Source: a virus. Taken from it: DNA of 29,277 bases. The position numbers were made by a program, and so were the translations under genes. Positions 1 to 29,277 of this stretch are shown piece by piece. The notes below the pieces were generated by a model. The model did not search any database, was not told the origin of the DNA, and saw nothing but the letters and a program-made list of their open reading frames with translations. Location of the stretch: positions 1 to 29,277 of the IMG/VR virus record IMGVR_UViG_3300042861_002973. One strand, 5' to 3'. Every line of letters starts with the position of its first letter. The stretch's first letter is position 1.

Positions 1-25
1 TCCCGAATATGATGCCAAGAAATAG

Positions 26-535
26 CTAGTAGTTTGTAACAGACTTCACGTAAATCAAGTTGTTAATACATATAAACTCAATAATTGCAAAATTGCTTGA
101 AAACGCAAATACAGGATTAGAGCCAAAACGAAAGCGTGAGTCCCACCCCGTAATCGTCCAGCTACCACTATTTCTATCCAGCAATAAGCTACCAGCACCA
201 TTTCTCAGCATTGTCTGTAGATTAATGGTGCTGTTTTGTGTGAACACTACCCTAACTTGCTCGACGGAGGTGAAATCGGCTACAGTGGTTGATGTGGTGG
301 TTGTGACACTTGTAATCGTGTTCAGCTTGTTCGTAGTATTATTTGACCTGAACCATCTACCAGCACCAGCAGTAGGTGCAAATATCTGCCCTGAGACAGT
401 TGCATCTGAAGCTGTAGCATCGTATATTAACCAAGACTTCAATTCAATGCAGACAACTGCAAAACCCTGTGGAATCGCGCTAACATCGAGATTGAGTACT
501 TCAGTGGTTGTAGCAAAAGAAATAGGATGAGCCAT
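26..535 (-). CDS. Phage virion/tail protein with GRWF-type N-terminal module
   Basis: A 169-residue protein, probably a virion or tail-associated protein. Residues about 20-65 form a module ending in PTAGAGRWF. The protein encoded at 18482-20035 has an equivalent stretch ending PASGTGRWF, and this kind of segment is common near the N-terminus of phage tail and fibre proteins. The middle is Thr/Ser-rich, and the C-terminal half is predicted from composition to be beta-rich (SWTITGWDSRFRFG). There is no signal peptide, transmembrane segment or catalytic motif. It starts with ATG after a very AT-rich leader without a clear Shine-Dalgarno site. It is divergent from the gene at 553 with only 17 bases between the two start codons, so any promoter must overlap a neighbouring coding region. 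The exact role (fibre, decoration or adaptor) cannot be told. Confidence 0.75.
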   Translation of the reverse strand: MAHPISFATTTEVLNLDVSAIPQGFAVVCIELKSWLIYDATASDATVSGQIFAPTAGAGRWFRSNNTTNKLNTITSVTTTTSTTVADFTSVEQVRVVFTQNSTINLQTMLRNGAGSLLLDRNSGSWTITGWDSRFRFGSNPVFAFSSNFAIIEFICINNLIYVKSVTNY

Positions 536-552
536 TTATTTATTTTAACATC

Positions 553-1074
553 ATGGAAAAAATCGATTTAGATTGGTATCAAGCTCAGATAGCTTTGTTA
601 GATGAAGCTATAGAAAACGCCAGACAACAGAAACAATTAGTTACATCTCTGTATGTTACTAAAATGGAAAGTGAAGGCTGGGTTTACATTAATACCGAAA
701 GGTGGGATTACGATACTTCGTCAGGACTTTCTCCTAGACTAATCAGTGCTGAATTGGCAGCTAAGATGGGAATTTATAAATTTGCCCCACTACAAGAATC
801 TGAAGAAATTTCTAATTTTAGGAAACTAGCAAAAACCGCAAAAGATTCTGGAGAAAAACCACCCACACCTAGCCAATCGATTTATGCAGAACTAACAGCG
901 AAGTCTGACCATGAAATGTCATGGAAAAGAAATGCAGAAGACAACTACTATGCATGGTACAGAGAATCTCCTGAAATGCGAGGTCTTTATACTAAAGTAC
1001 TTGAAACTGAAGCATGGCTTAAAAGTAACGAGATACGTCTAGACTCGCTAGTAGAAAACTCTTACGAACCATAA
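553..1074 (+). CDS. Hypothetical protein, 173 aa
   Basis: Not recognised. It is soluble and charged, with helical N- and C-terminal segments. Residues 1-40 are rich in Gln, Glu and Ala (ALLDEAIENARQQKQLV) and could form a short coiled coil; residues 140-165 are also helical. The centre is rich in Trp and Tyr (GWVYINTERWDYD, NYYAWYRESPEMRG). No signal peptide or membrane segment is seen. It starts 17 bases from the divergent virion gene at 535, and its 3' end overlaps the convergent gene at 1062 by 13 bases. Being a single plus-strand gene between minus-strand virion genes, it may be an accessory or early gene, but that is inference from position only. Confidence 0.7.
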   Translation: MEKIDLDWYQAQIALLDEAIENARQQKQLVTSLYVTKMESEGWVYINTERWDYDTSSGLSPRLISAELAAKMGIYKFAPLQESEEISNFRKLAKTAKDSGEKPPTPSQSIYAELTAKSDHEMSWKRNAEDNYYAWYRESPEMRGLYTKVLETEAWLKSNEIRLDSLVENSYEP

Positions 1075-3257
1075 AAAATATCGGGAATATAGTCTCCAGT
1101 GTAGCGTGCAGATTTGGTAACTCGTAGCTGTGAAATTTCAATCCAACTTCTACTCCTGAACAGAGAGGTATTGAGGCTGGCTACTGCATTGTCCTGACTA
1201 TACAACCTCTTGATACTAAACTCCGATGCTGAAGAGCTTGCATTCATCACTTCGCTTGTTGTTGCAGTTGCTTCTAGTTCGCCATTCAAGAATAAGGAAC
1301 AGCTTGTGCCAGATTTGACAAAAGATACATCAACTACTGTGCTATCAGGAATATCAGTCACACCATCCAAAGTGAAGCTACCGAAGGCAATTCTGAGTTT
1401 CAAGTCATAGATGCCCCACGTAAATCCTCCCTCGACATCAATAATCGCACCTCGCGTATTACCAGAAGGATTGAATATCTTGGCTTCAAGCGTGACATTA
1501 CCAGTTATCTCCAAGTTGCTGTCGGTATACCCAATATGCGAGTACTTATTGAGCCTTCCTGACGCGATTAGAGGCTGCACCGTAACATTCGACGTAAAAC
1601 TACGTGAGAGACTGTACTGGGCAAAATCGGCATCGCTGACGTTGTACTTCAATAGTAAAACTGTAGAAGCAGTGAGCGTATCCTTGGGTGGAACGTCATT
1701 GGCAGAAAAAGGAATGCTGGCTGCTGTATTAATGGTAAGTTGGCGCAAATATCCTTGCCAACTCTGGGAAGTCCATGAAGGTGTTCCTACTGCATTTTTT
1801 AAGCTACCTATGCACAGTGGCTCGGTTGAGTTGTTATTGAAATTGTTTACTGCCTTGAGATGAGCGCTCAGGACTCCATCGATAAATATTTTGTAGACTC
1901 GCCCAATTCGATTGATGATGACACTATGTTCGGCTATATCGTCTGGTAAGGCACAAGAGAGTGTGTTACTACCAAAGATAGCAAACAAGGTACTATCAGC
2001 CGCTACACCCACATAAAACCCTATGCTGGATGCTTTGTGGCTGCCCAAAATACATCCATACTCGCCTACGCTCGTTTTGGCAGAAAAGAAGGAAATAGTA
2101 AAGTCAGTTTCGTTGAGGTCGAGAGCGCTGGTTTTGGTTGCTTCGAGCCGTCCAGTGGAGCCAAGAAGGAGGCGCGACTTACTGATGCTCGGAGTGCCTA
2201 CAGTGGCTGTGATAGCCGAGATGCCCAAACCAGTGTACGCAGTTGTTGATGATGCGAATGCCAGATACAACGCTTCGTCGGAAGGGACTACCCAATTTAT
2301 TTTCTGCACCGTAGCGATAGCGCCAGCAGGAGTGATGTTGTCGCTATAGTCTATGTTTGCATAAAGTTTGTTGACATATTGCAGTTCAAGGACTTGCTTG
2401 CCAAAATACGCAGTGAGAAATGTTGCGAGGCTGTATTGCTTAGGCAAAGCAAAAATATCGGTAAAATTCTTGATTATGTGACCGTTTGGAATTAGCTCAA
2501 TGAAGTATTTTGTGTACTTGCCAGCATTGAGAATTGTGAGTGTTGTGTTGGTCGCTAGAGTGATGCTGATGTATTGGGTCGCGCCAGCAAGGTCAAGCGA
2601 GTATGTGTCGGTAGAAATAGTAATTGAGGTCAGGTCGTATGCGTCGATTTGATTTTGAGGTATAGGCTCCCAAGTAGCAGGAGTCACAATTAACGTAGCT
2701 TCACATTTTAGTTCTAACTCTCGGATACTGATTGTTGTCTGAGAACCCCGATAAAATACGAAAAGATAGGTCGTCGAAGGTGAAAACTCTTCAGTTATAA
2801 AATATTCTGTAGTTGCATAATTACTTACTATAAACGTACCTACTAAGCTAGTCGGCTCTACGGCGCTGCCCCTATAAACATCCACTTGTTCTGGTTTATT
2901 GAAGTTGCCATTGAATTGACCGTTAGTAAGCAAAAAGCTTGTTAATAATTTAGCTTCAGGAAATGTTGTGATTACTCTAAAAACATTTGATGTATATGGC
3001 ATACACGCTTCACCAGTACCGTCATTAAGTTTATCCAAAGCATAACTTGCATTAAAGTAAGAATAGCTTTCTGGTGTTGATGCTGTATAGGGAATGACTT
3101 GAGGTACACCGATTTCGGAAGTCTCAGGAATATACACTTGCCAACACTTGCGGTCAAAGTTGATTAGCGGTGTATTTGCAGGTAATAACGCGGAATCTAG
3201 TGCCGAAAGCTCTAAATCACTGTTTATCGTATAGCCATTGCGGGGTGGTCTGCTCAT
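1062..3257 (-). CDS. Large LamG/concanavalin-like adhesin, putative tail fibre or receptor-binding protein
   Basis: A 731-residue modular virion protein, probably contacting the cell surface. Residues 15-55 resemble the short N-terminal module of other fibre proteins here (LINFDRKCWQVYIPETSE). Residues about 58-185 look like a discoidin/F5-8C-type galactose-binding fold (ASYALDKLNDGTGEACM near the start, SIRELELKCEA at the end). Residues about 190-310 are a beta-rich linker. Two laminin-G/concanavalin-like lectin modules follow at about 360-515 and 555-731; each has a DGVL/NGEL-type hairpin (KIFIDGVLSAHLK, SLFLNGELEATA) and closes with a QLTIN or QLRVTKSARYTG strand, typical of phage LamG proteins. 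It starts with ATG after a 10-base palindrome CCTCTAGAGG. No catalytic motif was seen, so adhesion rather than depolymerisation is the better guess. Confidence 0.8.
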   Translation of the reverse strand: MSRPPRNGYTINSDLELSALDSALLPANTPLINFDRKCWQVYIPETSEIGVPQVIPYTASTPESYSYFNASYALDKLNDGTGEACMPYTSNVFRVITTFPEAKLLTSFLLTNGQFNGNFNKPEQVDVYRGSAVEPTSLVGTFIVSNYATTEYFITEEFSPSTTYLFVFYRGSQTTISIRELELKCEATLIVTPATWEPIPQNQIDAYDLTSITISTDTYSLDLAGATQYISITLATNTTLTILNAGKYTKYFIELIPNGHIIKNFTDIFALPKQYSLATFLTAYFGKQVLELQYVNKLYANIDYSDNITPAGAIATVQKINWVVPSDEALYLAFASSTTAYTGLGISAITATVGTPSISKSRLLLGSTGRLEATKTSALDLNETDFTISFFSAKTSVGEYGCILGSHKASSIGFYVGVAADSTLFAIFGSNTLSCALPDDIAEHSVIINRIGRVYKIFIDGVLSAHLKAVNNFNNNSTEPLCIGSLKNAVGTPSWTSQSWQGYLRQLTINTAASIPFSANDVPPKDTLTASTVLLLKYNVSDADFAQYSLSRSFTSNVTVQPLIASGRLNKYSHIGYTDSNLEITGNVTLEAKIFNPSGNTRGAIIDVEGGFTWGIYDLKLRIAFGSFTLDGVTDIPDSTVVDVSFVKSGTSCSLFLNGELEATATTSEVMNASSSASEFSIKRLYSQDNAVASLNTSLFRSRSWIEISQLRVTKSARYTGDYIPDIFYGS

Positions 3258-3269
3258 TTCATTATTATA

Positions 3270-3279
3270 CCTCTAGAGG
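3270..3279. promoter_or_regulatory. Palindrome CCTCTAGAGG upstream of the 3257 start, part of a recurring CTAG element
   Basis: A perfect 10-base palindrome lies 12 bases upstream of the minus-strand ATG at 3257; on the minus strand it continues into GGTATAATAATG. Related CTAG-centred elements precede three other minus-strand starts: 5601-5608 (CTCTAGAG), 14119-14124 (CTCTAG) and 10104-10110 (CCTAGAG). It may be a Shine-Dalgarno-like AGAGG signal, a phage-specific promoter element or an operator. The sequence alone does not decide. Confidence 0.35.
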
Positions 3280-3335
3280 GATTCGCAAAAAAGAGGTTGC
3301 AGGTAATATTGAGTTGTTAATTACGAGCAAAGCCA

Positions 3336-3572
3336 ATGAATACTAGACACTTATATACATTTCAAGATGGTAGGGTTCTTGTACTTGAGCATATTGTAGC
3401 TATAGGTAGCATTTACCCCTCGCGAGATGAGGGTATGTTTTTTCAAGTGGATATGCTTGGTGATGTTTGCTATTGCTACCCAGATGTTGAGTTTGAAAAG
3501 ACTCGCTCAGCATTGCAAAACTACAAAACTACCGAACGCGCCGAACTTATTAAAGCATTACGTGCAATTTGA
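3336..3572 (+). CDS. Hypothetical protein, 78 aa
   Basis: Not recognised. A small soluble protein with a predicted beta-rich first half (RHLYTFQDGRVLVLEHIVAIG) and a helical, charged C-terminus (TERAELIKALRAI). No membrane segment is present. Its TGA stop overlaps the ATG of the next small gene by one base (TGATG), so the pair is probably translationally coupled. The 78-base gap to the divergent gene at 3257 must hold promoters for both directions. The start has no strong Shine-Dalgarno sequence. Confidence 0.65.
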   Translation: MNTRHLYTFQDGRVLVLEHIVAIGSIYPSRDEGMFFQVDMLGDVCYCYPDVEFEKTRSALQNYKTTERAELIKALRAI

Positions 3573-3742
3573 TGCTAAGAATTGAAAACACTTTCAATGT
3601 ACTCCAAGGGCATTTTATAAAAGATGATGTTTTTATGGTGGTTGGATATGTAGTTGTGAACATATCTACAAACATTATTTGTCTTGATTATTTTAAAACA
3701 GAAGAGGAAGCATGGAAAAGTATCTTGAGCTATAATCATTAA
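3572..3742 (+). CDS. Small hypothetical protein, 56 aa, coupled to the 3336 gene
   Basis: An open frame of 56 codons begins at the ATG overlapping the previous gene's stop (TGATG) and ends at TAA. The product starts MLRIENTFNVLQG and ends EEEAWKSILSYNH. A hydrophobic stretch (VFMVVGYVVVNIS) reads more like a buried beta-hairpin than a membrane helix, and the C-terminal segment resembles small phage or plasmid proteins with an aromatic-anchored helix. It ends 22 bases before the phoH-like gene, so 3336, 3572 and 3765 probably form one operon. Function unknown; the start overlap and codon content argue that it is real. Confidence 0.6.
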   Translation: MLRIENTFNVLQGHFIKDDVFMVVGYVVVNISTNIICLDYFKTEEEAWKSILSYNH

Positions 3743-3764
3743 AACTAGCTCATAGGCAAAGATT

Positions 3765-4469
3765 TTGGCTAAACAAAGAAACCAATCCACCGCACTATTC
3801 GATATCTCAAAACTACTCACAGTCAAACCGCTAACTGAAAATCAAACTCGCGTTTTTGATGCTTTTTTAGAAGGGTACAACTTGATACTAAGCGGAAATG
3901 CAGGAACAGGAAAATCCTTCCTAGCGCTGTATCTTGCTCTCAAATCACTACTACTGAAAAAGTACGAGAGAGTAGTTATTTTTCGTTCCACTGTGCCGAC
4001 TCGTAACCAAGGCTTCCTTAAGGGGGATTTGTCCGAAAAAGAAGCCCCGTATGAGGATTGTTACAGAGCTATTTTCGCTGAACTACTACCCACTATTCCC
4101 AATTCTTACGACACTCTAAAAAAGGAGAAGACTCTAGAGTTCAAAAGTACGTCTTTTGTAAGGGGGTTAACAATTAAAAACTCAATCGTAATTGTCGATG
4201 AATTTCAGAATATGTCGGCACATGAATTGGGGAGCGTAATTACGAGGCTTGGAGAAGGTTCAAAAATTGTGTTTTCAGGAGATTACTTACAGAGTGATTT
4301 TCGTTACGAAGATGAAAAATCTGGTGTTCTTACTTTTCTCAAAATTCTCGCCAATATGCCAGAGGACTTTAAAAGAATCGACTTTCAGATTGAGGATGTT
4401 GTAAGGTCGGGGATTGTCAAAAGATACCTTTTTTCAGAACACGAACTGCGTCAGAGAGGTCAAATCTAG
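3765..4469 (+). CDS. phoH: PhoH-like ATPase
   Basis: A 234-residue P-loop NTPase of the PhoH family, cytoplasmic. Walker A is GNAGTGKS at residues 44-51 and Walker B is IVIVDEFQN at 141-149. The sensor-type segment SGDYLQSD is near 171-178, and the family-typical VPTRNQGFLKGDLSEKEAPY lies at about 77-96. Length fits the short phage PhoH proteins. The family is widespread in phages, including cyanophages, but its exact job (RNA- or phosphate-related) remains uncertain. The start is a TTG: an in-frame TAG lies three codons upstream and the next plausible start would cut into the ATPase core. It is the last gene of a small plus-strand operon and is followed by a terminator-like hairpin. Confidence 0.93.
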   Translation: MAKQRNQSTALFDISKLLTVKPLTENQTRVFDAFLEGYNLILSGNAGTGKSFLALYLALKSLLLKKYERVVIFRSTVPTRNQGFLKGDLSEKEAPYEDCYRAIFAELLPTIPNSYDTLKKEKTLEFKSTSFVRGLTIKNSIVIVDEFQNMSAHELGSVITRLGEGSKIVFSGDYLQSDFRYEDEKSGVLTFLKILANMPEDFKRIDFQIEDVVRSGIVKRYLFSEHELRQRGQI

Positions 4470-4484
4470 CCTCCAAGTTAAAAT

Positions 4485-4520
4485 AACCTTCTTAATAACT
4501 TGCTTAATTAAGAGGGTTTT
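4485..4520 (+). terminator. Intrinsic terminator after phoH-like gene
   Basis: A 12-base-pair stem is formed by AACCTTCTTAAT (4485-4496) and ATTAAGAGGGTT (4507-4518) with one G-U pair and a 10-base loop, followed by TT and then a T/A-rich run. It lies 15 bases after the phoH-like stop codon and before the next promoter. The stem is AT-rich, so efficiency is uncertain. Confidence 0.55.
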
Positions 4521-4529
4521 GTATATAAT
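4500..4529 (+). promoter_or_regulatory. Putative promoter for the homing endonuclease gene
   Basis: A perfect TATAAT at 4524-4529 lies 24 bases before the ATG at 4554. A weak -35 candidate TTGCTT at 4500-4505 is 18 bases upstream. It overlaps the 3' half of the preceding terminator hairpin, giving the endonuclease its own compact transcription unit. Confidence 0.45.
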
Positions 4530-4553
4530 AGTCCTACCATAATATTAATACTT

Positions 4554-5363
4554 ATGAATGAACAATGGATTTTATATCAAACGACTAACAATATTAATGG
4601 CAAGATTTATGTAGGAGTACATAAACTTGCTGATAACTATAGGTCTAAGAATTACCTTGGTAGCGGCGATAACTTACAAAAAGCTATCAAAAAATACAAG
4701 AGAGAAAATTTCACAAGGATTACTTTAGCAGAATTTAGCTGTTTTAAAGATGCTTATGCTGCTGAAGCGGGAATGGTAACTGAGGAATTTATTAAGCGCT
4801 CAGATACTTACAATATGAGTCTAGGTGGTTGGGGAGGAGTTAACCTTACTAAAGAAATGAGGGCTAAACTTATTGCCGCCAATACAGGTAGAAAAGTAAG
4901 TCCAGAAACAAGGGCTAAGATGGCAGAATCAGCTAAAGGGAATAAAAGTCATCTAGGTAAAAAACATAGTGACGAAACAAAAGCTAAGCTAAGTGCTATG
5001 TTTAAAGGTAAGACTGCTACGGAAGAAGTTAAAGCGAGGATGAGTGCTGCAAAGACAGGAGTACCTCTCAGTGAGGAACACAAAGCAAAAATTAGCGCTC
5101 GTATGATGGGAAATAAAATCACCCTCGGCAGAAATCACAGCGAAGAAGCTAAGGAAAAATTAAGTATTAGTAAGGGTACAGCTATAGTAGTAAATGACAA
5201 ATATTTTCCGTCCGCAGCTTCGGCTTCTACACATGAAAAAATAAATCATTCATCCATATTAAGAAGAGTGAGGTCTGAAGACCCTAAATTCGCAGACTAC
5301 CGATTTGCAACCGACGCGGAAAAAGCGGCACACTCACTAGAAGCGTCCCGCCAATCCACTTAA
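4554..5363 (+). CDS. GIY-YIG homing endonuclease with NUMOD3 repeats
   Basis: A 269-residue free-standing homing endonuclease. The GIY-YIG nuclease domain covers residues about 4-95: LYQTTNNINGKIYVGVH carries the two signature strands, followed by YLGSG and by AEAGMVTEEF, which supplies the likely catalytic Glu, and it ends in YNMSLGGWGG. Residues about 100-208 hold NUMOD3-type DNA-binding repeats (SPETRAKMAESAKG, HSDETKAKLSAMFKG, LSEEHKAKISARMMG, HSEEAKEKLSISKG). A C-terminal NUMOD1-like segment (KYFPSAASAS, then HSSILRRV) completes it. The N-terminal domain is about 60% identical by eye to the protein encoded at 24571-25251. It has its own promoter and terminator boundary, as expected for a mobile insertion, and its stop shares TTAA with the convergent gene. 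Confidence 0.93.
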   Translation: MNEQWILYQTTNNINGKIYVGVHKLADNYRSKNYLGSGDNLQKAIKKYKRENFTRITLAEFSCFKDAYAAEAGMVTEEFIKRSDTYNMSLGGWGGVNLTKEMRAKLIAANTGRKVSPETRAKMAESAKGNKSHLGKKHSDETKAKLSAMFKGKTATEEVKARMSAAKTGVPLSEEHKAKISARMMGNKITLGRNHSEEAKEKLSISKGTAIVVNDKYFPSAASASTHEKINHSSILRRVRSEDPKFADYRFATDAEKAAHSLEASRQST

Positions 5364-5593
5364 TACTTTAGCGTGTCTTCGGGAACGGGGTCGGGCTTAT
5401 CAACAGGCTCGTCCTCACCATCATCCTCATCATCCCAGAAGACCTCCGAAATGCCATAGAGTTCAAACAAGAGATTTAGATGAGTTTCTACCATTTCGCT
5501 ATTCTTTTCTGTCAAGTCCACTAATGCGAGATTCTGAGCTTTGGCGATTAGCTTAATTTGATTCTCAATTAAGAGGCTTAGGTCGGTATCCAT
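5360..5593 (-). CDS. Small acidic hypothetical protein, 77 aa
   Basis: Not recognised. Residues 1-50 are helical (LLIENQIKLIAKAQNLALVDL). The C-terminal third is strongly acidic and Pro-rich (WDDEDDGEDEPVDKPDPVPE), as in some DNA-mimic or protein-binding phage peptides, but that is only a resemblance in charge. It starts with ATG 9 bases after a CTCTAGAG element that also precedes other minus-strand genes. Its stop overlaps the endonuclease stop in the palindrome TTAA. It stands alone on the minus strand. Confidence 0.65.
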   Translation of the reverse strand: MDTDLSLLIENQIKLIAKAQNLALVDLTEKNSEMVETHLNLLFELYGISEVFWDDEDDGEDEPVDKPDPVPEDTLKY

Positions 5594-5664
5594 GTTATTT
5601 CTCTAGAGGTATTGCTGTGCTGAGCTGGTAATGTTTTAATGATTGTATCACTTGGAGGTTAATT

Positions 5665-5976
5665 ATGAAAAGAAAAATTGTATGTCTTTGCGGCTCGACC
5701 AAATTCAAGGAAGCTTTTGAGGAAGCCTACAAGCGCGAAACTCTGAAAGGAAACATCGTGCTAAGTGTTGGTTGGTATGGTCACTGCGAAGATACACCTA
5801 TCCCTGAAGAGCAGAAAGAGAAACTCGATGAACTTCACCTCGACAAAATTAGAATGGCAGATGAGGTGCTTTTTCTCAACGTCAATGGTTATATGGGTAA
5901 GTCAACTTGCAGAGAGCTAAGTTTTGCGGTTGGATTGCAGAAAAAGATTAGCTGGCTAGAGGAGCCTGAGTATTAA
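5665..5976 (+). CDS. Nucleoside 2-deoxyribosyltransferase-like protein
   Basis: A 103-residue Rossmann-like protein resembling the nucleoside 2-deoxyribosyltransferase/DUF4406 group, which acts on nucleosides or nucleotides in the cytoplasm. Evidence is the N-terminal strand and glycine motif IVCLCGSTKF (residues 4-13), the HLDKIRMADEVLFLN segment, and GYMGKSTCRELSFAVGLQKK, where the Glu before the final helix corresponds to the position usually catalytic in the family. It is shorter than classical enzymes (about 150 residues), so the activity is uncertain and it may act as a phage nucleotide-salvage or base-modification helper. It has a strong GGAGG site at 5654-5658, six bases before ATG. 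Its stop overlaps the next ATG by one base (TAATG). Confidence 0.7.
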   Translation: MKRKIVCLCGSTKFKEAFEEAYKRETLKGNIVLSVGWYGHCEDTPIPEEQKEKLDELHLDKIRMADEVLFLNVNGYMGKSTCRELSFAVGLQKKISWLEEPEY

Positions 5977-6365
5977 TGGAAGAAGAAACATCTCAAGTTT
6001 GGGTAATCGTGACAGAATTAAAGTTACTACCAAGAAGACGGTTTTGTGGAGAATACACTTTAAGGTATCTAGCTAATATTGTTCAGGGTGAGTATGTACG
6101 AGAAACAACAGGTATAGGGTCAGCTATGCAGTTTACCTCTGCCGAAACCGCAAAAGAGGCTATGACTGACTACTTTTTGAAATATTATCCCGATGCATTT
6201 GCTATGTTGGTTTCAGAGACAAAAACAATTAGGGACTTACATTATCTTGACCCAAATTCGATACTACACCAAAAAATACAAGCTCTAGTAGATGAGAGGT
6301 ATTCAGAAAAAGAAGTTGTTAAAAATAGCTCTTCAGTTGTAGGAACTCAAGATTCAGCCAAGTAA
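5976..6365 (+). CDS. Hypothetical protein, 129 aa
   Basis: Not recognised. A soluble alpha/beta protein starting MEEETSQVWVIVTELKLLPR, with a basic patch (LLPRRRFCGEY), a predicted helical centre (ETAKEAMTDYFLKYYPDAFAMLV) and a charged, Ser-rich C-terminus. It is coupled to the deoxyribosyltransferase-like gene by a one-base TAATG overlap, so the two are probably co-expressed. Its last 47 bases overlap the 3' end of the convergent virion gene at 6319, the longest antiparallel overlap in the window. Confidence 0.65.
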   Translation: MEEETSQVWVIVTELKLLPRRRFCGEYTLRYLANIVQGEYVRETTGIGSAMQFTSAETAKEAMTDYFLKYYPDAFAMLVSETKTIRDLHYLDPNSILHQKIQALVDERYSEKEVVKNSSSVVGTQDSAK

Positions 6366-7716
6366 AAACTGAAATATCGTCCCAAGCCGAAACTCTTTTG
6401 GGTAGCGGCTGGGACATGAAGTTGAAGGTACTCGCGCCATCTTCTAGGTGAATGCCGTTACACAATCCCAAAATCCCGTTGCAGACAGAAAAGAGATTGG
6501 TATTGCTTGCTATGGTGGTCGTGTAACTTTGCACAATATTTATATCTGCGCTATTGACTCTTAGTGATAAGGTCGTAGCGCTTTTTTGCACGTATATGTG
6601 ATTCCACGCTCCAGTGACGGGAACCCACGAAGTAGAGATGACCACAGAATTGTTGATTGACACCTCCAAATTATTGCTCGAAGTTTTTTTAAGCACAAAC
6701 ACACCATTTTTTTCTGCCAGCGTCGTCAGACGACCCGCAACAGGACTCGTAAAATACACAAAAACATTTAGTGTAAATTCATTAGGGAATACTACTCCCT
6801 CGTAAGAGATGGACGTACCCGCAGAAGCTACTAAGCACTCGGTTCCAAACAACTTATTTTCTGACTCATACTCGATACCAGACATAGATGCAATTTTGGA
6901 ATTGCTGCTTTGGTCACTCAGCCGCCCATTGAAATCTAAGTGTAGGAGGCTGTTAGGGTTGTTTGGGGCTGTATATGTGGCGAGGTTTACTTCTGGGTTG
7001 CTGACGCGCAAAACGAGGCTATTGGAGAATATAATTGCACTCGGCTTGAGAGTCGTTGGTATAGACACATCTGCCTCAAACCAAATGTTGTTACTTGCGT
7101 CTGTAATTCTTGCGAGATTTATTGTGCTGTTGACACTCGGTAAGGTCTGTGTGTCACCGTACTCGAAAAATATCTCGCCAAGTGTACCGATTTCACGAAT
7201 TGACCATTTAGCGGCTGTCAGTGCGATTGTTGCTTGAAGTGTATCACTGTTGTCGTAGTATTTGGCGCTTAGTGCGCTGGGGAAAGTATTGGTTCCCTTG
7301 AAGAGTAGATTGAGTATTGCGTTGCTTAGTTTGGCTGTGCCGAAGTCTAGTGTCAGTGTAACGCCTGTGCCAGAGTAGAGAGTAAGTTCGCTGCCAGTTT
7401 CTATGGTTACATCAGAAAGTGCAGCATTAGCAACGATAATGCCGTCAGAGGTAGTAAGACGGAGGAAAATGGGGTCTGCATAGTCGGCTATCGCCTCTCC
7501 GAAGTTGATGTCATTTTCATTTTGTACTGAATTATCTGTCACGTCCCAGTAGCTTGCGTCTAATGGTAGCGAGGAAATGCCAAACAGTGTCGAGGTAATG
7601 TTGGTATCCGTATCGTCGAGTATGTTTGCGAGGATTGGCAAAGAAGCTGCGGTGATGGTCTGCTGCTTAATTGCTTTTTCAGTGATGTCAACGCAAGTGT
7701 TGAAGAGTGTGGTCAT
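6319..7716 (-). CDS. LamG-domain virion protein
   Basis: A 465-residue modular protein, probably tail or baseplate-associated. Residues 1-100 include a segment describing a beta-sandwich (EAIADYADPIFLRLTTSDG). The centre (about 100-245) is beta-rich. Residues about 250-440 form a laminin-G/concanavalin-like lectin module: LLHLDFNGRLSDQSSN opens it, EFTLNVFVYF and WNHIYVQKSATTLSLRVNS give the core strands. The C-terminus (KRVSAWDDISVFTWLN) is not the usual LamG closing strand and is encoded in the region that overlaps the convergent gene, so it may have been added by read-through of an older stop. It starts with ATG; no strong ribosome site. A carbohydrate-binding or adhesion role is inferred. 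Confidence 0.77.
   Translation of the reverse strand: MTTLFNTCVDITEKAIKQQTITAASLPILANILDDTDTNITSTLFGISSLPLDASYWDVTDNSVQNENDINFGEAIADYADPIFLRLTTSDGIIVANAALSDVTIETGSELTLYSGTGVTLTLDFGTAKLSNAILNLLFKGTNTFPSALSAKYYDNSDTLQATIALTAAKWSIREIGTLGEIFFEYGDTQTLPSVNSTINLARITDASNNIWFEADVSIPTTLKPSAIIFSNSLVLRVSNPEVNLATYTAPNNPNSLLHLDFNGRLSDQSSNSKIASMSGIEYESENKLFGTECLVASAGTSISYEGVVFPNEFTLNVFVYFTSPVAGRLTTLAEKNGVFVLKKTSSNNLEVSINNSVVISTSWVPVTGAWNHIYVQKSATTLSLRVNSADINIVQSYTTTIASNTNLFSVCNGILGLCNGIHLEDGASTFNFMSQPLPKRVSAWDDISVFTWLNLEFLQLKSYF
6379..6415. repeat. GC-rich inverted repeat in the 3' coding end of the 6319 gene
   Basis: GTCCCAAGCCG (6379-6389) pairs with CGGCTGGGAC (6406-6415): ten pairs with one bulged A and a 16-base loop. 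It lies 14 bases after the stop of the plus-strand gene ending at 6365, inside the coding end of the minus-strand gene. No T-run follows on the plus strand. On the minus strand a TTTTT lies 12 bases beyond the stem. It could pause or weakly terminate transcription. Confidence 0.4.
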
Positions 7717-7790
7717 TGTTATATCTTACCATCGGAGTATTGTAATGCGGGTGAGGTTGTGGTAATTTAGCTTTACTTAAGGAGGTAAAA

Positions 7791-8162
7791 GTGAGAAAAT
7801 TATTACGCAATTGGATTGAAGGTCTATACGAAGCTACCGAATCTTGGGTAGAGCGAGAATCTCATTGCTTGACCTTAGAAGAACATAAAGAAACATACCT
7901 ATCCAACTTACCGAGTAGGATGGCAGAAAGATATGTAGCTAAGAACTACAACACTGTACCTAGGCACGAAAAGTACTCTTTTCCAGAGTTTGATTGCACT
8001 AAATGGTATGTAGTTCAAAAATCTACTGATATGGTGTGTGAATGGGGATACGATTCGATACATGAAGCTTTACGTTCGGTGTCCAGCTATCATGAGGAGT
8101 ATTACTCTGCGTGGGTACGAGATAATTTACATAATATCGATATACCAAATCGAAGATGGTAG
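7791..8162 (+). CDS. Hypothetical protein, 123 aa
   Basis: Not recognised. It is rich in Trp, Tyr, Glu and His (WIEGLYEATESWVERESHCL; YHEEYYSAWVRDNLHN) and is probably a compact soluble helical protein. The start is GTG: a strong GGAGGT (7781-7786) lies four bases upstream, and no ATG fits the ribosome site better. It is divergent from the LamG gene at 7716 with a 74-base gap. It is followed by the 258-base non-coding stretch with the GTAC boxes and could be the first gene of the same plus-strand region. No regulator or enzyme motif was seen. Confidence 0.67.
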   Translation: MRKLLRNWIEGLYEATESWVERESHCLTLEEHKETYLSNLPSRMAERYVAKNYNTVPRHEKYSFPEFDCTKWYVVQKSTDMVCEWGYDSIHEALRSVSSYHEEYYSAWVRDNLHNIDIPNRRW

Positions 8163-8225
8163 TATCTCAGTCGCCGATGGGCTGTGAAGAGGGGATGTTC
8201 AATAATAGCAATAATGTATAGGGTT

Positions 8226-8407
8226 GTACTAATGAAAAGCTCAAAGCAATTCATAGAAGGGTTTTTAGTCTTAGTACAGTTTTATATGTACTAATTGTGT
8301 ACTATCCTATACAGCTTAGAATGGCGGTTTTTCGTTACCTGATTCAGTACATTTCGGTTTAGCGTGAAAAAGTACTAATGTAAAGATGTGTTATAGTACT
8401 TTAGTAC
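8226..8407. repeat. Cluster of eight GTAC-centred boxes (GTACTAAT/TTAGTAC)
   Basis: The non-coding gap 8163-8420 contains eight GTAC cores, at 8226, 8274, 8288, 8299, 8347, 8372, 8396 and 8404. Three are GTACTAAT in direct orientation (8226, 8288, 8372), and two are TTAGTAC in the opposite orientation (8271-8277, 8401-8407). The last two form the near-palindrome GTACTTTAGTAC at 8396-8407. Fewer than one GTAC would be expected by chance in this length of AT-rich DNA. The array precedes the gene at 8421 and overlaps a promoter. It may be operator sites for a regulator or iterons of a replication origin. Confidence 0.7.
8389..8407 (+). promoter_or_regulatory. Extended -10 promoter overlapped by GTAC operator-like palindrome
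   Basis: TGTTATAGT at 8389-8397 matches an extended -10 element (TG, one base, TATAGT). The near-palindrome GTACTTTAGTAC begins inside it, at 8396. The gene's ATG is at 8421, so the transcript leader would be short. A protein bound to the GTAC boxes would block this promoter. No convincing -35 was found. Confidence 0.45.
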
Positions 8408-8420
8408 GTTAAATAACCCT

Positions 8421-9128
8421 ATGTCAAAAATAACCACTACATTAGCTAAAAGACCTCCAGATGTGGATATGTTAGTTGCTGTACTCCAAGAGTCTACACA
8501 AACCTCAGAAGCTACAAGACAGGCAGCTACAGACCTGATTGCATATTCATGTAGTATGCAACAACAGATAAATAGAAAACTTGATACATTAATAAATACT
8601 CCAAGAGTTACAACCGCAGCGCTTTCCATGTGCTTTAACTCAGACCCAGAAATTTTAGAAGGTTTTACAGTTGAAGAAGTTGTAGACGAAAAGAAAAAAG
8701 ATAAGGTATGGAGAATTTTCTATAATGGTTCAAGTAGCTCCTCTGAGATAACAAAAGCTTACAATTCACTAAGACGTAAACTACTTAGACGTTTTGGTTT
8801 GGCTGAAATAGACTTTAAAATGCTCTCGGAGTCTATTATTCAAGCTTATCATTGGAATGAAGATGAAATTATCGATGTAGATAACGTTCTGCTAGATACA
8901 GCTATCGTAGAAACTGCGTACAATATCGACAAAAAATTCACTATCCCACAACTAAAACAAAAATTACCGAATATCAATAAGAAGACAAAAGATATTGAAG
9001 ATTTGCTTATAAATAACGGTTGGGAGTATGTACAATACAAAAATTCTAGGGTAAAGTATTTCTTTAAAGAATCCGTACCGCAAATAGCACCAACAAAAGT
9101 ATATCTACTAGAGCAAGAATATGACTAA
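8421..9128 (+). CDS. Uncharacterised protein with possible winged-helix C-terminus, 235 aa
   Basis: No family recognised. Residues 1-60 are helical and Gln/Thr-rich (EATRQAATDLIAYSCSMQQQ). Residues 65-135 contain a charged segment (EEVVDEKKKDKVWRIFYNG) and a basic helix (YNSLRRKLLRRFG). Residues about 172-215 (FTIPQLKQKLPNINKKTKD, LLINNGWEYVQYKNSRVKYF) have the pattern of a winged-helix domain: a helix, a second helix, then a beta-wing rich in aromatic and basic residues. Together with the GTAC box array directly upstream, a DNA-binding regulator or replication protein is plausible. This is inference. The 3' end overlaps the next gene by 8 bases. Three plus-strand genes (8421, 9121, 9468) follow as a coupled operon. 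Confidence 0.72.
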   Translation: MSKITTTLAKRPPDVDMLVAVLQESTQTSEATRQAATDLIAYSCSMQQQINRKLDTLINTPRVTTAALSMCFNSDPEILEGFTVEEVVDEKKKDKVWRIFYNGSSSSSEITKAYNSLRRKLLRRFGLAEIDFKMLSESIIQAYHWNEDEIIDVDNVLLDTAIVETAYNIDKKFTIPQLKQKLPNINKKTKDIEDLLINNGWEYVQYKNSRVKYFFKESVPQIAPTKVYLLEQEYD

Positions 9129-9471
9129 CAAAGTACTCACGAACTTCCGTGACCACCCCTCACTTCGCTTCGATGACCCTAAATCTGTCTTCAAAATCGA
9201 CGACAAAGTGTATCTCATCAGTGAAGGTGTTGTGCGCCAAATTCTCCCTCAGAGTGTACAACTAACTAACATTGGTGAACCTTACCGTAATTTAGTGCGA
9301 CTCAACTATTTCTTTGCTGCTGAAGCACATCTTTTTGATTTTACTGATGTACTTAACGAACAGCATCAATTGTGTATCGACTTTGCCCCAGAACATGAAA
9401 AAACTCTGAGGCAACTTATCAACGAGCCTAAAACCCTAATGGAGTCATTGGACAAAGCAGGATTACTATGA
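9121..9471 (+). CDS. Hypothetical protein, 116 aa
   Basis: Not recognised. A soluble protein with a beta-rich first half (SVFKIDDKVYLISEGVVRQI) and a helical acidic second half (PEHEKTLRQLINEPKTLMES). It overlaps the upstream 235-residue protein gene by 8 bases and shares ATGA with the downstream gene, so it is translated from the same operon. No motif suggests a reaction. Its placement with the GTAC-array gene suggests a partner or accessory function, but the sequence does not show what it is. Confidence 0.67.
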   Translation: MTNKVLTNFRDHPSLRFDDPKSVFKIDDKVYLISEGVVRQILPQSVQLTNIGEPYRNLVRLNYFFAAEAHLFDFTDVLNEQHQLCIDFAPEHEKTLRQLINEPKTLMESLDKAGLL

Positions 9472-9695
9472 CCTACACTATTCGCATCACAAGCATCTCT
9501 AGGCAACCCCAGCCAGCATTAAGCCACCTGACCTTCGATAAGGCTCTACGTGGCTATATTGACCACACTGAAGACCCTATTCAATATATGGCATTGCTAA
9601 TAAAGAATACTAACAATGCCTTGATTGTGGACTATATATCTACATTCCCTATTGAAGAGATTGGACTAACTATTTACGATATGCATCCAGACTAA
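9468..9695 (+). CDS. Hypothetical protein, 75 aa
   Basis: Not recognised. A small soluble protein starting MTYTIRITSISRQPQPALSH and ending EIGLTIYDMHPD, with one central predicted helix (PIQYMALLIKNTNN). Start and upstream stop overlap as ATGA, indicating translational coupling. It closes the 8421-9695 operon. Its stop shares CTAA with the stop of the convergent RlpA-like gene. Confidence 0.62.
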   Translation: MTYTIRITSISRQPQPALSHLTFDKALRGYIDHTEDPIQYMALLIKNTNNALIVDYISTFPIEEIGLTIYDMHPD

Positions 9696-10084
9696 AGCCG
9701 ACAAACCTGTACATCTAGCACTCCGCTATCCAAATTCCCGATAGCATCGAACGCAGCTTGCGACAAATCGATGTTATCGCCAAAGTCACCCGTATCGTTA
9801 GCGTAAACCTCCACAGATGCGCCTGTACGCTCATTAGTGACTCTGTAGCTACCGAAACCTCTCCAACTAGCTATTGCGGCTGTGTAGCCCGAATTACTGA
9901 ATGTTTCACCATTTGCAGTTTGTTTGCCTTCGTAGGCGGAATGATAGAAAGTGGCAGTGGCATTGAAGCATTCAGCTTGGGCGTTTGCAGGGCTTGAAAC
10001 TATTGCTAGTAGTGCCAAACTTGCTGCTGAAATATGTTTAAATAGCAAATCGTGATTCCTTTTCTTTATTTCGTAAACTACCAT
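9692..10084 (-). CDS. Exported RlpA-like double-psi beta-barrel protein
   Basis: A 130-residue secreted protein with one RlpA-type double-psi beta-barrel. A signal peptide is clear (FKHISAASLALLAIVSSPAN, ending NAQA before ECFN). The barrel covers residues about 40-130: ATFYHSAYEGKQTANGETFS matches the family's A-x-Y-x-G-x-x-T-A-N-G-E opening, SYRVTNERTGASVEVYANDT and GDNIDLSQAAFDAIG match the core and the ID-L-S-x-A-A segment with its key Asp. The usual AHR after the TAA segment is missing, so lytic transglycosylase activity may be altered. The first ATG is at 10084; a TTG at 10048 behind AAAAGGA would give a shorter, more classical signal peptide. Role inferred: peptidoglycan or envelope interaction during infection, lysis or superinfection exclusion. 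Confidence 0.85.
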   Translation of the reverse strand: MVVYEIKKRNHDLLFKHISAASLALLAIVSSPANAQAECFNATATFYHSAYEGKQTANGETFSNSGYTAAIASWRGFGSYRVTNERTGASVEVYANDTGDFGDNIDLSQAAFDAIGNLDSGVLDVQVCRL

Positions 10085-10149
10085 AACATACTAAGTTATT
10101 CTACCTAGAGATAGATGCAGAAAAGAGGATTGTCGCTTAGTATGTAGTG

Positions 10150-10242
10150 ATGTTCATTCACCTAATCCTGCCACTCACATTAGCGCTCGTCATTCCTGCA
10201 CTTCTTGGCTACATCGCATTGAAACTTTATTTTGGTAATTAA
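10150..10242 (+). CDS. Tiny single-pass membrane peptide, 30 aa
   Basis: An open frame of 30 codons starts at ATG 10150 and ends at TAA, six bases before the ATG of the coiled-coil gene at 10248. The product is almost entirely a hydrophobic helix (LILPLTLALVIPALLGYIAL) with a basic and aromatic C-terminus (KLYFGN), as in small holin-like, toxin-like or membrane-anchor peptides. It lies divergently opposite the exported RlpA-like gene. No strong ribosome-binding site is visible, so expression is uncertain. Candidate functions are membrane permeabilisation or anchoring; none is shown. Confidence 0.5.
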   Translation: MFIHLILPLTLALVIPALLGYIALKLYFGN

Positions 10243-10247
10243 TTGGC

Positions 10248-10718
10248 ATGACTGAATCTATCGCACTAAACCCTACTACCGAACTTTCCACCGAAGAAAA
10301 TGAGCTACTCCTTTCTGCAATCAATTTAAGTAGTCAAGAAAAGAGCGTTCAAGTCGAGTTGAAAGATGTAAAGGTGCAAATCACCAAACTCTTCACAAAA
10401 CGCTTTGACGTAACTAAAACTGGCGCAATCGCGAAGCTTGGTAAATCTAGTATTCAAGTCAAGCGCAAGGCTGGCAAAGTCGTATTGACCGATGAGCTAC
10501 TCCAACTGGCGAACAATATCGATGGGGCTAGAACTGACTTAATTGCTGCAAATGAAGATGAAGTCCAGAAGTTGCAGAAACAAATTGAAACTCTGCAACA
10601 ACAAATTCTTGCATTGCAGACTAACGAAGAAATTGAGTTCATGGAGTTCGACTTCAAACAACGTGTGGCTGCACTGCCTGAGCCTGAAGCGACCTATGAA
10701 GTTGCGATTAAGGTTTAA
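10248..10718 (+). CDS. Coiled-coil hypothetical protein, 156 aa
   Basis: Not recognised. Residues 20-60 are helical and charged (SSQEKSVQVELKDVKVQITKL). Residues about 60-85 are basic (KRFDVTKTGAIAKLGKSS, VKRKAGKVV). Residues about 85-140 form a heptad coiled coil (DEVQKLQKQIETLQQQILAL), which suggests an oligomer. It follows the 30-residue membrane peptide by six bases. Its stop overlaps the convergent large lectin gene by 4 bases, and a strong intrinsic terminator for its transcript sits about 180 bases downstream inside that gene. A structural, tape-associated or DNA-binding helper role cannot be told apart. Confidence 0.68.
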   Translation: MTESIALNPTTELSTEENELLLSAINLSSQEKSVQVELKDVKVQITKLFTKRFDVTKTGAIAKLGKSSIQVKRKAGKVVLTDELLQLANNIDGARTDLIAANEDEVQKLQKQIETLQQQILALQTNEEIEFMEFDFKQRVAALPEPEATYEVAIKV

Positions 10719-13700
10719 CTGTAAAGTGACCTCTCCCCCAACCCCAGATATTCATATATATTAGTTTCAATTGACTGAATCTCAGCCGTAGTAAGCTGTC
10801 TGCCATAAAGCAAACAACCCAAGAAAAGTCCATTTACGTTGCTTGCTATCGAATCAATCGTTAACGCGCTGCTTGAACTAAATACCAATACCTGAGCGTC
10901 AGTGCTGTCTAGATTAGAATCTAAAGGCACTGACGCTTTTTTTTGCCTACAATCTGTAATTATCTGAGGAATACTAGCTCCGTCGCTACTGTAAAATTCC
11001 AATTGGTCTGTGTAGTTGCTTATCAGGACACTATCAGCCGTTAGAGCGTTAGCATAGCCATATAGTCCAGTACTAACGAAACTTTTTGGCGTAGTCCAGT
11101 TGTCAGAAAAAGAGTACAGAAAAGAAGTACTTTCATTAGGACTTCCCACTAGCAAGTCATAATTGGCGTTGAAGGATAAAGAATACCCAAAGTTAGCGGT
11201 CGCACTTGTAATAGTCTTTACTACACTCCAAGTGCCAGTTTCATATTTCCAAATTTTTACTTCGCCAGAGAAGTTAGCGGTCGCCAAGTAATCGTCCTTC
11301 AGCGCAAAATCCAAGTCTGCGCCTGTAATTGTTTGGGTGAGCGTGTCTGAGTCGAAAACCCTAACATTGCCTGAGTTGTCCTGCGCCGCCCAACGAGACA
11401 AAGAAAAATTACCCAGAATTTTTTTCCCGAAAAAGTTGAAGACGTTACTAGGGGTCGTGTTATAGATGCCAGCAGTCGATGTGAACTTGTAGATGTTGTT
11501 GCTACCTTGAACCGAAGCCAAAAGCGCCGTATTATCGTCCCTTACAAAAGCTGCCAGACCGAAACCATCGACGTAAGGCACAGGACTAGTTTGCCCCAAA
11601 TTGAGGCTAGATGTCCAAGTTGCTGCTCCAGTTCTTGTGAAGTGAAGTACGCGACCCTCGCCCAAGTTACTATTTTTAACACCAATGCAAATCAAATCTC
11701 CAGTGTTATTTATTTGAAGCGAGGCGTTAGCCAGAGCAGCAGCATCACCTAAAGTTAGCGCCAAAGTTACAGCCGAATCAAATCGCCACACACCAGAGAT
11801 TCGCCGTACCACTTTGACCGTGTTTGCCAAATCGTCAATATAAACCAAATTGCTTTCGTCTTCAGAAATTGCCACTTTACTAAAGCGACCTGACTGCGTG
11901 GATACTTTTACAAAATCGCCTTCGTTAAATTGGAGTGCGCCAACTAACTGAGTACCAGAGCCGCCATTGAATGTATAGCCAGAAGCTGAGCCAACATATT
12001 TTCGATAAGACTTAGCCACCAACTCCCGATAAACAAAAAATAAGGTACGAACGCCAACCACCGAAGAAGACAAATTTATTTTCTGCCCTGAGCTTGCGAT
12101 GTTATAAGTCTTGCCATATAAGAGTGAAGTTTCCAATGTCGAACTAGTTGTCGCGTTAGCTGTTGCAGTGAGATTAGGTATTGTGCCGCTAGTTACGCTT
12201 GATTTAGCAAAGTAGCCGTCAAGATATCCAGAAATATTCGTGATGCCGAAAGTACGTGACTCATTAAGACTCACTTCATAATCTTGATAGTAAGTGCTGT
12301 TTGAAATTCTTATGGTAATTGGTGTTCGGGCTGGACGTACTGCAAAATTGCTTAGAACTAGCTGGAAAGTTGCTGTAAGCGAATTTGGTGCTACAGATAC
12401 AGTACTAACATTTAGAGTTGCTTCTCCAGTTTGCCAGTCGGAGTTATCAGGAATTAGTAAGTGTAAAAAATACACTGTGGAATCTGAGTAGCTGCCAGTT
12501 TGGGTAATTGTGTAAGTGGTTGTAGAGTTTGGAGTAACAGAAGTTGCGCCAGCGATAGAAAAAATTCGCCTAGAAAAAATCCCCTGAAAAGTTGAAGACG
12601 TTTTGTTCTTGAACTTAATTGGGTAAAACTGCTCGACCTTAGATTGAGGCAAAATTGGGTCGATTTGGGGAAAATATTGGTCGAGATTTGCTACTTGCTC
12701 ATAGACAGAAAAAGAAATTAGGCTAAAGTTGCCTGTAGGCGCTTGGTATTTGCTTGAATTAAACCAGAACTTATAGCTGGGCAATTTGATTTGCAACGCT
12801 GTAGTAAGCTTTAGTACGCCATTGAACCATACTTTGACAGCAAACTGGCTAAACTCTAGCCGAAGCACTTGAACAGGCTCTGAGGGGTCAAAAGTGCCAA
12901 TATCCTGTAGATTGATGGCGCTTGAGTTGAGTCTGCCAAATTTGAATAGGTTGTCCAGTTTCCTTACAAAAAAACTGAGGTTGGGTGAGTCCCAGTAGCT
13001 TAGTAGCTCTACATTTGTGCCGATGTTAGCTGATAAAAAACGTAGCTCGACTGTAAAGCTTGACGTAAGTGGTCGTGAGCTTTGTATAACAAGAGAATTA
13101 GGTGTTACTAGCTTTGTTTGTGTCTTATAGTCATTTGTGGTCGTATCAATTGGTTTTGTAAAGTTACCAATCTCATCAGCATATTTTAGATAGCAGATTT
13201 GGTTGTCGCTCGGCGCATAGTCAACTAAGGCGCTAGCAAAAACATCTGCACTTATTGATAAAAGCCAAGGCAATGCCACAGACTTGTATCCAATATTTTT
13301 GACATCTCCAGTAAAGTTGCCAATTTTAAAAGTGCCAGACTGAATTTTGTAATTGAAAGTGAGAGTTACCACCGACTCGTTCACTTTAATACTAAACACA
13401 CTTCCTTTTCTGACAACGCGCAGCAGCGACCAAGAGGCATCGTTTACAATAAGACCACTTGATATAGTCTCAAAGATGCCCGAAGCTATTCGACGCTTGA
13501 TTACTAGCACACCAGAAACAATTGCAAAAGTAAATTCATCCCCTATAGCAAATAAAGTCTGATTTATAACTCCAGAGGGATAAAATTGACCAAAGAAAGA
13601 AAAGTCGTATTTGTTAGTGACAGTTGAATAACTTGTAGATGAAGCGGTGTACGAAGTTGTGCTGCTATCGTATACGTCCAAAGCAGTAGGTAGATAGTTC

Positions 13701-13756
13701 TTCTCGGTTTCGGTGAGTTGGAGTGGTTCGGGAGAATATGTGTGGCGAGGGAACAT
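10715..13756 (-). CDS. Very large lectin-like and beta-propeller-like virion protein, 1013 aa
   Basis: A 1013-residue modular protein, probably a tail fibre, spike or tail-tip adhesin. Residues about 1-170 and 210-350 form two concanavalin-like lectin modules (SLLRVVRKGSVFSIKVNESV; AVKVWFNGVLKLTTALQIKL). Residues about 400-520 are an Ig-like or beta-sandwich region. From about 545 another lectin-like module begins (TLFFVYRELVAKSYRKYVG) and appears interrupted at about 620-930 by a repeated beta-propeller-like region (KVAISEDESNLVYIDD, FGYSLSFNANYDLLVGSPNE); it resumes with LFLGCLLYGRQLTTAEIQSI at the C-terminus. Its ATG overlaps the stop of the upstream minus-strand gene by one base, so the two are coupled. 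Residues about 937-955 are encoded by an intrinsic terminator hairpin of the opposite strand. Confidence 0.8.
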   Translation of the reverse strand: MFPRHTYSPEPLQLTETEKNYLPTALDVYDSSTTSYTASSTSYSTVTNKYDFSFFGQFYPSGVINQTLFAIGDEFTFAIVSGVLVIKRRIASGIFETISSGLIVNDASWSLLRVVRKGSVFSIKVNESVVTLTFNYKIQSGTFKIGNFTGDVKNIGYKSVALPWLLSISADVFASALVDYAPSDNQICYLKYADEIGNFTKPIDTTTNDYKTQTKLVTPNSLVIQSSRPLTSSFTVELRFLSANIGTNVELLSYWDSPNLSFFVRKLDNLFKFGRLNSSAINLQDIGTFDPSEPVQVLRLEFSQFAVKVWFNGVLKLTTALQIKLPSYKFWFNSSKYQAPTGNFSLISFSVYEQVANLDQYFPQIDPILPQSKVEQFYPIKFKNKTSSTFQGIFSRRIFSIAGATSVTPNSTTTYTITQTGSYSDSTVYFLHLLIPDNSDWQTGEATLNVSTVSVAPNSLTATFQLVLSNFAVRPARTPITIRISNSTYYQDYEVSLNESRTFGITNISGYLDGYFAKSSVTSGTIPNLTATANATTSSTLETSLLYGKTYNIASSGQKINLSSSVVGVRTLFFVYRELVAKSYRKYVGSASGYTFNGGSGTQLVGALQFNEGDFVKVSTQSGRFSKVAISEDESNLVYIDDLANTVKVVRRISGVWRFDSAVTLALTLGDAAALANASLQINNTGDLICIGVKNSNLGEGRVLHFTRTGAATWTSSLNLGQTSPVPYVDGFGLAAFVRDDNTALLASVQGSNNIYKFTSTAGIYNTTPSNVFNFFGKKILGNFSLSRWAAQDNSGNVRVFDSDTLTQTITGADLDFALKDDYLATANFSGEVKIWKYETGTWSVVKTITSATANFGYSLSFNANYDLLVGSPNESTSFLYSFSDNWTTPKSFVSTGLYGYANALTADSVLISNYTDQLEFYSSDGASIPQIITDCRQKKASVPLDSNLDSTDAQVLVFSSSSALTIDSIASNVNGLFLGCLLYGRQLTTAEIQSIETNIYEYLGLGERSLYS
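10895..10944 (+). terminator. Strong intrinsic terminator embedded in an opposing coding sequence
   Basis: AGCGTCAGTGC (10895-10905) and GCACTGACGCT (10927-10937) form a perfect 11-pair stem. The loop carries a second small stem TAGAT/ATCTA, and eight T follow (10937-10944). The strand is plus, so it should end transcripts of the 10150-10718 operon, 177 bases beyond its stop. It lies wholly inside the minus-strand 1013-residue protein gene. Confidence 0.88.
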
Positions 13757-14109
13757 TAGATAGTCACAATCTCATTAACAAATCCATACGCAACAATAGC
13801 TCCAGTAGTTGCAGCCCAAGCTTTTATAACTACCGAGCCTGTATACACTAAGCCATTTATCACAGGCACAAGTCCTCTGCCAGCAGGAATAGTGATGGGA
13901 ATTAAGTTAGTCGAACCAGTCCCACCAATTGCAAGAGTTACAAGCACATCGCTGGCACTGTTGTTGCAAAATGCGACCCAGCACTCATGCAAATTTGTCG
14001 GGTGACTCGTATGAATCGTGTTTGCTGAGCCTGAAGTTGTAGCGTTAATAGGAATGCCAATTCCGTTTGTACTCCCACTTAAAAGCTGCTTCTGGAATGA
14101 ATCACTCAT
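13756..14109 (-). CDS. Small virion structural protein, 117 aa
   Basis: A predicted all-beta protein, rich in Gly, Thr, Ser and Val (LVTLAIGGTGSTNLIPITIP, GSVVIKAWAATTGAIVAYGF), typical of small phage head-decoration or tail structural proteins. It is similar in style to the C-terminal half of the protein at 17710-18441 (both have N-terminal polar region, then a strand pattern ending in a hydrophobic tail), but I cannot prove homology by eye. Its stop shares one base with the ATG of the 1013-residue lectin gene (TAATG on the minus strand), so this pair is one operon, and the small protein may be an adaptor or trimer cap for the large one. Its start lies 9 bases from a CTCTAG element. Confidence 0.7.
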   Translation of the reverse strand: MSDSFQKQLLSGSTNGIGIPINATTSGSANTIHTSHPTNLHECWVAFCNNSASDVLVTLAIGGTGSTNLIPITIPAGRGLVPVINGLVYTGSVVIKAWAATTGAIVAYGFVNEIVTI

Positions 14110-14130
14110 ATTTATTATCTCTAGTAGTTA

Positions 14131-14610
14131 CTATAATTTTACACTTGTTTTGTAGATATGGCACAGAATACAAGCTGCGGCATCTGCACAATGATTTTCC
14201 TTATAATCAAATTTCCTATCTGGAAATACTTTTTCAACCGCATCTATTACGTTTTGCTTATTAGAGCCTCCAAAATGAGCTACTGCTTTTTTTACTTCGG
14301 TTGGCATATAAGAAAATTCTTCTAATCCGTACTTATTTGCAAGATAGCGCGTTACACCTATCGATTGGTTAAGTTTTGCTCCAATATCCCCCTTCAGCAC
14401 AGGATTTTCATAAATATAAGCCGTCGGTTTGTATTCTTTTACTATTTTCTTAAAATGGTCGGCTATACTTGCAAGGTTTTGTGGTAAAGTGTCTTTTTTG
14501 TCTGTATAGAAATTTTCTGCATAGAGCAGTTGCAATTTTTCTTTTTCTGCACTTACAATTGCGAAACCACTTGACCTGTAGCCGACATCGTTTCCTAGAT
14601 AAATAGTCAT
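14131..14610 (-). CDS. RuvC-like Holliday junction resolvase
   Basis: A 159-residue RNase H-fold nuclease resembling RuvC, which cuts branched DNA during recombination or before packaging. The N-terminal strand YLGNDVGYRSSGFAI carries the first catalytic Asp (D8, in place of GIDPG). YIYENP supplies Glu68. GGSNKQNVIDAVEKVF (from about residue 114) is the RuvC-like G-x-K-x-x-V helix. ENHCADAAACILCH ends with the C-terminal acidic site (D143). Length fits RuvC. It starts with ATG, 34 bases from the divergent lectin-like gene at 14645. It is flanked by virion genes, an odd place for a replication or recombination gene. RuvC was not confirmed by search. Confidence 0.85.
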   Translation of the reverse strand: MTIYLGNDVGYRSSGFAIVSAEKEKLQLLYAENFYTDKKDTLPQNLASIADHFKKIVKEYKPTAYIYENPVLKGDIGAKLNQSIGVTRYLANKYGLEEFSYMPTEVKKAVAHFGGSNKQNVIDAVEKVFPDRKFDYKENHCADAAACILCHIYKTSVKL

Positions 14611-14644
14611 AATAGTAAAATATAAATAATACCAAGCCTAACAC

Positions 14645-15550
14645 ATGACATTATCTTTAGACTATATCGCAGACAACGCACTTCCATGCCGCAGTTATCT
14701 TGACTTCACTAATGTTGCATATAGTAGCGTGAGTGGGTCAACTTTCACTCAGCTAAATTTAATTGGCAACACAGATTACGACTTTATCTCTACAGGCGCA
14801 CTAAACTTTCCGCAACGAGGTGTTGAAGGGATAACGTTTACTTCTACCCAGAAATTATCTCCTCGCGTCTCAGACATCATTTCTGGCGCTTCTGGCTACT
14901 CTTTACTTGTCGTATCTAAAAATTCAGCTAATTCATTACTAAAAGTTGGCAAAACCAACCCAAATCTACCCAAACTGCTCGAAATTGACTACACTACTAC
15001 GAATTTTGCACAGAATTACTCACGACTCAACGTTTCTGACCGAGAATTGACTCTTGGCGACCTCGAAACTACTCAAGTCTGCCTACTTTCGCATGATGTT
15101 GTTACTGGAGTGACAAATACATCGATAAATTTAGCTGATTTTCAACAAAACACCAAACTTGATGCTGGATATATGTTACCAAACTTGTCGTCATTTGTTT
15201 TAGGCGAAGGATTTGGCGGTGAGCTGCTTAATTTCTTGCTTTTTGTGCCAGCTATCGATAATGTGCATCTTTTGGAGCTTGGACGACGAGTATCGGACTA
15301 TATTCCGCAATCAGAGCTAAGATTTGACAAACTATTGCTGACAACCGAGAGCAAACTAGAATTGGCAACTTCACTTCTTTCTGCACCGAGAATTATGTAT
15401 AATCTGCCTCTAAAAATAAAAAACCTAGAGACAAATAGCGCTCTAGGTTTTGATAGTAATTTAATTGTACTTGCAACTTACATTTGGGATTCTATGGAAG
15501 AGAGCCAGTGGAATAATCTATCCGAAAATCTTTGGAATAATCTCGTATAA
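14645..15550 (+). CDS. Lectin-like virion protein, 301 aa
   Basis: Probably a tail-associated adhesin. The sequence is beta-rich and has a concanavalin-like pattern: CRSYLDFTNVAYSSVSGSTF near the start, GYSLLVVSKNSANSLLKVGK in the core, and ELLNFLLFVPAIDNVHLLEL followed by RRVSDYIPQ at about 205-245, which resembles the C-terminal part of the large lectin protein at 10715. The last 40 residues (ATYIWDSMEESQWNNLSENL) are a Trp-rich helix-like tail. It starts with ATG and no clear ribosome site. It is the only plus-strand gene between 10718 and 18482 and ends 3 bases before the stop of the minus-strand glycine-zipper gene. A hairpin in its 3' end is a terminator for that opposing gene. Confidence 0.72.
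   Translation: MTLSLDYIADNALPCRSYLDFTNVAYSSVSGSTFTQLNLIGNTDYDFISTGALNFPQRGVEGITFTSTQKLSPRVSDIISGASGYSLLVVSKNSANSLLKVGKTNPNLPKLLEIDYTTTNFAQNYSRLNVSDRELTLGDLETTQVCLLSHDVVTGVTNTSINLADFQQNTKLDAGYMLPNLSSFVLGEGFGGELLNFLLFVPAIDNVHLLELGRRVSDYIPQSELRFDKLLLTTESKLELATSLLSAPRIMYNLPLKIKNLETNSALGFDSNLIVLATYIWDSMEESQWNNLSENLWNNLV
15412..15451 (-). terminator. Intrinsic terminator for the minus strand, embedded in an opposing coding sequence
   Basis: AAAACCTAGAG (15420-15430) and CTCTAGGTTTT (15441-15451) form a perfect 11-pair stem with a 10-base loop. On the minus strand it is followed by TTTTTT, A, TTTTT. It is 103 bases beyond the stop of the minus-strand gene ending at 15554 and inside the coding sequence of the plus-strand gene ending at 15550. 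On the plus strand four T complete the stem, so weak bidirectional action is possible. Confidence 0.8.
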
Positions 15551-15553
15551 TCT

Positions 15554-16417
15554 TTAGTATACAAATCCGTTGTAACGACGAATCTTGAAGTTGGCAAATG
15601 GAGAAGTTTTTTTACTAAATTCTAAATAAAATTCTCTATCTTGAGGAGATAGTTGATTCATATTTTTTACACCTTTACTTTCTAAATAGAGTCGTCGGTT
15701 TCTTTCTTGTACTGCCAATTGTGCTGGTGTTAATACTCCTCTAACACTTCCATCATTTTTTTGTACTGGAACAGACTTGTTTCCTCGTTCCGTAGAATCT
15801 ACACCTCTGAGTTTTTGATTTTCTCTCTCAACAGCTCCAGTAGCAGAAGTGTTTACAGGATTTTGAGGTCTAGAGTTACCAGACTGATTACCACCTGAAA
15901 GAACCATAGCACCTCCTTTTTCAGAAGTTGCAGGTGCAGGAGGTGTTATTACACCGTTTTGAATAGGCTGTGGTCGTGAGACTGGTTGAGCCGCAGGTAA
16001 TTGTACTTGTTGTTTAGGTGCATTAGGAGTAAACGGCTGATTGTTAATCGGAGTTTGCGTTACATTAGTAGCGGAAGCATTAGTAGTAGCTGGCAACATA
16101 GCCTGATTACCGACTTGCCCTGCTTTACGTGCTTGCCAAGCATTCTTTAGTCTAGAACCGCCATAACCCGCAGCACCACCTAAAGCAGCACCACCACCGA
16201 CTTGACCAGCAAGATTACCAATCGATTTGTCATCGCTACCAAGATAGTTAATTGCACCGACTCCTGCGCCGATACCAGCACCAAGTTTTGCTGCCCCTCC
16301 AGAGGTAGAGAGCGCTTTACCAGCTTTAGTGCCAAGTTGACCTGCTAAGCCTGCCCAATCTACTGCAAAGTTTGCGTATTTAGGATTTGTTGCTCTTGCG
16401 TATGTTGAAATTCTCAT
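15554..16417 (-). CDS. Glycine-zipper, Pro/Gln-rich virion protein, 287 aa
   Basis: Residues about 20-95 are a Gly/Ala-rich glycine-zipper region (KLGAGIGAGVGAINYLG, GNLAGQVGGGAALGGAAGYG), as in membrane-inserting or pore-like virion proteins. Residues about 100-190 are Pro/Gln/Asn-rich and probably disordered. The C-terminal part is charged and helical (PAQLAVQERNRRLYLESKG) and ends in an aromatic, basic tail (FANFKIRRYNGFVY). The protein at 28232 is built similarly: disordered, Pro/Gln-rich, with an aromatic end. A minor head or ejected protein, or a DNA-delivery pore, is possible; it is inference. Its transcript terminator lies inside the convergent gene. Confidence 0.7.
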   Translation of the reverse strand: MRISTYARATNPKYANFAVDWAGLAGQLGTKAGKALSTSGGAAKLGAGIGAGVGAINYLGSDDKSIGNLAGQVGGGAALGGAAGYGGSRLKNAWQARKAGQVGNQAMLPATTNASATNVTQTPINNQPFTPNAPKQQVQLPAAQPVSRPQPIQNGVITPPAPATSEKGGAMVLSGGNQSGNSRPQNPVNTSATGAVERENQKLRGVDSTERGNKSVPVQKNDGSVRGVLTPAQLAVQERNRRLYLESKGVKNMNQLSPQDREFYLEFSKKTSPFANFKIRRYNGFVY

Positions 16418-16435
16418 AATTGTTCGTACTGTATT

Positions 16436-16804
16436 TTAATTAAATGAACTTGCTAAGTCAAATATTTCTTTAGTATCTAGTCCCAAATTAGTTGCCAAAG
16501 CTAAAACAAGAGGATAATCTTCTTTGATACTTGTAGCATATTCCCAATCAATTTCAGCCGCTTCACCAAGGCTGGAAACTGCGGTGGTAACTGTCGGTAA
16601 ATGCCCTAGTTGTAATAAAGCCAATCTTAATCGTCTTGCATCAGTCTCTCGTACAACTACAGGCAAAGGGTCTGCGGGTTCGGGCGTATTACCTTCAACT
16701 AGCCAATTCTGGTATAGTTGCCAGTCTCCATTTTGCCCTTGAGGAATAATTGCGCCGTCAAATAATCGGATTATTTGATTGGGACTGTTTGTTAGTTTGT
16801 ACAT
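16436..16804 (-). CDS. Putative tail fibre assembly/chaperone-like protein, 122 aa
   Basis: Resembles the XkdW/DUF4376-type phage tail-fibre assembly or tail accessory proteins: an N-terminal module ending in YQNWLVEGNTPEPADPLP, then a helical C-terminal domain (ARRLRLALLQLGHLP, then GEAAEIDWEYATSIKEDYPL). In that family, a short conserved N-terminal part and a helical C-terminal part are common, and the gene usually lies next to the fibre gene. Here it follows the carbohydrate-binding-like fibre at 16820 by 15 bases, which fits. A perfect inverted repeat lies inside its 5' end. Start ATG; no strong ribosome site. Confidence 0.62.
   Translation of the reverse strand: MYKLTNSPNQIIRLFDGAIIPQGQNGDWQLYQNWLVEGNTPEPADPLPVVVRETDARRLRLALLQLGHLPTVTTAVSSLGEAAEIDWEYATSIKEDYPLVLALATNLGLDTKEIFDLASSFN
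16758..16778. repeat. Perfect inverted repeat near the start of the 16436 gene
   Basis: TCAAATAATC, one central G, then GATTATTTGA: ten-base arms with a single-base centre. It starts 26 bases downstream of the minus-strand ATG at 16804, within codons 9-16. It could be an operator-type protein-binding site. A one-base centre forbids a tight full hairpin, but a cruciform or a three-base-loop hairpin is possible. Confidence 0.6.
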
Positions 16805-16819
16805 AATTTTTTATGATTA

Positions 16820-17710
16820 TTAAGGAATGTGTGCGGATACTGTAAAAGTACATCTAATCCCGTTATTATCTCCTCCTGAGCCGGTAACAAGTATTAATGT
16901 TGAGTCTTCAGTCGTACCTGGGTCTAGAGTCAAACTACCACCACCTAGACTAATTTGAGTAAGTAAAGTGCGAATCCTGCTAGTACCAAACATACCAGGA
17001 TGCCGTGATTCACTAGCTAAACCGCCAGTTCCAAAAAAATATCCTATAAAGTACCCTGTCATCCTTTGAAAATATCTCTGACATTTTGCCAACTCTATAG
17101 CATAATCATCGCAAACAAAAGCAGTAGCAGTAGACCCCTCCTCTAGTTTTGGTCTGGATATTACCCATGTACCGGAAGTTTGCGCCGCTACACGAAATCT
17201 TACTTCTAATCCATTGGACACTTCGGCAGGCAAGGTTACTGTAGCTGTATATCTTGTAAGCGTGGATGTTACTGTCCAAGTTCCACTAGCTACAACTGTT
17301 TGAGTAGGAGATGCTATTGTACCATGAGTGTCAGTTGTTGTAGGGCGAAATAATTCCCATATTACAGATGTGAGTAGGGAATTGGATAGCTCTACACTCA
17401 GGGTTACGGTCTTGCCTTTCAGTCGATTAGTGTCGCGCGATTCCAATCTTTGAGCAAAGTAAATAGCGGTAGTCCCCGCCGCGCCCGTGAAGGTGATGCG
17501 CTCATCAGTAGAGCTAAAAGCATAAGCAGGAGTACCACCACTAGCAGCCGTAACCCATTCAGTCTCACCCGCATATCCAAGGGATGCTGTGGGTACTGCA
17601 AGCGAATTAGGTATAGTACCGCTAGCAGTGCCTTGGATTACGCTAAAAGCAGGGTTCTTTAGGAGGTTTCGGCTGGTGCGGATGTTGCCATTAAATAAAA
17701 TTCCACTCAT
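16820..17710 (-). CDS. Tail fibre protein with carbohydrate-binding-like module, 296 aa
   Basis: Probably a fibre or receptor-binding protein. Residues about 10-205 look like a CBM4/9-type or galactose-binding-like jelly roll: RNLLKNPAFSVIQGTASG resembles the opening of that module, and KGKTVTLSVELSN, ATVTLPAEVSNGLEVRFRVA and WVISRPKLEEGSTATAF give its core and closing strands. The stretch AIELAKCQRYFQRM at about 208-221 is a recurrent motif after this module in phage tail fibre proteins. Residues 225-296 form a beta-rich tip. Its ATG overlaps the stop of the upstream minus-strand gene by one base. The downstream gene is the tail-fibre assembly-like protein, so the three form an adhesion operon. 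Confidence 0.78.
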   Translation of the reverse strand: MSGILFNGNIRTSRNLLKNPAFSVIQGTASGTIPNSLAVPTASLGYAGETEWVTAASGGTPAYAFSSTDERITFTGAAGTTAIYFAQRLESRDTNRLKGKTVTLSVELSNSLLTSVIWELFRPTTTDTHGTIASPTQTVVASGTWTVTSTLTRYTATVTLPAEVSNGLEVRFRVAAQTSGTWVISRPKLEEGSTATAFVCDDYAIELAKCQRYFQRMTGYFIGYFFGTGGLASESRHPGMFGTSRIRTLLTQISLGGGSLTLDPGTTEDSTLILVTGSGGDNNGIRCTFTVSAHIP

Positions 17711-18441
17711 TACAAATACCCCACGCTGCTAGATTGGTCTGCGGCTGTAGCTAGGGTTAGCGTCGCTTCAGTGCTGCTAAAAGCCCATGATACACCTACA
17801 CTGCAAACCCTTCCAGATGCACCCCAAAAAGTAGAGTCAAGTATCAAGGCATTATTTGGAGCAATTGGGAATGACTCAATCGGCACATCATTATTAACGG
17901 GGGCTGCTGCTTTATTGTGGATTTGAAAAAATCTTACAGATGTACTTTTGTTATAGCAATACAGCTTATAAACTACACCTGCACCAGCCTTTAATACCGC
18001 TTGGTTAACTACACCGAGGTTTACAGGAGAATTGGTGAAAGCAGGTATCGTTTTAATATCAATACTAGATAGGGCTGTGTTTCCAGTAGTTTGTAAAGCA
18101 CTTGTACTAGCGCCTGTTGGCAGAGAAACCGTACCGCTAATATTGGTTATATCCCAAGAACCTGATTGAGTTACAGCTTGTGGACTTGCAAATACTACAG
18201 AATTACCATTACTTGCAATTACTATTCGTTGGGTTTTTGCATCTACAACTCCAGCCCCATACTGAATTGAACTATTTGAAGTTATATCCGAGGAACTCTC
18301 ACCATCAGCACCAATACCTAATAGTCCGTTGATTGTGAGAAGTCTATTTATTTGATTTTGCTCAAGCTTAGAGCCACGCACAGAATCTAAATAAGACTCC
18401 AGACCAGCTTTTTCTGCTTGTAATTTATCTGTAAGCGCCAT
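17710..18441 (-). CDS. Virion structural protein, 243 aa
   Basis: Residues about 1-50 are helical (LQAEKAGLESYLDSVRGSKL). Residues 60-130 are Ser/Thr-rich and beta-patterned (QRIVIASNGNSVVFASPQAV). The C-terminal 100 residues are an all-beta domain (GAGVVYKLYCYNKSTSVRFF; ALILDSTFWGASGRVCSVGV) of the kind seen in small phage structural proteins. Divergent from the fibre gene at 18482 with a 40-base AT-rich gap that must hold both promoters. The stop overlaps the next ATG by one base, so it is coupled to the carbohydrate-binding fibre. Precise function (adaptor, fibre hinge) is not shown. Confidence 0.72.
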   Translation of the reverse strand: MALTDKLQAEKAGLESYLDSVRGSKLEQNQINRLLTINGLLGIGADGESSSDITSNSSIQYGAGVVDAKTQRIVIASNGNSVVFASPQAVTQSGSWDITNISGTVSLPTGASTSALQTTGNTALSSIDIKTIPAFTNSPVNLGVVNQAVLKAGAGVVYKLYCYNKSTSVRFFQIHNKAAAPVNNDVPIESFPIAPNNALILDSTFWGASGRVCSVGVSWAFSSTEATLTLATAADQSSSVGYL

Positions 18442-18481
18442 TCGCCTATCACTTTTTTAATTTATATACTACAATATTATC

Positions 18482-20035
18482 ATGGCAATTAAAATAGGCT
18501 ATTCAATTTCTGATATCTCGGCAATTAAATCACTTCCGACTGCATTGCTCACGAATGGCTATGCGCGACTGTGTAGGTCGGTTAATGCATGGTTCAGCTA
18601 TAATTCAACTTCGACTGCTGCTGCTGATGATGTTTCAGTATTATTGCCAGCTTCAGGCACAGGACGATGGTTCAAGCTCAAGGCTGACGTAGCGGCAACG
18701 GATGTACTTAACTTTAATGAATCAGTTGATGACCGAGTAGCGGCGCTGGTACAAAATAGCTCGACAATTAACGCCAGTTACAATGACGCGGCAAACACAC
18801 TTACTTTCTCAGTAATTGCTGGAAGTATTGACGAAACTGAACTTACAGACTCAGGTGTGATAGCAGGAAGTTATATAAATGCAACTATAACTGTAGATAG
18901 TAAAGGAAGAGTAATATCGGCAACGAGTGGAGCTAGTGGTTTTGCTAATCCTATGACAACGCTTGGAGATTTAATTGTGGGAGGTACAAGTGGTACACCT
19001 ACAAGATTTGCTGGAAATACGACAACACAAATTCAAGTCTTAAGTCAAACTGGAAATGGAAGTATATCTGCTACTCCAGTTTGGCGAACACTTATCAAAT
19101 CCGATATTTCCGACCTTGCTAATTTTACCTATACAGTTGCAGGTCTTGTACCTGCTCCGACAGGAAGTGGTACATCAAGATATTTGCGTGAAGACGGTTC
19201 TTGGGGAACTCCAAGTGGAAGTGCAGCAAGTATTACAGTTCTCAATAAAGATGCAACATTAACATCTGCCGCGACTAGTTTTAATTTTAAAGGGGCTGGG
19301 GTAGAAGCTACAAATACTGGAGGAGATGTAACAATAACAATTCCATACAGCAATAAATCTGGTTATGAGCTTATATCTGAAAATCTATCAGTGCCTTTAG
19401 TGTTTTATTGGGATGATTATTATGCATTACCTGTAAACTATGTCACTAAAAATAGATTTTCTGTTGTAGGTACGGAACCATTACGAAACTTATTGGATAA
19501 TACAACTGGACTACGTTTTTTAGGTGCTAGTAGTGGACATTACGCTATTGCTAATTCTGTCGCTTTGCAAATCACTGGAAATATTACTTATTTTGCAGTA
19601 ATTCAGACAGGGGTAATACCTTCAACTAATAGTTCTGCTTTGCAAGGTATACTTGTAAAACAAACAGGGGTAGCAGGTGGGATAGGTATAAATATTGCTG
19701 GTGCAAATTTTTATGCTGAATTTAGCAATAATTCTGGCACAACATTTACGATAACTTCTTCATTGACATTGACTAGCAATGCTAAATACACTGTTTTAAT
19801 ATATAGGAATGGGGCAAATTGCTATCTTAATGTTAATGGTACAGTGGATAGCATTAGTACATTTACAGGAACAAATATAGTACAAAGTGACCCTTTAAGA
19901 TTAGGTAACAAAGTATCTACAACTTTTGGTTTTGAAGGTATTATACAAATGGCAGGTATTTGTAATGGTGCTGTCAGTTCTACTGATATAACTTTTCTAT
20001 TAGGTTTAGATTACACTAAATTCCCCTACTTATGA
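18482..20035 (+). CDS. Tail fibre protein with N-terminal GRWF module, stalk and lectin-like C-terminus
   Basis: A 517-residue modular fibre. Residues about 20-65 are the same type of module as in 26-535 (ending PASGTGRWFKL). Residues about 85-290 are stalk-like: ELTDSGVIAGSYINATITVD and SKGRVISATSGASGF resemble repeated fibre-stem motifs, followed by TTLGDLIVGGTSGTPTRFAG and GTSRYLREDGSWGTPSG, common in tail fibres. Residues about 320-517 form a concanavalin/LamG-like lectin module (YTVLIYRNGANCYLNVNGTV, then a closing FEGIIQMAGICNG). It starts with ATG in the divergent 40-base gap. It overlaps the FN3 gene by 4 bases (ATGA), so fibre and FN3 protein are coupled. Confidence 0.85.
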   Translation: MAIKIGYSISDISAIKSLPTALLTNGYARLCRSVNAWFSYNSTSTAAADDVSVLLPASGTGRWFKLKADVAATDVLNFNESVDDRVAALVQNSSTINASYNDAANTLTFSVIAGSIDETELTDSGVIAGSYINATITVDSKGRVISATSGASGFANPMTTLGDLIVGGTSGTPTRFAGNTTTQIQVLSQTGNGSISATPVWRTLIKSDISDLANFTYTVAGLVPAPTGSGTSRYLREDGSWGTPSGSAASITVLNKDATLTSAATSFNFKGAGVEATNTGGDVTITIPYSNKSGYELISENLSVPLVFYWDDYYALPVNYVTKNRFSVVGTEPLRNLLDNTTGLRFLGASSGHYAIANSVALQITGNITYFAVIQTGVIPSTNSSALQGILVKQTGVAGGIGINIAGANFYAEFSNNSGTTFTITSSLTLTSNAKYTVLIYRNGANCYLNVNGTVDSISTFTGTNIVQSDPLRLGNKVSTTFGFEGIIQMAGICNGAVSSTDITFLLGLDYTKFPYL

Positions 20036-22731
20036 CATTAATTAAACCATCGACAACATATTACTATCGGACTAAGGCTGTTAGTCTTAACGGGGAATCT
20101 GCCTACTCAAATATAGTATCTGTAACTACTCCTGCCTCGTCTATTGGCATTGAAGTTACTCCTCCATCACCATCTGTACCTATAATTATATCGACAGAAA
20201 AAAATAGCAACTCAATAAAAGTCGAAATACAAAAAACTGCTACTAACGAGTATATAAAAGAGTTAAAACTAGATGTTTCTGTAAACTCAGATTTTAGCGC
20301 CCCACTTTACTCTAATTTGACGTTCTTACTAACGCAAAACATTGCGGCGACAGAAAAAGAGACTCTGGCACTCACTATAGGTGGTTTGGCGGCAAATACG
20401 CTCTACTACTACCGTTTGCGCTTCTCAAATGCAACTGGATTATCTGCGTGGACTTCTGCTTCGCTTTCGACTACAACAAATTTTCCCATTCCCGATGCTC
20501 TAGGAACAACCAACCTCACAGCTATTGCGGCTCGACTTAACTGGGGCAAAGTACTTGGCGCGACCACTTATTTTGTAGATTTATCAACAAACATTGGCTT
20601 CACTTCATTAATCCTTAATAATGTCAATGCAGGAGATGTCAGTTTTCGAGATGTAGGGTCACTTACGGCTGAAAATCAATATTACTATCGTGTAAGGGCT
20701 TCGGATGGCACAACTACCTCGGCTAGCAGCGATGTAGTGACTTTTACGACACTTCGAGATGTAGAAACTTATGATGAGCAATTTCAGAATCTCGCAACAC
20801 CGACAATCAGCAACATAACAGATATTTACCTCACTTATTTTTCTGTATACTGGGGCAAAGTGGCTTTAGCGGATAGTTATAATGCTCAAATTTCAACTAC
20901 ATCTGACTTTAGCTCGATTACTCAAACCGTAAGTACCAAAAATAACTTTGTCAATTTCACGGGTCTAACGGCTGCAACAATCTACTATGTTCGAGTACGG
21001 GCAATTTCTGTTTGGCAAACTACTGCATATTCAGCCACACAAGTCGTCACAACGCTTTCCCTAAATACCTCACTAAATCCACCACAACTTCTTACTCCAA
21101 CTACCATCACTTCGCGTAGCATCTTGTTTCAGTGGGTTCTACGGAGCTATGCAACTAGGTATTTGTTCGAGCTAAGCAGTTCTTCGGTTTTTGCCTCGAT
21201 TGCTTATTCGACTATTGTTGGGAATATAGGTTCATTATTGTTGAACGAAGGAATCAGCCCTGCAACTACCTATTATTCGCGTATCAGAGCGCTTAATTCT
21301 AGTCAGTCCTCAGATTACTCCAACTCGGTCACTACAACGACCTCCGCAGCCCTTACAAGCATTACTGGAATCACTACAACTAGCATTACCGATACTTCGG
21401 CGGTTATTAGTTGGACTTTAAATGGCAGCTATACAGATTACTTGCTTTCAGTGTGGAAAACAGAGTCAAATGCTTACTTAGGGGTCAATTTTTATCGCAA
21501 TAAGAGTCTTGGCAACACCAATACACACACAATTGACCTATTCCTAGAGCCAAGCACCAATTACAGCTATACAATCACTGGAAAAACAGCTTCTGGGGAC
21601 ACTTTAACGACTTCCGTACAGACTTTCTCGACCAAAGCGGCTGCACCTATACTCCAACTTTCCAAAAATTTACTCACTTGGACTTATAGCCTCAATAATC
21701 TCGAAGTTAGCACTGATTCTGATTTCAAGTTCTTGCTTAAGGGGTATCCGAGGACTGTTACTGACAATGGCAGCTTCAATGTAGAAAATTTACTCGATTC
21801 TAGCACCAATTACTATGTTCGCGGCAACTTCAATGGTGGTATTTACTCCAATGTGGTTAGTACCTCGTCTCTTGCCATCTACAAAGGCACAATTGGTAAA
21901 AATTCTTTTTCTGCCTACTGGAAAAAAACCTCTGGAGCTACTTCATACAGCGTTCAACTTAAAGTTCTTGATACTGGCAATTATGTTCCTGTAAGTGGTT
22001 TTACATTTCCTAAAAACATAGGCGATGTGGCTAATTACACATTTGAATCTCTTTCTGCTGACACTCAATATCAGGTAATTGTATATGACTCAAATTCAAA
22101 CATCTCTATCCCGTATTTATTTAGAACTAACTTGTTTAGTGATATAGAAGAACCTAGTACTGCATCTCTTACGGTTCCTACAGTAACCTTAAGTGGAAGT
22201 GCTAGTTTTGACCGAGCAAGTGTAACTCTGACTGAATATTCCAAGTATTTACTTAATTTGGCGCGTGATAGCGCGTTTACGTTAGATAATAGCTATTTTG
22301 AGATTAGTTCCAATAATCTTGAACTTCTACTCAAACCTAATCGAACATATTATTTACGTGCCTATGGATATGATGGAGATGACCGTACTGCTTCTCCTTC
22401 AACTACACTGACTATTAATACGCCTGTTGAACCTTATACAGCATTAGCTATCTCTTCTGCGCCAAGTATTACTAACGTCAATATACTTGATGAGTCACAG
22501 GTTGAAATTACGTTCGCTCAAGTAAGTAATGCTACCGATTATAAGTTGGAGATTAGTCGTGCAAGTACTTTCACAATTCTCGAAGAGCTTAGTGTTACTA
22601 GGTCTGCCGATAACAAATTTCTCGTTTTTGGTTTTTCAGGAACGACTCAGTACTACGCGAGGCTGTATGCTTTTAATAGCACCAAAATCAGCGCTTACAG
22701 CAGTACGACGACTATAGATACCACCCCTTAA
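20032..22731 (+). CDS. Fibronectin type III repeat protein, 899 aa, putative fibre/tail surface protein
   Basis: A chain of fibronectin III modules. I count ten copies of the strand F signature (TTYYYRTKAV, TLYYYRLRFS, QYYYRVRASD, IYYVRVRAIS, TYYSRIRALN, NYSYTITGKT, NYYVRGNFN, QYQVIVYDS, TYYLRAYGYD, QYYARLYAFN), spaced about 80-110 residues apart. The first lies only about 10 residues from the start, so the N-terminal module has no first half. The protein has no signal peptide and no enzymatic motif. Start ATG overlaps the stop of the stalk/lectin gene, which makes it a translationally coupled second fibre component. FN3 arrays in phages are usually virion surface decorations or spacers in tail fibres and tail proteins. 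Confidence 0.88.
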   Translation: MTLIKPSTTYYYRTKAVSLNGESAYSNIVSVTTPASSIGIEVTPPSPSVPIIISTEKNSNSIKVEIQKTATNEYIKELKLDVSVNSDFSAPLYSNLTFLLTQNIAATEKETLALTIGGLAANTLYYYRLRFSNATGLSAWTSASLSTTTNFPIPDALGTTNLTAIAARLNWGKVLGATTYFVDLSTNIGFTSLILNNVNAGDVSFRDVGSLTAENQYYYRVRASDGTTTSASSDVVTFTTLRDVETYDEQFQNLATPTISNITDIYLTYFSVYWGKVALADSYNAQISTTSDFSSITQTVSTKNNFVNFTGLTAATIYYVRVRAISVWQTTAYSATQVVTTLSLNTSLNPPQLLTPTTITSRSILFQWVLRSYATRYLFELSSSSVFASIAYSTIVGNIGSLLLNEGISPATTYYSRIRALNSSQSSDYSNSVTTTTSAALTSITGITTTSITDTSAVISWTLNGSYTDYLLSVWKTESNAYLGVNFYRNKSLGNTNTHTIDLFLEPSTNYSYTITGKTASGDTLTTSVQTFSTKAAAPILQLSKNLLTWTYSLNNLEVSTDSDFKFLLKGYPRTVTDNGSFNVENLLDSSTNYYVRGNFNGGIYSNVVSTSSLAIYKGTIGKNSFSAYWKKTSGATSYSVQLKVLDTGNYVPVSGFTFPKNIGDVANYTFESLSADTQYQVIVYDSNSNISIPYLFRTNLFSDIEEPSTASLTVPTVTLSGSASFDRASVTLTEYSKYLLNLARDSAFTLDNSYFEISSNNLELLLKPNRTYYLRAYGYDGDDRTASPSTTLTINTPVEPYTALAISSAPSITNVNILDESQVEITFAQVSNATDYKLEISRASTFTILEELSVTRSADNKFLVFGFSGTTQYYARLYAFNSTKISAYSSTTTIDTTP

Positions 22732-22738
22732 AAATATA

Positions 22739-22867
22739 ATGAAACATTTTACTAACTTTGCAGCAAATATTTATCAGACAGGACTACAAAATCTGATTAG
22801 TCCTGTGGTAGAAAAAGAAGCTAAGAAATACGTCAGAAAAAAGAAAGAAGAGCAGAAAGAGGAATAA
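22739..22867 (+). CDS. Small basic/charged peptide, 42 aa
   Basis: An open frame of 42 codons, starting at ATG 22739 and ending TAA. The product starts MKHFTNFAANIYQTGLQNLI and has a very charged C-terminus (KEAKKYVRKKKEEQKEE). It lies 7 bases after the FN3 gene's stop and is read in the same direction, so it is probably the last gene of the fibre operon. No family recognised; a small helical protein with amphipathic N-terminus and lysine/glutamate-rich tail is seen. Existence is supported by position and codon content only. Confidence 0.5.
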   Translation: MKHFTNFAANIYQTGLQNLISPVVEKEAKKYVRKKKEEQKEE

Positions 22868-22873
22868 TAGGGC

Positions 22874-22955
22874 GCACACCAGTTTCAGCATAATTTAGAG
22901 GCTTGGTGTGCTGTTTCGCTCCGAAGTTTGAGGACTGTTAGTAGCCTTTCGGAGC
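22874..22955. repeat. Two tandem inverted repeats in the non-coding gap between convergent operons
   Basis: GCACACCA (22874-22881) pairs with TGGTGTGC (22904-22911), and GCTCCGAA (22918-22925) pairs with TTCGGAGC (22948-22955); both are perfect 8-pair stems with 22-base loops, six bases apart. They lie in the 148-base gap (22868-23015) between the plus-strand fibre operon and the minus-strand portal gene. No long T-run follows either. They may form a bidirectional terminator or pause region, or a small structured RNA. I found no other gene in this gap. Confidence 0.65.
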
Positions 22956-23015
22956 CTGTTAGCTGGAGGCGAATGATGTCTTTTGCGAAGTGACTTTTTC
23001 AATATAGCACAACTA

Positions 23016-24542
23016 CTATGCTTGCGGCGCTCCCTCTTGAGGAGGATATTGCTCAGCTTGTCCCTCTGGTGGTGCAGGAGGCATCTGAGCAGCTTGAATT
23101 TGCGCTTGTAACTGCATGACTTGACTTTGCTTCTCAAGTTCTTTCTGAATCTCAGCTTTGAGTGCATCTTCTTGTTTTTTGGCTTTCTCGTCTTCGTCGA
23201 GTGAAGGTAGTCCAAGATTCTTACGGATAAGGCTAAGTACCTCAACGTCATCGGCAGGAATAATGCCAGATGCGATAAGTGAAGTAATAGTGCTGAGACG
23301 ACCATTGACTGTTGCTTGGTCTTCCTCGACATCGAATACAAACTCGCCCCAATCTTCACTAAACCAACTTGAAGGGAAATTGTCATGCAGCAAGCCACGA
23401 ATCATTTTATGAATAATTTCGTGCTTGAGTGTAGTTGTTAATGCAAAAATTGTCGAGTCAAAGGTCATCTTGAAATTTTGACCAAAACCGTTATTACCGA
23501 GATTCGTGGTTCCTGAGCCGCTATTAACGTCAAAGATGCCTGAAGGTATAGCAAAACTAGATTGGATGCCTCTATCGATGTATTCTAGTGCTTTGAAGTG
23601 ATTGTCGGCAGTATTTTGTATTTGGATACGTTGTAGAGTTACGTCATCTTCAGTGACGATAAAGCCTCTTTTTTGAATATCCTTAAGTTGATACGAAAGA
23701 GCCATTTGCTTCGTAACTTGAAGCGGTTTTTTGGTTTTTTCGTCTATTTTTACTTTGCCTTGGGCATCTACTAAGGTTGTCATACCGTTGGAGGGTGTTT
23801 GCGCCCAGAGTAGACCTTCGCTGTCGTTTTTGATGCGGAGAGCTAGGTGTGTAAGTATAATTTTCTTCAATTTGTAATATGGCAAAGCGGAGACTCCATC
23901 TCCAACTCCCCACACACTTGTAGCATCAAATGCAGAACCAGCGTTGTTAATTATGTGGATGCACTTCTGATATGGAATCTTTACTTCTTTCCCATCCCCA
24001 TTCCGATACAGAATCCATTCGATTTTGCCCGATTGATTTGACGACTTTCCAAAAGAAACTATCTGGTCAGGATTCAAGACGTTGATATTACCTATTCTCC
24101 ATTGTCCTCTGTAACCTCGCAACTTAGACGACTTTGTAAATTCCGCAACTCCGACTCCATGCAAAATTACTGATGAAAATAATTTAAATATGATTTGCTT
24201 AAAATTTTTAGGGAGAGTTCTTAAGTTACTATTCACAAAAGCCTCTATTTCCTTCTTTTTATGTGAATATTCACCGAAACTTTGTGTTGCTCTGAGCGCC
24301 TTAAAAGATAGGCATTGACTTGCTATGGGGTCGCGTGATGCCATGAGTGACATTTCACGAATTGGAGGACGCTCGGTTTCTGTAGGGTGATTAATTGCTT
24401 GTAGTGCATACCCAGTAAGCGACGCAATTTCTGTGGAGTACTGTCCTTGGGCAAGTGCAGATAAAGGGGTAGGGACTCCTGAGAATAAAAGTTCCTCGTC
24501 CAAATCTAAAAGCGATAACTGAGTTGCCTCTTCAAAAAGCAT
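23016..24542 (-). CDS. Putative portal protein (DUF935/Mu gp29-like)
   Basis: A 508-residue protein resembling the DUF935 or Mu gp29-like portal group, which forms the dodecameric portal ring through which DNA is packaged and ejected. Support: LMASRDPIASQCLSFKALRA near residues 65-85 is like the family's l-x-x-D-P-x-I segment; the long alpha/beta core with WRIGNINVLNPDQIVSFGKS and RGFIVTEDDVTLQRIQIQ follows; and IDRGIQSSFAIPSGIFDVNS at about 332-351 matches the family's crown segment. The C-terminal 70 residues are a coiled coil (EDALKAEIQKELEKQSQVMQ) ending in a Pro/Gln-rich tail. Start is ATG. It stands alone among adhesin and mobile genes rather than beside terminase, capsid and protease genes, none of which is in this window. 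Confidence 0.85.
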   Translation of the reverse strand: MLFEEATQLSLLDLDEELLFSGVPTPLSALAQGQYSTEIASLTGYALQAINHPTETERPPIREMSLMASRDPIASQCLSFKALRATQSFGEYSHKKKEIEAFVNSNLRTLPKNFKQIIFKLFSSVILHGVGVAEFTKSSKLRGYRGQWRIGNINVLNPDQIVSFGKSSNQSGKIEWILYRNGDGKEVKIPYQKCIHIINNAGSAFDATSVWGVGDGVSALPYYKLKKIILTHLALRIKNDSEGLLWAQTPSNGMTTLVDAQGKVKIDEKTKKPLQVTKQMALSYQLKDIQKRGFIVTEDDVTLQRIQIQNTADNHFKALEYIDRGIQSSFAIPSGIFDVNSGSGTTNLGNNGFGQNFKMTFDSTIFALTTTLKHEIIHKMIRGLLHDNFPSSWFSEDWGEFVFDVEEDQATVNGRLSTITSLIASGIIPADDVEVLSLIRKNLGLPSLDEDEKAKKQEDALKAEIQKELEKQSQVMQLQAQIQAAQMPPAPPEGQAEQYPPQEGAPQA

Positions 24543-24570
24543 TTTTCGGTATATGTAAAAGTATTAACAA

Positions 24571-25251
24571 CTATTGTACCTCACCAGAAGCATGGACTAG
24601 TTTTTCCGATTCAGTAGCAAGTCTCCACTCAACCCATTTTGGATTATTAGATTTAACTCTATTTATTAAAGTAGATATATACACATTTTCGTTTTTTGCT
24701 GCAAAGTTTTTTGAAGAATAGTACGCTCCATTTATTACAACGGGAAGACTTAGATGAGTAGTAGCTGCTCGTTTGTTGGCTTTAGTTTTTTCGCTGTGAG
24801 GAGGAAGCTTTTTACCTTTATGTGCAGCCCCAATCTTTGCTTTAGTTTCCTCTGAAGTGACCTTACCTTTATTAAAAGCGCTGATTTTTGCTCTGGCTTC
24901 TGCGCCATGTGTTTTTCCTTTGTGTGATTCGCTGAGTTTAGCTTTCATCTCTTTTGTAAAATTGACTCCCCCTCTACCTCCAAGACATATATTATAGGTA
25001 TCTTCACGGTCAACAAAAGCTTGGTTTACTAGCTCGGCTTCTGCTTTATAAACGTCCTCGCAACAACTAAACTCTGCTAAAGTCTTTCTCGCAAAGTTCT
25101 TTGTGCCATATTTTTTAATGGCTGCTCTTAACCTGTCGCCACTACCCAAATACTGTCTGGAACGTGGAGTGTCAGCAACTTTATGCACTCCCACGTAAAT
25201 TTTAGAATTGCAAACGTTCGTCGTCTGATACAAAATCCAAGTCTCAGCCAT
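24571..25251 (-). CDS. GIY-YIG homing endonuclease with NUMOD3 repeats (second copy)
   Basis: A paralogue of the endonuclease at 4554. The nuclease domain (WILYQTTN, KIYVGVHKVAD, YLGSG, KAEAELV with the likely catalytic Glu, then YNICLGGRGG) is about 60% identical by eye to the other copy. It has fewer NUMOD3 repeats (AEARAKISAFNKGKV, SEETKAKIGAAHKGKK, then SEKTKANKRAA) and a NUMOD1-like C-terminus (GAYYSSKNFAAKNENVYIST). The start at 25251 (MAETW) aligns with MNEQW of the paralogue; an upstream in-frame ATG at 25272 would add seven residues. It lies between portal and a ribbon-helix-helix gene, consistent with a mobile insertion. Confidence 0.92.
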   Translation of the reverse strand: MAETWILYQTTNVCNSKIYVGVHKVADTPRSRQYLGSGDRLRAAIKKYGTKNFARKTLAEFSCCEDVYKAEAELVNQAFVDREDTYNICLGGRGGVNFTKEMKAKLSESHKGKTHGAEARAKISAFNKGKVTSEETKAKIGAAHKGKKLPPHSEKTKANKRAATTHLSLPVVINGAYYSSKNFAAKNENVYISTLINRVKSNNPKWVEWRLATESEKLVHASGEVQ

Positions 25252-25311
25252 TGCACATAACCATCCTTTCATGTATAATAAATACAGTATAACATATAAA
25301 AAACATAAACA

Positions 25312-25458
25312 ATGAGCAATATCGACAAAAGTAAAAGGTTTAATGCTGTTGTATCTGAAAAACGCATGGACAAACTGAAAAAATACGCCGACTCCCGCCA
25401 GAAAAAGATGACCTGCCTTTTTGAAGACTGGATTGATTCTCTCCCCAACGTAGAATAA
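25312..25458 (+). CDS. Small CopG/Arc-like ribbon-helix-helix protein, 48 aa
   Basis: An open frame of 48 codons, ATG 25312 to TAA, sharing one base with the next ATG (TAATG). The product shows a ribbon-helix-helix pattern: an N-terminal strand RFNAVVSEKRMDKLKKYADS with a first helix, then the QKKMTCLFEDWIDSL helix. RHH proteins of this size bind DNA as dimers and are usually autoregulators of small operons, so it may control its own divergent promoter region at 25273-25311. Such short proteins ending EDWID-like are common in cyanobacterial genomes, to my knowledge. Assignment is by pattern, not search. Confidence 0.7.
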   Translation: MSNIDKSKRFNAVVSEKRMDKLKKYADSRQKKMTCLFEDWIDSLPNVE

Positions 25459-26204
25459 TGCCCGATTTCACATTTCCTCTAGTATCGGGTCACGAATTTC
25501 TTGCTCCTCGTAACAAAGTGGGCAAGCCATTTTCCACATTATTCATCGCGGAGAACAATGACGCTCATTTTTTCTTGAACGGCACGTATGATAAACACTT
25601 CCCGCTCTATTCCCTTACCAACATCGTCGGCGCGTCAACCTCGTACCGTCCAAAAATCTCACTTATAAATCGTCTCGGCACTGAAACTCAACTCACAGGC
25701 TCCGTCACACCCCAAATTTTTAAAGAAAAAATCAACCGCCGAGAAGTGGGTCGAAAAAGTGAAATCCATCCAACATTAGGCAATCAGGGGCTTGCCGTTA
25801 ACCGCATCTATTACAGAGAGTTCCTAATACCTAAATTTGACCCCAAATATTCGCTAATTATCGATAAAAAGTTCATAACCAACACAATTCAAAAACCCTC
25901 AAACCAATTTACAGACCTCGGAGCGACCCCTAGCAGCGTCTTTGAGCCATTTGCTAAAGGAAGTCTTGTGAAATACTCGAATAAATACTATCGATGCCTA
26001 GAACCTACCAAAACCTACCCCAGCAACAACAATAACTCTTGGCAACAACTCCCTGAAAGACAATCAGTATTCACGGCTGACATCTACGGTATTTTTGGTA
26101 GCAACGTGCAATATTTGCAAACTTACACTGAAGACCGCAATTTTCGACCAGAGCAGCAAGATACCTCTCTGGTTACATATAATATTTCGTGTTTTTATGG
26201 TTAG
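25458..26204 (+). CDS. Virion-type hypothetical protein with carbohydrate-binding-like C-terminal segment, 248 aa
   Basis: Residues 1-140 are beta-rich and Lys/Arg/Pro-rich (PDFTFPLVSGHEFLAPRNKV), without recognised motifs. Residues about 166-200 (FAKGSLVKYSNKYYRCLEP, then SNNNNSWQQLPE) resemble the short CBM5/12-like chitin-binding or ChiC module found in phage fibre proteins, with the G-x-x-V-x-Y and W aromatic residues. The C-terminal 45 residues (QSVFTADIYGIFGSNVQYLQ) look structural. It is co-transcribed with the upstream RHH gene (one-base overlap). A tRNA follows after 17 bases. A tail or fibre component is likely, but not established. Confidence 0.68.
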   Translation: MPDFTFPLVSGHEFLAPRNKVGKPFSTLFIAENNDAHFFLNGTYDKHFPLYSLTNIVGASTSYRPKISLINRLGTETQLTGSVTPQIFKEKINRREVGRKSEIHPTLGNQGLAVNRIYYREFLIPKFDPKYSLIIDKKFITNTIQKPSNQFTDLGATPSSVFEPFAKGSLVKYSNKYYRCLEPTKTYPSNNNNSWQQLPERQSVFTADIYGIFGSNVQYLQTYTEDRNFRPEQQDTSLVTYNISCFYG

Positions 26205-26221
26205 TTGTGTTATATTAAAAA

Positions 26222-26297
26222 AGCGAGTAGAGTGACGCGGTTTCATGTCAGCCTCATAAGCTGAAGACGGTATTGGTTCGACTCCATACAACTCGCT
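26222..26297 (+). tRNA. tRNA-Met(CAT), with an atypical T-arm
   Basis: A cloverleaf can be drawn. Acceptor arms AGCGAGT (26222-26228) and ACTCGCT (26291-26297) pair seven of seven. D-arm GTGA/TCAT (26232-26235, 26243-26246), with loop CGCGGTT containing GG. Anticodon arm TCAGC/GCTGA (26248-26252, 26260-26264) with loop CTCATAA, giving anticodon CAT at 26255-26257 with T before and A after. T-loop TTCGACT (26277-26283) is standard. The T-stem is odd: GTATTGG against CCATAC pairs six bases with one bulged T and is longer than the usual five. No CCA is encoded. Its acceptor 3' end overlaps the stop codon of the convergent gene. It is probably a functional phage tRNA, but could be degenerate. Confidence 0.62.
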
Positions 26298-28231
26298 TAA
26301 CCGTTAATAACAATATTTTCCCGCACATCATCTGTAAACCCAACGGGAAATAAAGTTGGCTCTTGACTCAGCCTTAGTTTTTGTTCTGGATTAGGTGACA
26401 GCACTAAAATCGATTCAGTATCACTTGCAGCAATCGGTCTGTATCCTATATTGAAGCTACTGACACTTGCACCATCCAAAGCCCCCAGAATTTGCGTGTA
26501 TGTAGCTATGTAGCCATTTTGTTTGGTATTTGGGTTAGTATCATCCTGAGAAGAGAAACTTGGCGCTAGACCGAAGCTGGGCTGTGATGGTGCAACACTA
26601 TTATCATAAAATCTGTCACCTGATGATGAGCTTGTACCTATTCGCTCTGGGTTGACTTGATAATAATAACAACCTTCGTGCGAGAAAAGTGGAGGCATCG
26701 AATATCGCAGCACAAAACTAAATTCTCCTCGACGAATAGGAAAATAACCAGTTTCAGGAATTGGGGGTGCATCCCAAGTAGTTTGAACTTGATTCGGCGC
26801 AGTTTTTATCAAAGCGCCATAAGGTGTACTTCCATCGACAAACAAATTTGATTTGATTTCAGTCCCGAAAGCCCGACTCACAAAATAAGTATATTGATTC
26901 TTGGTTAATGGATAATAATCCTGAATTTTGCCATAAGTCCACCAGTTTTTGTATTGCCACTCGTAGCTCACACCCCTTTTTCCGACCGTACTCTTAATTT
27001 CGTAAGGATGTTCAATTTTTCCTTCTGCCATGCCCATATCAAGGCGCAAAAGCGAAGAACCTTCCTTAGAAGCCGCTAAAACTCCCCAAGCATTAGGACG
27101 AATCACATTGGATTGCTGATTATATTTCTGTAAACTGAATCGCGCCAAATCTGTACCATAATCGGGCGACTGCCTTGGAGAGAATAGAAAATAATTAGTG
27201 TTACCAACGTAAGTTGCTTCCGAATTACATATTTCAGTAATCTTCTTTTCTACCAACTGATTGCTTGACATTTCAGGACGTAAAGTTAGGTCAAGAGAAT
27301 AATTGGACTTTCTTTTCTGTACAAGCACAGCGCTATCGTCAAATGCCTCTTGGTCAAACTCTACCGATGCACTTCGAGTACGTTTTTTTAATACTGATTG
27401 ACCACGACACCACGTAAATGAATATGTCGGAGTGCAACTATATGAAGTTACAGTGACTGAGTTGCCGCCCACACCATTAGAGATTCGCTTGTATCGACTA
27501 TCGCTGGTAGGTGCTACTCCATAGACAGGTATGCGGTCTTCTGGGTCAATTATCATGCAACTCCAAATACCACCTCCCAAATAGGTCAAATTATCTAGAG
27601 AGAAGTTCGACTTGAAGCACTGAGGTAGTCCTGTAGCATCTAAGTCAAGCTGATAAGTCTGACGCTCTGTAATTGGCGTAGAACCACCATAAGGTGCAAT
27701 GTCAGCGTTATCGATTGTAACAAGAGTCCATTCGACTTCTTTAAGTCCATTTTGCTTATCTTTGACCGATTTTACATAGGCTAAATGAACACTCCAACCT
27801 CCACGATTGGCAGAATTAGCAGAGACGTATGCTTTTATTTGAGTCTGGTAGCTAGAAGAGAAGAAAGTGAAGATTGGCTCGTTACTGCCTCTCAAATCTT
27901 CGTCAATGTAAACTGAGAAATAATTTATTAAGTCTCCACTTGTCGTAGGGAATTTGACAGGGGCTGGTATAGGAAATTTAGCTAATACAGCAGTCCGTTC
28001 TAAATTACTCTGGGAGGTTTTTAATCTAGCCGTTACTGTTTCTAGGGATAATTGGTCAAGCCGCCTAACTGTCACCAATTTAAAGAGAGATTCAAAACCA
28101 ACTCTTTGCTTGGTTTTACGCTGTACTTTATTGTCAGTTGTGGATTGGTTTGATACGAGAATCCACTCCTGAGATTCCGAGTCTTGCAAATAGACACGAC
28201 CCGCATTATCCCTTTTAACAAATCTTGCCAT
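26297..28231 (-). CDS. Large virion structural protein, 644 aa
   Basis: A 644-residue protein, probably a tail or tail-tip structural component. It starts MARFVKRDNAGRVYLQDSES, an N-terminal pattern of small strands like some phage baseplate or fibre proteins. Residues about 90-330 are beta-rich with many aromatic residues (LINYFSVYIDEDLRGSNEPI). Residues about 310-640 contain WCRGQSVLKKRTRSASVEF, YEWQYKNWWTYGKIQDYYPL and FSFVLRYSMPPLFSHEGCYY. No LamG motif was recognised and no enzymatic residue pattern. It directly follows the 28232 gene (TAG adjacent to the next ATG), so both are co-expressed. Its TAA overlaps the tRNA's acceptor strand. Confidence 0.72.
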   Translation of the reverse strand: MARFVKRDNAGRVYLQDSESQEWILVSNQSTTDNKVQRKTKQRVGFESLFKLVTVRRLDQLSLETVTARLKTSQSNLERTAVLAKFPIPAPVKFPTTSGDLINYFSVYIDEDLRGSNEPIFTFFSSSYQTQIKAYVSANSANRGGWSVHLAYVKSVKDKQNGLKEVEWTLVTIDNADIAPYGGSTPITERQTYQLDLDATGLPQCFKSNFSLDNLTYLGGGIWSCMIIDPEDRIPVYGVAPTSDSRYKRISNGVGGNSVTVTSYSCTPTYSFTWCRGQSVLKKRTRSASVEFDQEAFDDSAVLVQKRKSNYSLDLTLRPEMSSNQLVEKKITEICNSEATYVGNTNYFLFSPRQSPDYGTDLARFSLQKYNQQSNVIRPNAWGVLAASKEGSSLLRLDMGMAEGKIEHPYEIKSTVGKRGVSYEWQYKNWWTYGKIQDYYPLTKNQYTYFVSRAFGTEIKSNLFVDGSTPYGALIKTAPNQVQTTWDAPPIPETGYFPIRRGEFSFVLRYSMPPLFSHEGCYYYQVNPERIGTSSSSGDRFYDNSVAPSQPSFGLAPSFSSQDDTNPNTKQNGYIATYTQILGALDGASVSSFNIGYRPIAASDTESILVLSPNPEQKLRLSQEPTLFPVGFTDDVRENIVING

Positions 28232-28621
28232 CTAAAAATTTACAAAATGCTGAAAATTAAAGCTAAAGCCTCCGTACTGACCAAGGTGTGCATCCTGTTG
28301 ACTGCGCCAAGCACTCGCAGGAATCTTTTTACGTGTAACACCTCCTGCATCAAGGAAGCTGTTTTCATCTAAAGGTCTTTGACCGTTTCTAGGTGCTTGT
28401 TGCCTAGCTAATCCTCTTCCGACTGCTTGAGATGCAAGTGCTTCCTGACGATTTAAGCTAGGAGGAGCGTTCTGTACAATTGCCGCTCTCTGGTCACGCG
28501 AAATTGCCAAAGGTGAAGAATTTATAGGCTGATTACCCCAAGTTGGCACGTTAGGTTGCTGAGGCTTAAATGCTTGACGTAGTTGAGAGGCTTTAGCCCC
28601 AATAGTAGATGTAGGTAGCAT
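28232..28621 (-). CDS. Pro/Gln-rich hypothetical protein, 129 aa
   Basis: Residues 1-100 are Pro/Gln/Arg-rich and probably disordered (AFKPQQPNVPTWGNQPINSS; RGLARQQAPRNGQRPLDENS). The C-terminus is strikingly aromatic (GQYGGFSFNFQHFVNF). The protein at 15554 has a comparable tail. It sits between the LamG fragment at 28629 (7-base gap) and the large structural gene at 26297 (no gap), so all three belong to one virion operon. A scaffold- or capsid-binding peptide is possible; not shown. Confidence 0.6.
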   Translation of the reverse strand: MLPTSTIGAKASQLRQAFKPQQPNVPTWGNQPINSSPLAISRDQRAAIVQNAPPSLNRQEALASQAVGRGLARQQAPRNGQRPLDENSFLDAGGVTRKKIPASAWRSQQDAHLGQYGGFSFNFQHFVNF

Positions 28622-28628
28622 AGTGTTA

Positions 28629-29277
28629 TTAGTTAGTTGACAATGGAAGTGAGGGAGGAGTGAAATTTATATTATAACGTGGAGCGCCGTAGGTTATACG
28701 AAATCCAGTCATGTACCCTGAAAAATTCGTGATGGCATACCCCAGATTAATAGTCTCAGTCCAGTTCATGTCTGTATTTTTGAGCTTGTCGCGAAGTTCA
28801 CCATCAACAAAAAGACGAGAGTAGCCATTCTTATTAGTAAGAGCAACGTGAAACCACTGCTTAGCCTCAATTTCAGCAATAACTGGCTGAGTGTAATTTG
28901 GTTGACCTTTATAACACCTTAAAGTCGCCTCGTCATTAAAAGCAAAAATCTTAGGTGAGGTGCTACCACTGGAAAGGATTCCTTGCAAGATACTGTTTGA
29001 TGAATATGTACCACTTGAAGAGGTTACATCACCTACTGTAAGCTCAGGAGTATACTCAATTGCATCAACCACATCTCCAATCGAGATATTGTTACTACGA
29101 GTGAATAATCCCGAAACTGCACGAACACTCGTATTGAACGTATCAGATAGCGAGGTGTAAACGCGATACCCAATAGCATTTTTAAGCTTTTGCCATTCCG
29201 CCACAAATCCTTTTTCTGCCTTAACTCTATTGGACGCTACAACTGGTGATTCTAATGCTGAATTTGTAGTAACTGAA
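28629..29277 (-). CDS. LamG-domain virion protein, cut by the window edge
   Basis: The reading frame is open through the right end of the window, with no stop from 29204 to 29277 (product ...NSALESPVVASNRVKAEKGF before VAEWQKLK), so the gene most likely begins beyond 29277. A GTG at 29202-29204 would be an internal start but is unlikely. The visible 215 residues contain a LamG/concanavalin-like lectin module: WFHVALTNKNGYSRLFVDGE, then the closing NFSGYMTGFRITYGAPRYNI and a NFTPPSLPLS end, the same type of ending as the modules in the protein at 1062. A carbohydrate-binding tail protein is inferred. Confidence 0.75.
   Translation of the reverse strand, partial: SVTTNSALESPVVASNRVKAEKGFVAEWQKLKNAIGYRVYTSLSDTFNTSVRAVSGLFTRSNNISIGDVVDAIEYTPELTVGDVTSSSGTYSSNSILQGILSSGSTSPKIFAFNDEATLRCYKGQPNYTQPVIAEIEAKQWFHVALTNKNGYSRLFVDGELRDKLKNTDMNWTETINLGYAITNFSGYMTGFRITYGAPRYNINFTPPSLPLSTN

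Follow-up and report, generated by a model that had tools for sequence, protein, structure and literature searches.

An array of GTAC boxes at the predicted promoter of a phage gene and the exchangeable regulator cassette to which it appears to belong

What role does a dense array of GTAC boxes play upstream of an unannotated gene in a cyanophage? The window, by which we mean the whole 29,277-base stretch of record IMGVR_UViG_3300042861_002973, is part of a cyanophage genome, and its relatives include the Pseudanabaena phages PA-SR01 and Pam2. Its closest relative is the 147.8-kb record IMGVR_UViG_3300031787_000016 (G001), which holds a counterpart (88%) of the 235-amino-acid protein encoded behind the array; PA-SR01 and Pam2 hold distant relatives of it (27–31%). 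The window also carries a PhoH-like gene (3765–4469, plus strand), a RuvC-like gene (14131–14610, minus strand), and an RlpA-like gene (9692–10084, minus strand) named from the Pam2 annotation at the same position. A preliminary description had reported eight GTAC cores in 182 bases, ending 13 bases before the ATG at 8421, and both statements hold. The cores start at 8226, 8274, 8288, 8299, 8347, 8372, 8396, and 8404 (8226–8407) and form the densest GTAC stretch of the window, while the best 182-bp stretch in 500 dinucleotide shuffles of the window contains no more than six; 5,000 shuffles of the local 258 bp likewise reach six at most. The longer word GTACTAA occurs five times in the array and nowhere in the rest of the window's noncoding DNA. 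With one mismatch allowed, GTACTAAT shows no window-wide enrichment (29 found vs. 33 expected), so the signal of the array is one of local clustering.

How are the boxes placed relative to the promoter? Boxes 1 (8226–8229, offset −195 from the ATG), 3 (8288–8291, −133), and 6 (8372–8375, −49) stand on the plus strand in the GTACTAAT orientation, as does box 4 (8299–8302, −122), which reads GTACTA. On the minus strand are box 2 (8274–8277, −147), in the TTAGTAC orientation, and box 8 (TTTAGTAC; 8404–8407, −17). Box 5 (CAGTACATTT; 8347–8350, −74) and box 7 (8396–8399, −25) are given no strand. Box 6 occupies the −35 position, box 7 overlaps the −10, and box 8 sits at the expected transcription start; the repeated sites thus overlap the predicted promoter of the regulator's own gene. 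An overlap with an extended −10 had been proposed earlier, and TGTTATAGT (8389–8397, plus strand) fits that element through the pattern TGnTAnnnT, although a simple sigma-70 scan does not list it. The same pattern is found at −29 to −44 from the ATG in 24 of the 28 members of the gene family introduced below. In G001, all eight GTACs are kept at identical distances from the ATG, with 32 of 32 core bases identical, and the boxes with their 2-bp flanks are 97% identical between the two phages vs. 60% for the rest of the 205 bp (Fisher p = 3e-9). At the level of sequence, then, both the array and its conservation are firm.

Could the boxes belong to the host rather than to the phage? The stretch AGTACTTTAGTACG (8395–8408) matches exactly the Nostoc LexA consensus, RGTACNNNDGTWCB (PMC3091678), and might be read as a cyanobacterial LexA (SOS) box through which a host repressor controls the gene. 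It is, however, the sole exact consensus match in the window and spans two of the eight boxes, its last position is broken in G001, and no match lies upstream of any other family member. As boxes 1 to 6 and the words used by other members would also be left unexplained, we consider control by host LexA highly improbable.

What kind of protein is encoded downstream? The 235-residue product of the gene at 8421–9128 (plus strand) belongs to an unannotated family, for which an iterated profile search of 12 phage records returned 28 full-length members (26 once near-identical contigs are removed). Four members each occur in G004, G006, and the 116-kb record G008, three each in PA-SR01, Pam2, and G001, and two in G007, the remainder lying on fragments. 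Every full-length relative has three or four divergent paralogues. The family divides into about 13 subtypes whose mutual identity is mostly 15–60%. The regulator sequence gave nothing significant in Pfam, PHROG, or the PDB, and the family alignment, used to search prokaryote species genomes, found no relative. Folding from the single sequence was unusable (pLDDT 43), while a 15-row alignment gave a model with a mean pLDDT of 73. Its residues 151–218 (8871–9074, plus strand) form a predicted winged-helix domain that resembles the winged helices of Fur/PerR/Zur and MarR proteins, in line with the winged-helix-like C terminus suggested from the sequence earlier; the similarity (Z up to 8.4; 2.3 Å over 66 residues) points to a common fold only, being little above the level of a common arrangement. 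Matches to the full model are weak: among Foldseek hits to the whole model, none in the PDB falls below 1e-3, and the two in BFVD that do are unnamed proteins. The N-terminal half has no assignment. Two short proteins (G002:27046–27420 and G006:134579–134992) match only that half of the regulator profile (E values 1e-10 and 7e-8) and are possibly coiled-coil proteins or true relatives of an N-terminal domain.

Is the array an operator or an origin of replication? The preliminary description had left both readings standing, as an autoregulated operator array or an iteron origin. In an iteron-type origin, the protein would be an initiator, the boxes would be iterons at which the DNA opens, and the overlap with the promoter would reflect secondary autoregulation. 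Cognate repeats beside a gene for a winged-helix protein are indeed known from plasmid Rep systems, and the flank is AT rich (67% AT). Yet the spacings between boxes (48, 14, 11, 48, 25, 24, and 8) are irregular and their orientations mixed, unlike regularly spaced direct repeats. In every full-length relative there are three or four such loci. In the window, the locus lies among a group of small genes flanked by large ones on the opposite strand. In PA-SR01, Pam2, and G001, the cumulative GC skew, a weak line of evidence, reaches no extremum at any of the loci. An iteron origin is therefore unlikely and, like the LexA box, less likely than operators for autorepression. The operator half of the earlier proposal is well supported, because the boxes move together with the gene, lie across its predicted promoter, and differ from one protein subtype to the next, as described below.

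Do related phages use the same boxes? A search of their intergenic regions for GTACTAAT, suggested at the outset, succeeded for the close relative only; in more distant relatives that position is taken by other boxes, and this argues more strongly for cognate protein–DNA pairs than a shared motif would. Most family members have a repeat of their own, usually near the extended −10, and this upstream word differs by protein subtype: GTACTAA in the window and G001; TGTACAA at 46 kb in PA-SR01 and in G002 (the PA-SR01 array word being TTGTACAAG); CTTACAA at 78 kb in Pam2 and in G003 (the Pam2 array word being CTTACAAAG); TTAGCA in G007 and G008; TAGCAAA at 122 kb in G004; and ACCATAA and GTACA at 20 kb and 6.5 kb, respectively, in G008. 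TTAGCAA also stands among these words. Repeated 7-mers in the upstream 230 bp exceed shuffles in 8 of 13 subtypes (p <= 0.005), while control intergenic regions reached p < 0.02 in 2 of 60 cases; exact repeats were not significant in the other five (MNITK, MQIES, MSIEPK, KSANPS, and G006_55). The words track protein subtype and not genomic position: a subtype that recurs at a second locus retains its array there, and where one locus carries different subtypes, their arrays differ. This change of box with protein is evident in the sequences themselves, although box similarity and winged-helix similarity were not significantly related across subtypes (Mantel r = 0.10, p = 0.18). The boxes are also nearly confined to their own promoter; TTGTACA in PA-SR01, for example, occurs six times in the array vs. 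once in the other ~22 kb of noncoding DNA. No genome-wide regulon was seen for the GTAC or TTGTACA types, and a GTAC cluster at G001:101984 lies inside a coding sequence.

How far does the unit extend beyond the array? The array coordinates given in the preliminary description stand, but the functional and evolutionary unit appears to be wider, running from 8166 to 9128 (plus strand) and comprising a boundary element, the promoter/operator array, and the regulator gene. The window is collinear with G001 (around the cassette, with G001:~3.7–10 kb) except at 8166–9132. The G001 counterpart of the window's cassette (G001:44959–45922) lies ~38 kb away from the expected position, where G001 instead has a different regulator subtype behind its own element. 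The flanks assign the regulators to four loci (A to D), the window representing locus A, at which at least six subtypes occur among nine records with the same neighbours on either side. We compared seven pairs with the same subtype at different loci and seven with different subtypes at the same locus. In the former, three of the seven pairs have homology starting no more than 2 bp from the first base of the element (the others begin 21 to 67 bp inside the element or beyond). At the other end, homology stops no more than 15 bp from the stop codon in six pairs, and in the seventh it takes in the start of the next gene. In the latter, homology lies outside the cassette, mostly giving out no more than ~50 bp past the first base of the element and picking up again near the stop codon or beyond it. 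In one of these pairs (G006/G004, locus B) homology stops already before the element, and at locus C the pair G004/G006 has an additional 152-bp match because the winged helix is shared. On these sequence comparisons, the exchange unit reaches from the element through the stop codon, and its edges, too, are shown by the sequence.

What marks the left edge? The element CTCAGTCGCCGATGGGCTGTGAAG (8166–8189, plus strand; consensus CTCAnnCGCCGnnnGGCT) directly follows the preceding gene (7791–8162, plus strand), which is specific to the locus; upstream homology extends among loci with different regulators. The relaxed pattern CTCAnnCGCCGnnnGGCT has 28 matches in 12 records, 27 of them up to ~370 bp 5′ of a family member's open frame and on the same strand, while shuffles of three genomes gave 0, 0, 1, 0, and 0 matches. 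Five of the 28 regulators have no such element. As an independent test, we scanned IMG/VR at the DNA level with a short core pattern; most other matches were unrelated, but two loci (L107 and L115) proved to have a divergent family member immediately behind the element. The 28th match, at 106,943 in G001, precedes a remnant: in G001:106917–107080 (L054) the element is followed immediately by a 46-residue winged-helix fragment closest to the regulator at G008:20417, a decayed cassette at locus C. Read as RNA, the element shows no clear conserved structure, a 3-bp GCC/GGC hairpin being all that recurs.

Might the cassettes serve to distinguish self from competitor? In a self-recognition or interference module resembling BstA–aba, the protein would act against the DNA of competing phages while the cognate array marks or titrates for self-immunity. 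Protein-specific cognate DNA beside the gene, together with mosaic variants, recalls BstA and its aba element (PMC8585504), and each genome carries several mutually different cassettes, the same subtype never occurring twice. Yet a third of shuffles are likewise free of duplicates (P of zero duplicates 0.33), so the avoidance is not significant; no sequence link to BstA or KilA-N emerged, Pfam giving no KilA-N match in the regulators scanned; and the boxes lie on a promoter, unlike aba. Such a function is distinctly unlikely.

Which genes accompany the regulator? The next gene (9121–9471, plus strand), whose start overlaps the regulator stop (9121–9128), is locus specific and outside the cassette: its relatives follow several different regulator subtypes at locus A. 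It matches the region of the Pam2 genome with a gene annotated by its depositors as a "putative anti-CRISPR protein." Genes after the regulator are probably cotranscribed with it. At several other cassettes the next gene encodes a T5orf172/MUG113 protein (Pfam; GIY-YIG superfamily), a type of gene that is absent from the window; two free-standing GIY-YIG/NUMOD3 homing endonuclease genes (Pfam NUMOD3) lie elsewhere in the window, at 4554–5363 (plus) and 24571–25272 (minus). In G003 (8981–9517), G004/G009 (G004:122788–123321), and G006 (118843–119355), the T5orf172/MUG113 domain is fused to a winged helix of the family whose subtype is unlike that of the adjacent regulator. In G004 the fused winged helix is 91–96% identical to the PA-SR01 locus-B type, in G006 it is closest to the G004 locus-C type, and in G003 (locus D) it is KSANP/KYANP-like; in all three, it is of a subtype, or a close relative of a subtype, that occupies the same locus in sibling phages. 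These fusions may be relics of cassette insertion into an older regulator, or cases of domain capture. A more elaborate possibility, which we regard as doubtful, is allele replacement, in which a GIY-YIG-type protein that comes in with a new regulator takes over the winged helix of the displaced regulator and binds, perhaps cuts, the old-allele arrays of rivals, driving turnover at the four loci. Could such a protein, with the same kind of winged helix, also be what binds the boxes, as its target or operator? The three fusions do adjoin cassettes with mismatched subtypes, but none of the fusions found has the winged-helix subtype of the window, the array moves with its regulator, and that regulator needs no fusion; binding by another phage protein is very unlikely.

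We therefore favour as probable the reading in which the GTAC boxes are a multisite operator of the downstream regulator, serving autorepression, within a unit exchanged as a block among the four loci. The C-terminal winged helix would recognise a word built on GTAC(TAAT); bound copies would lie across the −35 region, the extended −10, and the start site and would keep down transcription of the regulator as well as of the small genes behind it. Recombination would exchange element, promoter/operators, and regulator together, so that each protein keeps its own operators, and the benefit would be that accessory genes can be expressed at tuned levels with no crosstalk between cassettes that share a genome. 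Binding, repression as the sign of regulation, and this benefit are what we infer; activation, or a function outside transcription, would leave the same traces in the sequence. Most likely, then, the boxes are the switch of the gene behind them, and the two together make up a cassette, one of about a dozen that carry DNA code words of their own and that these phages swap among four fixed genomic positions.

Why would such cassettes matter? We found no description of them in the literature searched, which is limited evidence of novelty; the PA-SR01 paper reports a T5orf172 gene, and the words "repeat," "repressor," "promoter," and "transcription" are absent from its text. The family appears undescribed and offers about a dozen candidate cognate protein–operator pairs exchanged as plug-in units that share a conserved 18–24 nt boundary element. 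These are candidate orthogonal repressor/promoter pairs, likely workable in cyanobacteria. The cassettes could also serve as a marker by which to find accessory (and possibly counter-defence) operons in phages of this group, and they provide a case in which modular recombination of large phages at a defined sequence can be tested.

How do the cassettes compare with known systems? Some phage regulators are built by shuffling of BRO-N, KilA-N, and T5orf172 domains, and here too T5orf172/MUG113 is joined to an exchangeable, predicted DNA-binding domain, but neither the winged helix nor the regulator family has a significant Pfam or PHROG match. As with BstA–aba, every variant of the protein is paired with a cognate DNA next to its gene; here, however, the array lies on the promoter, several cassettes share one phage genome, and the system is not a prophage one. 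By analogy, the proposed autorepression resembles that of the Aca regulators and the I-TevI operator. The operator of I-TevI, through which this T4 GIY-YIG endonuclease represses itself (PMC2988022), likewise overlaps the promoter of a mobile phage gene, and GIY-YIG-type genes adjoin several cassette loci; the regulator here differs in having no recognised nuclease domain and a many-box array, and the moving unit is promoter plus regulator. Aca2 and Aca10 are among the anti-CRISPR-associated phage autorepressors (PMC8434428, PMC9410881, PMC9410906). The likeness lies in a phage DNA-binding protein (predicted here) in an operon with small accessory genes, and in cognate repeats at a shared promoter with negative autoregulation (also predicted here); the match of the next gene at locus A to the Pam2 "putative anti-CRISPR" gene adds to it. 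The cassettes stand apart in that the regulator comes first in its operon, has 210–240 residues and a predicted C-terminal winged helix in place of a compact HTH, faces up to eight boxes, and has paralogous cassettes that exchange among loci.
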